From NCBI RefSeq assembly GCF_000504245.1, contig NZ_KI632509.1, positions 186,001 to 250,000 of the forward strand: a stretch of DNA of 64,000 bases. The letters run 5' to 3'. Below are positions 1 through 64,000 of the stretch, in pieces. How positions within the stretch are numbered: position 1 is the stretch's first letter; every line of letters begins with the position of its first letter. A program made the translations under genes and the position numbers. The notes under the pieces were generated by a model, which saw only the letters and a list, made by a program, of their open reading frames with translations, made no database searches and was not told the DNA's origin. This DNA is from Haloechinothrix halophila YIM 93223 (GTDB lineage Bacteria > Actinomycetota > Actinomycetes > Mycobacteriales > Pseudonocardiaceae).

Positions 1-1139
1 GCGTCGACGGCCTCCTGCAGCATCCGCTTCTCGTTGTTGACGATGATCTCGGGCGCGCCGAGGTCGATCAGCCGCTTCAACCGGTTGTTGCGGTTGATGA
101 CGCGGCGGTACAGGTCGTTCAGGTCCGACGTGGCGAACCGGCCACCGTCGAGCTGCACCATCGGACGCAGATCCGGCGGGATCACCGGCACAGCGTCGAG
201 CACCATGCCGCGCGGGTCGTTGCCGGTCGACTGGAACGCCGAGACCACCTTGAGCCGCTTCAGCGCACGCAGCTTCTTCTGGCCCTTGCCGTTGCGGATG
301 ACGTCGCGCAGGCCCTCGGCCTCGGCGTCGACGTCGAACTCGGAGCACAGCTTCTGAATGGCGCCAGCGCCCATGCCACCGGTGAAGTACTCGCCGTAGC
401 GGTCGTACAGCTCACGGTAGAGCAGCTCGTCGACGATGAGCTGGCGCGGCTCCAGCTTGGTGAAGGTGTTCCACACCTCTTCCAGCCGGTCGAGCTCGCG
501 GTTGGCGCGGTCGCGGATCTGGCGCATCTCGCGCTCTCCGCCTTCCTTGACCTTGCGCCGCACGTCCGACTTGGCCTTCTCCGCCTCGAGCTCGGCGAGG
601 TCGGCCTCCAGCTTCTGCGCCCGCTCCTCGACCTCGGCGTCACGCTTCGACTCGATGGTCTTGCGCTCCGCGTTGATCTCGTTCTCCAGCGTGGGCAGGT
701 CGTTGTGCCGCAGCTCCTCGTTCACGCTCGTGATGACGTAGGCCGCGAAGTAGATGATCTTCTCGAGATCCTTCGGAGCAAGGTCGAGCAGGTAGCCGAG
801 GCGGCTCGGCACGCCCTTGAAATACCAGATGTGCGTGACGGGGGCGGCCAGCTCGATGTGGCCCATCCGCTCACGACGCACCTTGGCGCGGGTCACCTCG
901 ACGCCGCAGCGCTCACAGATGATGCCCTTGAAGCGGACCCGCTTGTACTTGCCGCAGTAGCACTCCCAGTCGCGGGTAGGACCGAAGATCTTCTCGCAGA
1001 AGAGCCCGTCCTTCTCTGGCTTGAGGGTGCGGTAGTTGATGGTCTCCGGCTTCTTCACCTCGCCGTAGGACCACTGGCGAATCTGATCGGCCGTTGCGAG
1101 GCCGATGCGGAGCTCGTCGAAGAAATTGACGTCCAACAC
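1..1139 (-). CDS. rpoC: RNA polymerase beta' subunit RpoC, N-terminal part (runs off left edge)
   Basis: This is the first 379 codons of the largest RNA polymerase subunit; the rest lies beyond base 1. The translation begins [13 protein letters not shown], typical of actinobacterial RpoC, from a GTG at 1139. The sequence AAGGAAG lies about 8 nt upstream. The N-terminal zinc-binding domain is visible as CYC followed by CERC around residues 60-78 (Cys-x-Cys ... Cys-x2-Cys). The clamp helices and the start of the switch region follow. The gene lies 113 nt downstream of rpoB on the same strand and is certainly co-transcribed with it. The spacer contains a strong hairpin. No frameshift or internal stop is seen in the part present. 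Confidence 0.97.
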
Positions 1140-1214
1140 GTCTGTTCTTCCTTCTCCTTTGGGGGTTCGCGGGAGCTGTCACGCCCCCACAGGCTGGCTA
1201 AAGTGGTCTGCTCA

Positions 1215-1244
1215 CCCTGGCGGGCCACTATCGGCCCGCCAGGG
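1215..1244 (-). other. Intercistronic hairpin between rpoB and rpoC
   Basis: A perfect 12-bp inverted repeat (CCCTGGCGGGCC) with a 6-nt loop starts 9 nt after the rpoB stop codon. There is no T-tract on the minus strand, so it does not look like a classical intrinsic terminator. A 3'-end protecting structure, a processing site or partial attenuation between rpoB and rpoC is more likely. The pairing is seen; the function is inferred. Confidence 0.7.
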
Positions 1245-1252
1245 CGGCGAGG

Positions 1253-4200
1253 TCAGTGCATGACGTCGTCCACCGAGGGCGACTCGTTGCGGGACAAGTT
1301 GATGCCCAGGTTCGCGGCGGCGCGCTCAAGGTCCTCGTCATCGGAGTCGCGCATCTCGATCGCGGCTCCGTCACTGGACAGCACCTCCACGTTCAAGCAC
1401 AGCGACTGCAGCTCCTTGAGCAGCACCTTGAACGACTCGGGGATACCCGGTTCCGGGATGTTCTCCCCCTTGACGATGGCCTCGTAGACCTTCACACGGC
1501 CGACGACGTCGTCCGACTTGATCGTGAGCAGCTCCTGCAGCGAGTACGCCGCACCGTAGGCCTGCATCGCCCAGCACTCCATCTCACCGAAGCGCTGACC
1601 ACCGAACTGCGCCTTACCACCCAGCGGCTGCTGGGTGATCATCGAGTACGGACCGGTGGACCGGGCGTGGATCTTGTCGTCGATCATGTGGTGGAGCTTC
1701 AGGATGTACATGTAGCCCACCGCGACCGGGTACGGGAACGGCTCACCGGAACGGCCGTCCAGCAGCTGCGCCTTGCCGTCGGTGTGGACGAGACGCTCCC
1801 CGTCCCGGTTCGGCTTGGTCGCGCTGAGCAGACCGGTCAGCTCCTCCTCGCGGGCACCGTCGAACACCGGCGTCGAGGTATTGGTACCCGGCTCGACGTC
1901 GAGGAGCTCCTCCGGCAGGTTCTTCGCCCAGTCCGGTGAGCCCTCGACCTTCCAGCCCTGCGAGGCCAGCCAGCCAAGGTGCAACTCCAGGATCTGCCCG
2001 ATGTTCATACGACGCGGCACACCGTGAGTGTTCAGCACGACGTCGATCGGGGTGCCGTCCTCCATGAACGGCATGTCCTCCACGGGCAGGATCTTGCCGA
2101 TGACGCCCTTGTTGCCGTGCCGGCCAGCGAGCTTGTCACCCGGCTGAATCTTCGACTTCTTGGCGACGTAGACCCGGACCAGCTCGTTGACGCCGGGCGG
2201 CAGCTCGTCGTCCTCGTCACGGGAGAACATCCTGATGCCGATGACCTTGCCGGACTCACCGTGCGGCACCTTCAGCGAGGTGTCGCGCACCTCGCGGGCC
2301 TTCTCACCGAAGATGGCCCGCAGCAGACGCTCCTCAGGGGTCAGCTCGGTCTCACCCTTCGGCGTGACCTTGCCGACCAGGATGTCGCCCGGCTGCACCT
2401 CGGCGCCGATGCGGACGATGCCGCGGTCGTCGAGGTCGGCGAGGACGTCCTCGGAGACGTTCGGGATGTCGCGGGTGATCTCTTCGGCGCCCAGCTTGGT
2501 GTCGCGGGCGTCGACCTCGTGCTCCTCGATGTGGATCGACGTCATGACGTCGTCCTGCACCAGGCGCTCCGAGATGACGATGGCGTCCTCGTAGTTGTGG
2601 CCTTCCCACGGCATGACCGCGACGAGCAGGTTCTTGCCGAGCGCCATCTCGCCGTCCTCCGTGGACGGGCCGTCGGCGATGACCTGACCGACCTCAACCC
2701 GGTCGCCCTCGTTGACGATCGGCTTGTGGGTCATGCAGGTGCCCTGGTTGGAGCGGCGGTACTTGTACAGCCCGTAGCTCCGGCGGCTGCCGTCGTCGTG
2801 CATCACGGTGACGATGTCGGCCGAGACTTCCTCGACGACGCCCGCTTCCTCGGCGAGCAGCACGTCACCCGCGTCGACGGCGGCGCGCAGCTCAACACCG
2901 GTGCCGACAAGCGGCGACTCGTTGCGCAGCAGCGGCACCGCCTGGCGCTGCATGTTCGCACCCATCAGCGCACGGTTGGCGTCGTCGTGCTCAAGGAACG
3001 GAATCATGGCCGTCGCGACCGAGACCATCTGCCTCGGCGAGACGTCCATGTAGTCGATCTCCATCGGGTCGATCAGCTCGACCTCGCCGCCCTTCCGGCG
3101 ACCGAGGACCTTCTCCTCGGTGAAGTGACCGTCGGCGTCGATCGGCGCGTTGGCCTGCGCCTTGACGTGGCGGTCCTCCTCGTCGGCGGTCAGGTAGTCG
3201 ACCTGGTCGGTGACCTGGCCCTCGATGACCTTCCGGTACGGCGTCTCGATGAAACCGAACGGGTTCACCCGCGCGTAAGAGCACAGCGAGCCGATCAGCC
3301 CGATGTTCGGGCCTTCCGGCGTCTCGATCGGGCACATCCGGCCGTAGTGCGACGGGTGGACGTCGCGGACCTCCATGCCCGCGCGCTCACGGGACAGACC
3401 ACCAGGGCCGAGGGCCGAGAGACGACGCTTGTGCGTCAGGCCCGCGATCGGGTTGTTCTGGTCCATGAACTGCGAGAGCTGCGATGTCCCGAAGAACTCG
3501 CGGATCGCGGCGACGACCGGGCGGATGTTGATCAGGGTCTGCGGCGTGATCGCCTCGACGTCCTGGGTGGTCATCCGCTCGCGGACCACACGCTCCATAC
3601 GGGAGAGCCCGACCCGGATCTGGTTCTGGATCAGCTCACCGACGGTGCGCAGGCGGCGGTTGCCGAAGTGGTCGATGTCGTCGGTCTCGACCGGAACGTC
3701 GACGCCAACGACGCTGTTCATCGTGTGCTCGCCAGCGTGCAGGCGGACCAGGTACTCGATCGTGGAGACGATGTCTTCCTCGGTCAGCGTGCCGGTCTCG
3801 TACGACGTGTCGAGGCCGAGCTTCTTGTTGATCTTGTACCGGCCGACCTTGGCGAGGTCATAACGCTTGTTCTTGAAGAACAGGTTCTCCAGCAGCGTCT
3901 GCGCGCTCTCCTTCGTCGGCGGCTCGCCAGGGCGGAGCTTGCGGTAGATGTCGAGCAGCGCCTCGTCAGTGCCGGCGGTGTGATCCTTCTCCAGCGTGGC
4001 CATCAGCGTCTCGGAGAAGCCGAACCGCTCCCGGATAGCCTCCGTGGACCAGCCGAGCGCCTTGAGCAGCACGGTCACCGGCTGGCGGCGCTTGCGGTCG
4101 ATGCGCACTCCGACGGTGTCGCGCTTGTCGACGTCGAACTCCAGCCAAGCGCCCCTGCTCGGGATGATCTTCACACTGAAGACGTCCTTGTCGGTCGTCT

Positions 4201-4732
4201 TCTCGATGGCCTGGTCGAAGTAGACACCGGGCGAACGGACAAGCTGGGAGACGACGACACGCTCAGTGCCGTTGATGATAAAAGTGCCCTTGTCAGTCAT
4301 CACGGGGAAATCGCCCATGAAGACCGTCTGGCTCTTGATCTCACCAGTGTTGTTGTTGACGAACTCGGCGGTGACGAACAGCGGCGCCGAATACGTCATG
4401 TCCTTGTCTTTGCACTCTTCGACCGAGGCTTTAACCTCGTCGAAGCGCGGGTCGGCGAAGGAGAGCGACATCGAACCGGAGAAGTCTTCAATCGGCGAGA
4501 TCTCGCCGAGAACTTCCGCGAGCCCCCCGACCGGGTTCTCTTCGCCCTCGTTCACCCGGCGCTCGAACCATGCGTCGTCGCCGGTGAACCACTCGAACGA
4601 CTTGATCTGCACGTCGAGCAGGTCAGGCGTGGCGAGCGGTTCGCGAATCTTCGCGAATGAGACCCGTTTGGGTGCTCCAGGAATCTCCGATGGGTTCGCA
4701 ATGTTGGCTTGGTTCGCGGGAGAGACTGCCAA
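1253..4732 (-). CDS. rpoB: RNA polymerase beta subunit RpoB
   Basis: This is the catalytic beta subunit of RNA polymerase, 1159 aa, a normal length for actinobacteria. I chose the TTG at 4732 because GGAAGG lies 7 nt upstream and the protein then starts [11 protein letters not shown], as relatives do. An upstream ATG would add 23 unconserved residues. The rifampicin region is present ([13 protein letters not shown], then [15 protein letters not shown]) with the usual Asp, His and Ser residues of sensitive enzymes. The only visible change from the common actinobacterial sequence is Ile-Ala in place of Leu-Ser just before GLTHKRR. The C-terminal half carries the conserved [12 protein letters not shown] motif. 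Transcription starts upstream, beyond the mce operon terminator, and continues into rpoC. Confidence 0.98.
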
Positions 4733-5104
4733 GATGCGTCCTTCCGGGGACAGATAAGCGGTTGGACAGCAACGCCACGTTGACACGGGACATGGCAACA
4801 CGGGACGCCGACTGTCTATAAGGGTGCGGTGGTGTCCGCCATCGTAGCGCCTGGCTCAGGGCAGCATGAAAGCGGGCAGCGCAACAGAGCAGTCTAGCGA
4901 CGAAAATCGCCGCTGTCGAGGGGGCACGCGCATCGGGGCCCAGCCTCGCCGCACCTTCGTTCCGCTTCGCATCGGCGGATGCCTTGTGGCTTCGCGATTC
5001 AGGGTGGCGTGCCAGGGCCGCCGAGTCAAGCCACCGGGCGGTGCGGCACCGCAACAGTGCAGTGACTCACGGTCATCTCACCCTGGTGTCGCAATGGGGT
5101 GGAT
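4733..5104 (-). promoter_or_regulatory. rpoB promoter and leader region
   Basis: This is a gene-free stretch of about 370 bp between the mce operon terminator and rpoB. Candidate minus-strand promoter elements are TTGACT at 5024-5029 with CACCCT 17 nt downstream (5001-5006), and TACGAT at 4841-4846. These are sequence matches only. The long leader is typical for rpoB in actinobacteria. I see no convincing small gene here; the open frames in it are unconserved in appearance. Confidence 0.45.
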
Positions 5105-5157
5105 GCGACGAAGGGCTTCTTCCCCGCGTCTGAGGTGAGGAAGAAGCCCTTCGTCGC
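5105..5157 (-). terminator. Strong hairpin terminator of the mce operon
   Basis: A perfect 19-bp inverted repeat (GCGACGAAGGGCTTCTTCC) with a 15-nt loop starts 11 nt past the last mce-associated gene. It separates that operon from the rpoB promoter. The core GAAGGGC-K-TCTTC recurs in the hairpin at 42697-42739. There is no T-run, which is usual for high-GC actinobacterial terminators. Confidence 0.8.
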
Positions 5158-5168
5158 AGCTGAGGCGC

Positions 5169-6215
5169 CTAGTTGCCGCCACCGTCGTGGCCGCCATCGC
5201 CACCGTTGCCGCCGTTACCGGGAACCGGGGCGCGATTGCGAGGGTCGGCGTAGGCGTCGATGTGTGAGATCTTCCACTCGCCATCGACGCGCACCGCGGT
5301 CACGGTCGGCTGGTCACCTGTCGCGGCGCTCTGCCCGCTGTCCTCCCGGACTGAGGTCTGGTCGATGAATGCCAAGACCCGCGCGGAGTCCTCGTTCATC
5401 TCGATCACCGCGACGTTGCGCACGGTCGTCTGGAGCACGACCTTCTGCTCCGGCGCCTTCTCCTTCACATCGCCCATGAGCTCCTCGTACTGCGACCGCA
5501 TCTCGTCGGTCGCCAGCACGTCCTTCACGGCCTGCTCATGCTGCTGCACGTTGTTGTAGTTGTACGAGAACATCGTTTCGAGGCCGTCCGAGACCTGCTG
5601 CTTGAGCTGCTCGGTCGCCACAACATCGACCATGGCCTTGTTCTCGTCGCCAGCGCCTGCCGCGAAATACTTGTACGCGAAGAACGCCGCGGTGAGTGCG
5701 AGCACCAGCGCCAGCGCACCGACCACGCTGGTCAGCGTCCACGAGGCGTGCCGCAGCCGCTGCTTCGTTGCCGCGGCACGGCCCTCCGGCAGCGCGGACG
5801 GCTGCGAGACCGTCTCGTCCGGTGACTCCGGCTTCCGGACGCCCCCGTCGCGGGCCTTCGGGCGAGGCCGGGGCCTCTTGGACGCGGTCGACGCCGTGGC
5901 GGCCACCGCGGCACCGCCGGTGTCGCTGCTGTCGGTGTCGTCGGTGTCGTCGGTGTCGTCGGTGTCGTCGGTGTCGTCGGTGTCGCTGTCGGCCACGTCC
6001 TCGGCGAAGTCGGTGTCCGCCGAGGTGTCTGCCGGAACAGCCGAGGCTTCCTCGACCTCCGTCTCCTCGGGCCGCATCTCGTCGGTGTCCGAGGCGTCCG
6101 TTCTTGGCTGCGGTGTCGGGCGGGGCGTGGGACTCGGCTTCGCTGACTTGCGCAGTCCAGCGACCTGCGGCCGCCGCGACCCGCCGCTGGGTGTCGATCG
6201 CCGTCGGTTTGTCAC
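5169..6215 (-). CDS. Mce-associated membrane protein (last gene of mce operon)
   Basis: This 348-aa protein is of the Mce-associated (Mas) type, thought to stabilise or assist Mce lipid transporters at the membrane. The start is a GTG at 6215 that overlaps the stop of the gene before it (GTGA), so translation is coupled. The N-terminal ~165 residues are disordered and contain an acidic Asp-Asp-Thr repeat plus a Pro/Arg-rich part. One membrane helix follows (ALALVLALTAAFFAYKYF). The ~170-residue extracytoplasmic C-terminal domain has the NTF2/SnoaL-like look of the family (ending near DGEWKISHIDAYADP). It is a paralogue of the next gene upstream. Only the association with Mce transport is supported by family and position; the molecular role is unknown. 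Confidence 0.8.
   Translation of the reverse strand: MTNRRRSTPSGGSRRPQVAGLRKSAKPSPTPRPTPQPRTDASDTDEMRPEETEVEEASAVPADTSADTDFAEDVADSDTDDTDDTDDTDDTDDTDSSDTGGAAVAATASTASKRPRPRPKARDGGVRKPESPDETVSQPSALPEGRAAATKQRLRHASWTLTSVVGALALVLALTAAFFAYKYFAAGAGDENKAMVDVVATEQLKQQVSDGLETMFSYNYNNVQQHEQAVKDVLATDEMRSQYEELMGDVKEKAPEQKVVLQTTVRNVAVIEMNEDSARVLAFIDQTSVREDSGQSAATGDQPTVTAVRVDGEWKISHIDAYADPRNRAPVPGNGGNGGDGGHDGGGN
5932..5985 (-). repeat. 9-bp tandem repeat (6 units) coding Asp/Thr repeats
   Basis: Six uninterrupted copies of the 9-mer TCGGTGTCG lie inside the Mce-associated gene. On the coding strand they give a DTD-DTD-type acidic run. Because the unit is 9 bp, slippage would change the length of the linker without breaking the frame. 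Confidence 0.9.
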
Positions 6216-6892
6216 TGCGGCTCCGATCCTTGGTTGCCGACCTGCTGCGTCCTCGGGATGGGGATCAGCTCGATGTCCGAGAGCTTCCACTCCCCATCGA
6301 TGCGCTTCATCTCAGCGCGCCAGCGGCGCGGCAACTGCGCGTTCTGATCCTCGAACGACAGCGTCACCTCGGAGGACGCGATCACCGTCGCGGTGCCGTC
6401 GTAGGCATTGAGTTCCTCAACCGCCACGGCGAAGAACTCGATCTCCGACGAGCGCTGCGCCTTGACGATGACATCGCGGGCCTGTTTCCAACCATCCTTG
6501 ACATGCTGGGCCAGTTCGTCCGTCGACACCGCGACCTGCTGGTCCCGGTACTTGTCAGGGTTCTGGTAGTCGACCTCGGCGAAGGCCGAGATGGCCTGCT
6601 CCGCGGCCGCGACCGCCTCGTCTCGCGCCGTGGCGTTCTGGGCTGCGTCGCTGCTCGATTCCGTCCACCACAGGATGCCGAAGGTGGCGGCGGCGATCAG
6701 GCCAAGCACCGCGAACACCGAGGCAACCAGGAACACCGGCTGTCGCGCGAGCATGCTCGATCGCGACTCTCGCGGTTCCTGGGACTCCGCCTGCGAGACC
6801 GTCACAGCATCGGTGTCCTCGGTGCCGTCAGCGGCGTCGGAGACACCGTCGTGTTCCTCGGGCACGTCGGCCCGAGCATCGTCACTGCTCAT
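6212..6892 (-). CDS. Mce-associated membrane protein
   Basis: This 226-aa protein has a short acidic cytoplasmic N-terminus and a single membrane helix at about residues 51-73 (PVFLVASVFAVLGLIAAATF). The ~150-residue outside domain ends in DGEWKLSDIELIP, closely resembling the end of the following gene product. Both belong to the Mce-associated family found behind mceF in actinobacterial mce operons. The ATG start at 6892 lies 57 nt after mceF. It overlaps the next gene by 4 nt, so the two are translated together and may form a pair in the membrane. Confidence 0.82.
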   Translation of the reverse strand: MSSDDARADVPEEHDGVSDAADGTEDTDAVTVSQAESQEPRESRSSMLARQPVFLVASVFAVLGLIAAATFGILWWTESSSDAAQNATARDEAVAAAEQAISAFAEVDYQNPDKYRDQQVAVSTDELAQHVKDGWKQARDVIVKAQRSSEIEFFAVAVEELNAYDGTATVIASSEVTLSFEDQNAQLPRRWRAEMKRIDGEWKLSDIELIPIPRTQQVGNQGSEPQ

Positions 6893-6949
6893 TACGTCCT
6901 CAGCGTAGGCGAACGATGTGATATCGCTGTCTGATACCGCCGGTCACCG

Positions 6950-8197
6950 TCAACTCATCGAGAGCAGCTGGCTCAGCAACTGCGCGTTGGAACTCGACAG
7001 GAGGCTGTTCGAGCTGTCCTCTTCGAGCGACTCGGCGTCGCGATCGGAGTTCTCCTCAAGCTGTTGCTGAGTAGGTGCCACCGGTACGCCGTTGAACGGC
7101 GCGTTCTGCGAACCGCGGACGTCGATCGGACTGCCCGTCGGTTCGGCACAGTATGCCTTCTCGTTGTACTTCGACGGCGATGTGTCGTCGCCTGGCCGCT
7201 TCTTGGTGCTCTCGTAACCCTTCACGCACGGCGGCGGATCGAACAGGTTCAGCGCGAGACCAAGCGGCGCCTTCGGCTCCTTCGGGTCGAGGATCGCCTG
7301 CGCACCGGCACTCAGCGCCGGGTACGTCAGCAGCGTCTGCTCGAGGCCCCCCAGCCGATCGTCCGAAAGCTCGCCGAGCGTGATCAGGTTGGCGACCAGC
7401 GCGCTGAGCCCAGGCCCCACCTCGTCAACGACCCTGCTGAGCTGGTTGGCGGTCGGCGGGGTCTGCTCGATCAGCCGCCTGATGTCGGCGTCGGACCCCT
7501 TGAATGTCTCCGACAACGCCCGCAGATCCCTGCTGAACGACCTGATCGAGTCGATCTCGGCGTTCTGGGTGCGCAGCACCTGGTTGCCCGAGCGCAGCAG
7601 CTCCACCGTCTGCGGCAGGTGCTGCCTGGCAGCGGCGGTGAAGTCCCGCGTGGTGTCCATCAACAGTTGCAGGTCGTCACCGGTGCCGGAGAACGCCTTG
7701 AACGACTCGTCGACGACCGTGCGCAGCGAGTCGGTCGGCACCGAACTCGCCAGGTCGTGCAGGTCGTTGATGACCTTGGCCGTCGGCACCGGCGTCTTGG
7801 TCCGTTCGGCGGGAATCACCGAGCCGTCCTCGAGGTACGGCCCACCCGCGGACTTGGGCCGCAGGTCAACGAACTGCTCACCGATCGCGGACCGGTTCAG
7901 CACGAGCGCTTCCAGGTCGGCGGGAATCGGCGGATTGTTCGGCTGAATCTCGAGATCCACCTTCAGGCCGTCCTCTGTCAGGCTGAGTTCACCCACCCGA
8001 CCGACGTTGAAGCCGCGGTAGGTGACCTCGGCGTTGGAGAAGATCCCACCGGACTCGTTCAGCTCCATGGACACCGTGTAGATGTCCTCGCCGAACACCT
8101 TCGCGATGTCGGTGAACCGGAACAGCGCGAACACCAGCGCGACGGCGCTGATCACGAAGAACGCGACGATCTGGATCTTGATCTTGCGAGTCAGCAT
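6950..8197 (-). CDS. mceF: MCE family protein, MceF position
   Basis: This 415-aa protein has an N-terminal membrane anchor (residues 7-28) followed by an MlaD/MCE domain (about residues 38-115, with the motif VTYRGFNVGRVGEL). A long predicted helical region and a Ser/Asn/Gln-rich tail ending in LLSQLLSMS follow. It is the sixth of six consecutive MCE proteins, so it holds the MceF position. In this family six different subunits assemble into a hexameric, tunnel-like lipid conduit; the substrate cannot be read from sequence. The start ATG overlaps the mceE stop (TGATG). Confidence 0.9.
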   Translation of the reverse strand: MLTRKIKIQIVAFFVISAVALVFALFRFTDIAKVFGEDIYTVSMELNESGGIFSNAEVTYRGFNVGRVGELSLTEDGLKVDLEIQPNNPPIPADLEALVLNRSAIGEQFVDLRPKSAGGPYLEDGSVIPAERTKTPVPTAKVINDLHDLASSVPTDSLRTVVDESFKAFSGTGDDLQLLMDTTRDFTAAARQHLPQTVELLRSGNQVLRTQNAEIDSIRSFSRDLRALSETFKGSDADIRRLIEQTPPTANQLSRVVDEVGPGLSALVANLITLGELSDDRLGGLEQTLLTYPALSAGAQAILDPKEPKAPLGLALNLFDPPPCVKGYESTKKRPGDDTSPSKYNEKAYCAEPTGSPIDVRGSQNAPFNGVPVAPTQQQLEENSDRDAESLEEDSSNSLLSSSNAQLLSQLLSMS

Positions 8198-9402
8198 CAG
8201 CTGCCACCTCCCAGCAGCCCGGGCAGCACGCCGAGGCCGTCATCAGACTGTCCGCCGGAGTCCCCGTCGGACGGCGACGGCAGTGGCAGCGGCGGGAGCT
8301 GGTTCGGGTCGAGCAGCTCGCCCTCGGACGCGGGCACCTTCTCCAGCACCGGAAGCCCGTCGAACGGGTTGCCCCGGTGCCGCCGGTACGCCTCGTAGAT
8401 CTCCCTGATGTTCAGATTCAGCTCTTGGTACAGGTTGAAGTAGTCGCCCTTCGCCCCGTCGACGGCGGAGTCAGGGAACGGGAACGACACCAGGATCTCC
8501 AGCGACTTCGGCAGCTTGTCGCCCGCCTTGACCAGGTTGGCAAGGATCGGTCGCAGCGACTCGAGGTTATTCACCAGATCACGCTGGCTCTTCTGGATGG
8601 TGTCGGTAGCGACGACGGAAAGCTTCTTCATCGACTCCAGCATCGTCACCAGCTGCTTGCGCTGGTCAACGAGCACCTTCATACCCGGCTCGAGATCGTC
8701 CAGCGCGGCCGCGATAGCCTCTTTATCCTTGCGCAGCGCCTTGGACAGCCGGTTCAGGCCGTCGAGGGCGTTGGAGATGTCCTGTGTCTGCCCGTCGAGG
8801 CCCTGCACGAGGGTCTCCGCGTTGTGCAGAAACGCCTTGATCTCGCCCTCGCGGCCGGTCGAGACCTGGTTGAGCTCCTTGGTGATCGTGTTGAGCTGCT
8901 CGACACCACCGCCGTTGAGCAGCATCGACATCGCACCGAGGACCTCTTCCAGCTCGACGCCGCGGTCGGTGCGCGAGACCGGGATGACCGAACCGTCGGT
9001 CAACTCGCCCTGCCCGGTGCCCTTCGGCGGGTGCAACAGCTCGATGTACTTCTCACCGAGCAGGCTGGACTGTTTGACATTGGCCCGTGCGTTGGCAGGC
9101 AGGTCGGTCTCGCCGTTGAGCAGGACCGTGACCTTGGCGTTCCAGTCCTGGCCGGTCAGCGAGATCTCCTCGACCTTGCCGACCGAGACTTCGTTGATCT
9201 TGACGGCGGACTGCGGCACGAGATCGAGCACGTTGCGGAAGTGCATCTCCACCCGAACCGGGTCATCGCCGAGATCGGCGCCACCCGGCAGCGGGATGTC
9301 GTAGATACCGGTGAACGAACCACATCCGGCGAGCAGCGACGTCACCATCGCGAAGACGGCCGCGAGCATGCCCGTTGACCGGCGGGACTTGCTACGCCAC
9401 AT
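8197..9402 (-). CDS. mceE: MCE family lipoprotein, MceE position
   Basis: This 401-aa protein is the only MCE protein of the operon with a lipoprotein signal. A hydrophobic stretch ends in LLAGC, with the lipidated Cys at residue 27. The MlaD/MCE domain follows (PQSAVKINEVSVGKVEEISL), then a helical domain and a Pro-rich tail. MceE proteins (LprK-type) are lipoproteins in mycobacteria too, which supports the assignment. It overlaps mceD upstream and mceF downstream by one nucleotide each. The expected role is anchoring the Mce hexamer at the outer face of the cytoplasmic membrane. Confidence 0.92.
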   Translation of the reverse strand: MWRSKSRRSTGMLAAVFAMVTSLLAGCGSFTGIYDIPLPGGADLGDDPVRVEMHFRNVLDLVPQSAVKINEVSVGKVEEISLTGQDWNAKVTVLLNGETDLPANARANVKQSSLLGEKYIELLHPPKGTGQGELTDGSVIPVSRTDRGVELEEVLGAMSMLLNGGGVEQLNTITKELNQVSTGREGEIKAFLHNAETLVQGLDGQTQDISNALDGLNRLSKALRKDKEAIAAALDDLEPGMKVLVDQRKQLVTMLESMKKLSVVATDTIQKSQRDLVNNLESLRPILANLVKAGDKLPKSLEILVSFPFPDSAVDGAKGDYFNLYQELNLNIREIYEAYRRHRGNPFDGLPVLEKVPASEGELLDPNQLPPLPLPSPSDGDSGGQSDDGLGVLPGLLGGGS

Positions 9403-10580
9403 CAGCGGCCACCTCCTTGCGACATCTGTTCCATCAGCGCGAGTGGCAACGGTGGCAGCTCACCGTCGTGCAGCGAGTTGAGCACCTGCGCCGGGGTAGG
9501 CAGGTCCTCGGTCAATGGCGCCAGCTGCTCGCACATCGAGGCGAGCTGGTCGCCAGAGCCGTCAGGTGCCTGGCCGATGAAGTCGCACAGCATCAGCAGC
9601 ACCGGCATGCGCAGTTCGTTGATCACCGGCCGCGCGTCGAGCGTGCCGGAAGACGCGTTGTAGGCGTTGATCACGTTGCCAAGCGCGACCGGCCCGACGT
9701 CGAAGATCTCCGCCAGCTCCGCCCGCTCCTCGACGAGCACCTGGGTGACGTCGGCGAGCTTGTCGACATTCGACTTCAGCCGGTCCCGGTTCTCGTCTAC
9801 GAACTGGCGCACCTTGGCCAGCGTCGCGCCGAGCAGCTCGACGGACTTCGCCAGGTTCTGCCGCTCCCCAGCGAGGAAGCCGCTCACGTCAGCCAGCCTG
9901 CGCTGGAACTCGGCGACGTCCGCGTCGCTCGCCGCGAGCGTGTTGGAGAACTCCGCCAGGTTCGACACCGTGGCGAACAGGTCATCCTTGTTGCCCGCGA
10001 GAGTGTTGGACGCCTTGCCCAGCTTGTTGATGGTGACGTTGAGCGCCTTGCCGTTGTTCTTGAAGTTCTCGGCCAACGTGTCGAGCAGCCGCGACAGTGC
10101 GCCGTTCTTATTGGCGCCGTCAGGGCCGAGCGCCTCACTCACCCTGGACAGCGAGGCGTACAAGTCGTCGACTTCGAGCGGCACCGCGGTGCGCTCCTGG
10201 GTGATGACGGCGCCGTCCTCGAGCTCTGGACCGCCGGAGTAGGGCGGCGTCAGCTGTACGTAACGATCACTGACCAGCGACGGCGCGACGATCACGGCTT
10301 GCGCGTCCGCGGGAACCTGAACCGTGCGGTCGTAGGTCATGGTGACCTTCACCCGGTCACCCTGCGGCTCGACGCGCTCGACGGTGCCCGTCTCGACACC
10401 GAGCATGCGCACGTCGTTGTCCTTGTACAGGCCGATGGCGGTTGGGAAGTACGCGACGACGGTCTTGGTTCCGGCGTCCTTGAGCGTCCACCACAGGCCG
10501 CCCGCCACGACGAGACCGAGCACGCATGCGATGGCGACGCCGCGCCACAGGCTGTAGCCAACACGAGTCGTCGGGCTCAT
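9402..10580 (-). CDS. mceD: MCE family protein, MceD position
   Basis: This 392-aa protein has one N-terminal membrane helix (about residues 14-32) and an MCE domain starting near residue 40 (NDVRMLGVETGTVERVEPQG). Alpha-helical repeats rich in Asn-Thr-Leu heptads and a Pro/Leu tail follow. The ATG overlaps the mceC stop (ATGA). It is the fourth of the six MCE subunits. Family knowledge assigns it to the periplasmic lipid tunnel of an ABC-type importer; nothing in the sequence defines the lipid. Confidence 0.9.
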   Translation of the reverse strand: MSPTTRVGYSLWRGVAIACVLGLVVAGGLWWTLKDAGTKTVVAYFPTAIGLYKDNDVRMLGVETGTVERVEPQGDRVKVTMTYDRTVQVPADAQAVIVAPSLVSDRYVQLTPPYSGGPELEDGAVITQERTAVPLEVDDLYASLSRVSEALGPDGANKNGALSRLLDTLAENFKNNGKALNVTINKLGKASNTLAGNKDDLFATVSNLAEFSNTLAASDADVAEFQRRLADVSGFLAGERQNLAKSVELLGATLAKVRQFVDENRDRLKSNVDKLADVTQVLVEERAELAEIFDVGPVALGNVINAYNASSGTLDARPVINELRMPVLLMLCDFIGQAPDGSGDQLASMCEQLAPLTEDLPTPAQVLNSLHDGELPPLPLALMEQMSQGGGR

Positions 10581-11563
10581 CGCGGATCACATCCCTGCTG
10601 GTTGATGGGACCCTCCTGGGGTAGCAGCAGTCCGCAGATGTAGTTGTCGAACCAACGGCCGTTGCCGAGGGTGTTGTTGAACTGCCGGACGAACGGCGCG
10701 AAGGTCTCGATGCCCTCACCGAGGGCTTCGCGGTTGCGGTGCAGCATGCCGGTGAGCCGATCGAGGTCCTTCAGCACCGGCTGCAGCTGCGCCTTGTTGT
10801 CATCGACCAGCCCGTTGAGCTGCACGGCGAGTTGCTGGATGCCCTGCAGCAGCGAACTGATCGCCGCCTTGCGCTTCGACAGCTCGGCGAGCAGCACGTT
10901 GCCGTCCTTCATCAGCTTCACCAGCTGCGCGTCGCGGTCGGCCAGCGTCTGGCTGATCTGGCGCGTGTTCTCCAACAGGTTCGACAACTGGGTGTCGCGC
11001 TTCGCGATCGTGTCCGAGAGCTGCGACAGCCCGTTGAGCGCGCCCTTGATCTCGTCGGACGTGCCGCCGAAGGTCTTCGAGATAACGTCGAAGCTCTTGG
11101 CGAGCTGGTTGACGTCGATCGCGTCGGTGGTCTCCGACAGGCCCCGGAACGCCTCGAGCACGTCGAACGGCGACGTGGTGCGCGCGTTCGGGATGGTCTC
11201 CGACGGGTCCAGCACCTCGCCGCCAGACGGTTCCACCGCCAGGAACTTCTGGCCAAGCAGGTCCTTGAGCTTGATGCCTGCCCTGGTGGTGTCACCCATC
11301 CAGGTGTCCTTGACGTAGAAGCTGACCAGGACCACGTTGCCGTCCAGCTCGACGTCCTTGACTTTGCCAACCTTGATGCCAGCGACGCGGACCTCGTCGC
11401 CGTCCTTGAGACCCGCCGCCTCTTCGAACTCGGCGGTGTAGACCGTGCCGGAGCCGATGAGCGGCAGCTCGTCGGAGTTCATGGCGGCGACAAGGCCGAG
11501 CGCGATCAGCACGACGCCGATGATCGCGATCGGGATCGGGTTTCGTTGCTGGAAAGGCTTCAT
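10577..11563 (-). CDS. mceC: MCE family protein, MceC position
   Basis: This 328-aa protein carries an N-terminal helix (IPIAIIGVVLIALGLVAAM) and an MCE domain (DEVRVAGIKVGKVKDVELDG), then a coiled-coil-like helical segment. I chose the ATG at 11563 because it forms an ATGA overlap with the mceB stop. A GTG three codons upstream is possible but less likely. It is the third MCE subunit. Confidence 0.9.
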   Translation of the reverse strand: MKPFQQRNPIPIAIIGVVLIALGLVAAMNSDELPLIGSGTVYTAEFEEAAGLKDGDEVRVAGIKVGKVKDVELDGNVVLVSFYVKDTWMGDTTRAGIKLKDLLGQKFLAVEPSGGEVLDPSETIPNARTTSPFDVLEAFRGLSETTDAIDVNQLAKSFDVISKTFGGTSDEIKGALNGLSQLSDTIAKRDTQLSNLLENTRQISQTLADRDAQLVKLMKDGNVLLAELSKRKAAISSLLQGIQQLAVQLNGLVDDNKAQLQPVLKDLDRLTGMLHRNREALGEGIETFAPFVRQFNNTLGNGRWFDNYICGLLLPQEGPINQQGCDPR

Positions 11564-12609
11564 CGGGTGCACCTCGCCCTGTCCGGCTCACCCATCGGGA
11601 TGGTGATGGGCTGGTCCTCCGCGCCAGGGAAGCGCAGCGTGGCCTCGCCACTGCACAGGTAGAAGTTGAACCACGACCCGTAGCTCGCGGTCTTACCCAG
11701 GGTCGAATACTTCTTCGGGCCGAAGGTGATGAAGTGTTCCACCAGGTCCTCGTGCTTGTTGAGCGTCTTCGTCAGCTTGCCGAGCTCGGCGATGTCCTGC
11801 TTCAACGGCGGCCGCACATCGCCGACGAGACCCGCGGTCGAGCGGGAGAGGTCGTCGATGGCCTCGATCGCGTCGCCGATGGGCTTGGCGTCCTCGGCCA
11901 GTCCCGACACCAGCTGCTGCAGTGTGCTGATGGTCTGCCGCAGTTCCGGGCTCTTCTCGTTGAGCCGCTGTAGCACGTCGTTCAGGTTGGTGATGACCTC
12001 GCCGATGACCTTGTCCTTCTCCGCCAGCGACGTCGTCAGCGACGCGGTGTGGGCGAGCAGATTTTCTATCGTGCCGCCCTCACCCTGCAGCACCTGGATG
12101 ATCTCGAAGGACAGTTGGTTGACGTCCTTCGGCGACAGCGCGGTGAACAGCGGCTTGAAGCCGTTGAACAGCTCCGTCAGGTCAAGCGCGGGCCTGGTCT
12201 GTTCAAGCGGGATGTGACCGGTGCCGTCGGTGGGCAACAGCGGCGTGCCGTCGGTGCGGGCGCCGGGGTCGAGCGCGACGTAACGCTGCCCGACCAGGTT
12301 GCGGTAACGCACCGCGGCCGTGACGGTTTCCGGCAGCCGCAGACCGGAGTTCACCTCGAAGGTGACCTCCGCCTGGCTTTTGTCGACCACGTCGATTTCG
12401 GTGACCTGACCGACCTGCACACCTGCGATGCGGATGTCGTCGTTCTCCAGCAGCAGCGTGGCGTCACTGAACCGCGCGGTGTAACTGTTGGTGTCCGCCA
12501 TGTTGATGTTGGCGATACTGATGCCGAGCACCGCCGTCGTCAGGATGGTCACCGCGATGAAGATGATCAGCTTGATCAGTGGTCCGGTGACATGCGTGGC
12601 GCTTCTCAC
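11560..12609 (-). CDS. mceB: MCE family protein, MceB position
   Basis: This 349-aa protein has an N-terminal membrane helix (LIKLIIFIAVTILTTAVLGI), an MCE domain (DDIRIAGVQVGQVTEIDV), a helical domain and a Cys-containing C-terminal part (FNFYLCSGEATLRFPG). That last motif resembles the conserved end seen in MceB and MceC proteins (compare FDNYICGLLL in the downstream gene). The start is a GTG overlapping the mceA stop (GTGA). It is the second MCE subunit. Confidence 0.9.
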   Translation of the reverse strand: MRSATHVTGPLIKLIIFIAVTILTTAVLGISIANINMADTNSYTARFSDATLLLENDDIRIAGVQVGQVTEIDVVDKSQAEVTFEVNSGLRLPETVTAAVRYRNLVGQRYVALDPGARTDGTPLLPTDGTGHIPLEQTRPALDLTELFNGFKPLFTALSPKDVNQLSFEIIQVLQGEGGTIENLLAHTASLTTSLAEKDKVIGEVITNLNDVLQRLNEKSPELRQTISTLQQLVSGLAEDAKPIGDAIEAIDDLSRSTAGLVGDVRPPLKQDIAELGKLTKTLNKHEDLVEHFITFGPKKYSTLGKTASYGSWFNFYLCSGEATLRFPGAEDQPITIPMGEPDRARCTR

Positions 12610-14060
12610 TCGAAGTTCACCTCCGCACCGCGGTAGAGCGGACCGACCAGCAGGCCGCCCCAGCCGGGGATGTCACCCGGATGCGTGCCGGACTGAATGC
12701 TGAGCAACTCCGCGATCAGGGCTCCCTCCGCTGGCGTGTTGGCCGGATTCGCGCTCGGTGGGCTCATCGGGGCCGAGCCACCGGTGGACGAACTACCCCT
12801 GCCGGGACCAGGCGCGGTGCCCGGCTTGCACTCCCGGAGCCACCTCTCCGGGATCGGATTGCCGAAGGTGGTGAGCGCGTCGCACGGCAGCTTCTCGCCG
12901 TCGAGCTCGGAGCGGGCGTCCGGCGGGCGCTTCGAGCCGTCGTCCAGATACAGGAAGCGGTACGGGTACGGGAACGGGTCCGGGATCTCCGGGTGGTGCG
13001 GGTCAATGCACCACGGACCCCGGTAGCCGCCCTTACCCATGAGGTTGAACTCCGGCTCGTCCTGGCCCGGCTTGTACTCGCCCCGGTTCGGCGTGATGAA
13101 GACCTTGGCTTGCAGGCCAGGCTTGTCCGTGCCCTTGCCGAACGCCTTGTTCAGGGTGGGAAGCGCATCGGCCATCTGCCTCGTCACGCAGGGGAACGAT
13201 GGCGAGTACTTCGCGATGAGTTCCAGCGACGGTCGCGAGACCTTGCCGACACGGATGAAGTTGTTCTTGTTCGCGGCGATGTAGGACTCCAGGTCCCGCG
13301 ATGCGGTCGTCACCGAGCTGTACACCGAGTTCAGCTGCTGTCGCTTCTCCACGAGCGTCCGCGCGCTGGTGCGGAAGTTCTCCAGCGTGGCGACGATGTC
13401 CGGCGTGACCTCGGAGAAGTTGTTCGCGAACTGTGCGAGCTGCTTGAACTGCTCCTTAAGCGCGGGCAGGTGCGGATTGAGCTTGCCCATGTAGTCGCCG
13501 AGCTCCGACAACGTCTTGCCAAGCTGATCGCCCCTGCCGTCAAGGGCGGTGGACATCGCGGTCAGCGTGCTGTTCAGTTTCTGCGGCTGCACCGCGCGCA
13601 GCACGGGAAGCAGCTTCTCGAACGAGGCGCCCAGCTCGGTCGCGGTCTTGGTCTTGTCCTGCGGGATGACGTCGCCGTTCGACAGCTTCGGCCCGCTGGC
13701 GTCGTCGAACTGCAGCGACACATACCGCTCACCGAATAGCGTCTTCGGCAGCAGCCGCGCCGACGTCGACTTCGGCACCAGCTTGGCGTCCTCCGGGTTC
13801 AGCTTCAGCTCAAGCTCGGCGCCGTCCGGTGTCGGCGTGATATCGCTGACGTGTCCGATGATCAAGCCACGCACCTTGACGTCCGATTTGTGGCCCAGCT
13901 GGTTGCCGACCTTGTCGGCCTTCAGGTTCACCGTCACGTACGGGGTGAAGGCGTTGTTGAACCCCGCGACGCTCAGCGCGACGCCCGCGATGACCAGCAC
14001 GATGAAACCGACGCCGAGCAGCCTGCGCTTCAGCGTCGACACCGCACCACGTGCACTCAT
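12606..14060 (-). CDS. mceA: MCE family protein, MceA position
   Basis: This 484-aa protein is the first and longest MCE subunit. A membrane anchor occupies residues ~16-34, and the MCE domain follows (SDVKVRGLIIGHVSDITPTPDG). A long helical domain comes next, then a Cys-containing region (SPFPCV-type motif SPSFPCVTRQ) typical of MceA, and a Gly/Ser/Pro-rich tail. The ATG overlaps the second YrbE gene (ATGA). By family knowledge MceA contributes to the substrate channel and contacts the YrbE permeases. Confidence 0.91.
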   Translation of the reverse strand: MSARGAVSTLKRRLLGVGFIVLVIAGVALSVAGFNNAFTPYVTVNLKADKVGNQLGHKSDVKVRGLIIGHVSDITPTPDGAELELKLNPEDAKLVPKSTSARLLPKTLFGERYVSLQFDDASGPKLSNGDVIPQDKTKTATELGASFEKLLPVLRAVQPQKLNSTLTAMSTALDGRGDQLGKTLSELGDYMGKLNPHLPALKEQFKQLAQFANNFSEVTPDIVATLENFRTSARTLVEKRQQLNSVYSSVTTASRDLESYIAANKNNFIRVGKVSRPSLELIAKYSPSFPCVTRQMADALPTLNKAFGKGTDKPGLQAKVFITPNRGEYKPGQDEPEFNLMGKGGYRGPWCIDPHHPEIPDPFPYPYRFLYLDDGSKRPPDARSELDGEKLPCDALTTFGNPIPERWLRECKPGTAPGPGRGSSSTGGSAPMSPPSANPANTPAEGALIAELLSIQSGTHPGDIPGWGGLLVGPLYRGAEVNFE

Positions 14061-14905
14061 CCTGCGATCCTCACCGTTGTGTCAGTGCCCCAGATACCGA
14101 AGCCGAGGAAGAAGTTCACCAGCGCGACCACCACGATCGTCGTCTTCACTGCCTTGCCGACGGCGACACCGACACCGGCGGGGCCACCCGATGCCGTATA
14201 TCCGTAGAAACAGTGCGACATGATGATGATGACGGCGAAAACCAAGACTTTCGCGAACGAGATGAAGACGTCTTCCTTGGGTAAGAACAGCTCGAAGTAG
14301 TGGTCATAGGTACCGGCCGATTGGGCGTAGAAGACCGTCACGATCAACCGTGACCCGACATAGGACGACAGTAGCCCGATGATGTAGAGCGGGATGATCG
14401 CGATGAAACCCGCGATGATCCTGGTCGTGACGAGGAACGGCAGGCTGGGCACCGCCATGACCTCGACCGCGTCGATCTCCTCGGAGATCCGCATCGCGCC
14501 GAGCTGCGCGGTGAACCCGGCACCGACCGTCGCCGACAGCGCGAGGCCAGCGACGAGCGGCGCGACCTCGCGGGTGTTGATGTAGGCCGAGGCGAATCCG
14601 GACAGCGCCGCGGCACCGATCTGGTCCAATCCGGCGTAGCCCTGCAGGCCGACGACGATGCCCACGAAGAGCGTCATGCCGAGCATGACGCCGACGGTGC
14701 CGCCGATGACCGCGAGCGCACCGGTGCCGAAGAACGTCTCGGCGAGGATGCGCAGCACTTCCTTGGTGTAGTGCACCAGCGTCTTGGGCACCCATCCCAG
14801 TGCCCTGACGTAGAAGGACAGCTGGTCGCCGAGGTCGTCAAGTTTGGAAAGCGGCGCGTTGACCGCCTTCCTGGTGTTACGGGTGAGGGTGTTCAGCATC
14901 GACAT
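14057..14905 (-). CDS. yrbEB: MlaE/YrbE-type permease, YrbEB position
   Basis: This 282-aa integral membrane protein of the MlaE family is one of two permease subunits of the Mce transporter. Five to six membrane segments are visible. The family motif around ISEEIDAVEVMAVPSLPFLV (coupling helix that meets the ATPase) is intact. I chose the ATG at 14905, with GGTGAGG about 5 nt upstream; a second in-frame ATG two codons later is also possible. It is 7 nt behind yrbEA and overlaps mceA. Confidence 0.92.
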   Translation of the reverse strand: MSMLNTLTRNTRKAVNAPLSKLDDLGDQLSFYVRALGWVPKTLVHYTKEVLRILAETFFGTGALAVIGGTVGVMLGMTLFVGIVVGLQGYAGLDQIGAAALSGFASAYINTREVAPLVAGLALSATVGAGFTAQLGAMRISEEIDAVEVMAVPSLPFLVTTRIIAGFIAIIPLYIIGLLSSYVGSRLIVTVFYAQSAGTYDHYFELFLPKEDVFISFAKVLVFAVIIIMSHCFYGYTASGGPAGVGVAVGKAVKTTIVVVALVNFFLGFGIWGTDTTVRIAG

Positions 14906-14912
14906 CGATTCC

Positions 14913-15704
14913 TCACCCCGTCTTCGGCGGCACGACTGTCAGGTAAACGGCCGTCAGGATGAAGTTGATGAAGAACAGCAACAAGAAGGTGATGACGACG
15001 GACTGGTTGACCGCGTCACCGACACCCTTCGGCCCCGGCGGCGGGTTCAGGCCCCGGTAGCAGGCGACGACGCCGGCCATGAAGCCGAACAGGATCGCCT
15101 TGATCTCACTGATCCACAGGTCGGGCAGTTGCGCCAGCGCCGAGAAGCTGGCGAGGTACGCGCCAGGCGTGCCGTCCTGCAGGATGACGTTGAAGAAGTA
15201 TCCACCGAGCACGCCGACCACGCTGACGACGCCGTTGAGCAGCATCGCGACCAGCATGCATGCCAGCACCCTCGGCACGACGAGACGTTGCACGGCGGAA
15301 ACGCCGAGCACTTCCATCGCGTCGATCTCCTCGCGGATGGTCCGCGCGCCGATATCCGCGCAGATCGCGGCGCCAGCTGCGCCAGCGACGATCAGCGCGG
15401 TCACGATGGGCGACGCCTGCTGGATGATGGCGAGCACGCTGACGGCACCGGTGAACGACTCCGCCCCGAGCTGGCTGACCAGCGAACCGAGCTGCAGCGA
15501 GACGACGGCGCCGAACGGGATCGACACCAGCATCGTCGGCAGGATCGATACACCGGCGATGAACCACGCCTGCTGGATGAACTCACGCGTCTGGAACGGG
15601 CGGTGGAAGCTCAGTCGGATGACATCAAGGCCAAGCGCGAACAGCCTGCCCGTTTGTTCGAGCATTCCCCTGCCGGGGAACTTGACAGCCGTCGTCGCCG
15701 TCAC
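14913..15704 (-). CDS. yrbEA: MlaE/YrbE-type permease, YrbEA position
   Basis: This 263-aa permease is paralogous to the next gene. The coupling motif IREEIDAMEVLGVSAVQRLV is intact and is followed by hydrophobic helices. The GTG start overlaps the ATPase stop (GTGA). Together with YrbEB it should form the heterodimeric membrane core through which lipids delivered by the MceA-F tunnel pass. Confidence 0.92.
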   Translation of the reverse strand: MTATTAVKFPGRGMLEQTGRLFALGLDVIRLSFHRPFQTREFIQQAWFIAGVSILPTMLVSIPFGAVVSLQLGSLVSQLGAESFTGAVSVLAIIQQASPIVTALIVAGAAGAAICADIGARTIREEIDAMEVLGVSAVQRLVVPRVLACMLVAMLLNGVVSVVGVLGGYFFNVILQDGTPGAYLASFSALAQLPDLWISEIKAILFGFMAGVVACYRGLNPPPGPKGVGDAVNQSVVITFLLLFFINFILTAVYLTVVPPKTG

Positions 15705-16873
15705 CGGGCACCACCCTGCCCCGGAGGGATCTCATCGGTGGACCGGAGCTGGTCGGCGGTGCCCCAGCCGTGGCTCGGCAGCTGCGCCACCTGGTCGGCG
15801 GGCAGCTGGCCTTGGCTCGCCTGCGGCGCGGATGACCCGCCACCATGCTGCGCGCCAGCACTGGCGTGCCGCTGGACGCCGTAGTGCTGCCGGTCCTGTT
15901 CGGACAGTGATTCGATGATGCCTTCCTGTGCCGCGGGCGGCAGCGTGTGCAGGATCTGCATGACGCGATCCTTGCGGCGACGCTCGCCCTTGCGCTCCGG
16001 CAGACCCGGGGTGGGCAGGATCTGCGGAACGACGCCTCGAACGTCCTCGGTGCCGCCGTGGTGATGACCAGCGTCGGCCATCGCCTGCTCCGCGGCCATC
16101 TGCGCGGTGTCCTTCTCCTCGGACATGCCGATCGGGCCGAGCCGCTTACCGTTGAGGAACTGCTCCACCACCGGCTCCTCCGAGGTCAGCAACACCTCAC
16201 GAGGCCCGAACATGATCAGCTCCTTGCGGAACAACATGCCCAGGTTGTCCGGCAGCGTCCGCGCCAGGTTGATGTTGTGGGTAACCACCAGGATCGTGGC
16301 GTCGATCTGCGCGTTCAGATCAATCAGCAGTTGGGAGAGGTAGGCCGTGCGCACCGGGTCGAGACCGGAGTCCGGCTCGTCGCACAGGATGATCTCCGGG
16401 TCCAGCACCAGCGCCCGCGCCAGCCCGGCGCGCTTACGCATACCACCAGAAATCTCGCCGGGCAGCTTGCCCTCGGCACCCGAGAGACCGGTCATCTCCA
16501 GCTTCTCGAGCACGATGCGCTTGATCTCGGACTCGGACTTCTTGGTGTGCTCCCGCAGCGGGAACGCCACGTTGTCATACAGGTTCATCGACCCGAACAA
16601 CGCGCCGTCCTGAAACAGCACACCGAACAGCTTGCGCACCTCGTACATATCGCGCTCGGAACACTGCACGATGTCCGTGCCGTTGATGACGCACTTACCC
16701 GAGTCGGGCTTGAGCAGGCCGATCATCGACTTCAGGAAGACCGACTTTCCGGTACCAGACGGGCCGAGCATCGCCGACACCTCGCCGGGCGGCAGCGTCA
16801 GCGTCACATCACGCCAGATGTTCTGGCTCCCGAAGGACTTGGTCAACCCCTCAACGACCACCTCGGCACCCAT
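15701..16873 (-). CDS. mceG: Mce transporter ATP-binding protein (MceG/Mkl)
   Basis: This 390-aa ABC ATPase energises the Mce lipid importer. The Walker A motif is GPSGTGKS at residues 37-44, the signature SGGMRKR is at 142-148, and Walker B ILCDEPDSGLD ends near 172. The D-loop and H-loop (VVTHN) are intact. After the ~250-residue ATPase core comes a C-terminal extension of ~140 residues, rich in His, Gln and Ala, that bacterial MlaF proteins lack. Mycobacterial Mkl also has an extension. The ATG at 16873 has AGGAGG 4 nt upstream. It is the first gene of the operon. In mycobacteria the equivalent mkl stands alone at this same site after rplL; here it heads a full operon. Confidence 0.93.
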   Translation of the reverse strand: MGAEVVVEGLTKSFGSQNIWRDVTLTLPPGEVSAMLGPSGTGKSVFLKSMIGLLKPDSGKCVINGTDIVQCSERDMYEVRKLFGVLFQDGALFGSMNLYDNVAFPLREHTKKSESEIKRIVLEKLEMTGLSGAEGKLPGEISGGMRKRAGLARALVLDPEIILCDEPDSGLDPVRTAYLSQLLIDLNAQIDATILVVTHNINLARTLPDNLGMLFRKELIMFGPREVLLTSEEPVVEQFLNGKRLGPIGMSEEKDTAQMAAEQAMADAGHHHGGTEDVRGVVPQILPTPGLPERKGERRRKDRVMQILHTLPPAAQEGIIESLSEQDRQHYGVQRHASAGAQHGGGSSAPQASQGQLPADQVAQLPSHGWGTADQLRSTDEIPPGQGGAR

Positions 16874-17119
16874 CGGACCTCCTGAATCTGTTTACGTTGA
16901 GTTCACCGGTCCACCGGCACTTGGCGGTGCGCATGCGAATGAACGTCAGGTCCCCTTCATTCGGTGCAACGAACCTTGGTGAGACAGGTTACTCAACAGT
17001 CATAAGATTTTCTGCTGTGGGTCGATTGCTTACTCTGCGACATGATCCATTCGGGAACCTACCGCGTACGTGGCTCAGGTCATACCGATGTTACTGACAT
17101 GGGATACCCCAGACGCAGC
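16874..17119 (-). promoter_or_regulatory. Upstream region of the mce operon
   Basis: This gene-free stretch lies between the rplL terminator and mceG and is less GC-rich than its surroundings. It must hold the mce promoter. Two TTACTC copies (plus strand, near 16990 and 17030) could be operator half-sites, but I cannot assign a regulator or a clear -10/-35 pair. Confidence 0.4.
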
Positions 17120-17152
17120 AACGGGCAGCCATCCAGCGGATGACTGCCCGTT
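17120..17152 (-). terminator. Terminator after rplJ-rplL
   Basis: A 9-bp stem (AACGGGCAG with CTGCCCGTT) extends through an inner CATCC/GGATG pairing with one mismatch. It lies about 70 nt past the rplL stop and ahead of the mce operon promoter region. Confidence 0.7.
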
Positions 17153-17222
17153 ACGCCAGGTATGCGCGGTACTGCGGCCGTGCTAACGGGAGCACTGACC
17201 GGCTGGCCGCACGCCGGAAGTG

Positions 17223-17615
17223 CTACTTGACGGTGATCTGCGCGCCAGCGGCTTCCAGCTTCTCCTTGGCCGCGTCGGCGGCCTCCTTGTCGACCTTCTC
17301 CAGGATCGGCTTCGGGGCGCCCTCGACGAGCTCCTTGGCCTCCTTCAGGCCGAGGCCGGAGACGACCTCGCGCACGACCTTGATGACCTGGATCTTCTTG
17401 TCGCCAGCGCCCTCGAGGACGACGTCGAACTCGTCCTGCTCCTCGGCGGCCTCCTCGGCGCCACCACCAGCGGCGGGGGCGGCGGCAACGGCCGCGACCG
17501 GGGCGGCGGCGGAGACGTCGAAGGTCTCCTCGAACGCCTTGACGAACTCGGACAGCTCGATGAGGGTCAGCTCCTTGAACGCGTCAAGCAGCTCGTCGGT
17601 GCTCAGCTTGGCCAT
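17223..17615 (-). CDS. rplL: 50S ribosomal protein L7/L12
   Basis: This 130-aa acidic stalk protein recruits translation GTPases. The N-terminal dimerisation helices ([24 protein letters not shown], residues 1-30) are followed by an Ala/Gly-rich hinge (residues ~38-58) and the conserved C-terminal domain ([21 protein letters not shown]). It is co-transcribed with rplJ 70 nt upstream. Confidence 0.98.
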
Positions 17616-17685
17616 GGTGGCCTTCCTTCCTTGTAACGAACAAATCGGTCGGGGTGGTACTCAGCTCTTGGCTGGGTGCTCGGTA

Positions 17686-18213
17686 TCAGGAGCCCGCTTC
17701 TTCCTTGCGCTTGTCTTCCAGCGCGCTGGCGAGGCGAGCAACCTGCGAGGCAGGCTCCGCGAACATCCTTGCCGCCTCGGACAACTTCGCCTTGAACGCA
17801 CTCGCTGCCTGGGTGAGCAGCACTTCGCGGCTCTCCAGGTCGGCCAGCTTGTTGACCTCATCGGAGGAGATCGGACGGCCGTCCATGTAGCCGCCCTTGA
17901 TGACAAGGGCGTTGTTGTCCTTTGAGAACTTCTTGAGCACCTTCGCCGCGTCGACCGGCTCACCCTCGATGAAGGTGATGGCGGTCGGCCCGATGAAGAG
18001 GTGGTCAAGCCCCTCGACGCCCGCGTCCTCAGCGGCACGCTTGACGAGGGTGTTCTTCGCGACCCGATACTTGGCGCCAGAGCCGAGAGCGCGACGCAGC
18101 TCGGAGAGCTGGGAAACGGAGAGGCCGGTGTACTCGGTGATCACGGCTGCCGAGCTGGTGCGGAACCTGTCCGCGATCTCGGCGACGGCCGCCACCTTGT
18201 CTGGCTTCGCCAT
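17686..18213 (-). CDS. rplJ: 50S ribosomal protein L10
   Basis: This 175-aa stalk base protein binds 23S rRNA and carries L7/L12 dimers. I chose the ATG at 18213 ([10 protein letters not shown]) because AGGAGG lies just upstream and relatives begin there. A longer frame would run into the leader RNA. The C-terminal helix that binds L12 is present. In many bacteria L10(L12) represses its own operon through the leader RNA, and such a leader is visible here. Confidence 0.97.
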
Positions 18214-18276
18214 GTGTCGCCTCCTCTCATCTCTGTTAGCTGGTGACCGTGGCGGTTCCAGGCCCAGAGACGACAA

Positions 18277-18418
18277 AACGCCCTGCGCAAGGGGCGCGGG
18301 GCGTTACGACACACTGGTGACGAGCCTCGTTCCTCCTGCGCAGGCCGCCCGCGCTGCGGGACCTTCGTCATGGACACATGCGCCCATGAGACCAGCGGTC
18401 TTCGGTAGAACCGCGAGC
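18277..18418 (-). ncRNA. Ribosomal protein L10 leader with attenuator hairpin
   Basis: The minus strand carries ACCGAAGACCGCTGGTC (18391-18407 region) and TGCGCAGGAGGAAC further on. Both resemble the conserved L10-binding leader of actinobacteria. The leader ends in a hairpin at 18277-18305 (AACGCCC paired with GGGCGTT, inner GCGC pairing) followed by TTTTG, which looks like an intrinsic attenuator. Family knowledge says L10 binds such leaders to control rplJ-rplL. The motif match is from memory and was not checked with a covariance model. Confidence 0.7.
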
Positions 18419-18476
18419 AAGTCTACGACAGTGCTCACCGGCGGCGATGCGCGGGTACCCACCGGTGGCGATCCGG

Positions 18477-18482
18477 CATGAT
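18477..18482 (+). promoter_or_regulatory. Candidate -10 element of a leaderless gene
   Basis: CATGAT (the A at position 2 and T at position 6 match TANNNT) is followed by exactly 7 nt and then the GTG at 18490. This is the typical spacing of leaderless actinobacterial transcripts. Confidence 0.5.
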
Positions 18483-18489
18483 GGGACCC

Positions 18490-19401
18490 GTGGCAGAACG
18501 CGGTCAGGACAACACACAGGACGACGGCAGTGAGCAGGGCGGCGCGAACCTCCCCGCGCCACGACCGGACTCCTCACCTGCGGAAGCCCACCAGGAGCCG
18601 CAGCCGGAACCGGGCTCGGAACTAGCTTCCCGGTCACCGTCCGAGCTGCTCAGCGAGGAGGAACTCCGGCAGTTCCGCGAGTTCCAGGAGTTCCAGCGGT
18701 TCCGCGAGTACCAAGCCGAGAAGGGCGGCGAACTGCCGCCCGCCGAGTCACGCGAGGTCGAACCCACCCGGTGGCGTGACAGAACACCAGCCTGGCTGAC
18801 CGCGCTCGGCGGCAAACTGCTCACGGCGGCACTCGTGCTGCTCGCCGTAGCGGCCGGCGGGGCCTGGGCGATCAACCACTACCTCGGCGGCTCCGACGGA
18901 CCGTCCAGCGCCGAACTCGCCGAACAGGGCGGTAAGAAAGCCGAAGCGACCAAGCTCTACGCCAGCGACCCATACGAAGCAGTACGGCGCGTCTACGACC
19001 ACATCGCGCAAACCGACCCGGACACCGGAAAACCCGAGGTCGAGAAAGTGTGCCTGCGGTTCGACGAGGTGGCCCGCGTCCGGTTCGCGAGTGACCTGGG
19101 CTATGCGTCGTGCGAGCAAGCGGTACTCGGCATCAACGCAGAGATCACGCACGTCAACGACTACGCGGAGTCCATGCCGTCCTGGGTCAGCGACCCTGTC
19201 ACGACCGACAGCGTGCGGATCAGCTCCTGCGCGGACAGTCTCGGCGGCACCATCATCGGCGGCCCAGCGCTCGGGACGTTCATCGTGACGAAGATCCCCG
19301 ACGCCAAGGGCGAGCAGTGGCTCATCACAGGGCACGAACCCGGGCCACGCAGCTGCCCTGCCCCGAAGCGGACCGGGTCCAGCCAAACCGGGCCCAACTA
19401 A
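18490..19401 (+). CDS. Single-pass membrane protein of unknown function
   Basis: This 303-aa protein is one of few plus-strand genes in the ribosomal cluster. Its N-terminal ~95 residues are disordered, with a charged coiled-coil-like stretch rich in Phe, Arg and Glu (EELRQFREFQEFQRFREY). One membrane helix follows (LLTAALVLLAVAAGGAWAI), then a ~160-residue outside domain with four or more Cys residues that could form disulfides. I chose the GTG at 18490 because a -10-like element sits 7 nt before it; an ATG at 18478 is the longer alternative. It is divergent from the rplJ leader and convergent with rplA. I do not recognise the family, and its outside domain could bind a ligand or protein partner. 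Confidence 0.75.
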   Translation: MAERGQDNTQDDGSEQGGANLPAPRPDSSPAEAHQEPQPEPGSELASRSPSELLSEEELRQFREFQEFQRFREYQAEKGGELPPAESREVEPTRWRDRTPAWLTALGGKLLTAALVLLAVAAGGAWAINHYLGGSDGPSSAELAEQGGKKAEATKLYASDPYEAVRRVYDHIAQTDPDTGKPEVEKVCLRFDEVARVRFASDLGYASCEQAVLGINAEITHVNDYAESMPSWVSDPVTTDSVRISSCADSLGGTIIGGPALGTFIVTKIPDAKGEQWLITGHEPGPRSCPAPKRTGSSQTGPN

Positions 19402-19402
19402 A

Positions 19403-19448
19403 CGTGGCGGCCCGGTACACACATCGCCATGTGTACCGGGCCGCCACG
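19403..19448. terminator. Bidirectional terminator
   Basis: A perfect inverted repeat of 18-19 bp (GTGGCGGCCCGGTACACA) with a loop of 8 nt lies between the convergent membrane-protein gene and rplA. It could serve both. Confidence 0.85.
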
Positions 19449-19473
19449 AGAGTCGTTGGCTGGGTGAAGCCCC

Positions 19474-20187
19474 TTACGCTTCCGCTTCCAGCAGGTTGCG
19501 GGTGCGAGCGGGGTCGACGGGGATTCCGGGACCCATCGTCGTCGTGAAGGTCACCTTCTTGAGGAAGCGACCCTTCGCGGCGGACGGCTTGGCACGCATC
19601 ACCTCGTCCAGCGCGGCGGCGTAGTTCTCGACCAGCTTCTCAGAGTCGAACGACGACTTGCCGATGATCAGGTGCAGGTTGGCCTGCTTGTCGACCCGGA
19701 AGCTCACCTTGCCGCCCTTGATGTCACCGATCGCCTTAGCGATGTTCGGCGTCACGGTGCCGGTCTTCGGGTTCGGCATCAGGCCACGCGGGCCAAGAAC
19801 GCGGGCGATCTTACCCACCTTGGCCATCTGGTCCGGTGTCGCGATCGCGGCGTCGAAGTCGAGCCAGCCACCCTGGATGCGCTCGATCAACTCATCGGAG
19901 CCAGCCGCGTCAGCACCGGCGGCCTCGGCCTCTGCGACCTTGTCACCGGAAACGAAAGCGATAACGCGGACGGTCTTACCCGTACCGTGCGGCAGGTTCA
20001 CGGTGCCGCGGACCATCTGGTCGGCCTTGCGTGGGTCAACGCCGAGCCGCATGGCGACCTCGACGGTGGCGTCCAGCTTGACCTTGGAAGTCTCCTTGGC
20101 GAGCTTGATCGCCTCGAGCGGCGAGTACAGCCGCTCCCGGTCGATCAGCTCTGCGGCCTGACGGTAGGCCTTGCTGCGCTTGGTCAT
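19474..20187 (-). CDS. rplA: 50S ribosomal protein L1
   Basis: This 237-aa protein builds the L1 stalk of the ribosome, where it helps to release the E-site tRNA. The family motif is intact ([15 protein letters not shown]). The ATG start has AAGGACA upstream. It follows rplK by 101 nt in the usual rplK-rplA order. Confidence 0.98.
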
Positions 20188-20288
20188 GCTCTGTCCTTAC
20201 GTTGCTTGTGGATCAGGTGTGGTTGTCGTGAGCCAGCGCCTGGCTCTCCCACTAGTCGCATGAGTGACTCATGCACCTCGGGCGAAAC

Positions 20289-20723
20289 TCAGTCCTCGAT
20301 GGTGAGGCCCATCGACCGCGCCGTACCCGCGATGATCTTCGCGGCCTGGTCGACGTCGTAGGCGTTGAGGTCGGTCTTCTTGGTCTCGGCGATCTCCTTG
20401 AGCTGGTCCCAGGTGACCTTGCCGACCTTGCTCTTGTGCGGCTCGCCGGAGCCCTTGTCCACGCCGGCTGCCTTGAGGAGCAGCTTCGCCGCGGGCGGCG
20501 TCTTCAGCTTGAAGTCGAACGAACGGTCCTCGAAGACCGAGATCTCGACCGGCACCACGTTGCCGCGCTGCGACTCGGTCGCGGCGTTGTAGGCCTTGCA
20601 GAACTCCATGATGTTGACGCCGTGCTGACCCAGCGCGGGGCCGACCGGCGGCGCAGGGTTCGCCTGCCCTGCGGCGATCTGCAGCTTGATAATCGCTGCA
20701 AGCTTCTTCTTCTTGGGTGGCAT
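20289..20723 (-). CDS. rplK: 50S ribosomal protein L11
   Basis: This 144-aa protein belongs to the GTPase-associated centre. The N-terminal Pro-rich motif [19 protein letters not shown] and the C-terminal rRNA-binding domain are intact. No mutation typical of thiostrepton resistance can be claimed from sequence reading alone. Confidence 0.98.
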
Positions 20724-20785
20724 TCTCGTTTCCTGTTCACTGATGACTTACCGGGAGCCCTGCCAGCATCCCGGCGCTCTGGGGG

Positions 20786-20808
20786 CCTGCGGGGGCTTGC
20801 CCCGCAGG
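20786..20808 (-). other. Hairpin just after the nusG stop
   Basis: A 9-bp stem (CCTGCGGGG with CCCCGCAGG) and a 5-nt loop start 1 nt past the nusG stop codon. No T-run follows, and rplK begins 63 nt further on. Like the rpoB-rpoC hairpin, it may be a processing or 3'-protecting structure rather than a full terminator. Confidence 0.6.
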
Positions 20809-20809
20809 G

Positions 20810-21625
<816 letters not shown>

Positions 21626-21680
21626 TCAATCTCTCGCATGCGGTTGCACCCCTATCGTGCGGCACCGCGTCTGTACGCGC

Positions 21681-22112
21681 TCAGCCGAACAGCGCGAACA
21701 TAGCCTTGCCGAAACCCCAGTCAAGCAAGGCGACCAGGCTGACCATGAAGATGACGAACACGATGACCACGATCGTGTAGGTGACCATCTGCTTGCGAGT
21801 CGGCCAGATGACCTTGCGGAGCTCGGCGACGACCTCGCGGAGATACCGCACGATCCGCTTCGGCAGCGGCTGCCTCGGCTCACCCCTGTCCCGTTTGGTC
21901 TGGGTCGGGCCGCCACTGTCCTTGCGCCCCGGAGGCGATGACCCCGCGGACTTGCCCTTGACGGAGCCCTTGCCGTTCGCCGCGCCGGACTTGCCGCCCG
22001 GCTCGCCCTTCCCTTCGGCGGGACGGCGCCGCGCGCGCCGGGAGGCGGCGGACTCGGGACGGGACGAGCGCTGCTCGTCCGCGCCGTTGTCCTTCTCGCC
22101 GTCGTCGCTCAC
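21681..22112 (-). CDS. secE: Preprotein translocase subunit SecE
   Basis: This 143-aa protein stabilises SecY in the membrane. The GTG at 22112 is chosen because AAGGAG lies 7 nt upstream; a longer frame would overlap tRNA-Trp. A basic, Gly/Ser-rich N-terminus of ~80 residues precedes the conserved amphipathic helix (REVVAELRKVIWPTRKQM) and the single membrane helix (TYTIVVIVFVIFMVSLVALL). The long disordered N-terminus is common in actinobacteria. Confidence 0.95.
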   Translation of the reverse strand: MSDDGEKDNGADEQRSSRPESAASRRARRRPAEGKGEPGGKSGAANGKGSVKGKSAGSSPPGRKDSGGPTQTKRDRGEPRQPLPKRIVRYLREVVAELRKVIWPTRKQMVTYTIVVIVFVIFMVSLVALLDWGFGKAMFALFG

Positions 22113-22181
22113 AAGGAACTCCTTACAAGTAGTCCATGTCCGCTGTCTGCGCTTGTTGCGTTGCCGAACTCTCCGCTCTTG

Positions 22182-22254
<73 letters not shown>

Positions 22255-22408
22255 TCGCGAGAGACCCAAGAAGAACCGGGACCCACACGATCAGCGGGCA
22301 CGCCGCCCTGCCCCGATCGGCACCGGGGCGTGAGTGGATGGCGTTCCAAGTTGAGAAGTGTACGGCAACGGTGGGCTCGACTATCAGTCGGGCTGCCCTC
22401 GTGAAAGC

Positions 22409-23653
22409 ATGGGGGCCATGGTCTCACCGGACACAGCACATTCAACAGGTTCGAGGCGCCGGATTTCCGCCCGTATCGCGAGCATCAAACCGTCGGCCAC
22501 GCTGGCGGTCGACGCCAAGGCGAAGGAGCTGAAGGCCAAGGGACGGCCGGTGATCGGATTCGGCGCCGGACAGCCCGACTTCCCAACGCCGGACTACATC
22601 GTCGACGCCGCGGCTGCCGCTGTGCGCGACCGCGCCAACCACGGCTACACCGCGGCGGCCGGTCTCCCCGAGCTGCGCGAAGCCATCGCGGCCAAAACGA
22701 AGCGCGACTCCGGCATCGAGCTCGACGCCTCGCAGGTGCTGGTCACCAACGGCGGCAAGCAGGCGGTGTACTCGGCGTTCGCGACGCTGTGCGATCCGGG
22801 CGACGAGGTGCTGCTGCTCGCGCCGTACTGGACCACCTATCCCGAGTCGATCAAGCTGGCCGGCGCCGTCCCGGTGCAGGTCACCGCCGATGAGTCCACC
22901 GGCTACCTCGCCACCGTCGAGCAGCTCGAGGCAGCGCGGACCGAACGGACCAAGGTGCTGCTGTTCAACTCGCCCTCCAACCCGACCGGCGCGGTCTACT
23001 CACGCGAGCAGGTCGAGGCGATCGGCCGCTGGGCGTACGAGCACGGCATTTTCGTCGTGACCGATGAGATCTACGAGCACCTGGTCTACGACGGTGTGAC
23101 GGCGCACTCGATCTCGGCGGTCGTTCCCGAACTGGCCGACACGACGGTGATCCTCAACGGCGTCGCCAAGACGTACTCGATGACCGGCTGGCGAGTTGGC
23201 TGGATGGCAGGCCCCACCGACATCATCAAGGCCGCGTCGTCCTACCAGTCGCACCTGTGTGGCAACGTGGCGAACGTCTCGCAGCGCGCCGCGCTGGCCG
23301 CCGTCGCGGGTCCGCTGGACGCCGTCGAGGAGATGCGCGTCGCGTTCGACAGCCGCCGCAAGAAGATCGTCTCGCTGCTGTCCGACATCCCCGGCGTGGA
23401 GTGCCCGACGCCCGAGGGCGCCTTCTACGCCTACCCGTCGGTGAAAGCGCTGCTTGGCAAGGAGCTGCGCGGCGTGACACCGGCGAACACCGTCGAGTTG
23501 GCCGATCTGATTCTCGAGCACGCCGAGGTCGCCGTCGTCCCCGGCGAGGCGTTCGGCACCCCCGGCTACTTCCGGTTCTCCTACGCACTAGCCGAGTCCG
23601 ACCTGGTCGAGGGTGTCTCGCGAGTGGCGAAGCTGCTGGCCGAGGTGCACTGA
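22409..23653 (+). CDS. Pyridoxal-phosphate class I aminotransferase (aspartate aminotransferase-like)
   Basis: This 414-aa enzyme belongs to the class I/II aminotransferase fold. The motif [12 protein letters not shown] and the PLP-binding lysine in [15 protein letters not shown] (about Lys254) are intact, as is the C-terminal Arg motif in GYFRFSYA. The closest recognisable group is bacterial aspartate (or aspartate/prephenate) aminotransferase, but substrate cannot be set by eye. Starts at 22409 and 22418 are both possible and neither has a strong ribosome site. It stands alone on the plus strand between tRNA-Trp and hadB. Confidence 0.88.
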
Positions 23654-23684
23654 GCGCACCGAAGCTCAGGCCGAGGCCGCCGCC

Positions 23685-24125
23685 CTAAACCCGCACCTGG
23701 GCGGTGGCCTTGGCCAGCACTGTCTTGCCGTCGAACTTCGCCGTGATGGCGACCGTGGCGATGCCGTCGGTGACGTCGGTGACCTTGCCGCTGAACTCCA
23801 CCCGCGCGCCCTGGTCGTCATCCGGCACGACAACGGGCCTGGTGAACCGCGCCGAGCAGGACAGCACCCTGGTCGCATCGCCAGCCCACTCACTGATCAT
23901 CCGGTTCGCCAGCGCCATCGTGTACATGCCGTGCGCGATCACGCCAGGCAGCCCGACCGACGTCGCCACCCGGTCGCTCCAGTGGATCGGGTTGAAGTCG
24001 AGGGACGCGCCCGCGTAGCGCACCAGGTCCGCTCTGGTGACGTCGACCGCGAGCGGCGGCAGCTCGGTGCCTTTCCCGGCACCCTTCACAGTGCCTTTCG
24101 CGCCGCCCTTCGTGACATCCTTCAT
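23685..24125 (-). CDS. hadB: (3R)-hydroxyacyl-ACP dehydratase subunit HadB
   Basis: This 146-aa MaoC-like hot-dog protein dehydrates 3-hydroxyacyl-ACP in fatty-acid elongation. The catalytic hydratase motif is present (ASLDFNPIHW, with Asp and His). After a Lys/Gly-rich start the domain runs to the C-terminus (TAKFDGKTVLAKATAQV). The ATG overlaps the hadA stop (ATGA), so the heterodimer partners are made together. In mycobacteria rpmG2-hadA-hadB-hadC-tRNA-Trp-secE is the order; here hadC is absent. Confidence 0.9.
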   Translation of the reverse strand: MKDVTKGGAKGTVKGAGKGTELPPLAVDVTRADLVRYAGASLDFNPIHWSDRVATSVGLPGVIAHGMYTMALANRMISEWAGDATRVLSCSARFTRPVVVPDDDQGARVEFSGKVTDVTDGIATVAITAKFDGKTVLAKATAQVRV

Positions 24126-24571
24126 GCGTCCTCCCCTCGCACGACGAGCTGCGCCTTCGCGGTGCAGACCGGCTCGCCCGCGTCGTCGGCGATCTCGGCG
24201 CGCACGGTGAGGAAGTCGTTGCCAGCGCGGGCGAAGATGTCCTCGATCGTCGTGGTGACGGTCAGCCGGTCGCCAGCCGTGGCCGGGCGGTGGTGGGTGA
24301 AGCTCTGGTCACCGTGGACCATCCGGCTGTAGTCGAGTCCGAGATCAGGGTCGGTGGCGAGCTTGTCGATGACGCCGAGCGTGAGGATGGTCAGAAACGT
24401 TGGCGGCGCGACGACGTCCGGATGCCCCGCGGTGCGGGCGACCTCCGGGTCGCGGCTGAGCGCGCTGGTATCGCCGATCGCGGTGGCGAACTCGGCGATC
24501 TTCTCTCTGCTGACCTGATACGGGGTACCCGGCGGGTAGGTGCGCCCAATGAACGACTGATCAAGAACCAC
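24122..24571 (-). CDS. hadA: (3R)-hydroxyacyl-ACP dehydratase subunit HadA
   Basis: This 149-aa hot-dog subunit lacks the Asp/His catalytic pair and shapes the acyl-chain tunnel beside HadB. The motif GHPDVVAPPTFLTIL is typical of HadA/FAS1-like N-terminal MaoC domains. I chose the GTG at 24571 because the protein then starts like HadA relatives (VVLDQSFIGRTYP) and a TAAGCT element lies 8 nt upstream. The longer open frame runs into rpmG and is rejected. It pairs with hadB by overlapping stop and start. Confidence 0.88.
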   Translation of the reverse strand: MVLDQSFIGRTYPPGTPYQVSREKIAEFATAIGDTSALSRDPEVARTAGHPDVVAPPTFLTILTLGVIDKLATDPDLGLDYSRMVHGDQSFTHHRPATAGDRLTVTTTIEDIFARAGNDFLTVRAEIADDAGEPVCTAKAQLVVRGEDA

Positions 24572-24579
24572 GGCACGGG

Positions 24580-24585
24580 AGCTTA
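24580..24585 (-). promoter_or_regulatory. Candidate -10 element of hadA
   Basis: TAAGCT matches TANNNT and lies 8 nt upstream of the GTG start, with no Shine-Dalgarno sequence between. It fits a leaderless hadAB mRNA and follows the terminator behind rpmG. Confidence 0.45.
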
Positions 24586-24638
24586 CCGACCGCGCGCACA
24601 TTACCGTCAGGTATGCGAGATCCCGCACATGCGAACAA

Positions 24639-24663
24639 GGCCGCCCCCAATGCGGGGACGGCC
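24639..24663 (-). terminator. Hairpin between rpmG and hadA
   Basis: The stem is GGCCG plus CCCC, paired with GGGG plus CGGCC, with one C/A mismatch and a 5-nt loop. On the minus strand TTGTTC follows. It probably ends the tRNA-rpmG transcript. Confidence 0.6.
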
Positions 24664-24690
24664 TCGTCGACGTCTGGTATGGACGGCCGG

Positions 24691-24855
24691 CTAGCGGGTC
24701 TCCTTGTGCGTCCGGTGCGTACCGCAGTTCATGCAGAACTTCTTCATCTCCAGGCGGTCGGGGTTGTTCCGACGGTTCTTCCTGGTGATGTAGTTGCGGT
24801 GCTTGCACTCCTCGCACGCCAGCGTGATCTTCGGTCGCACGTCGGTGGCAGCCAC
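24691..24855 (-). CDS. rpmG: 50S ribosomal protein L33
   Basis: This is a 54-aa ribosomal protein. It keeps both Cys pairs of the zinc ribbon (CEEC and CMNC), so it is the zinc-binding (C+) form. The GTG at 24855 is chosen because AGAAAGG lies 8 nt upstream and the protein then starts [14 protein letters not shown] like its relatives. It lies downstream of tRNA-Thr and tRNA-Met and probably shares their transcript. Confidence 0.95.
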
Positions 24856-24931
24856 GGCACGTACCTTTCTCTGCTCATCAGTCAATCCCGGCTGCGGCTA
24901 CCAACGATGGCAACCGGCCTGACCGGGGTGA

Positions 24932-24973
24932 GGGCGGCGAACCGCCCTGCAGGTGATGTGAGGCGAGCCTCAC
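24932..24973 (-). other. Two hairpins between tRNA-Met and rpmG
   Basis: The first is GTGAGG/CCTCAC with a 4-nt loop at 24958-24973. The second is GGGCGG/CCGCCC at 24932-24947. On the transcribed strand the second has a TTCG tetraloop, which makes it very stable. They may mark tRNA 3' processing or partial termination before rpmG. Confidence 0.5.
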
Positions 24974-25015
24974 GATTATCGCGGAGCAAGCTGCGGAGCA
25001 ACTTGCCCGCCCGCG

Positions 25016-25089
25016 TAGCGGGAGCGGGACTCGAACCCGCGACACCACGATTATGAGCCGTGTGCTCTAACCACCTGAGCTATCCCGCC
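25016..25089 (-). tRNA. tRNA-Met (CAT)
   Basis: This 74-nt cloverleaf has acceptor GGCGGGA paired with TCCCGCT, anticodon loop CTCATAA (CAT) and T-loop GGTTCGAGTCC. The first acceptor pair is a G-T wobble rather than the C-A mismatch of initiators, so this is the elongator type. Confidence 0.95.
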
Positions 25090-25139
25090 CCGCATATCCG
25101 CGGACGTACTCAGGATAGGTGAGTACTCCCGGATTACCG

Positions 25140-25212
25140 AGCCCCAATACGGAATCGAACCGTAGACCTTCTCCTTACCATGGAGACGCTCTGCCGACTG
25201 AGCTATTGGGGC
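25140..25212 (-). tRNA. tRNA-Thr (GGT)
   Basis: This 73-nt cloverleaf has acceptor GCCCCAA/TTGGGGC, anticodon stem CTCC/GGAG with loop ATGGTAA (anticodon GGT), and T-loop GGTTCGATTCC. It lies 50 bp upstream of tRNA-Met on the same strand. Confidence 0.96.
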
Positions 25213-25299
25213 GCGCTCATGTGGAGCGGGGGAAACTTTACAACAGACCCCGATACCACCTCGCAGCCGGGGGTCGGTTTTCGTGCCGCCACGGCTCCA

Positions 25300-27924
25300 T
25301 CAGCCGATCAAGGTGAGCACGGACGCCGCGTTATGGCCGGTCGCACGCGCCGTGCGGGCCTGCAACCAGGCCTCGAGCCGCTTCTCGGACAGCGGGCGCG
25401 AGATCAGATACCCCTGCGCGACATCGCAGCCCATCGACTCGAGCTGATCCCGCGCGATGTCCTCCTCGACGCCCTCCGCGACGACGCTCAGCCCGAGCGA
25501 GTGGCCCAGCTCAACAATGGAGCGCACCACAGCGAGGTCGCCGAGATCGGTGCCCATACCGAAGACGAAGCTCTTGTCGATCTTCACCTCGTCCACGGGC
25601 AACTGCCGCAAGTACGCCAGCGAGGAGTAGCCCGTGCCGAAGTCGTCCACCGCAAGCACCACGCCGAGGGTGTGCAACTCGCGCAGGATCGGCAGCGCGC
25701 GCTCGGGGTCGGCCATCACGCCGGATTCGGTCAGCTCGAAGGTGAGCAACTCGGGCGGGACGGCATGGCGATCAAGGGCCGACGCGACCAGTGCTGGGAA
25801 GCCGTCGTCGGTGAGGCTGCGCACGGACAGGTTCACGGCCGCTGAGATCCGCAGTCCTGTGTCGAGCCACTTGCGCACGCGGATCAGCGCCGCGTCGAGC
25901 ACGAACGACGTCAGCGCGCCGATGAGCCCGGCAGCCTCGATCGCGGGCACGAACTCGTCGGGGTGCAGCTTGCCGAACTCGGGATGGGTCCAGCGAACCA
26001 GCGCCTCGACGCCGAGCACCGTCCGGTTCGGCAGCGACACCTTCGGCTGGTAGTGCACGCTGACCTGGCCGTCCTCCAGGGCCTGCCGGAACTGCGTCAC
26101 AAGCTGGAAGCGGCGCAGGAACATCTGCCCCATGCTCGGCACGTAACCGCGCACCTCGCCCTCGTCGTCGACGGCGCGCAGCGCGACGTCGGCCCGCTGC
26201 AACATGCCGTCGACGTCGAGGCTGGTCGCGCTGTCCTCCACCTCGGTGCTCGCGTAGCCAACGGTGGCGCTGGCCTCGACGGTGAGCCGGTCGACCGGGT
26301 ACGGCGTGGATAGCTCCGCACGCACCCGCTCCGCGATCTGGTGCGCCTGCTGCTGGTCGCAACACAGCAGCGCGGCGAACGACGCGCCCTCCAGCCGCGC
26401 GACGGGAACGTCGGCACCGAGCACCGCACGGAGTCTTCGGCCAGCGACGACGACCATCCGGTCGGCCCAGGTGTAGCCGAGCGCGTCGCAGACGGTGGAG
26501 AAAACATCCAGGTTGAGCCGGACGACGACGGCAGGAACACGGTTGGTCAGCGGTTCCTTGGCCGCCTTGGCGAAGCCCGGCCGGTTCAGCAGGCCGGTGA
26601 GCGGGTCGTGATAGGCGTCGTGCCGCAGCGTGGCCATCAGCCTGCGGTTGTCCAGCGCGGTGGACAGGTGGGCTGCCATGGTGTCGATGAGCTGCCGGTC
26701 GGAGCGGCCGAAGCCACGCAGCCGCGAGTTCCTGTCGTGCGCCTCGATCACGCCGAGCACTTCGGTCGAGCTGCGCAGCGGCACGATCAGCACCTCGTCG
26801 GCGCCACGTGCCCGCAGCGCGGCCGCGAGCTCATCGTTGACGTCGGCGTAGCGCAGATGCCGGGCGTGCGAGCCGTGCAGCCGCAGCAGCGGGTCGTCGC
26901 TTGACGCGTATTCGCCATCCGGCAGCGGAACGCCAGCGACGACGGTGTGGAGCGCGTTAGAGCCGTCCAGCCGGAACCGCAGCACGATGCGGCGGGCGGA
27001 CAGCTGATCCTTGATGCGTTCGGCGAGCGCGTCCCAGTCGCCCCCGGCGAACACCTTGTCGGGCCGGTCAGGGTCGCCGGTCGAGCTGACCGCGACCCTG
27101 CGGCCGGACTTGGCGACCATCAGGCTGACGTCGGCGAGCGCCTCGAGATCACGCTGTTCCCGGAGCAAGTCGGAGTATCCCCAGTACAGCGTGGTCAGCG
27201 CGAGCACGACGGCGCCGATCAGTGGCCAGCCGTACTCGACGCCGGACACCACGAGGTAGCCGCTGATGCCGACCGACGAATTGACGAACCCGATGACGAC
27301 AACCCTTCCTACGAGCCGCAGTCCTGAGGTGAGCTGGATCGGCTTGCGCAGCACCCAGATGGTCGACAGCGCGAACACGGTGCTCGCCGTCGGCGCGACC
27401 AGTGCGCCCAAGAACGCGCCGATCCACGGCATCTCCGCCACACCGAGCAGTAACCGGACGACGTTGGCCACCGCGAAAGCGCAGCAGATCTCCAGCGCCA
27501 TGACGCCAGTGTTATAGAGCAGCGTGCCCTCGGTACGCCGGTGCGCGAGCGTGCCGAGGCCCGCGATCAGGTGCGCGAACAGCACGACCTCGAAGTCGGC
27601 CACCATGACGCCGATGACGAGCGGGATCTCGGTAAACGAAATGGTCCACGCGACGCCGCTGCGGACGTCGACGTTCATGGACAGCAGCTCGGCTGCGGCG
27701 AACCCGGCGAGCAGGGCCAGCCCGGTCCACGCGGCGGTCGTCGTCAGCTCGAACGGCAGCCAGACGGACATCGCGACACAGCACGCGACCGCGATGATCG
27801 CGATCGCTATGCTGAAACTGCGGAAACTCCGGTCTGGATCGGATTCATCTGCTGGCTGTCGTACTGGCGACTCGGCGTCGGCGGACGGAATGGCATACAC
27901 CGATTCCGCTTCAGCTCGGGTCAT
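25300..27924 (-). CDS. Membrane c-di-GMP phosphodiesterase: MASE-like, GAF, degenerate GGDEF, EAL
   Basis: This 874-aa signalling protein has six to eight N-terminal membrane segments (residues ~38-250), then a GAF-like domain (~265-430), a GGDEF-type domain (~435-590) and an EAL domain (~605-860). The EAL domain keeps its motifs: E640-A-L, NLSVRSL, DDFGTGYSSL, KIDKSF and AEGVE. It should hydrolyse c-di-GMP. The GGDEF signature is replaced by EGASF (residues 512-516), so diguanylate cyclase activity is unlikely and the domain may only regulate. The ATG has GGGAGG 5 nt upstream. It is divergent from the glycerophosphodiesterase gene. Sensing a membrane or cytoplasmic ligand through the GAF domain is inference. 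Confidence 0.9.
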   Translation of the reverse strand: MTRAEAESVYAIPSADAESPVRQPADESDPDRSFRSFSIAIAIIAVACCVAMSVWLPFELTTTAAWTGLALLAGFAAAELLSMNVDVRSGVAWTISFTEIPLVIGVMVADFEVVLFAHLIAGLGTLAHRRTEGTLLYNTGVMALEICCAFAVANVVRLLLGVAEMPWIGAFLGALVAPTASTVFALSTIWVLRKPIQLTSGLRLVGRVVVIGFVNSSVGISGYLVVSGVEYGWPLIGAVVLALTTLYWGYSDLLREQRDLEALADVSLMVAKSGRRVAVSSTGDPDRPDKVFAGGDWDALAERIKDQLSARRIVLRFRLDGSNALHTVVAGVPLPDGEYASSDDPLLRLHGSHARHLRYADVNDELAAALRARGADEVLIVPLRSSTEVLGVIEAHDRNSRLRGFGRSDRQLIDTMAAHLSTALDNRRLMATLRHDAYHDPLTGLLNRPGFAKAAKEPLTNRVPAVVVRLNLDVFSTVCDALGYTWADRMVVVAGRRLRAVLGADVPVARLEGASFAALLCCDQQQAHQIAERVRAELSTPYPVDRLTVEASATVGYASTEVEDSATSLDVDGMLQRADVALRAVDDEGEVRGYVPSMGQMFLRRFQLVTQFRQALEDGQVSVHYQPKVSLPNRTVLGVEALVRWTHPEFGKLHPDEFVPAIEAAGLIGALTSFVLDAALIRVRKWLDTGLRISAAVNLSVRSLTDDGFPALVASALDRHAVPPELLTFELTESGVMADPERALPILRELHTLGVVLAVDDFGTGYSSLAYLRQLPVDEVKIDKSFVFGMGTDLGDLAVVRSIVELGHSLGLSVVAEGVEEDIARDQLESMGCDVAQGYLISRPLSEKRLEAWLQARTARATGHNAASVLTLIG

Positions 27925-28184
27925 GCAGACCTCCCGCCTTTCGCCAGGAACGCGCGTCCATCGCCGGTGTCCGAAACCACACGGCCGACCGGGTCACCGC
28001 ACTCGTGACACCGCTGGTGGGTGTAAACGCCGTTATCGCTTCGTAAGGCGACCACACTCTACCTGAATGGGGCAACCGTGAAACCCATTCGAAAGACGTG
28101 AACGAACACCCCTGCCACGCTGCGAATACGGATAGTTGTGATAACGAACGTTGCCTGTTTCCGGCCTACCTGCGGAGGTTCCCC

Positions 28185-29252
28185 GTGACGACACGGCCCG
28201 TGATCATTGGACACCGCGGCGCATCCGGTTATCGGCCGGAACACACGCTCGCCTCGTACGAGCTCGCGGCACGCCTTGGCGCCGACTTCCTCGAACCGGA
28301 CCTGGTCTCGACGGCGGACGGCGTGCTCGTCGCGCGGCACGAGAATGAGATCGGCGGCTCAACCGATATCGCGTCGCGGCCAGAGTTCACCGACCGCAGA
28401 ACCACCAAGGTGGTCGACGGCTGGGAAGTCACCGGCTGGTTCACCGAGGACCTCACGCTCACGGAGCTGCGCACGCTGCGGGCTCAGGAGCGCATCCCAC
28501 ACCTACGTCCGCACAACACCAGCCACGATGGTCAGCACGGCGTGCCGACCATGCTGGAGATCATCGACCTCGCCGACCAGCTGACGACTGAGCTGGGGCG
28601 ACCCGTCGGCGTCTACCCGGAGACCAAGCATCCGAGTTACTTCGCCTCGCTCGGGCTGCCGCTTGAGCCGCCGCTGCTCGACGTGCTGGCCAGCACCGGC
28701 AGGGACCGGCCCGACGCCAACGTCTTCGTGCAGTCCTTCGAGACCGGCAACCTGCGGTGGCTCGCGGAGCGGCTGCCCGTGCCACTGGTGCAGCTGCTGG
28801 CGCCGGTCGGCGCGCCATACGACCTCGTGGCGGCGGGGGACGCGCAAAGCTACGCAGACCTGGCCAGCCCCGAGGGACTGGCGGAGATCGCGACCTACGC
28901 CAGCGCCATCGGCCCGGACAAGACCATGGTGATCGGCTGGGATGGCGACGATAGGCTCGGCGCGCCGACGTCGCTGGTCACCGACGCGCACCGGGCCGGA
29001 CTCGCGGTGCACCCGTACACCTTCCGCGTGGAGAACGTCTTCCTGCCGGTGGACTACCGGCGTTCCGGTGAGCTGGCCGAACACGGCGGGCCGGGCGGCG
29101 GACCGGGCAAGCACGGTGAGTTGGCCGAGCTGGGTGAGCTAGCCGAGCACGGCGACCTCGCGGGGGAACTCGCGGCGTACTTCGCGCTCGGCGTCGACGG
29201 GGTGTTCACCGACCACCCCGACATCGCCGTCGCCGCCCGCGCACGGCGATAA
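28185..29252 (+). CDS. Glycerophosphodiester phosphodiesterase (GlpQ-type)
   Basis: This 355-aa enzyme hydrolyses glycerophosphodiesters to glycerol 3-phosphate and an alcohol. It shows the GDPD motifs HRGASGYRPEHT (catalytic His, Arg and Glu), EPDLVSTADGVLVARHE (metal ligands and second His), and YPETKHP. The GTG at 28185 is chosen because GGAGG lies 7 nt upstream; the protein then lacks a signal peptide and should be cytoplasmic. An unusual low-complexity insert of ~38 residues, with repeated GELAEHG/GELAELG units, lies at about 295-333, just before the final conserved strand (GVFTDHPD). Confidence 0.92.
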   Translation: MTTRPVIIGHRGASGYRPEHTLASYELAARLGADFLEPDLVSTADGVLVARHENEIGGSTDIASRPEFTDRRTTKVVDGWEVTGWFTEDLTLTELRTLRAQERIPHLRPHNTSHDGQHGVPTMLEIIDLADQLTTELGRPVGVYPETKHPSYFASLGLPLEPPLLDVLASTGRDRPDANVFVQSFETGNLRWLAERLPVPLVQLLAPVGAPYDLVAAGDAQSYADLASPEGLAEIATYASAIGPDKTMVIGWDGDDRLGAPTSLVTDAHRAGLAVHPYTFRVENVFLPVDYRRSGELAEHGGPGGGPGKHGELAELGELAEHGDLAGELAAYFALGVDGVFTDHPDIAVAARARR

Positions 29253-29271
29253 GCCGCGCCCGCCACAAGCG

Positions 29272-29306
29272 GAACGCCCCGCCCGCGAAGCGCGGACGGG
29301 GCGTTC
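29272..29306. terminator. Bidirectional terminator
   Basis: The stem GAACGCCCCG/CGGGGCGTTC extends through an inner CGCG/CGCG pairing. It lies between the convergent phosphodiesterase and metallopeptidase genes. Confidence 0.8.
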
Positions 29307-29321
29307 GTGCGTGCTAGCCGG

Positions 29322-32300
29322 TCAGCTGACGTAGATCCGGCGCACTGGGCTGACGCCCCTCTTGTGATCGAAGTGACCAGGCTTGACCACGCGGAAGGCG
29401 AACCAGCGGCTCCGCCACTTACGCAACGAGAACTTGTACTTGCTGTACTTGTTCAGCTTCTTCTTCCTAATGGTCTTCCACCGGTTTTCGCCACGATCCC
29501 ACTGCTGCAGCCGCACGATCTGGCCGGCGTGCTTCGGTGCGACCCTGCCGCGTAGCGCGACCCACTGACCCCGGCTCGGCCGGTAGTCGTTGAACCACGC
29601 CGTGACCTTCTGGCGCACCCACGCCCTGCGCACGTCCGACTTGGTGCCCATCCGGAACTTGTTGTTGGACCAGTAGAAGACTCGGTAGTGGAAGTGCCGA
29701 TACGGCTTGTGGGTGAACGAGTATCGACCATTGCCGTCGGTCCGCATCCGGTCGATGGTTCGCCATTTGTCGGCACCCTTCGGCTTGCCCCGGAGCACGA
29801 CCTTGTGCCACCTCACCGCACGCTTGTTGTTGGGGTTGAACAACGTGCCCTTGATCGTCGTCTTTCTACCGAAGCGGAGCACCTTCGGCTTGCTACTCGC
29901 GGCCACCGTGGTGCCCTTGAGCCGGTGTTGGTTGAACGCGCCAGGCCCAGTGGCATTGTGCGCCCGCACCCGGAAGTTGTACGTGGTGTTGCGGCGCAGC
30001 TTGCGGACGACGAACCGGTTGGTGTCAGCCGAGATGTTGTCGATGTACCTGAGGCGCTTGCCACCGCTGCGCACGGCGATGGAGTACTTCCGCACGTCGC
30101 CGTCGCCGTCCCATACCGGCGGCTGCCACCGCAAGACCGCCCGGTGCAGCTTGCCGGTAGCGGACATGTTGGCTGGGCTGCTCGCCCGGTCACCACCGCA
30201 GGCGTAGAGGTTGACGTTGTCCAGCGTCCAGCCGTCGAAGAAGACCTCAGGGTCGGCGGTGATCCGCCAGCGGAAGATGACCTTCTTGCCGCCGAGCGAG
30301 CTGACGTTGAGGCGGCTGGACATGTAACCGCGGCTGTCACCACCGAAGCCCTTGTACGTCCCCGCGAGACTGCCGGTCTTCGGGCTCCACATCTCGATCG
30401 TCTCGTCAGGTCCGTTGACCCAGGGCAACTTCGCGGCGGACTTGAAGGACTTACCGCCGTTGGTGGAGTACTGCAGCACGCCACCGGCGAAATAGGAGGC
30501 CGGGTTCTGATCGCTGGCGGGCCGGTGCGCGAACAGGTACTGGTGGTCGAACCGGAGGAAGGTCTTGACCCCGCGCGGGATCTCGAACCTGCCCTTGATC
30601 CTGGCGAACGTGCGCTTGCGTTCGCCAGCCTTGCGGTTCGGCTCCCAGCCGTACATGCTGCGGGTGCCGCTCTTGGCGTAGCTGTCCAACAGGTGCCACA
30701 TGCCCGGCGTGGTCCGCCAATTATTGAGCGAGCCGAACCCGTCGCGGAAGAGGTTGACCTTCTCAGTGTCGGTGGGACACACCGGGGCCTCAGGCGCCCG
30801 CGCGTCCGGGTCGCTCGGCTGTTTGTCCATCTCGGTCGCGGCGACGGCCGCGGTGACGGCGTCGCAGTCGCCGCTTGCGATACCGCCCGTACCGATGAGG
30901 TTCGTGCAGGCTTGCCGCAGCGTGTGGAACAGGTCCTCGTAGTCGGCGCCAGAGGCGAGCAGCTGCAGCGACTCGTAGTAGACGTCGGTGGCCTTCGTGT
31001 GGCCGATGCCGGTGATGGCGTGGCCGTTGAAGGTGACGGGGCCCTCCGACGGGTCCCGCGCGATCAGGTACGCGGCCTTGTTGCCGACGCCGCTGTTGGT
31101 GTGCACCCCACCGTTGTCGAACCGGTTGCTGTCGACCGACTCGGCCGAGTAGGTGGCGCTGGTCATCCGGTCCGGCTGGTTGGTGACCTCCGGATCCGCC
31201 ATGTCACGCACGATGCCGAACGGCGAGTCCTCCCCCAGCTTCCACGGGGGCTCGGTCTCGGTGTCGGCATTGTTGAGGTCGACCAGCTCACCGAAGACGT
31301 CCGCCATCGACTCGTTGATCGCGCCCGACTGGTACCAGTACATCAGGTTGGCGGTCTGCTCGATGACGCCGTGGGTCAGCTCGTGCGCGACGACGTCGTC
31401 CGACCGCGGCATGCCTTGGCCGTAATAGACGCCGTTGCCGTTCCAGAAGGCGTTCATCATCGGGCAGTCGCCGTAGCCTTGCGGCAGGCAGTAGCGCACC
31501 GTCGAGCGGATCTTCTTCCCCGACCCGGCGTCGCGGCCGATCAGCGTGGTCAGGTCGACGCCCAGCTCGTCCTGGAAGTACTGGGCGGTGTCGCCCGCGT
31601 AGTCGTAGGCGGCGTCGACGTCGGCGTTGCCGGTCGCGAAGTCACCTTCGTTGCGTGCGGCGGAGCCGCTCTTGCACGCCGCCAGCCTGGGGTTGCCGTT
31701 GGCGTCCGTGCCGTCACGGGTGTTGTCGCGGTCGCACACCACCCGGTCGAGGGCGTGACTGACCTGGTTGAAGTTGAGCGGCACCGAGCCACGGGTGCGG
31801 TCGACCAGCACTAGGTGGTCGATATGCGGCGGCCCGGTGACCTCGATCTTGAACACCGGCGCGAGCTCGGCGGCGACGGTGGCCGAACCGAGCAGCGCGG
31901 GGTCGTAGGCGTAGGGCTCCGGCTCGCTCGCCCGGAGTGCGCTTTCCGGCACGTCGTGGGCGCGGGCGGCCAGTTTGATGGCGGTGGATCGAGCCTGCGC
32001 CGGCGTGATCGACCTCTCGCGCTGCGACAGCGGCAGCGGCGTCGTCTCGCCGGTTACCGAGCGCAGGTTGCCTCGGCCGTCCATCGCGACGACGAGTTCG
32101 CCGCCGAGGACGGGCAGGCCATCGACGCTCTGCTGGAACCGGACGATGTTGCCAGCGCCACGCGACTTCGACGCACGGGTCGCTCGCGCGTGAGAACCGG
32201 CGCGGTCGAGTGCCCACAGCGCGCCGTAGCGGCGCAGGTACTGGGCAGCCTGCCGCTCACGCGACGCCTGGGCTGCCTGCGCGGGTTTGTGTACCGGCTT

Positions 32301-32516
32301 GCCCCGCTCGGTGCCTACGAACTCGACGACGCCGCGCTCATCGCGCTCGACAGTCACCCTGCCGTTGGACTGCCGCTTCATGTCGCGTTCCGCGGCCTTG
32401 GATGGGTCTTCTTGTTGTGCGGTTGCCCGGGGTTGCACCGACGCATAGCCGGTGGCGGGCACTCCGAACAACAACGCGCTCGTCATAGCGACGACGAGCC
32501 AACGATGTGGACGCAC
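29322..32516 (-). CDS. Secreted M4-family (thermolysin-like) zinc metallopeptidase with long C-terminal extension
   Basis: This 1064-aa secreted protease starts at a GTG with AGGGGG close upstream. The signal peptide ends near TGYASVQ. FTP/PepSY-type propeptide domains follow to about residue 245. In the catalytic domain the zinc ligands are HELTH (378-382) and Glu402 in GAINESMADVFGE, and DNGGVHTNSG carries the second active-site His. After ~residue 590 comes a β-sandwich resembling MAM or immune-inhibitor-A-like domains, a fibronectin type III domain (~residues 790-885), and two Lys/Arg/Trp-rich domains to the end. Ordinary M4 enzymes stop at about 550 residues. The extension may bind a cell wall or polymer, which is inferred. 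Confidence 0.92.
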   Translation of the reverse strand: MRPHRWLVVAMTSALLFGVPATGYASVQPRATAQQEDPSKAAERDMKRQSNGRVTVERDERGVVEFVGTERGKPVHKPAQAAQASRERQAAQYLRRYGALWALDRAGSHARATRASKSRGAGNIVRFQQSVDGLPVLGGELVVAMDGRGNLRSVTGETTPLPLSQRERSITPAQARSTAIKLAARAHDVPESALRASEPEPYAYDPALLGSATVAAELAPVFKIEVTGPPHIDHLVLVDRTRGSVPLNFNQVSHALDRVVCDRDNTRDGTDANGNPRLAACKSGSAARNEGDFATGNADVDAAYDYAGDTAQYFQDELGVDLTTLIGRDAGSGKKIRSTVRYCLPQGYGDCPMMNAFWNGNGVYYGQGMPRSDDVVAHELTHGVIEQTANLMYWYQSGAINESMADVFGELVDLNNADTETEPPWKLGEDSPFGIVRDMADPEVTNQPDRMTSATYSAESVDSNRFDNGGVHTNSGVGNKAAYLIARDPSEGPVTFNGHAITGIGHTKATDVYYESLQLLASGADYEDLFHTLRQACTNLIGTGGIASGDCDAVTAAVAATEMDKQPSDPDARAPEAPVCPTDTEKVNLFRDGFGSLNNWRTTPGMWHLLDSYAKSGTRSMYGWEPNRKAGERKRTFARIKGRFEIPRGVKTFLRFDHQYLFAHRPASDQNPASYFAGGVLQYSTNGGKSFKSAAKLPWVNGPDETIEMWSPKTGSLAGTYKGFGGDSRGYMSSRLNVSSLGGKKVIFRWRITADPEVFFDGWTLDNVNLYACGGDRASSPANMSATGKLHRAVLRWQPPVWDGDGDVRKYSIAVRSGGKRLRYIDNISADTNRFVVRKLRRNTTYNFRVRAHNATGPGAFNQHRLKGTTVAASSKPKVLRFGRKTTIKGTLFNPNNKRAVRWHKVVLRGKPKGADKWRTIDRMRTDGNGRYSFTHKPYRHFHYRVFYWSNNKFRMGTKSDVRRAWVRQKVTAWFNDYRPSRGQWVALRGRVAPKHAGQIVRLQQWDRGENRWKTIRKKKLNKYSKYKFSLRKWRSRWFAFRVVKPGHFDHKRGVSPVRRIYVS

Positions 32517-33050
32517 ATGTCCCCCTGTGTTTTGTATTAGCGCAAAAAGATCCCCGACACAAAATTCGCGCAAAGATTACACGAACGAGGTAAAGGACAA
32601 ACCCCTCCTGGTGCATTTTGAAGCCACACTGTGATCGTCTTTGTCCACCCTCCGTGGCCGCGACGTGACACCGGGGGACGGTTGTCGCCCGGGCGTGCCC
32701 GAGGGACTGTCGTTCCGTCACCGCCGTATGGCGCGCCGAACCCGGCACGGAAAACCGGGGCGCGGGACTTCGACATGACTAGACGTCCATTCGGGTGATA
32801 ATGCTGTGGCACATATCGAGCCGGAAGTGCTTTTTGCAACTTGCAGCGTGGTGACCTCGGCTTTTTCCGCTATTCGCGAAAGTGCATGATCACTCAGTGA
32901 ACGGGAACACTTTTCGCGTATTTTGCGACCCTCGAGCAGGGTGCGAAACAACCGAACAATCGTCTAGGGTTAATTCAGAGTTTGCATCGATAAGGCATGG
33001 GTTACTTCACACCGCGGCGGCGAGCCCGCGGGGAAAGCCGTGAGGTGACT
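32517..33050. promoter_or_regulatory. Intergenic region between metallopeptidase and acetyltransferase genes
   Basis: This gene-free stretch of about 530 bp separates two divergent genes and is clearly less GC-rich than the coding DNA around it. It must hold both promoters. I cannot assign specific -10/-35 elements or operators with confidence, and I see no small gene. Confidence 0.4.
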
Positions 33051-33701
33051 GTGACGGCTATGAAGCAACTGCCAGCGAATCCACTGTCGATCAATCTGAC
33101 ATTCGAACACGAACGACTGTGGTGGCAGACCGACGACGAGGACCACATGCCGGAGCGCTGGAGCGTGTCCGCCGACGTGGCCGTCACCCGGTGCGCGCCG
33201 AAGAACCGGCATGTCGCTGACTTTTCGCTGGTCATCGCCGATCTGCACCGGGAGAGGAACCTGCTCGACGCACCTGACCTCGGTGACTGGGCGATGGAGT
33301 TCATCGCGGAGACGCTGATCGATCCGGCACAGGGCAAGCTGCACCCGGATCTCGATGACAAGATCACTCCTGGCGTCGCGCGAATGGTCATCGTCCGGCA
33401 CGTCGTACTGACGCCGCCATGGCAAGGACACGGTCTCGGCGGCGCATTGCTCGCGGGTGCGCTGCGCGCGCTCGCCCCAGGGGCGCGACTGGCCGTCGCC
33501 CGCGTTTCCCCGCTCGACTTCCTCTCATCCAGCCCTGACAAGATCTCGGCCGAGCTTGCGAGCATCCGATTCGGCGCACTTCTGGAACGCATCGGATTCA
33601 AACAATGGCGCGAGGTGCATTTCGTCGATCTGCAACACCCGCAACTCCTCGACGCCAGGATGGAAATGTTCGAACAGTACGAGAACATTTACGAGATTTA
33701 A
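33051..33701 (+). CDS. GNAT-fold acetyltransferase-like protein
   Basis: This protein of about 216 aa has the acetyl-CoA-binding stretch WQGHGLGGALLAGALRAL, which follows MVIVRHVVLTP as β-strand 4 does in GNAT enzymes. The N-terminal half has no recognisable family. The start is uncertain: the GTG at 33051 has GAGG 5 nt upstream, and the ATG at 33060 is nearly as good. The substrate is unknown. A 21-bp tandem repeat array begins 14 nt past its stop. Confidence 0.72.
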   Translation: MTAMKQLPANPLSINLTFEHERLWWQTDDEDHMPERWSVSADVAVTRCAPKNRHVADFSLVIADLHRERNLLDAPDLGDWAMEFIAETLIDPAQGKLHPDLDDKITPGVARMVIVRHVVLTPPWQGHGLGGALLAGALRALAPGARLAVARVSPLDFLSSSPDKISAELASIRFGALLERIGFKQWREVHFVDLQHPQLLDARMEMFEQYENIYEI

Positions 33702-33715
33702 CATCGCGCGGGTTC

Positions 33716-33840
33716 GTGTCCTCCGCTCAGCACGCCGTGTCCGCCATTCCTGACGCTGTGTTCTGCACTCAGGACGCTGTGTTCGTCGCTCCCGACGGCG
33801 TGTTCCCCGGTCAAACGTCGTGCTACCCGGGCTCAATGAC
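33716..33840 (+). repeat. Array of six 21-bp tandem repeats (3' flank of the acetyltransferase gene)
   Basis: Units begin at 33716, 33737, 33758, 33779, 33800 and 33820. They start GTGTYC and end GACGCY or a decayed form; the best unit is 33758-33778, whose centre CTGCACTCAG is partly self-complementary. The later units are increasingly diverged, and one is 20 bp. The same unit occurs at 42742-42846 and 44450-44533. From 33841 to 34102 I see nothing further except the HNH gene's ribosome site. Confidence 0.85.
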
Positions 33841-34102
33841 ACGTCTCCCCGCTCACGCCGTCGAATCGCTGCGGAACACGCACACGACGGCAGACGAACA
33901 CCTACGCGGCAGGCGTGTCGAAGCCCAAAGTCGCAGTCAACGATCAGTAATCTACCGCGCACCAGCCGTGACTCGCGGCTCTCGCAGGCAACGACGCCTC
34001 GCGGACACGCACCGTGCGCTGCCGCCCAGCTACCCGCCCATCCCCCGGCGAACCAGCCACCGGCGACAGCGCGCGCCCGCCCCGTGACAGATAAGGAATC
34101 CG

Positions 34103-34798
34103 ATGGACGTCCCCACCGCGTTCAAACGCATCGCCATCGCCGTCGCCGCTGTGATCGCGGCCGTTCTCGGCTACCAGCACGTGCCTGACCTGCCAGACCT
34201 GCTGGATGAACTGACAGACGCGGCAGGGACGTCGTCGCAAACTCCGGACGCCCCACAAGCGGGTCCGCTGCCCATCGCGCCGGAAGACACCGGAGCGCAC
34301 TACGACCGCGACGACTGGCCACACTGGACCTACCAGGGCGATGGCTGCGACATGCGCGACCGGATTCTGATCGAGCAGGGCAGAAGCGTGCGGCAGGGCG
34401 GCAACTGCAAGATCACCGAGGGAAGCTGGCTGAGCAGCTACGACGGCGCGACCGTGACCGACCCCGGCGAACTCGACATCGACCACATGGTGCCGCTGGC
34501 GGAGGTCATGCGCTCCGGCAGGATCGTCGACGGACGGCGCGTCGGCCCGCGTCACTGGTCCGAGGAGAAGCGGGAGCGGTACGCCAACGACCCCGAGGGG
34601 CTGATCGCCGTCACGGCGGCGACCAACCGCGCCAAGGGCGACCAAGACCCCGCGAACTGGTTGCCGGAACGCGACCGTTGCGGGTACGTGCGTCACTGGG
34701 TCGAGGTCAAACACCGCTACAAGCTGTCCGCAGACCAGGACGAAGCCCGCGCGATCGCCAACGTGCTCGACAACTGCCCTGGCGACCAGCGGGAGTGA
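34103..34798 (+). CDS. Secreted or membrane-anchored HNH endonuclease family protein
   Basis: This 231-aa protein has an N-terminal hydrophobic segment (residues 9-24, IAIAVAAVIAAVLGYQ), which acts as a signal or anchor. A Cys-containing domain follows, with the HNH-type motifs LDIDHMVPLAE and AATNRAKGDQDPANWLP. The spacing matches the small exported HNH nucleases common in actinobacteria (DUF1524-like). Two pairs of Cys could form disulfides. TAAGGAAT lies upstream of the ATG. The function is probably extracellular nucleic acid degradation; a toxin role is possible but no immunity gene is recognisable. Confidence 0.85.
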   Translation: MDVPTAFKRIAIAVAAVIAAVLGYQHVPDLPDLLDELTDAAGTSSQTPDAPQAGPLPIAPEDTGAHYDRDDWPHWTYQGDGCDMRDRILIEQGRSVRQGGNCKITEGSWLSSYDGATVTDPGELDIDHMVPLAEVMRSGRIVDGRRVGPRHWSEEKRERYANDPEGLIAVTAATNRAKGDQDPANWLPERDRCGYVRHWVEVKHRYKLSADQDEARAIANVLDNCPGDQRE

Positions 34799-34817
34799 CA
34801 TCGGCACAACCGTTGTC

Positions 34818-34848
34818 TTGACCTTGTCCCTTGGGGAAGCCACATCCT
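34818..34848 (+). promoter_or_regulatory. MerR-type promoter and operator
   Basis: TTGACC (34818-34823) and CATCCT (34843-34848) are separated by 19 bp, the over-long spacing that MerR activators correct. Between them lies an imperfect dyad, CTT-N2-CCC-TTG-GGG-N2-AAG. It stands directly before a MerR-domain gene, so autoregulation is likely. Confidence 0.55.
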
Positions 34849-34886
34849 CCTCACGCCGGTCGCAGTGGCCGGTACGAGGAGGATGT
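34842..34886 (+). other. Inverted repeat covering the ribosome binding site
   Basis: ACATCCTCCTC (34842-34852) is perfectly complementary to GAGGAGGATGT (34876-34886). The second arm contains the Shine-Dalgarno sequence of the next gene. If the first arm is transcribed, the RNA would fold and hide the ribosome site. Confidence 0.6.
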
Positions 34887-34890
34887 CACC

Positions 34891-35955
34891 GTGGGGCTAC
34901 TGACCATTGGAACGTTCGCGCAGGCTGCCGAGCTGACGCCGAAGGCGCTACGCCTGTACGACGAGAAGGGCCTGCTGCCGCCGGCAGCGGTCGACCCTGA
35001 GTCGGGATACCGGTTCTACAGCACGGACCAGCTGGAACAGGCGCGACTGATCGCTCAGTTACGACATCTCGGGATGCCACTCGCGGAGATCAAGTCGGTC
35101 TGCGGGCTGGCGCCCGCTGCGGCGGCTGACGTGATCAGCGCCTACTGGCAGCAAGTCATCGCGGACACGACGGCCAAAGGGCGACTCGCCACCTTCCTCG
35201 TTGACCAACTCTCCGGAAGGGGCACCACCATGTCGGAGCCACACCTCGACGTCCGCTACGCAGCCCGGTGCGATAGCGGCGCCGTGCGGAACAGCAACGA
35301 AGACGCCGCGTACGCCAGCGATCGGTTGCTCGCCGTCGCGGATGGCATGAGCGGACCGGGCGGCACCGCCGCCAGCACGCGCGCGATCGACGCGCTCAAG
35401 CCGCTGGAGATGGCGGACGTACCAGCGGCCGAACTTCTCACGATGCTGGCCGACGCGGTCACCGAGGCAGACAAGCACGTGCGCGATGCCGCGACGGACG
35501 ATCACCAGCCGATCACCACACTGACCGCGCTGCTGCGATCCGGCTCGCAACTGGCACTGATACACGTCGGCGACACCAGGCTCTATCTGCTGCGCGGCGG
35601 TGAGTTGTGCCAGCTGACCCAGGACCACACGTACGTCCAGTCACTGGTCGACCAGGGCAAGCTCGATCGCGACCAAGCCGCCGCACACCGGCAGCGCGCG
35701 CTCCTGGTGCGGGCGCTCGGCGCGGGCGGACATCCGTTGGAACCGGACCTGGCCTTGCGCACCGCCCTGGCCGGTGACCGATACCTGCTGTGCTCCGACG
35801 GGCTGTCAGCGGTCGTCGGACGCGCGGCGCTGGAGACGACGCTCAGCGCGGGGGCCGATCCTGAGCAGGCCGTGCAGGCGTTGATCGACCTGGCCTATGA
35901 CCACGGCGCACCCGACAACATCGCCTGCGTCGTCGCGGACATGAGCGCGATGTAG
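34891..35955 (+). CDS. MerR-type DNA-binding domain fused to PP2C serine/threonine phosphatase
   Basis: This 354-aa fusion has a MerR winged-helix domain at residues 1-75 (LTPKALRLYDEKGLLPP, GYRFYSTDQLEQARLI), a short helical linker, and a PP2C phosphatase domain at about 118-350. The metal-binding motifs of PP2C are intact: NSNEDA, VADGMSG, VGDTRLYLLR, CSDGLS and DNIACVV, so it should be active. The GTG at 34891 has GAGGAGG 8 nt upstream. An in-frame ATG at 35230 (residue 114, MSEPHLDV) has GGAAGGGG 7 nt before it and could yield a free 241-aa phosphatase. A regulator that senses phosphorylation state, or a phosphatase placed at DNA, is inferred. Confidence 0.9.
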   Translation: MGLLTIGTFAQAAELTPKALRLYDEKGLLPPAAVDPESGYRFYSTDQLEQARLIAQLRHLGMPLAEIKSVCGLAPAAAADVISAYWQQVIADTTAKGRLATFLVDQLSGRGTTMSEPHLDVRYAARCDSGAVRNSNEDAAYASDRLLAVADGMSGPGGTAASTRAIDALKPLEMADVPAAELLTMLADAVTEADKHVRDAATDDHQPITTLTALLRSGSQLALIHVGDTRLYLLRGGELCQLTQDHTYVQSLVDQGKLDRDQAAAHRQRALLVRALGAGGHPLEPDLALRTALAGDRYLLCSDGLSAVVGRAALETTLSAGADPEQAVQALIDLAYDHGAPDNIACVVADMSAM

Positions 35956-35972
35956 CTCGCGCCCCACGAATG

Positions 35973-36005
35973 CCTCGCTGACCGTGCTCTCGCTGGTCAG
36001 GGAGG
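35973..36005. terminator. Bidirectional terminator
   Basis: CCTC-g-CTGACC pairs with GGTCAG-g-GAGG around a loop of 11 nt. It lies between the convergent MerR-PP2C and UvrA-like genes. Its core is nearly identical to that of the tRNA-Tyr terminator at 40053-40099. Confidence 0.7.
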
Positions 36006-36012
36006 ATCCCGG

Positions 36013-38394
<2,382 letters not shown>

Positions 38395-38457
38395 CGTGTC
38401 TCCATCTGCGTTACGTGGTGTCGGCTGCGCGTGGGAGCGGGGCTCGGAGCTGAACCG

Positions 38458-39066
38458 TCACGCGGCCTCCCACACGAACCCGTCGGGATCGGTGAAGGAT
38501 CCGGTATCCCCTCCGATCACGATCCGGTGCGACCCCGTGCCCTCCGGAGAGACGCCAGCATCCCGCGCCAGGCCACGGCGCCCGCAGAGCGCCAGCTTGA
38601 CGTACCCGGACGGGGACTCGAACTCGGTGTACTTGCGGCCGAAGCTCCTCGCCACTTCCAGGCCACGATCGACGTAGAACCGCTTGCTCGCGGACATGTC
38701 CTCGACGCCCAACAGCAGGACGACCTCATCAACCTGCCGACTGGCTGGTTCGGCGTCCTTCTTCGACGGCGTCGCGACCTTCCAGATCGCCCCGTCTGGG
38801 GCGCGTACGACACCGCCGTAACCCCAGAATCCCTTCTTCACTGGTTTCAGCGTCGTGGCACCAGCGTCGAGAGCGGCGCCGACGAGCACATCGACGTTGG
38901 CCGGCTGGGACACGACGAGCGACAGCGTGAAACCCCGAAAGCCGCTCGTCGGTGCTTCTGATGCGCGTACTCGCACCGTCGTACCCAGGCCGAACGCGGT
39001 GGCGTAGAAGGTCTCGGCAACTGCGGGATCGGAAGCTTCGAGGGTGACGGATTCAATGAACTTCAT
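38458..39066 (-). CDS. VOC-superfamily (glyoxalase/bleomycin-resistance-like) protein, two domains
   Basis: This 202-aa protein has two βαβββ modules (residues ~1-100, starting MKFIESVTLEASDP, and ~110-202). The VOC superfamily holds glyoxalases, dioxygenases and drug-binding resistance proteins; the ligand cannot be read here. The ATG at 39066 is chosen because GGGGGAAA lies upstream and the conserved domain begins there. It is 46 nt behind the other VOC gene and 63 nt ahead of the UvrA-like gene. Confidence 0.85.
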   Translation of the reverse strand: MKFIESVTLEASDPAVAETFYATAFGLGTTVRVRASEAPTSGFRGFTLSLVVSQPANVDVLVGAALDAGATTLKPVKKGFWGYGGVVRAPDGAIWKVATPSKKDAEPASRQVDEVVLLLGVEDMSASKRFYVDRGLEVARSFGRKYTEFESPSGYVKLALCGRRGLARDAGVSPEGTGSHRIVIGGDTGSFTDPDGFVWEAA

Positions 39067-39112
39067 GGCAGTTTCCCCCTGCACGATGTTTGTGATCCGG
39101 TCGCTGGACGGC

Positions 39113-39523
<411 letters not shown>

Positions 39524-39533
39524 GGCGGTCACG

Positions 39534-39977
39534 CTAGGCGTGGCTCGGTGACTCCGCTTCTCGATTTCTGATCGGTCTGGTCACCTGCTTCGACACGCAC
39601 GGTGGCATCCCTGCAGCCGCGCGCACGGATTGGCGCCGATACACGCTGGGCGGCACACCAACCAACTCGGTGAAGCGAGTGCTGAAGGTGCCCAGTGAGG
39701 AGCAGCCGACTTCGAAACAGACCTCGGTGACGCTGAGATCGCCACGACGCAGCAGCGCCATCGCGCGCTCGATGCGCCGCGTCATCAGATAGGAGTACGG
39801 CGACTCGCCGTAGGCGAGCCGGAACTGGCGGCTGAGGTGCCCCGCCGACATGTGCACGCCACGGGCAAGCGCCTCGACGTCCAGCGGCTGCGCGTACTCC
39901 CGGTCGATCCGGTCGCGAACGCGACGCAGCCGCGCGAGGTCGTCCAGGCGCTGCGCTGCGGTAGGGCTGCTGGTCAC
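39534..39977 (-). CDS. AraC-family transcriptional regulator (DNA-binding domain only)
   Basis: This 147-aa protein is almost only the AraC double helix-turn-helix (SAGHLSRQFRLAYGESPYSYLMTRRI, then VTEVCFEVGCSSLGTFSTRFTELVGVPPS). There is no ligand-binding domain, so it may respond to abundance or partner proteins. The GTG at 39977 is chosen because upstream sequence is tRNA-Tyr and its terminator; the longer open frame is not a gene. It heads the operon with the two VOC genes and the UvrA-like gene and probably controls it. Confidence 0.85.
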   Translation of the reverse strand: MTSSPTAAQRLDDLARLRRVRDRIDREYAQPLDVEALARGVHMSAGHLSRQFRLAYGESPYSYLMTRRIERAMALLRRGDLSVTEVCFEVGCSSLGTFSTRFTELVGVPPSVYRRQSVRAAAGMPPCVSKQVTRPIRNREAESPSHA

Positions 39978-40052
39978 ACGCGTGATGGTGCCATAACGAC
40001 TAGGTGCGGAGCAGAGTTTAAAGGTTGTCCGCCCATACTCGGCCATCCGACG

Positions 40053-40099
40053 ACGAACGCCCCGCTGACCGTGTCTTCGCTGGTCAGCGGGGCGTTCGT
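40053..40099 (-). terminator. Terminator of tRNA-Tyr
   Basis: This perfect 18-bp inverted repeat has an 11-nt loop and lies 7 nt past the tRNA 3' end. One arm starts ACGAACGCCCCGC and ends TGACC. It is the strongest hairpin in this part of the window. Confidence 0.85.
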
Positions 40100-40105
40100 G
40101 CTGGG

Positions 40106-40187
40106 TGGCGGGTGAGGGATTCGAACCCCCGAAGGCTGTGCCGGCTGATTTACAGTCAGCTCCCTTTGGCCGCTCGGGCAACCCGCC
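40106..40187 (-). tRNA. tRNA-Tyr (GTA)
   Basis: This 82-nt class II tRNA has acceptor GGCGGGT/ACCCGCC, anticodon loop CTGTAAA with anticodon GTA, a long variable arm, and T-loop GGTTCGAATCC. Confidence 0.96.
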
Positions 40188-40343
40188 GGGACCGGTCGAA
40201 CCGGCGAAGCACAGCGTACCCAACGCCGTCAGCGACTCTGACACCGGGCGGCCGTCTGGCGACGGCGACGCACCGAGCAGGCCGGACGCGCTAGAGTGCG
40301 GCCACAACCCCTCTCCGCACAACTACCCGAGGTGTGAGCATAC

Positions 40344-40835
40344 GTGGCTGATCCGTCATTCGATGTCGTGAGCAAGGTTGACCGCCAGGAGGTGGACAAC
40401 GCGCTGAACCAGGCTGCCAAGGAGCTGGCGAACCGGTTCGACTTCCGGGGCACCGGGGCCACGGTCAGCTGGACGGGTGAGGAATCGGTCCTCATCGAGG
40501 CCGAGACCGAGGAGCGCGCCCTCGCCGCCGCCGAGGTGTTCAAGGAGAAGCTCATCAAGCGCGGCATCTCGCTGAAGTCGCTCGACCTCGGCGAGCCAGC
40601 GGCGTCAGGCAAGGTGCACAAGATCGCGGGCAAGATCCTGCAGGGTATTGAGCAGGACAAGGCCAAGAAGATCGCGAAGTTCATCCGGGACGAGGGCCCC
40701 AAGGGTGTCCAGGCGCAGATTCAGGGCGATCAACTGCGGGTGTCCGGCAAGAAGAAGGACCACCTGCAGGACGTCATCTCGCTGCTGAAGAACGAGGACT
40801 TCGGCGTCGCGCTGCAGTTCGACAACTACAGGTAG
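40344..40835 (+). CDS. yajQ: YajQ-family nucleotide-binding protein
   Basis: This 163-aa protein belongs to the YajQ family, with two ferredoxin-like RNA/nucleotide-binding domains. It starts [22 protein letters not shown] in full-length agreement with relatives. YajQ proteins of some bacteria bind c-di-GMP and act as effectors; the general role is unsettled. The GTG has GAGGTG 9 nt upstream, and a candidate -10 TAGAGT lies at 40292-40297. An htpX gene lies nearby, as in mycobacteria. Confidence 0.95.
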
Positions 40836-40839
40836 GCCG

Positions 40840-41721
40840 ATGAAGGGCATCGTGCTCGCCGGGGGCACCGGCACGCGGCTGCACCCGATCACACAGGCAG
40901 TGTCGAAGCAGCTTCTGCCGATCTACGACAAGCCGATGGTCTACTACCCGATCTCGGTGCTGATGCTGGCGGGCATCCGCGAAATCCTGATCATCTCGAC
41001 GCCAACCGACCTGCCGCAGTTCCGAAAACTGCTCGGTGACGGCCAGCAGCTCGGCCTCGAGTTCAGCTACGCCGAGCAACCCAGCCCCAACGGTCTCGCC
41101 GAGGCGTTCCTGATCGGCGCCGAGTTCATCGACGGCGACGACGTCGCGCTCGTGCTCGGCGACAACATCTTCTACGGCCAGGGCTTCTCGAACCGGCTGC
41201 GGGACGAGGTCGCCCGGCTGGACGGCTGCACGTTGTTCGGCTATCCGGTCACCGACCCGCAGCGCTACGGCGTTGGGGTGAGTGACGACGACGGCAGGTT
41301 GATCTCGATTGAAGAAAAACCCGCCGACCCCAAGTCCAATCGGGCGATCACCGGGCTCTACCTCTACGACAATCAGGTGGTCGAGATCGCGCAGTCGCTC
41401 ACGCCGTCAGCGCGCGGCGAATTGGAGATCACCGACATCAACCTCGCCTACCTGCGGCAAGGGCGCGCCCGCTTGGTCGACCTTGGCCGGGGATTCGCCT
41501 GGCTCGACACCGGCACGCACGACTCGCTACTCGAAGCGAGCCAGTTCGTGCAGGTGCTGGAACATCGCACGAGCGTGCGTATCGCCTGTCTGGAGGAGGT
41601 CGCCCTTCGGATGGGCTACATCGACCCGGACCAGTGCTTCACGCTCGGTCAGAAGCTAGCGAAGTCCGGGTACGGCGATTACATAATGACCGTGGCACGC
41701 GCGGAGGGCGCGACCGGCTGA
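40840..41721 (+). CDS. rmlA: Glucose-1-phosphate thymidylyltransferase
   Basis: This 293-aa enzyme makes dTDP-glucose from dTTP and glucose 1-phosphate, the first step of dTDP-rhamnose synthesis. The motifs GIVLAGGTGTRLHPIT, SKQLLPIYDKPMVYYP, LGDNIFYG and IEEKP are all intact. It starts 4 nt after yajQ stops, so the two form an operon. Its stop abuts the convergent htpX stop with no spacer. The remaining rml genes are not in this window. Confidence 0.96.
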   Translation: MKGIVLAGGTGTRLHPITQAVSKQLLPIYDKPMVYYPISVLMLAGIREILIISTPTDLPQFRKLLGDGQQLGLEFSYAEQPSPNGLAEAFLIGAEFIDGDDVALVLGDNIFYGQGFSNRLRDEVARLDGCTLFGYPVTDPQRYGVGVSDDDGRLISIEEKPADPKSNRAITGLYLYDNQVVEIAQSLTPSARGELEITDINLAYLRQGRARLVDLGRGFAWLDTGTHDSLLEASQFVQVLEHRTSVRIACLEEVALRMGYIDPDQCFTLGQKLAKSGYGDYIMTVARAEGATG

Positions 41722-42567
41722 TCACAGCTCGCGCCGGGACATCTCCTCAAGACGTCGAATGCGGTCGTCCATCGGCGGGTGCGAGGCGAACATCCTGGAC
41801 AGCGACTCGCCGCCGCGGAACGGGTTGGCGATCATCATGTGCGATTGGGAGACCACTCTGGGCTCCGGGGCGAGGGGTGTCGCCGCCGTACCGCGTTCCA
41901 GCTTGCGCAAGGCGGACGCCAGCGCGAGCGGGTCGCCGGTCAGCTCGGCACCCGATTCGTCGGCCTGGTACTCACGCGAACGACTGACTGCCATCTTGAC
42001 AATGCCCGCGGCGAGCGGACCGATGAACATCAACAGCAGACCGAGGAACGGATTGCCTTCCCGGTTGCCGCCGAACATCGCGATGTAGGAAAGGAACGTC
42101 ACCACGCTGGCCAGTGCGCCCGCGACGGACGAGATCAGGATGTCGCGGTTGTAGACGTGCGACAACTCGTGGCCGAGCACGGCACGTAGCTCGCGCTCGT
42201 TGAGGATCTCCAGGATGCCCTGGGTGCAGCACACCGCCGAGTTTCGTGGATTACGGCCGGTGGCGAAGGCGTTCGGGGCCTGCGTCGGGCTGACGTACAG
42301 CCGCGGCATGGGCTGCCTAGCCGACGTCGCCAACTCTCGCACGATCCGGTACATCGCGGGCTGTTCTGCCTCGGACACTGGGCGCGCACGCATCGCCCGG
42401 AGCGCGAGCTTGTCTGAATTGAAGTAGGCATAGCCGTTCACGCCCAGCGCGATGAGCAGGCCGATGAACAGTGCACCTTCGCCGAACATGCCGCTGATCA
42501 CGATGATGAGGGCGCTCATCAGGCCGAGCAGCAACGCGGTCTTCAAACCGTTGCGATGCTTATGCAC
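41722..42567 (-). CDS. htpX: Membrane zinc metalloprotease HtpX
   Basis: This 281-aa membrane protease helps control membrane-protein quality. Two N-terminal membrane segments (~11-48) precede the catalytic motif HELSH (133-137) with the third zinc ligand in REYQADE. A further hydrophobic region spans ~150-190. The GTG at 42567 is preferred because GGGAGG lies just before it; a GTG four codons upstream overlaps that site. htpX near yajQ is also the mycobacterial arrangement. Confidence 0.95.
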
Positions 42568-42696
42568 GGGCCCTCCCACTCTTCAGCTAGCCCCTGAACA
42601 TGGCCTCAGCCGTTCAACGTCCGGGCGACAAAGCGAGTTCCGTAGTGGCATTCGACCATATGGCCTAGCGGTGGCAGGGTGGCTGGCGCGCGCGAC

Positions 42697-42739
42697 GAAG
42701 GGCGTCTTCACATCGCTATGTGATGCGAAGACGCCCTTC
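42697..42739 (-). terminator. Strong hairpin terminator upstream of htpX
   Basis: GAAGGGCGTCTTC pairs perfectly with GAAGACGCCCTTC (13 bp), with further pairing inside the loop. It shares its core with the mce operon terminator and lies at the end of the repeat array behind the secreted hydrolase gene. Confidence 0.75.
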
Positions 42740-42741
42740 AC

Positions 42742-42846
42742 AGCGTTGGGTTACCGGCACACGGCGTCCCGAGTGCGCAATACAGCGTCCCGAGCGACGA
42801 ACACGGCGTCCTGAATGCAGGACACAGCGTCCCGAACGCAGGACAC
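42742..42846 (-). repeat. Array of five 21-bp tandem repeats (3' flank of the hydrolase gene)
   Basis: Units at 42826-42846, 42805-42825, 42784-42804 and 42763-42783, plus a decayed one at 42742-42762, are all exactly 21 bp. On the minus strand the unit starts GTGTCCTGC and ends GGACGCC, with the self-complementary parts GTCCTG and CAGGAC in the best copy. Confidence 0.92.
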
Positions 42847-42862
42847 GACGCGCAGCGTCGTG
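42844..42862 (-). other. Hairpin directly after the hydrolase stop
   Basis: CACGACGC pairs with GCGTCGTG around a 3-nt loop, 1 nt past the TAG stop codon. It separates the stop from the repeat array. Confidence 0.6.
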
Positions 42863-42863
42863 C

Positions 42864-44372
42864 CTATGGCACCACGGGGAGCTTCGCCGTGACGTCTGCC
42901 AGCCGCAGGCCGCCTGGTGTACGACTGCCGTGCAGGGCGAACATGTCCGACGTCGGGCTCACGGTGAGGAACAACGACTCGCCTTCCCCAACCGTCGCGG
43001 CGACCGAGGGCAGCTCGATGTTCCGCCGGGTGCCGAGGTTGATGCTCTCCTCGCGGTGCGGCAGGACGTTGTTCTGGATCACCTGCGCATCGGCGGGCGA
43101 GGTGCCGACGCTGAGCGCGAAGAACGCCCTGCTGTCCAGGCCGAGCGCGGTGACCAGCGCGTCAAGATGTGGCGTGCCCGCGATGGTCAGCGGACCGTCG
43201 GCGATCTTGATCGCCTGCGGCACGCCCGCCGTCGTGGTCGTGGTGATGTCGGGCAGCTCGAACTCCACCGTCGCATCAACGGCGTCGACGCTGAGGCAGT
43301 CGCCGCCGGACGTCATCAGGTGGTAGCGCCCGTGCCCGGCGAGCTCGCGCGGCGCCCCCTGCAGGTTCTCTTGGTAGAACCGCAGTTCAAGGTCGTCGTA
43401 GCCACCTGCCAGCTTCTCCGAACAGGCGTCACCGGACACCGCGCTCCCAAGCGGCAGGACGTTCGGCAGCGCGTGGCCGCCGTTGTAGCCGATGAGCAGG
43501 CTCTTGCGGCGAGCACGGTCGGTCAGCGCGCGGTCGAAGTTCTTGATCGCCTGGTCGAGCGGGAACAGGTTGTCACTGATGCCCTGTCGCAGCAGCACCG
43601 GGATATCCAGCTTCCTACCGGCTTCGACGTGGAACGCGGGACCGTTGTTGCGGAAGAACTCATCCTGGCTGGCGGGCCAGTCACCGGTGGCGATGCCCTC
43701 CGCGAACCCGGCGTGCACCGTCGACGTGTGCGCGTCCAAGCCAACGGCGTAGAGCCCGCTCACCCAGGTGCTGCGCACGACCTCGTTCGGCGCGAGGCTT
43801 TCGTTGAGCGAGTACCAGGTGATCTGCGGAGCGAGCGCGTCGAAGCGGGTGCGACCGGTCTCCATCAGCTCGGTGAACGCGCCCACGAACTGGTAGCCGC
43901 CGCCGTACGACCCGCCGAGCGCGCCGAGCACCGGGTCGTTCCGGCCGTTCTGCTTCACCCAGTCCAGTCCAGCGACGTAGTCGATGACGTTGATGACGTC
44001 CTGCCCCTCGAACGCCGGGTCCTCCACGTGTGCCTTGCCACCGCTCTCACCGAAGCCGCGCTGGTCGATGCTGACCACGCCGAAGCCAGCGTCGAGATAG
44101 CGCTGGAACGAGCCTGGCATGGACGTCCTGCTGCCACCCCAGCCGTGGCTGTGCAGCAGCACCGGGGCGCGGTTGTCCTTGGACGCGCTCGCCGGTTTGA
44201 ACACGCTCACGCAGATGTCGACCGGACCGGGCTCCAGCGGGTCGGTCTCCGGCACGCTCGGAATGCAGACATTGTCCGGCTCAGGTGTGTCCGCGCTCGC
44301 GGGAATGGGCGCGGCGACCGCGATCCCAGCGCCCACCGCGATCGACGTCGCCAGACTGAGAAGGCTGCGCAT
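42864..44372 (-). CDS. Secreted alpha/beta hydrolase of the X-Pro dipeptidyl-peptidase (CocE/NonD) type
   Basis: This 502-aa protein has a cleavable signal peptide (MRSLLSLATSIAVGAGIAVA, cut near ASA-DT). An α/β-hydrolase core follows, with the nucleophile motif GALGGSYGGGYQ, the acid in GISDNLFPLD and the His in NGGHALP. A C-terminal β-rich domain ends at residue 502, as in CocE and S15 peptidases. The ATG at 44372 has AAGGAG about 9 nt upstream. It could act on peptides, esters or acyl compounds outside the cell; the substrate is not clear from sequence. Confidence 0.88.
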   Translation of the reverse strand: MRSLLSLATSIAVGAGIAVAAPIPASADTPEPDNVCIPSVPETDPLEPGPVDICVSVFKPASASKDNRAPVLLHSHGWGGSRTSMPGSFQRYLDAGFGVVSIDQRGFGESGGKAHVEDPAFEGQDVINVIDYVAGLDWVKQNGRNDPVLGALGGSYGGGYQFVGAFTELMETGRTRFDALAPQITWYSLNESLAPNEVVRSTWVSGLYAVGLDAHTSTVHAGFAEGIATGDWPASQDEFFRNNGPAFHVEAGRKLDIPVLLRQGISDNLFPLDQAIKNFDRALTDRARRKSLLIGYNGGHALPNVLPLGSAVSGDACSEKLAGGYDDLELRFYQENLQGAPRELAGHGRYHLMTSGGDCLSVDAVDATVEFELPDITTTTTAGVPQAIKIADGPLTIAGTPHLDALVTALGLDSRAFFALSVGTSPADAQVIQNNVLPHREESINLGTRRNIELPSVAATVGEGESLFLTVSPTSDMFALHGSRTPGGLRLADVTAKLPVVP

Positions 44373-44449
44373 CGAGAAGGTCTCCTTGTCGTCAATGCGT
44401 CGTAATGCCTTCTTCAACGACCAAGACGCGAATGCGATTCGCGCCACAC

Positions 44450-44533
44450 GACGTCACGGGCGTGCAATACGGCGTCCCGAACGCGCCATACGGCGTCGAG
44501 AATGCAGGACACAGCGTTCTGAGTGCAGGACAC
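44450..44533 (-). repeat. Array of four 21-bp tandem repeats (3' flank of ddaH)
   Basis: Units are 44513-44533, 44492-44512, 44471-44491 and 44450-44470 (the last is decayed). It is the same unit and orientation relative to the upstream gene as in the other two arrays. A small CCCCC/GGGGG hairpin lies between the ddaH stop and the first unit. Confidence 0.9.
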
Positions 44534-44548
44534 GCCCCCGTGGGGGTC

Positions 44549-45409
44549 TCAGTCGCGCAGCTCCAGGGTGCAGCACTTCGGGCCGCCGCCAGCCTTGCGC
44601 AGCTCCGTCATGTCGACCATGACCGGCTCGTAGCCCCGGTCGGACACCTGCTCAGCGAGGTTCGTCGCCTGCGCGGGCAGCACGACGTTGCGGCCGTCGG
44701 AGACGCCGTTGAGGCCGAGCACCGCGGCGTCGTCCGGGCCCGCCAGGATGGCGTCCGGGAACAGCCGCTCCAGCACACGCTGTGAGCCCTCGGAGAACGC
44801 GCCGGGGAAGTACGCCACCTCGGCGGGGTCACCGTCACGCGCTGGGGCGAGCACCATCAGCGCGGTGTCCAGGTGGTAGTAGCGCGGGTCGACCAGCCGC
44901 AGCGACACCACCGGTACGCCGAGCACCTCCTGCGCCTCGGCGTGCGCGGCCGGATCGGTGCGGAAGCCGGTGCCCGCAAGCAGCACGTCGCCGGCCCAGG
45001 TCAGGTCGCCTTCGCCTTCGTTGACCTCGCTCGGCATCACGATGTCGGCGAAGTCGTGCTCCGCGAACCAGCGCCGGTACAGGTCGGCCTCTGCCTGCCG
45101 TTCCGGCGCGCGGAACCGAGCACCGAGCACCCGTCCGCCGATGACGGTGCCCGAGTTCGCGGCGAACACCATGTCCGGCAGCCCCAGCTGCGGCTCGATC
45201 TCCTCGACGGTGTGGCCGAGCCGCAGGTAGGTGTCGCGCAACTCCTGCCACTGTGCCATCGCCACGTCGACGTCAACCGGCTTCGACGGGTCCATCCACG
45301 GATTGATGGCGTAGGTGACCTCGAAGAACCGTGGCGGGCACATCAAGTACCTGCGGGTCTCGGGGGTGCGTGAGCGGGACCGGGACATGCGAAGCGCTGC
45401 TGCCGTCAT
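44549..45409 (-). CDS. ddaH: Guanidino-modifying enzyme, dimethylarginine dimethylaminohydrolase-like
   Basis: This 286-aa enzyme of the amidinotransferase/DDAH fold has GEGDLTWAGDVLLAG, the catalytic His in YYHLDTAL, and the nucleophilic Cys in GPKCCTLELRD at the C-terminus. It hydrolyses a guanidino substrate such as methylated arginine or arginine; the exact substrate is not set by sequence. Mycobacteria have the same divergent pair of ddaH and an AsnC-type regulator. The ATG at 45409 has the -10-like TACATT exactly 7 nt upstream, suggesting a leaderless mRNA. Confidence 0.88.
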   Translation of the reverse strand: MTAAALRMSRSRSRTPETRRYLMCPPRFFEVTYAINPWMDPSKPVDVDVAMAQWQELRDTYLRLGHTVEEIEPQLGLPDMVFAANSGTVIGGRVLGARFRAPERQAEADLYRRWFAEHDFADIVMPSEVNEGEGDLTWAGDVLLAGTGFRTDPAAHAEAQEVLGVPVVSLRLVDPRYYHLDTALMVLAPARDGDPAEVAYFPGAFSEGSQRVLERLFPDAILAGPDDAAVLGLNGVSDGRNVVLPAQATNLAEQVSDRGYEPVMVDMTELRKAGGGPKCCTLELRD

Positions 45410-45484
45410 ACCGATGAATGTAGCGACGTAAATTATGTGCCATCAATTGCTTGATCTTGCGTCTTTATCTGCTAAATGTTGCGT
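45410..45484. promoter_or_regulatory. Divergent ddaH/lrp promoter region
   Basis: TACATT at 45417-45422 (minus strand) lies 7 nt before the ddaH ATG. CTAAAT at 45472-45477 (plus strand) lies 7 nt before the lrp ATG at 45485. The AT-rich stretch between, with CAATTGCTTGATC, may hold the operator for the Lrp-type protein. Both genes appear leaderless. Confidence 0.6.
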
Positions 45485-45928
45485 ATGAACACCCTCGATC
45501 AGCGAATCATTTCGCAACTCCTCGGCAACGCCCGCGCCAGCTACGCCGAGATCGGCAAAGTGGTCGGACTGTCGGCGCCAGCGGTCAAGCGCAGGGTGGA
45601 CCGGCTGCTCGACTCCGGCGTCCTGCGCGGGTTCACCGCCGTGGTCGATCCGCAGGCACTCGGCTGGGGCACTGAGGCATTCGTCGAACTGCACTGCCGC
45701 GGCAACGTCTCGCCGACGCGGATCAGGGCGCACGTCGAATCGTTGCCCGAAGTGGCCGCCGCATACACGGTCTCTGGCGCGGCGGACGCGATCATCCACC
45801 TCCGCGCCGCCGACATCCACCACCTCGAATCCGCGCTGGAACGGCTACGGGCGCTCGACATCGTGGAGAGCACGGTGTCGACAGTCGTGCTGTCGACGTT
45901 GCTGGAACGGCCACCAGTACCCCAGTGA
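45485..45928 (+). CDS. Lrp/AsnC-family transcriptional regulator
   Basis: This 147-aa regulator has a helix-turn-helix at the N-terminus ([40 protein letters not shown]) and a RAM/AsnC ligand-binding domain (residues ~65-140). It probably controls the divergent ddaH gene in response to an amino acid. I chose the ATG at 45485 over the one at 45476 because CTAAAT lies exactly 7 nt before it. Confidence 0.9.
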
Positions 45929-45938
45929 CGCGCGCCGA

Positions 45939-45944
45939 TACGAT
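45939..45944 (+). promoter_or_regulatory. Candidate -10 element of the enoyl-CoA hydratase gene
   Basis: TACGAT is followed by 7 nt and the ATG at 45952. It lies just past the lrp stop and has no Shine-Dalgarno sequence behind it. Confidence 0.5.
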
Positions 45945-45951
45945 CGCGGCC

Positions 45952-46725
45952 ATGACCGCAGAGATCCAGGTGGCCCACGACAGCAACGTCGCCATCATCA
46001 CGGTGCACGATCCCGAGCGGCGCAACGCGCTGACGCTGCCGCTCTCGGCCGACCTCGCCGCCGCCATCGCGGACGCCGAGCGCGACGAGTCGGTGCACGC
46101 CGTCGTCGTCACCGGCACACCGCCCGCCTTCTGCGCCGGAGCGGACCTCAGCGCACTCGGCGAAGCCAAGGACGAGGGACTGCGCGCGATCTACGCCGGA
46201 TTTCTCGCGGTCGCCAACTGCACGCTGCCGACGATCGCCGCCGTGGGTGGCGCCGCCGTCGGCGCGGGACTGAATCTCGCGCTCGCCGCCGACGTCCGGC
46301 TCGCCGGACCGTCCGCGCGGTTCGACGCGCGCTTCCTCAAACTTGGCCTTCATCCCGGCGGTGGCATGACGTGGATGCTGCAGCGGATCGTCGGCCCGCA
46401 AACCGCCACCGCCATGACGCTGTTCGGCGAGATCCTCGACGCCGAGGCTGCCACGGCGCGCGGCCTGGCGCACCGGGTCATCGACGGCGACCACGACGCG
46501 CTCGTCGCGGCGTCCGTCGAACTGGCGCAGGGCGCGGCGAAGGCCCCGCGTGGCCTGGTACTCGACACCAAACAGTCGATGCGAACCACCCACACGCTCA
46601 CCGAGCACGCCGACGCCGTCGACACCGAGATCGTGCCGCAGGTGCGGTCCATCGAGTCCCCCGAGTTCGCGGAGCGGCTGGCCGCGATGAAGGCGAAGAT
46701 CAGCGGCGAGAAGACATCAAAATAG
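45952..46725 (+). CDS. Enoyl-CoA hydratase/isomerase family protein
   Basis: This 257-aa crotonase-fold protein has [15 protein letters not shown] and [27 protein letters not shown] (oxyanion hole and catalytic region). The residue after [12 protein letters not shown] fits enoyl-CoA hydratase-like members. The precise reaction (hydratase, isomerase or other) is not decided. The ATG at 45952 is preferred because of the -10-like element 7 nt upstream; a GTG at 45925 overlapping the lrp stop is the alternative. Confidence 0.87.
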
Positions 46726-46928
46726 AACATGTTCTACAATGGGCGTCGGTAATGTCCACCGACTGGAACAGCACGACAGCGGTTGGCCGCTGATCAACGA
46801 ACCGAGCTAGCCTCGAATAGTGAGCATGCGCACATGCGCTGGCAGAGTGCCAGCACCACCGCCAAGGTGACAGCAGGCCAAAACTGTCACCGGTGCCGCC
46901 CGTGCAGAAGAGAGGGACAGCCGCGCCC

Positions 46929-48857
46929 ATGAGCCGCGAGACAACGACGTCGCCCGCGAACGCCACCACCGATGTCACCAAACTCGACCGAGTCGTCATC
47001 CGGTTCGCGGGGGACTCCGGCGACGGCATGCAGCTCACCGGCGACCGGTTCACGTCAGAAGCCGCCGCGTTCGGCAACGACCTCGCGACGCTGCCGAACT
47101 TCCCCGCCGAGATCCGCGCGCCGCAGGGCACCATCCCGGGCGTCTCGTCGTTTCAGGTGCATTTCGCCGACTACGACATCCTCACCCCCGGTGACCGGCC
47201 GGACGTCCTCGTCGTCATGAACCCGGCCGCGCTCAAGTCGAACGTGGCCGACGTGCCGCACGGCGGCATCCTCATCATCAACACCGACGAGTTCAGCAAG
47301 CGCAACCTGACCAAGGTCGGCTACGACGCGAACCCGCTCGAGGACGGCTCGCTGGAGCCGTACCAGGTGTACGAGGTCGGGATGTCCACGCTCACGCAGG
47401 GCGCGCTCGCCGACACCGGCCTCGGCAAGAAGGACGCCGAGCGCTGCAAAAACATGTTCGCGCTCGGGCTGCTGTCCTGGATGTATCACCGGCCGACCGA
47501 GAGCACCGAACGCTTCCTTGCCGAGAAGTTCGCGAACAAGCCGCAGATCGCGGAGGCGAATCTGCTGGCGTTCCGCGCGGGCTGGAACTACGGCGAGACC
47601 ACAGAGGCGTTCGCGAACACCTACGAGGTGGCCCCCGCGAAGCTGCCGCAGGGGACCTACCGGCAGATCACCGGCAACAACGCGCTCGCCTACGGCATCG
47701 TCGCGGCGGGCCAGCAATCCAAGCTGCCGGTTGTGCTCGGCTCGTACCCGATCACCCCGGCCTCGGACATCCTGCACGAGCTGTCCAAGCACAAGAACTT
47801 CAACGTCACCACGATCCAAGCCGAGGACGAGATCGCGGGCATCGGCGCGGCGCTCGGCGCGGCCTACGGCGGCGCGCTCGGCGTGACGTCGACGTCCGGC
47901 CCCGGCGTGGCGCTGAAGTCCGAGACGATCGGGCTCGCGGTGATGACCGAGCTACCGCTGCTGGTCATCGACGTCCAGCGCGGCGGACCGTCCACCGGGC
48001 TGCCGACCAAGACCGAGCAGGCCGACCTGTTGCAGGCGATGTTCGGCCGCAATGGCGAATCACCCGTGCCGATCGTCGCGCCGTGCACGCCAGGCGACTG
48101 CTTCGACATCGCACTGGAGGCCGTGCGGATCGCGCTGACCTACCGGACGCCGGTGATGCTGCTGTCCGACGGCGCGATCGCCAACGGCTCCGAACCATGG
48201 CTCGTCCCGGACGTCGCCGACCTGCCTGACCTGTCGGTGGAATTCGCCTCCGAGCCGAACGCCATGGACGGCTCCGACGAGCACTGGCCGTACGTCCGCA
48301 ACACCGACACGCTGGCGCGCGAGTGGGCCGTGCCCGGCACGCCCGGCCTGCAGCACCGCATCGGTGGGTTGGAGAAGGCCGACAACCAGGGCCACATCTC
48401 GTACGACCCGGACAACCACGACCGCATGGTGCGGCTGCGCCAAGCCAAGATCGACGGCATCGATGTTCCGGATATCACCGTTGACGACCCCGGCGGCAAC
48501 GCGCGGGTGCTCGCGCTCGGCTGGGGATCGAGCTTCGGGCCGATCGGCGCCGCCTGCCGCCGGGTGCGGAATTCCGGGATGGACATCGCCCAGGCGCATC
48601 TGCGCCATCTCAACCCCCTCCCGGCCAACCTCGGACGCATACTTGAGTCGTACGACACTGTTGTCTTGCCCGAGATGAATATGGGGCAGTTGGCGATGTT
48701 GCTCCGATCGCGCTACCTGACCGACATCCGCAGCTACACCAAGGTGGCAGGGCTGCCGTTCCGCGCGGCGGAACTGGCGGAAGTGTTCACCGACATCATC
48801 AACGACACGGAAGGCAGTGGCGAAGCGGACCACGTGCTCACGGAGGCCACCGAATGA
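46929..48857 (+). CDS. korA: 2-oxoglutarate:ferredoxin oxidoreductase subunit alpha
   Basis: This 642-aa protein fuses the gamma-type domain (residues ~20-210, VVIRFAGDSGDGMQLTGDRF) with the alpha domain (NALAYGIVAAGQQSKLPVVLGSYPITPASDILHEL). With KorB it oxidises 2-oxoglutarate to succinyl-CoA and reduces ferredoxin, an alternative to 2-oxoglutarate dehydrogenase in the TCA cycle of actinobacteria. The ATG at 46929 is chosen; GAGAGGGA lies upstream. Confidence 0.94.
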   Translation: MSRETTTSPANATTDVTKLDRVVIRFAGDSGDGMQLTGDRFTSEAAAFGNDLATLPNFPAEIRAPQGTIPGVSSFQVHFADYDILTPGDRPDVLVVMNPAALKSNVADVPHGGILIINTDEFSKRNLTKVGYDANPLEDGSLEPYQVYEVGMSTLTQGALADTGLGKKDAERCKNMFALGLLSWMYHRPTESTERFLAEKFANKPQIAEANLLAFRAGWNYGETTEAFANTYEVAPAKLPQGTYRQITGNNALAYGIVAAGQQSKLPVVLGSYPITPASDILHELSKHKNFNVTTIQAEDEIAGIGAALGAAYGGALGVTSTSGPGVALKSETIGLAVMTELPLLVIDVQRGGPSTGLPTKTEQADLLQAMFGRNGESPVPIVAPCTPGDCFDIALEAVRIALTYRTPVMLLSDGAIANGSEPWLVPDVADLPDLSVEFASEPNAMDGSDEHWPYVRNTDTLAREWAVPGTPGLQHRIGGLEKADNQGHISYDPDNHDRMVRLRQAKIDGIDVPDITVDDPGGNARVLALGWGSSFGPIGAACRRVRNSGMDIAQAHLRHLNPLPANLGRILESYDTVVLPEMNMGQLAMLLRSRYLTDIRSYTKVAGLPFRAAELAEVFTDIINDTEGSGEADHVLTEATE

Positions 48858-48978
48858 CCGCCCCAACCGGCTGCTCGACTCGGCCCAGCGAGGGTAGGCC
48901 GAAGGCCTGCCCGAGTGGCCGAACGATGAGCAGCGCAAGCCCGACCAACCATGCGACGTCGAGCAGGCGGGAGGACCG

Positions 48979-50046
48979 ATGAGCATCGACCTGGGACTGC
49001 CCGAACTCGGCGGACTCGCAGACGTCCCCACAGCGTCTGATTCGGACGCCCCGCAGAAGGCCAAGGACTACAAGTCCGACCAGGAGGTGCGCTGGTGCCC
49101 CGGGTGCGGTGACTACATCGTGCTCAACACCATGCAGTCCTTCCTTCCCACGCTCGGGTTGAAGCCGGAGAACATCGTGTTCGTCTCCGGGATCGGCTGC
49201 TCGTCGCGGTTCCCGTATTACATGAACACCTACGGGATGCACTCCATCCACGGCCGCGCCCCCGCGATCGCGACCGGGCTGGCGACGTCCCGGCCTGACC
49301 TGTCGGTGTGGGTGATCACCGGTGACGGCGACGCGCTCTCGATCGGTGGCAACCATCTCATCCACGCGCTGCGACGCAACGTGAACTTCAAGATCCTGCT
49401 GTTCAACAACCGGATCTACGGGCTCACCAAGGGCCAGTACTCCCCCACGTCGCAAGAGGGCATGCGCACCAAGTCGACGCCGATGGGCTCGCTGGACCAC
49501 CCGTTCAACCCCATCTCGCTGGCACTCGGCGCCGAGGCCAGCTTCGTCGGACGCGCGCTGGACTCCGACAAGAAGGGCCTCACCGAAGTGCTGACCGCGG
49601 CCGCACAGCACCGCGGCTCGGCGTTCGTGGAGATCTACCAGAACTGCCCGATCTTCAACGACGGCGCGTTCGACGTCCTCAAGGACAAGGACGAGGCCGC
49701 ACGCCGGATCATCCCGCTGCGGCCCGATGAGCCGATCACGTTCGGGCCCGAGAACGAGTACGGCATCGTCCGCTCCGGGTTCGCCGGTCTGGAGACCGCG
49801 AAGGTGTCCGAGGTCGGCATCGACAACGTCGTCGTCCACGACCCGACGGTGACCGACCCGGCATACGCCTTCGCGCTCTCCCGCATCGGCGGGCAAGAAC
49901 TGGAACACACCCCGACCGGCATCTTCCGCCAGATCAACCGCACGACCTACGACGACGCCGCCCGCGCCCAGGTCGCCCAGGCAGCGGAAGCGAAGCCCGC
50001 CGACCTCCAGGCGCTGCTGCGGGGCAACGACACCTGGACGGTGTGA
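48979..50046 (+). CDS. korB: 2-oxoglutarate:ferredoxin oxidoreductase subunit beta
   Basis: This 355-aa protein binds thiamine pyrophosphate through GDGDALSIGGNHLIHALRRNVN and NNRIYGLTKGQ. The [4Fe-4S] Cys residues lie in WCPGCGDY and GIGCSSR, plus one further Cys (NCPIFNDG). There is no extra ferredoxin domain, so a separate ferredoxin is needed. The ATG has GGGAGGA upstream. It lies 121 nt behind korA; the spacer holds no clear gene. Confidence 0.95.
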   Translation: MSIDLGLPELGGLADVPTASDSDAPQKAKDYKSDQEVRWCPGCGDYIVLNTMQSFLPTLGLKPENIVFVSGIGCSSRFPYYMNTYGMHSIHGRAPAIATGLATSRPDLSVWVITGDGDALSIGGNHLIHALRRNVNFKILLFNNRIYGLTKGQYSPTSQEGMRTKSTPMGSLDHPFNPISLALGAEASFVGRALDSDKKGLTEVLTAAAQHRGSAFVEIYQNCPIFNDGAFDVLKDKDEAARRIIPLRPDEPITFGPENEYGIVRSGFAGLETAKVSEVGIDNVVVHDPTVTDPAYAFALSRIGGQELEHTPTGIFRQINRTTYDDAARAQVAQAAEAKPADLQALLRGNDTWTV

Positions 50047-50083
50047 AACCCGGAGCTGACAGGGGTTCCGGCCCCGGTCCGCT

Positions 50084-51535
50084 CTACTGCACCGGGCGGA
50101 AGCCGACGCGCTCGGCGTCGTTCGGGGTGGCGAACCAGACCTCGGGGATCATGCTCGCGAACTGTGGTGAGCCTTCGGCGCAGTAGCGCAGTTCCGTCAC
50201 GCTCGCCTTCACCGTGAACGACGGGTCCGGCCTGCCGCCACCTGGCAGCGGCATCGCGGAGCCGGGACCGAACGGCCCCGGCGGGACCTCGGCCGCATCG
50301 GCATGGCCACTCGCCTGCGCGACCCCGCCCGCCTGCTCGCCCTGGCGCGGCTCGAACAACGAGCCGCTGCTGACGCCGCGCTGCGGAGTACGTCGCGTTA
50401 CCGGACGGATCGACGGCTCGATCGGACGCGGTGGGGCAAAGCCGCCCCGGATGCGGTTCGACGCGCCACGCCTGCGCCTCGGCAGTCCGGTCACCGGGTC
50501 GGTATCCGGTTCCGCGCCGTCGTCCTGCTGCTCGGCCGCAGGGTCAGGCGCCTCTACCGTGCCGGTGGCGTCAGGCGCGGATGGCTGCGCGGCTGGGGAC
50601 GGGTAGCCGTTGCCGTTCTGGCCTTCGTCCTCGTAGGCAGCATCCGGCTCGGCGGGGCCGGACGGCTCGAACAAGCCACCGGGCCGCTGCGCGGGAGCCG
50701 CGCGCCGGTCGGTGACATCGGACTCCGCGTCGAAATCGTCGAGGCCGCCTAGTTCGGGCTGCTCGTCGATGTCGCCAAGCCGACCCCGCTCGCTGGACCC
50801 GGACAGGTCAGCGGGCGGTTGCTGCTGCCAGCTGGCGGGGTGGACGCGGCCGGTGAACTCCTGCTCCGCGTACTCGTCCCGCTCGTATTCCGACTCGTAG
50901 TCCTGCTCATCTTCCGCGTAGTCGCGGTAATCCTCGGGATATCCCTGGGCGTCCTCCGGATACTCCCGCTCGTACTCCTCCCGATACTGGCGCTCCAGCT
51001 CGCGGTGGAAGTCCTCCTCCTCCTGCTGCCCGTACGGCGCGGGCGGTTCCGCGGGCACGAACTCGCGCTGGTCCGGCACCTGAGTGTGCTGACCGGGTAC
51101 CTCTGGCCGCTGCTCGGGCGCTTCGGGAGGCACATCAAGCCGTTGTTCCGGCACCTGCTGCGTGCGCTGTTCGGGCGCCTCACTGCGCTGCGTCCTCACG
51201 TCCTGCAGGCTGTCTCGTTCCAGCCACCGCGTGTGCGGGTGGGGCTCGGCGTCTTCCTGCTCCTGGGACTGCTGCCCCGGCCACGCGGGCTGCGACGGCG
51301 GCTGCTGGTACGGCGCATGCGGGTGTCCGGCCTGCTGCTCGGGCCGCGGCGGAATCTGCTGCGGCTGGGCGTGGCCGGTGGGCGACTCGGGCGTAGGCCG
51401 TTCACCGCGTGGCTGGCGCTCCAACTGCTGCACCCGCTGCTGCGCGGGGCGCACCAACAGCACCCACGTCAGCACCGCACCGATGAGGAACGCGAGCAGA
51501 CTCCAGAACCAGACTTGCCCAAACAACGAGGACAT
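50084..51535 (-). CDS. Membrane-anchored, Pro/Gln/Glu-rich protein with a C-terminal sunset (ArfC-type) domain
   Basis: This 483-aa protein starts with one membrane helix (VWFWSLLAFLIGAVLTWVLL). About 400 residues of low-complexity sequence follow: Pro/Gln-rich first, then acidic with repeated Tyr-Arg-Glu-type motifs, then basic. The last ~40 residues (ASVTELRYCAEGSPQFASMIPEVWFATPNDAERVGFRP) match the small sunset domain seen in the mycobacterial channel accessory protein ArfC and in many actinobacterial membrane proteins. The function of that domain is unknown. It is convergent with korB. Confidence 0.82.
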   Translation of the reverse strand: MSSLFGQVWFWSLLAFLIGAVLTWVLLVRPAQQRVQQLERQPRGERPTPESPTGHAQPQQIPPRPEQQAGHPHAPYQQPPSQPAWPGQQSQEQEDAEPHPHTRWLERDSLQDVRTQRSEAPEQRTQQVPEQRLDVPPEAPEQRPEVPGQHTQVPDQREFVPAEPPAPYGQQEEEDFHRELERQYREEYEREYPEDAQGYPEDYRDYAEDEQDYESEYERDEYAEQEFTGRVHPASWQQQPPADLSGSSERGRLGDIDEQPELGGLDDFDAESDVTDRRAAPAQRPGGLFEPSGPAEPDAAYEDEGQNGNGYPSPAAQPSAPDATGTVEAPDPAAEQQDDGAEPDTDPVTGLPRRRRGASNRIRGGFAPPRPIEPSIRPVTRRTPQRGVSSGSLFEPRQGEQAGGVAQASGHADAAEVPPGPFGPGSAMPLPGGGRPDPSFTVKASVTELRYCAEGSPQFASMIPEVWFATPNDAERVGFRPVQ

Positions 51536-51599
51536 GTTTCGGATGTCTCCTTCCCGCTGCGGAACGCGGCTACCGTGTCGGGCGCCGCGCCAGCGTGGC

Positions 51600-52631
51600 T
51601 CAGTGCGTACGCTCCGCTAGGTAGTCGGTGACTGACTCACAGGCTTCCCTCGCAGGTGACGCTGGTAGCGCCGTCAGCTCGATTCGTGCTCGCTGAGCGT
51701 AGTAGGTCAAGGTCTCACGAGCGTGCTTGAGCCCCGCTGAAGCACGCAACAGCTCAAGAGCTTCGGTGACGTCAGCACTTGTGGTCAACGGCGCCGCAAG
51801 CAATTCCATCAGCCGGGTGTTTTCTCGGTCGTCTTCGAGTGCGTAGAGCATCGGAAGCGTCCGAATACCTTCCCTCAAATCGGTGCCTTGCACCTTTCCG
51901 AGTTCCTCGGACGGTGACGCTATGTCAATGATGTCGTCCGAGATCTGGAACGCGATACCGATCAGCTCGCCAAAGCTGCGCAGCGCGTCGACGCGCTTCT
52001 GCTCCGCCCCGGACAGCATCGCGCCGAACCGGCCAGCCGTGGCGATCAGCGAACCGGTCTTCTGCCCGATGACGGTCAAGTAATGCTCGATCAGGTCGTC
52101 GCCGTCGCGCGCGCCGGTCGTCTCGCGCATCTGGCCCGTCACCAGCTCACCGAACGTCTCCGCGATGATCCGGGACGGGTCGGGGCCGAGGTCGGCCACT
52201 AGCCGCGACGCGTTGGCGAACAGGTAGTCACCGGTCAGGATCGCGATGGTGTTGTCCCACCGCGCGTTGGCGCTCTGCGCGCCACGGCGCATCGTGGCCT
52301 CGTCCATGACGTCGTCGTGGTACAGCGTCGCGAGGTGGACCAGCTCAACCGCCGCCGCGGCCGTGATGACCCGTGACCTGCCGTCCTCGCCCTCCGCGCC
52401 GAATTGACCGGCCAGCAGCGTGAACAACGGGCGGAACCGCTTGCCACCCGCGTCCACGAGATGCACCGCCGCGTCGCTGATGAATTGGACGTCGCTGCGA
52501 ACCACCTCGCGCAACACGGACTCGACTTCGCCGAGACCTTCGGCCAGATCGGCGAGAAGGCCCTCGTCGTCGATTCGCAGCCCTACGGCCGCCTGCAGGT
52601 CAGCCACGGTTCGGCGCTTCGCATCAGACAC
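51600..52631 (-). CDS. Polyprenyl diphosphate synthase (menaquinone side chain type)
   Basis: This 343-aa trans-prenyltransferase builds a long isoprenoid diphosphate. The first Asp-rich motif DDVMD is at 106-110 and the second, DDIID, is at about residue 230; the residues GGKRFRP are present. Its place directly downstream of nuoN suggests it makes the menaquinone tail for the same respiratory chain. Chain length cannot be read off safely. The GTG at 52631 is chosen: TAGGCT lies exactly 7 nt upstream and there is no ribosome site, so the mRNA is probably leaderless. Confidence 0.92.
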   Translation of the reverse strand: MSDAKRRTVADLQAAVGLRIDDEGLLADLAEGLGEVESVLREVVRSDVQFISDAAVHLVDAGGKRFRPLFTLLAGQFGAEGEDGRSRVITAAAAVELVHLATLYHDDVMDEATMRRGAQSANARWDNTIAILTGDYLFANASRLVADLGPDPSRIIAETFGELVTGQMRETTGARDGDDLIEHYLTVIGQKTGSLIATAGRFGAMLSGAEQKRVDALRSFGELIGIAFQISDDIIDIASPSEELGKVQGTDLREGIRTLPMLYALEDDRENTRLMELLAAPLTTSADVTEALELLRASAGLKHARETLTYYAQRARIELTALPASPAREACESVTDYLAERTH

Positions 52632-52638
52632 GCTTGCC

Positions 52639-52644
52639 AGCCTA
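52639..52644 (-). promoter_or_regulatory. Candidate -10 element of the polyprenyl synthase gene
   Basis: TAGGCT matches TANNNT and is 7 nt before the GTG start. It implies that this gene has its own promoter in addition to read-through from the nuo operon. Confidence 0.5.
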
Positions 52645-52766
52645 AAGGTAGGCACGGCACATGACTAAGGCGGTGCGTCCCGGAATACCCGCTCAGCTGT
52701 GATGTATAGCACGCCACCAAACTGCCGGAATGGTCCTGGCGCGAAGCCGCCAGCGGCGGCCATCGG

Positions 52767-54350
52767 CTACGGCACGAAACCACCCGCGCTGGCCCAGTTC
52801 AGCGCGAACGCGGGCACGATGCCGAGCACCAGCGTCGCCGCGGTGCCGAGCGTGATCGCCGCCGTGGTGAACGCGCCGGGCACGGTCACCGCGGGGCCCT
52901 CCGCCGCGGGCTCGGAGAAGTACATCAGCACCACGACCCGCAAGTAGAAGAACGCCGCCACGGCGCTGGCGACCAGCGCGATCACAACGAGCGCCGCGTT
53001 GCCGTCGGCCAGTGCCGCCGAGAACACCGCGAACTTGCCGATGAACCCGCTGGTCAGCGGGATACCGGCCAACGCGAGCAGCAGGAAGGTGAACACCCCA
53101 GCCACCAGCGGCGAGCGCTTCGCCAGCCCCGCCCAGGACGACAGGTCGGTCGCCTCGCCATTGGCATCGCGGACCAGGCTGATCACGCCGAACACCGCGA
53201 TCGTGGTGAAGCCGTAGGCCAGCAGGTAGAACAGCGTCGACGACAGTCCGTCCTCGGTCAGCGTCATCGCGCCGACGACGAGGAACCCGGCATGGGCGAT
53301 CGACGAGTAGGCGATCATTCGCTTCAAGTCGCGCTGGGTCAGGCCGAAGATCGCGCCGATGGCCATCGAGATCACCGCGATCAGCCACAGCGGGACTTCC
53401 CATTCCCAGCTGGCCGGTTCGAACGCCACGGTGAGTACCCGCAGCATCCCGCCGAACGCCGCCACCTTGGTGCACGCCGCCATAAACCCGGTGACCGGGG
53501 TGGGCGCACCCTGGTAGACGTCCGGCGTCCAGGTGTGGAACGGCCCGACGGACCCCTTGAACAGCAGCCCGACGACGACCAGCCCGATACCGGCGTAGAG
53601 CAGCGTGTCGGAGGCCGAGCTGCCCGCCGTGGCCGCGGCGATCTCGGCCAGCTTGACCGAGCCCGCGTAGCCGTACAGCAACGCGACGCCGTAGAGAAAG
53701 AACGCGCTGGCGAACGCGCCGAGCAAGAAGTACTTCACCGCGGCTTCCTGCGAGAGCAGCCTGCGCCTGCGCGCGAGCCCTGCCATCAGGTAGAGCGGCA
53801 GGCTCAGCACCTCGAGCGCGATGAACATCGTCAGCAGGTCGTTGGCCGCGACGAACGTCATCATGCCGCCAAGCGCGAACAGCGTCAGCGGGAAGATCTC
53901 GGTCTGCATCCCCGTGACGTTCGCCTGCTCCCGCGTCTGCAGCCCGCCGGACTGTAAGCCGGCCTGCGAGATGAACGCGCCGCCAGGTTCGAGCGAGCGG
54001 TCCCCGATCATCAGCAGCGAGGCGAGCCCCAGCGCGAGCAGCGTGCCCCACAGGAACAACGCGGGCGTGTCCACTGCGATGGCGCCAGTCGTCGCGCCCT
54101 GCGCCATGAACGTCGTGATGCCGCCTTCCGGGGCGTCGCTGATATAGGCGGCGAGCGCGATGCCCGCGCCGACGATCCCGGTCAGGCTCAGCGCGATCTG
54201 CGACGACCAGCGCTGGTGCTTGGGCAGGAACGCCTCCAGCAGCACGCCGATCGACGCGGCGCCAAACACGATGAGGATCGGCAGCACGGCGGCGAAGTCG
54301 ATCGCTGGGACCTGCAACTGCTCGCCCTGCGCGAGGAACTGCTGCGGCAT
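52767..54350 (-). CDS. nuoN: NADH-quinone oxidoreductase subunit N
   Basis: This 527-aa antiporter-like membrane subunit of complex I has about 14 membrane helices. The conserved Lys-bearing segments KYFLLGAFASAFFLYG and FKGSVGPFHTWTPDVYQGAPTPVTGF are present. It is the last gene of the nuo operon. The ATG at 54350 overlaps the nuoM stop (TGATG); a GTG one codon upstream is possible. Confidence 0.97.
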   Translation of the reverse strand: MPQQFLAQGEQLQVPAIDFAAVLPILIVFGAASIGVLLEAFLPKHQRWSSQIALSLTGIVGAGIALAAYISDAPEGGITTFMAQGATTGAIAVDTPALFLWGTLLALGLASLLMIGDRSLEPGGAFISQAGLQSGGLQTREQANVTGMQTEIFPLTLFALGGMMTFVAANDLLTMFIALEVLSLPLYLMAGLARRRRLLSQEAAVKYFLLGAFASAFFLYGVALLYGYAGSVKLAEIAAATAGSSASDTLLYAGIGLVVVGLLFKGSVGPFHTWTPDVYQGAPTPVTGFMAACTKVAAFGGMLRVLTVAFEPASWEWEVPLWLIAVISMAIGAIFGLTQRDLKRMIAYSSIAHAGFLVVGAMTLTEDGLSSTLFYLLAYGFTTIAVFGVISLVRDANGEATDLSSWAGLAKRSPLVAGVFTFLLLALAGIPLTSGFIGKFAVFSAALADGNAALVVIALVASAVAAFFYLRVVVLMYFSEPAAEGPAVTVPGAFTTAAITLGTAATLVLGIVPAFALNWASAGGFVP

Positions 54351-55921
54351 CACTCGTTGCTACCTTCCGAGTCGGACGCTGTGGACACGATGCTCACGGT
54401 CTGGTCGACGACGGGGGTGACGACGTCGAGCGCGGGCTTCGGGTAGAAGCCGAGCCCGATGATCAGCACGACCAGCGGCGCGAGCACGCCGAGTTCTTTC
54501 AACGACACGTCCCTGACGGACTTCTTCGCGCCCGTCTCCGGCGCCTCGACGGCACCGGGGCCGCCACTGGCGCCGAGCAGCGCGTCACCGCGCACCGGCC
54601 CCTGCATGACGCGCTGGTACAGCCACAGCACGTAGACGGCCGCGAGCACCATGCCGATGGTGGCCAGCGTGGTGAACACCGGACGCGTCTCGAACGAGCC
54701 AAGCAGCACAAGGAACTCGCTGATGAACGAGTTCGTGCCAGGCAGCGACAGCGTGGACAGTCCAGCCAGCAGGAACATCCCGGCGAGCACCGGTGTCAGC
54801 TTCGCCATGCCGCCGTACGCGGAGATCGTCGTCGAGCCGCCGCGCGCGATGACCATTCCGATCACGATGATCAGCATGCCGGTGGCGAGACTGTGGTTGA
54901 GCATGTACGTCACCGCGCCGACCTGGGCCTGCGCCGTGAACGCGAAGATGCCGAGCGCGATGAACCCGAAGTGCGCGATGGACACGTAGGCGATGAACCG
55001 CTTCATGTCCTGCTGGCCCGCGGCGAGGATCGAGCCGTACAGCACGCCTGCCACCGCGAGACCGAGCACCAGCGGAGCGAGCTCCTTGCTGGCGTCTGGG
55101 AACAGCGGAATGCTGTAGCGCAGGAAACCGAACGTGCCGACCTTGTCAAGCACGCCGACCAGCAGCACAGCGACGCCGATCGGCGCCTCCCCCGCCGCGT
55201 CCGGCAGCCAGGTGTGGAACGGCACGAGCGGTGCCTTGACCGCGAAGGCGAGGAAGAAGCCGAGGAACAGCCAGATCTGCGTCGTCAGCGGCGCGTTCGG
55301 CACCACCTGAGCCAGCGTCTCCCAGTCGAAGGTGCCGGTCCCGAGCTCATCGGCGGCATGGACGTAGGCCCCGATCGCGGCGGCCAGCATGATCAACCCG
55401 CCGAGGAACGAGTACAGGAAGAACTTCACCGCCGCGTACTGCCTGCCCTTGCCGCCGTAGCCGCCGATCAGGAAGTACATCGGGATCAGCATGACCTCGA
55501 ACAGCACGTAGAACAGGAAGACGTCGGTCGCGGCGAACACCGCGATCGTCAGCGACTGCTGCACCAGGATCAGCGAGAGGTACCCGCCAGCGCTGCGGCC
55601 TTCCGGCAGCTTGTCGGTGAAGCCGAGCAACCCGATGATCATCGGGACGAGCACGCCGATGACCGCGATCATCAGTAGCGCGATGCCATCGATGCCGAAC
55701 GAGATGTGGATGTCGAACGGCGGGATCCAGTCGATGCTGCTCGTCTGCTGCAGCCGCGCGCCGTCCGGGTCGTAGCTCAGCCACAGCGGGGCGACCAGCG
55801 CCAGCGTGACCAGTGAGAAACCGAACGCGGCCGCCGTGGCGAGCCGGTCGTTGGCGCGCAAACCCGCGACGGCGACCGCCCCGACGAGCGGCAGCAAGAT
55901 GATTGCGAGCAAGAGGGTCAT
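54350..55921 (-). CDS. nuoM: NADH-quinone oxidoreductase subunit M
   Basis: This 523-aa antiporter-like subunit has the essential Glu ([20 protein letters not shown]) and Lys-containing segments ([19 protein letters not shown]). It takes part in proton pumping by complex I. ATGA overlap with nuoL. Confidence 0.97.
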
Positions 55922-57813
55922 GCGAACCTCACCATCAACAGCAGGCCGACCAGCAGGAACGACCCGACCAGCATGGACAGCGCGTACGAGCGGACGAAGC
56001 CGGTCTGTAGCCGCCGCAGCCTGCCGGAACTACCGCCGAGCAGCGCGGCGAGGCCGTTCACGAAACCGTCGACGCCCTTGTTGTCGACGTAGACAAGCGC
56101 CCGCGACAGCCAGGTGCCCGGCCGGGCGAACACCGCCTCGTTCAGCGCGTTGCCGTACAAGTCGCTGCGGGCCGCGCGAACGACGGCGCCAACCGGCTGC
56201 CGCTCGACGGCGATCTCTCGCCGCCCGAAGATCAGCCACGCCAGCAGCACACCCAGTGCGGAGATCCCGACGACGATGAACGGAACCGCGCTGTGCGGGA
56301 CCACACCGTGCTCCGCCTCCTGCAGCGCGCCGAGCGAAGGGGCCAGCCATTCCGCGAGCTGGCCGTTGAACACGAAGAACGCGCCAGCGCCAGCCGAGCC
56401 GATCGCGAGGATCATCATCGGGATGGTCATCACCGGCGGCGACTCGTGCGGGTGGAAGTCGCGGCCGTCCTCGCTCTTCAGCTCGGTCCAGCGCCGCTTG
56501 CCGAAGAACGTCATCAGCATCAGCCGGGTCATGTAGAACGCCGTCAGCCCGGCGCCGAGCACCGCTGCCCCGCCGAACACCCAAGCCCGCCAGGTCTCCT
56601 CCTGGGCGAACGCGGCGGCGATGATGGCGTCCTTGGAGAAGTAGCCCGCGGAGAACGGGAAGCCGATCAGCGCGAGGTAGCCGATGCCGAAGGTGACGAA
56701 GGTGATCGGCATCGTGCGCCACAGCCCGCCGAACTTGCGCATGTCGACCTCGTCGTTCATGCCGTGCATCACCGAGCCTGCCCCGAGGAACAGTCCCGCC
56801 TTGAAGAAGCCGTGGGTGAGCAGGTGCATGATGCCGAGCGCGTAGCCGATCGGCCCGAGCCCGACCGCGAGCATCATGTAGCCGATCTGACTGACCGTGG
56901 AGTACGCGAGCACCTTCTTGATGTCGTCGTAGGCGCAGCCGATGATCGCCCCGAGCAGCAGCGTGAACGCACCGATGATGACGACGGCGAGCTGCGCGTT
57001 CGGGGTGGCGTTGTAGATCGGGTTGGCCCGCGCGATCAGGTACACGCCTGCGGTGACCATGGTTGCCGCGTGGATCAGGGCCGAGACCGGGGTCGGGCCT
57101 TCCATCGCGTCCGGCAACCACGCCTGCAGCGGGAACTGGCCGGACTTACCGCAGGCGCCGAGCAGCAGAAGCAGGCCGATCGCGAGGATGACACCGCTGT
57201 CGACGTCGCCGATACCGGCGAACACCTCGGTGTAGGACACGCTGCCGATGTGCTTCCACATCAGGAAGATCGCCAGCGCGAGGCCGACGTCGCCGACCCG
57301 GTTCATGATGAACGCCTTCTTGGCCGCCGTCGCCGCGGACGGCTTCCACTGGTACCAGCCGATCAGCAGGTACGAGGCGAGGCCGACACCCTCCCAGCCG
57401 AGGTACAGCGAGACGAAGTTGTCGCCGAGCACCAGGATCAGCATCGCGGTGACGAACAGGTTGAAGTAGCCGAAGAAGCGACGCCGGTCGGTGTCGTCGG
57501 ACATGTAGCCGATCGCGTAGATGTGGATCAGCGACCCGACTCCGGTGATCAGCAGCACGAACACCAGCGAGAGCGCGTCGATGCGCAGTCCGAGATCGAC
57601 CTGGAGGTCGGCGACCGGCATCCAGGAGTACAGCGTGGTGTCGGTCGGCTTTCCGTCACTGGCGAAGAACAGCGCCACCCCGTAGGCGAATGACGCGAGC
57701 ACGGTCGCGCAGCCGAGCAGATGCCCCCAGGCGTCCGTCCGCCTGCCGCCTGCCAGCAGGATGAGCGCGCCGAGCGCCGGGAAGGCGACCAGCAGCCATG
57801 ATGATGCGATCAC
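55918..57813 (-). CDS. nuoL: NADH-quinone oxidoreductase subunit L
   Basis: This 631-aa subunit, the distal proton pump of complex I, keeps [51 protein letters not shown] and [17 protein letters not shown]. It ends in a long C-terminal part with the lateral helix. The start is a GTG with AGGGAG upstream, 9 nt behind nuoK. Confidence 0.97.
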
Positions 57814-57822
57814 ACGGGCTCC

Positions 57823-58122
57823 CTAGTACTTCAGCAGGTTCGTGTCGTCGACGGATGCGGACCGCCTGGCACGGAAGATCGCCATGATGATCGCGAGTCC
57901 GACGACCACCTCGGCAGCGGCGACGACCATGACGAAGAACGCCATCACCTGACCGTCCAGCTCGCCGTTGATCCTGGCGAAGGTGACCAGCGACAGGTTC
58001 ACCGAGTTCAGCATCAGCTCGATGCACATGAACACGACGATCGCGTTGCGCCGCACCAGCACGCCGACCGCGCCGATCGCGAACAGCAGCGCGGACAGCA
58101 GCAAGTAGTAGGTGGGGGTCAC
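57823..58122 (-). CDS. nuoK: NADH-quinone oxidoreductase subunit K
   Basis: This 99-aa subunit has three membrane helices and the conserved Glu in [11 protein letters not shown] and in [13 protein letters not shown]. It forms part of the proton path near the quinone site. GTGA overlap with nuoJ. Confidence 0.97.
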
Positions 58123-59003
58123 TTCCGCTCACCCTCCTGTTCGCTCCCCTGCTCGTCTTCGCCAGCGAGCAGCGCGCGGGAGTCGTCGTGCTCGGCCTGC
58201 GAGCCGAGGACGCGGTCTTGCTCGGCGATGAGCCGGGCGGTATTGGTCGACTCGATCAGCTCGGACAGCGACTCCGGCGCGATCGAGCCGTCCGGCAGTA
58301 GCGCTGGCGTGGCGACCGAGTTGCCGGTCGCGAACACGCCTGGCCCAGGTTGCGGCGAACGGCGCTTGTACTCGCCCCTGAACCGCGCCTCGACCAGATC
58401 TCGCTGGCTGCGCTTGGGGCCTTCGCGGCGGTCGCGGTAGGCGAGCACGATCCCAGCCAGCGCCGCCACGATCAGCAGCGCTGCGGTCAGCTCGAAGGCG
58501 AACAGGAAGTCGGTGAACACCAGCCTGCCGAGGCCACCAGCACCACCACCGCGCGCCGGGTCGTACGGGTCGGGCGGCACCTGGGCCTGGACGTTCACCA
58601 GCGACCGGGCCAGCGCGCCGACGAGCAGCGTGGCGAAGCCGATGCCGAACAACGCGGCGAGCAGCCGCTGCCCGCGCAGCACCTCGACCATCGAATCCGC
58701 GCTGTCCCTGCCCGCCATCATCAGCACGAACAAGAACAGCATCATCACCGCGCCGGTATAGACGATGATCTGTGTGAAGCCGAGGAACGGCGCACTCTGC
58801 ACGATGTAGAGCACGCCGAAGCTAAGCATCGACACCACCAGCCACAACGCCGAGTGCACCGCGTTGCGCACGAAGATCATGCCGAGGCCACCGGCGAGCG
58901 CGAGCGGGCCGAGCACCCAGAACGCGATCGCCTCGCCGGTGCCGACGACGTCCTCACCGCCTTGCTGCGCCAGCACCACAGCGGCCTGCGAGAAGGAGGT
59001 CAC
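58119..59003 (-). CDS. nuoJ: NADH-quinone oxidoreductase subunit J
   Basis: This 294-aa subunit has five membrane helices in the first ~190 residues, with the π-bulge region [20 protein letters not shown] intact. A charged cytoplasmic tail of about 100 residues follows, absent from the 184-residue E. coli protein. Long NuoJ tails are common in actinobacteria. GTGA overlap with nuoI. Confidence 0.96.
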
Positions 59004-59566
59004 TGGATCGCCTCCTCCTTGCTTGTCTCGACGGTCTCGCCCTCAGGCACGCCCCTGCCGCGCGCGAGCTCGGGGCCCTGCACGTAGTAGTCCTGCTCGT
59101 TCTCGCCGAGCCGCATCGGGTGCGGGGGCTCCTCCATGCCTGGCAGCAGCGGCGCCATCAGGTCTTCCTTGGTGTAGATGAGCTTGCGCCGGTCGTCATC
59201 GGCGAGCTCGTAGAAGTTGACCATCGTCAGCGACCGAGTGGGGCACGCCTCGATGCACAGCCCGCAGCCGATGCAGCGCAGATAGTTGATCTGGTAGTCG
59301 AAGCCGTAGCGCTCGCCAGGCGAGTAGCGCTCCTCCTCCGTGTTGTCCGCGCCCTCGACGAAGATCGCGTCAGCGGGGCAGGCCCAGGCACACAACTCGC
59401 AGCCGACACACTTCTCCAGCCCGTCAGGGTGCCGGTTGAGCTGGTGCCTGCCGTGCCAGCGCGGCGCGCTTGGGTAGAAGTCCTCGGGGTACTGCTCGGT
59501 GACGACCTTCTTGAACATCGTCGCGAACGTGACGCCGAATCCCTTGAGAGGATCAAACATTCCCAT
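59000..59566 (-). CDS. nuoI: NADH-quinone oxidoreductase subunit I
   Basis: This 188-aa subunit carries two [4Fe-4S] clusters (N6a and N6b) with Cys at 53, 56, 59, 63 and at 98, 101, 104, 108. It passes electrons from NuoG towards the quinone site. AAGGAGG lies 6 nt before the first ATG. It overlaps nuoH by 14 nt. Confidence 0.97.
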
Positions 59567-60938
59567 CGTCGGCCTCCTTGCCGGTGCCGTCTGTGGTGGT
59601 TGCGCTGCTCCCGCCCGCTGTGCTCGCGCCAGCGCCGACCTCAGCTCGCTTGCGCCTACGCTGTTCCCGTTCCAGGGCGGCCTGCCTCGGCGTCAGCTTC
59701 GGCACTTCCAGGTCGAGCGGCGGCAGCGGGTAGCCGCCACCGGTCGTGGGTACGCCACTGTCCTCCTCGACCCGTTTCTCCGGGATCAGCAGGCTCAGCA
59801 GCACGATCAGCAGGATCGCGACCGCGCCGAAGATGACCTTCTGACCGGTGGTGACATCGGTCGAGGTGTTGATGGCGCGGACACCCGCGATCATCACGAT
59901 CCACACCAGGTTGGCCGGGATGAGGACCTTCCAGCCGAGCCGCATGAACTGGTCGTAGCGGAACCTCGGCAGGGTGCCGCGCAGCCAGATGTAGAGGAAC
60001 AGGAAGATCAGCATCTTCGCGACGAACCACAACACCGGCCACCAGCCGGTGTTGAAATAGCCGTCACCGATGGCCGAGATCGGCCACGGCGCCATGTACC
60101 CGCCGAGGAAGAGCGTCACCGCGAAGCCGGAGAGTACGACCATGTTCACGTACTCAGCGAGGAAGAACAGCGCGAACTTCAGCGAGCTGTACTCGGTGTG
60201 GAAGCCACCGACGAGTTCCGACTCCGCCTCGGGCAGGTCGAACGGAGCGCGGTTGGTCTCGCCGACCATCGAGATCACGAAGATGATGAAGCTCGGCAGC
60301 AGCAGTAGCGCGAACCAGCCGCCCTGCTGCGCGTCGACGATGTCGCCTGTGGACAGCGAGCCCGCATAGAGCACCACTGCGAACAGCGAGAGCCCCAACG
60401 CGATCTCGTAGGAGATCACCTGCGCCGCCGAGCGCAGTGAGCCGAGCAGCGGGTACGGCGAGCCGGACGCCCAGCCGCCGAGGATGATGCCGTACACCCC
60501 GACCGCCGACGCCGCGAGCACCACAAGCACGCCGACCGGCAGGTCGACCAGCTGCAAGTAGGTTTGCTCGCCGAACATCGATACCTGAGGGCCGAACGGC
60601 AGCACGGAGAACGCCACGAACGCGGGCGTCGCGGAGATCACCGGCGCCAGCCAATACACCTTGCGGTCGGCGCTCGTCGGGATGATCTCCTCGGCGAACG
60701 CGAGTTTGATGCCGTCCGCGAGCGACTGCAACCAGCCGTTCGGGCCGACCCGGTTCGGGCCGGTGCGGTGCTGCATCCGCGCGACGACCTTGCGCTCCCA
60801 GTTGATCATGAACAGGGTCATCAGCACGCCGAAGCCGAACAGCGCGACGACCTTGATCAGGATGAGCCAGACCGGATCGTCCGCGAGGACTTCCGCCCTC
60901 GTCATCGGCTCCTGCGCCTGCGCGAGGAAGCTGGTCAT
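59553..60938 (-). CDS. nuoH: NADH-quinone oxidoreductase subunit H
   Basis: This 461-aa subunit has eight or more membrane helices and forms the quinone chamber. The motifs [29 protein letters not shown] and [26 protein letters not shown] are intact. About 70 residues of Pro, Gly and charged residues extend the C-terminus. The ATG at 60938 overlaps the nuoG stop (ATGA). Confidence 0.97.
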
Positions 60939-63418
60939 CGGGCACCTCCTGACAGCGCGACGCTCGCGCCATGGCCCGCGCCGAGCACGCTTCTGATCGA
61001 CTCCGGCGACCGGGCAGGCGCCCACACGACGTCGTCCGGCAGGTCAGTGAATTCAACCGGAAGCGTCAGCGCACCGCGCTCGGTGCTGATCGTCGCCCGC
61101 TCACCCCTGGTGACGCCGTGCCGCTCCGCGGTGGCGGCCGACATCCGCAGCACCGCGTCCCGCGCGGTGCCAGCCAGGTGCGGCTCCTCCACCTGCAGCG
61201 ACCCGTTGTCGATCAGCTGCCGCCAGGTGGCGAGGCGGACGGTGCCGTCCGGGGTGTCGGGTGTCGACGCCGCGGGTCGTGAGTGCTGATCCGGGTTAGA
61301 ACCCTGATGAGCACTCACGACACGCGACCGGCTGAAGTCCGACCACGCCGCCTGCGCGGTCTGGGTGAACAGGTCCGCGTCCATTTCGACGGCGAGGGTG
61401 TCGAGCACACGGCAGTCTGGCAACGCGCCGGTGCCTTCCAGCGTGATCGAGAACGGCCGCACACGGCCCTCCCAGTCGAGGAAGGTGCCGGTCTTCTCGT
61501 CGACCGGCGCGATCGGCAGCACGACGTCGGCGTGCTCGGTGACCGCGCTCGGCCGCATCTCGAGGCTGAGCACGAACCCGACGTTGGCCAGCGCCTCGCG
61601 AGCCGCGGCGGGATCGGGCAGGTCGTCAGGGTCGACACCGCCGACGACCAGCGCGTCCAGCTCACCGGACGCGGCGGCGGCCAGCATCGCGGCGGTGTCG
61701 CGGCCCGGCTCGGCAGGCATCGTGCCGGAGTCGAGGCCCCAAGACGTCTCCAGCGTCGCACGGGCGCTGGCATCGGAGACCGGTGCGCCGCCGGGCAGCA
61801 GCGTCGGAACCGCGCCCGCTTCCAGCGCGCCCCGCTCACCTGCCCTGCGTGGCACCCATGCGACACGGGTGCCGGTGCGCTCCGCGAGCCGGGTCACCGC
61901 ACCGAACAGGCCGGGCACCTCGGCCGCGCGATCACCGACAAGGACCACGGCATCGTCGGACGACAGCGCGGCATCGAGATCCTTCGCGTGCTCCGCGATG
62001 CCATCGACAGCGGCGGCTTCCCCACCTGGTTCACAGGCGAGCAGCTCACCGAACGTCTTGCGCACAGAGGACGTCGTCCACTGTCCGATGTGGAACACCT
62101 TGGTGCCCTTGTCGCGCGCGGCCTTGCGCAGCCGCAGGAAGACAATCGGCGACTCGTCCTCCGGCTCGAACGCCACGCACAGCACGGCGGACGCCTTCTC
62201 GAGGCTGGCGTAGCTGACGTGCTCCGGCGTCGTGCCGACTACCGAGGACGCCAGGAAGTCCAGCTCCTCTGCGGAGTGCGGCCGTGCACGGAAGTCGATG
62301 TCGTTGCTGCGCAACGTGATCCGGGCGAACTTGGTGTACGCGTAGGCGTCCTCGACGGTGAGCCGCCCGCCGGTGAGCACCCCGGCACCGTTGCTCTCGC
62401 GGGCGGCGACGAGCGCGTCGGCCGCGCGCCGCAGCGCCTCGGTCCAGGATGCCTCGACCAGCTCACCGGACTCGTCGCGCACCATCGGCTTGCGGATACG
62501 GTCCTTCGCCGCGGCGTAGCGGAACGCGAACCTGCCCTTGTCGCAGGACCATTCCTCATTGACGTCCGGGTCGTCGCCGGCGAGTCGACGCATCACCTTG
62601 CCGCGCCGGAAGTCGGTACGCAGCGCGCAGCCGGACGAGCAGTGCTCGCACACGCTGGGCGAAGACACGAGGTCGAACGGACGCGACCGGAACCGATAGG
62701 CAGCCGAGGTCAGCGCACCGACCGGGCAGATCTGAATGGTGTTGCCCGAGAAGTAGCTCTGGAACGGCGTGCCGCTGGACGTGTGCGACGCGGAGTTGTG
62801 AATATCCGCCGTCTCGGCGGTGCCGATCTGCTGGTGCACGCCACGCTCAAGCAGATCGATGAACGGGTCACCGGCGATCTGATCGGAGAACCGGGTGCAG
62901 CGCTGGCAGAGCACGCAACGCTCGCGGTCGAGCAGCACCTGGGTGGAGATCGAGATCGGTTTCGGGAACGTGCGCTTCGTGTCGACAAAACGAGATGTCG
63001 ACCGACCGTGGGCCATCGCCTGGTTCTGCAGCGGGCATTCCCCGCCCTTGTCGCAGATCGGGCAGTCCAGCGGGTGGTTGATGAGCAGCAGCTCCATCAC
63101 ACCCTCCTGCGCCTTTTCCGCGACGCGGGAGGACTTCTGCGTCTTGACGACCATGCCGTCGGCGACGGTCATCGTGCACGACGCCTGCGGTTTCGGCATC
63201 GGGCGGCCGTTCATCTCCACCTCGACCAGACACTGCCGGCACGCACCTGCCGGGTCGAGCAGCGGGTGGTCACAGAAGCGAGGAATGACGGTGCCCAGCC
63301 GCTCCGCGGTGCGGATGAGCAACTCGCCCTCCGGCGCGATGACCTCCTCGCCGTCGACGACCAGCTTCACGTGCCCTTCCGGCACCTCGGTCTCGGTGTT
63401 TTCCGGTGCGATGGTCAT
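60935..63418 (-). CDS. nuoG: NADH-quinone oxidoreductase subunit G
   Basis: This 827-aa iron-sulfur subunit binds a [2Fe-2S] cluster (Cys49, 60, 63, 81), a His-ligated [4Fe-4S] cluster (His115, Cys119, 122, 128), another [4Fe-4S] cluster (Cys168, 171, 174, 231), and the extra N7 cluster (Cys257, 260, 264, 292). N7 is present only in part of the bacteria. The molybdopterin-oxidoreductase-like domain has no visible cofactor motif. A short palindromic stretch lies in a variable linker near the C-terminus. The ATG has GGGAGG upstream. Confidence 0.97.
61277..61320 (-). repeat. Palindromic element inside nuoG
   Basis: The arms TCGTGAGTGCT and AGCACTCACGA (11 bp, perfect) enclose an inner GGGTT/AACCC pair with a 2-nt loop. 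It lies in the reading frame, in a Ser/Pro/Asp-rich linker, and looks like a small insert that kept the frame open. Confidence 0.7.
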
Positions 63419-63485
63419 GCGGGCACCTCCCGGCCGCTCGCGCTGAAAGCTGCCGCCACTGCGTTGGTCACCGCGAATGACACTG

Positions 63486-64000
63486 TCATGCCTTCGCTCC
63501 CACCAGTTCAGCCTCGGACTGCTTGCTCTTGTTGTCCTCGCACAGTGCGAGGAACTCGTCGCGGAAGTACTTGATACCGCTCTCGATCGGGCTCACCGCA
63601 CCGTCACCGAGGGCACAGAACGACCGGCCGAGGATGTTGTCGCAGACATCGAGCATGGTGTCGATGTCTTCCTCGGTGCCCTTACCCGCGACCATGCGCT
63701 CAAGCACCTGCGCGAGCCAGAACGTGCCCTCGCGGCACGGCGTGCACTTACCGCAGGACTCGTGCTCGTAGAACTGCGTCCACTTCATCACAGCCCACGG
63801 CACCGACACGGTCTCGTTGAAAACCATGATCGCGGTCGTGCCGAGCATCGACCCGGCCTCAGCGGCACCCTCGAAGTCAAGCGGGACGTCGAGGTGGTCG
63901 GCGGTGAACATCGGCGTCGACGACCCGCCAGGTGTCCAGAACTTGAGCGGGATGCCGTCCTTCATGCCACCCGCGAGTTCCAGCAGCTCCCGCAGCGTCG
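63486..64000 (-). CDS. nuoF: NADH-quinone oxidoreductase subunit F, C-terminal part (runs off right edge)
   Basis: This is the C-terminal ~171 residues of the NADH-binding subunit; the start is beyond base 64000. The frame stays open to the right edge ([17 protein letters not shown]). The N3 [4Fe-4S] ligands are in [12 protein letters not shown] with a further Cys in RSFCALG. It leads into nuoG after 67 nt. Confidence 0.95.

Follow-up and report, generated by a model that had tools for sequence, protein, structure and literature searches.

The DNA analysed here, a stretch of 64 kb (the window), contains three arrays of 21-bp tandem repeats, which Tandem Repeats Finder placed at 42759-42847, 44440-44533, and 33715-33805. 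The first two flank a gene for a secreted S15/alpha-beta hydrolase (42864-44447, minus strand; PF02129, E = 1.3e-15), as the first-pass annotation had reported; the third had been overlooked. The longest frame of the hydrolase gene runs from a GTG at 44447, and its probable start is at 44372. Array 1 (42763-42846, minus strand) consists of four clear units, each reading GTGTYC..TC..GACGYY on that strand, and a partial GTGT comes next at 42759-42762. Five units had been counted originally; the fifth (42742-42762) is a heavily decayed copy in which GTGT and ACGCT alone survive. The array begins 17 nt past the hydrolase stop codon, and its front edge is the pentamer GCGTC (42847-42851, minus strand), an instance of the RCGYC boundary box derived from the statistics of 56 arrays described below. 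A small hairpin, ACGACGCTGCGCGTCGT (42846-42862, minus strand), lies between the hydrolase stop and the array.

Array 2 (44450-44533, minus strand) has four units, the last two of which are decayed (GTATGG and GTATTG). It begins 15 nt past the stop of a ddaH-like gene of the amidinotransferase fold (44549-45409, minus strand; PF19420, E = 7.6e-6), and the sequence between that stop and the array contains another small hairpin, CCCCCACGGGGG (44535-44546, minus strand). Both onsets agree with the earlier observation that these arrays start within about 20 nt of the preceding stop codon. Array 3 (33716-33799, plus strand), also identified by Tandem Repeats Finder, has four units trailed by a further decayed copy at 33800-33815; it begins 14 nt past the stop of a gene with no Pfam match (32997-33701, plus strand). 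All three arrays run in the direction of their preceding gene, an agreement that is a small-sample effect. Comparison of the window with Rfam 15 at gathering score returned four tRNAs only and nothing at the arrays.

Near array 1, a near-perfect hairpin with an 18-bp stem (GAAGGGCGTCTTC...GAAGACGCCCTTC; z = -8.1) occupies 42697-42739. This stretch has matches of 91-93% identity on several unlinked contigs of G049, and variants of it lie at the equivalent place in G003 and G049, both species of the window's genus. It appears to be a second dispersed hairpin repeat, and it is possibly the real terminator. A spurious ORF of 561 aa (42720-44405, plus strand), antisense to the hydrolase gene, crosses array 1 (RRPECRTQRPE repeats). 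Elsewhere in the window, a perfect 9-bp tandem repeat, GTCGGTGTC, is present in 6.1 copies at 5931-5985, within the gene at 5169-6077.

Searching the whole genome (5.55 Mb, one contig) with GCGTCCYGARYGCAGGACAC at up to 3 mismatches gave 284 matches, and reversing the pattern gave 2, so the repeats are no product of chance. In 1.24 Mb, a profile derived from that sequence had 196 hits above 14 bits in the real sequence, 11 in block-shuffled sequence, and 6 in reversed sequence, and its consensus unit was GTGT[C/T]C-NNC[A/G][C/T]TC-NN-GACG[C/T][C/T]. From 2.04 Mb of genome stretches, 56 arrays with at least two units each were catalogued. With an array search that permitted a slip of 1 bp at most, 191 of the 193 unit-to-unit steps were exactly 21 bp, and the other two, of 42 and 43 bp, represented a skipped unit. 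The front edge of the arrays is sharp, with RCGYC preceding the first GTGT in most of them (written RCGYC/GTGTCC, the slash marking the boundary): C was found at -1 in 51/56, T or C at -2 in 28/56 and 24/56, G at -3 in 44/56, and C at -4 in 43/56, and no conservation was seen at -6. The back end is a partial GTGT. With this partial box, n units have n+1 boxes; the element can be written RCGYC-[GTGTY-N16]n-GTGT, n being 2-9 in most cases. The 56 arrays showed no strand or replichore bias (29 plus and 27 minus), and no copies on plasmids or phages were found by blastn.

Genes were called with a purpose-written codon-pair model, by which stops are exact and starts approximate. Arrays in convergent, tandem, and divergent spaces numbered 22, 28, and 6, where the background of all intergenic spaces 80 bp or longer numbered 121, 507, and 281 (p = 1.4e-7), and the distance from an array to the stop codon on its near side had a median of about 14 nt. 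The proposed link to gene 3′ ends therefore holds in part, as a bias of position but not as one of orientation. In tandem spaces, 16 arrays pointed the same way as the genes and 12 were inverted (p = 0.57), which rules out the fixed direction relative to the preceding gene that had been read from the window; same and inverted counts were 5:2 in genus g33 and 2:4 in genus g24, giving 23 versus 18 when pooled with the window's genome.

Fifty-three of the 56 arrays lie outside genes. The remaining three are in frame within genes, in the acidic tail of a membrane protein (67091), in an Hsp70-like linker (3380167), and, in antisense orientation, in a linker of a large polyketide synthase (3660619-3660723). 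A further array lies in frame (L051, 100-200) in a gene of an Actinophytocola MAG which, from its sequence, we take to be ksgA (16S rRNA dimethyltransferase). These four cases would suit an in-frame peptide-insertion element like the Rickettsia palindromic elements, whose length of 7 codons would be kept by insertion in genes. As a general explanation this was already unlikely, and the great majority of arrays outside genes, the 22-bp units of genus g21, and variable positions that are independent of codon positions leave it barely credible. The 22-bp units likewise dispose of the suggestion that seven codons are a constraint on the unit.

The arrays were also considered as 3′-UTR RNA elements, in which serial hairpins would terminate transcription or shield the 3′ ends of mRNAs. 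This reading draws on the best copies, in which GTCCTG can pair with CAGGAC, on the closeness of the arrays to stop codons, and on the folding of array transcripts, with a mean z-score of -1.65 in the array sense. However, the mean was -0.82 in the reverse sense, two of the three window arrays folded no better than shuffles, and the 6-bp stem was intact in 22 of 249 units. No covariation was detected for the variable pairs 6-15, 7-14, and 8-13, pairing being no commoner than in shuffled sequences either within or between neighbouring units, and the pairing arms are missing from the units of other genera. An intrinsic terminator or 3′-UTR hairpin is a stable hairpin in fixed orientation after a gene; the arrays have no such orientation and conserve no such hairpin. 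The serial hairpins previously proposed from self-complementary copies are thus not supported, and an RNA element of this type is very improbable. The small hairpins ahead of the arrays are present at the hydrolase and ddaH genes, as first described, but a hairpin before every array is ruled out as a general feature, since the 30 nt before arrays fold at -7.9 kcal/mol and the 30 nt after any stop at -7.4 kcal/mol.

Three GTGTY anchors spaced at 21 bp were sought in 399 genomes of the order; 19 of these had arrays, with two single hits outside family f1 and one hit in the reversed control. Within genera g26 and g21, arrays are present in some species and few or lacking in others. Across genome contigs, a strict two-unit pattern gave no match, and a looser one matched the Actinophytocola MAG and Prauserella halophila, both Pseudonocardiaceae; from these two named loci we infer that f1 is the Pseudonocardiaceae. 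The units were GTGTCCTGCACTCAGGACGCC in genus g1, GTGTTGCGGATTCCGGGGCCC in g33, GTGTCCGCAGCTCACGTAGCC in g24, GTGTCCGCCATCCGCGCACGC in g20, GTGTTCGCCGCTCCGGGCGGC in g26, GTGTCCGCGCTCCACGCACCC in g9, and, at 22-bp spacing, GTGTCCTACGTTCAGAACGC in g21. GTGTY and the period of 21 bp (22 bp in g21) are common to the genera, and the remaining bases are genus-specific. In P. halophila, units of the g33 and g1 types occur within one array, and the array at L052 7755-7935 passes from a GTGTTGCGG-type front to a GTGTCCTGC-type back. The arrays are family-wide interspersed tandem repeats, restricted to this family in the order sampled and alike in period and anchor. No named family was found for them, in line with the first-pass annotation: nothing corresponded in Rfam, and the non-subscription literature searched gave no published description.

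Because the anchor and period persist, the main rival explanation is a protein-binding array, in which a nucleoid or regulatory protein would occupy the GTGTY boxes on one helix face every two turns, so that boundary or roadblock sites would separate convergent genes. Constancy of GTGTY and the 21-22 bp period between genera while the rest drifts, exact spacing kept even by decayed units, and enrichment between convergent genes are all consistent with it. Opposed to it are the gain and loss of arrays at orthologous sites among species of one genus (see below), the free unit number (2-9) and orientation, and the in-frame copies inside genes, which better suit a mobile repeat. No protein is known to bind these arrays. 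Selection for a bound protein could equally account for the anchor and period retained across genera, and binding as the explanation of the arrays is possible, though rather unlikely.

Three species of the window's genus, G003, G049, and G081, with approximately 80-92% DNA identity in aligned genes, were used for comparison. Array 1 is missing in G003 and G049, both of which keep a hairpin there, and at its site G081 has an array of two units that immediately adjoins the stop. The place orthologous to array 3 has a two-unit array in G003; at 1231094, G049 has no array and G003 has one made of different unit types. Such turnover is not general, because some orthologous arrays, such as that at 3548433, keep their units. 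At 3550252, the last unit is common to the window's species and G003 and the front is different; at 3407119 (207119 of segment s2), the last unit is again common between species and the front units are species-specific. The last unit at 1197338 is common to three species (GTGTTCCCCATTC in the window's species, GTGTTCCCCAGTC in G003, and GAGTTCTCCATTC in G049), and the front consists of GTGTCCTGCAGTC in six units, five of them identical, in the window's species and of GTGTCCCCCGYTC in G003 and G049.

Bases 5-9 of the first unit were CCCCC in 8/14 arrays of G003 and 5/7 of G049, and CCTGC in 6/9 of G081. The prevailing first units were GTGTCCCCC in G003 and G049, GTGTCCTGC or GTGTCCCAC in G081, and GTGTCCTGC, GTGTCCCCC, or GTGTCCGAC in the window's species; a rough chi-square test of first-unit types by species gave p = 0.006, on counts that are small and partly non-independent. 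In the window's genome, position 5 was T in 2/48 first units and in 28/48 last units, whichever the gene orientation, and first pairs of units were more alike than last pairs by 30:11. Polarity is claimed for the window's genus alone, because it was not seen in g33, where the first pair was more alike in 4 arrays and the last pair in 10. Tandem units of eukaryotic polar minisatellites also change mostly at one end; here, by contrast, hundreds of dispersed loci in a bacterium form one family and have the current unit type in common.

Presence or absence at orthologous sites and species-specific front units make a mobile mini-element, one of the possibilities named in the first-pass annotation, the best fit. 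Inert minisatellites that arise and expand at each place by replication slippage alone would explain identical adjacent units, as in the row of five at 3550252, and local slippage could be the source of such identical neighbours. As a full account slippage is most unlikely, given that units of one type recur at many unlinked loci, that this type varies from species to species, and that new places have been occupied.

Neighbouring arrays within 2 kb of each other were treated as pairs. In the window's genome, 9 pairs faced inward, none outward, and 5 pointed the same way; g33 and g24 yielded five further inward pairs and no outward ones, for a total of 14:0. Facing arrays are 14 bp to 1.6 kb apart, and the genes between them are ordinary and mostly short, encoding a DUF4333 lipoprotein, a DUF998 protein, a methyltransferase, an ArsR/MarR-type regulator, and a PsuG-like protein. 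At 722.8 kb (G000:C1:722793-723819), a lipoprotein-like gene (75% DNA identity) stands between facing arrays in the window's species and in G003, and the facing pair of G049 and G081 encloses nothing. In a composite element, a cargo gene flanked by inverted arrays would come or go as a unit; at this one locus, a gene has been gained or lost between the arrays. We put forward only tentatively, as a less likely scheme, that the array grows at its RCGYC/GTGTCC end by receiving 21-bp units from a genome-wide source through a dedicated, putative GTGTY-recognising enzyme, and that facing pairs are a mobile or gene-capturing form.

Among known repeats, mycobacterial interspersed repetitive units (MIRUs) are likewise actinobacterial, repeat directly in tandem close to stop codons, and vary in the number of units. 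MIRU units are about 50-100 bp long and comprise partial ORFs, whereas those of the arrays are 21-22 bp, and the two are not known to be related in sequence. REPs lie mostly downstream of genes, in the spaces that separate convergent or unidirectional ORFs, and are palindromes that prefer inverted pairs, HT dimers being absent or rare (Di Nocera 2013, PMC3733652; Bertels & Rainey 2011, PMC3116915). Their conserved palindromic stem is 5-13 bp, and one end carries a tag, either GTAG or CGTC. The arrays resemble REPs and REPINs in being short, intergenic with some copies inside genes, and present in about 100-300 copies, in their placement among convergent and unidirectional genes, in the inverted, inward-only pairing of neighbours, and perhaps in a short end tag, which is RCGYC in the arrays and CGTC in one superfamily of REPs. 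They differ in that head-to-tail units dominate in place of inverted doublets, in having no conserved palindrome, in units of 21-22 bp, and in pairs that are formed by arrays 14 bp to 1.6 kb apart. GTAG-type REPs are accompanied by RAYT, a Y1 transposase (Nunvar 2010, PMC2817692). The Y1/RAYT domain PF01797 was absent from the seven repeat-bearing genomes G000, G033, G067, G009, G092, G145, and G214, and no link to RAYT was seen. Because palindrome, doublet arrangement, and RAYT were tested and none was found, assignment to the REPs was rejected; REPs were not reported from actinobacteria in the survey PMC3733652. The Rickettsia palindromic elements named in that survey can also lie in frame inside genes, but they are palindromic single elements, whereas the present repeats are direct arrays nearly all between genes.

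Taken together, the arrays are probably a mobile-like interspersed repeat of the Pseudonocardiaceae that amplifies in tandem, is tolerated, and has polar unit turnover. Such an element would settle harmlessly and nearly only in intergenic DNA, beside gene 3′ ends or between convergent genes, and occasional copies would sit in frame in disordered protein stretches; the position bias would then reflect tolerance, not function. In the window's genus, the front units next to RCGYC would be young and, at many loci, resemble the current unit type of the species; the back units (GTGTT..) would be old and common to species. New units may be copied from elsewhere in the genome, as is suggested by species-specific unit types at unlinked places, and the copying would be done by an enzyme or a repair process. 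No enzyme that would mobilise them was identified; the window's genome lacks Pfam Y1_Tnp. The repeats would spread and homogenise within each genome, so that each genus comes to have a unit of its own but retains the GTGTY anchor and the period of about two turns.

Annotation of these genomes calls for caution, since arrays read in frame yield both spurious ORFs and genuine in-frame insertions in proteins, and array-crossing antisense ORFs such as that opposite the hydrolase gene may be mis-annotated as proteins. If the interpretation is true, the Pseudonocardiaceae, a family with many antibiotic producers, carry an undescribed repeat system whose anchor and period persist as the units of each genome drift jointly. 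An array with one old end and one young end would preserve its own history, which would make the spread of such repeats directly testable.
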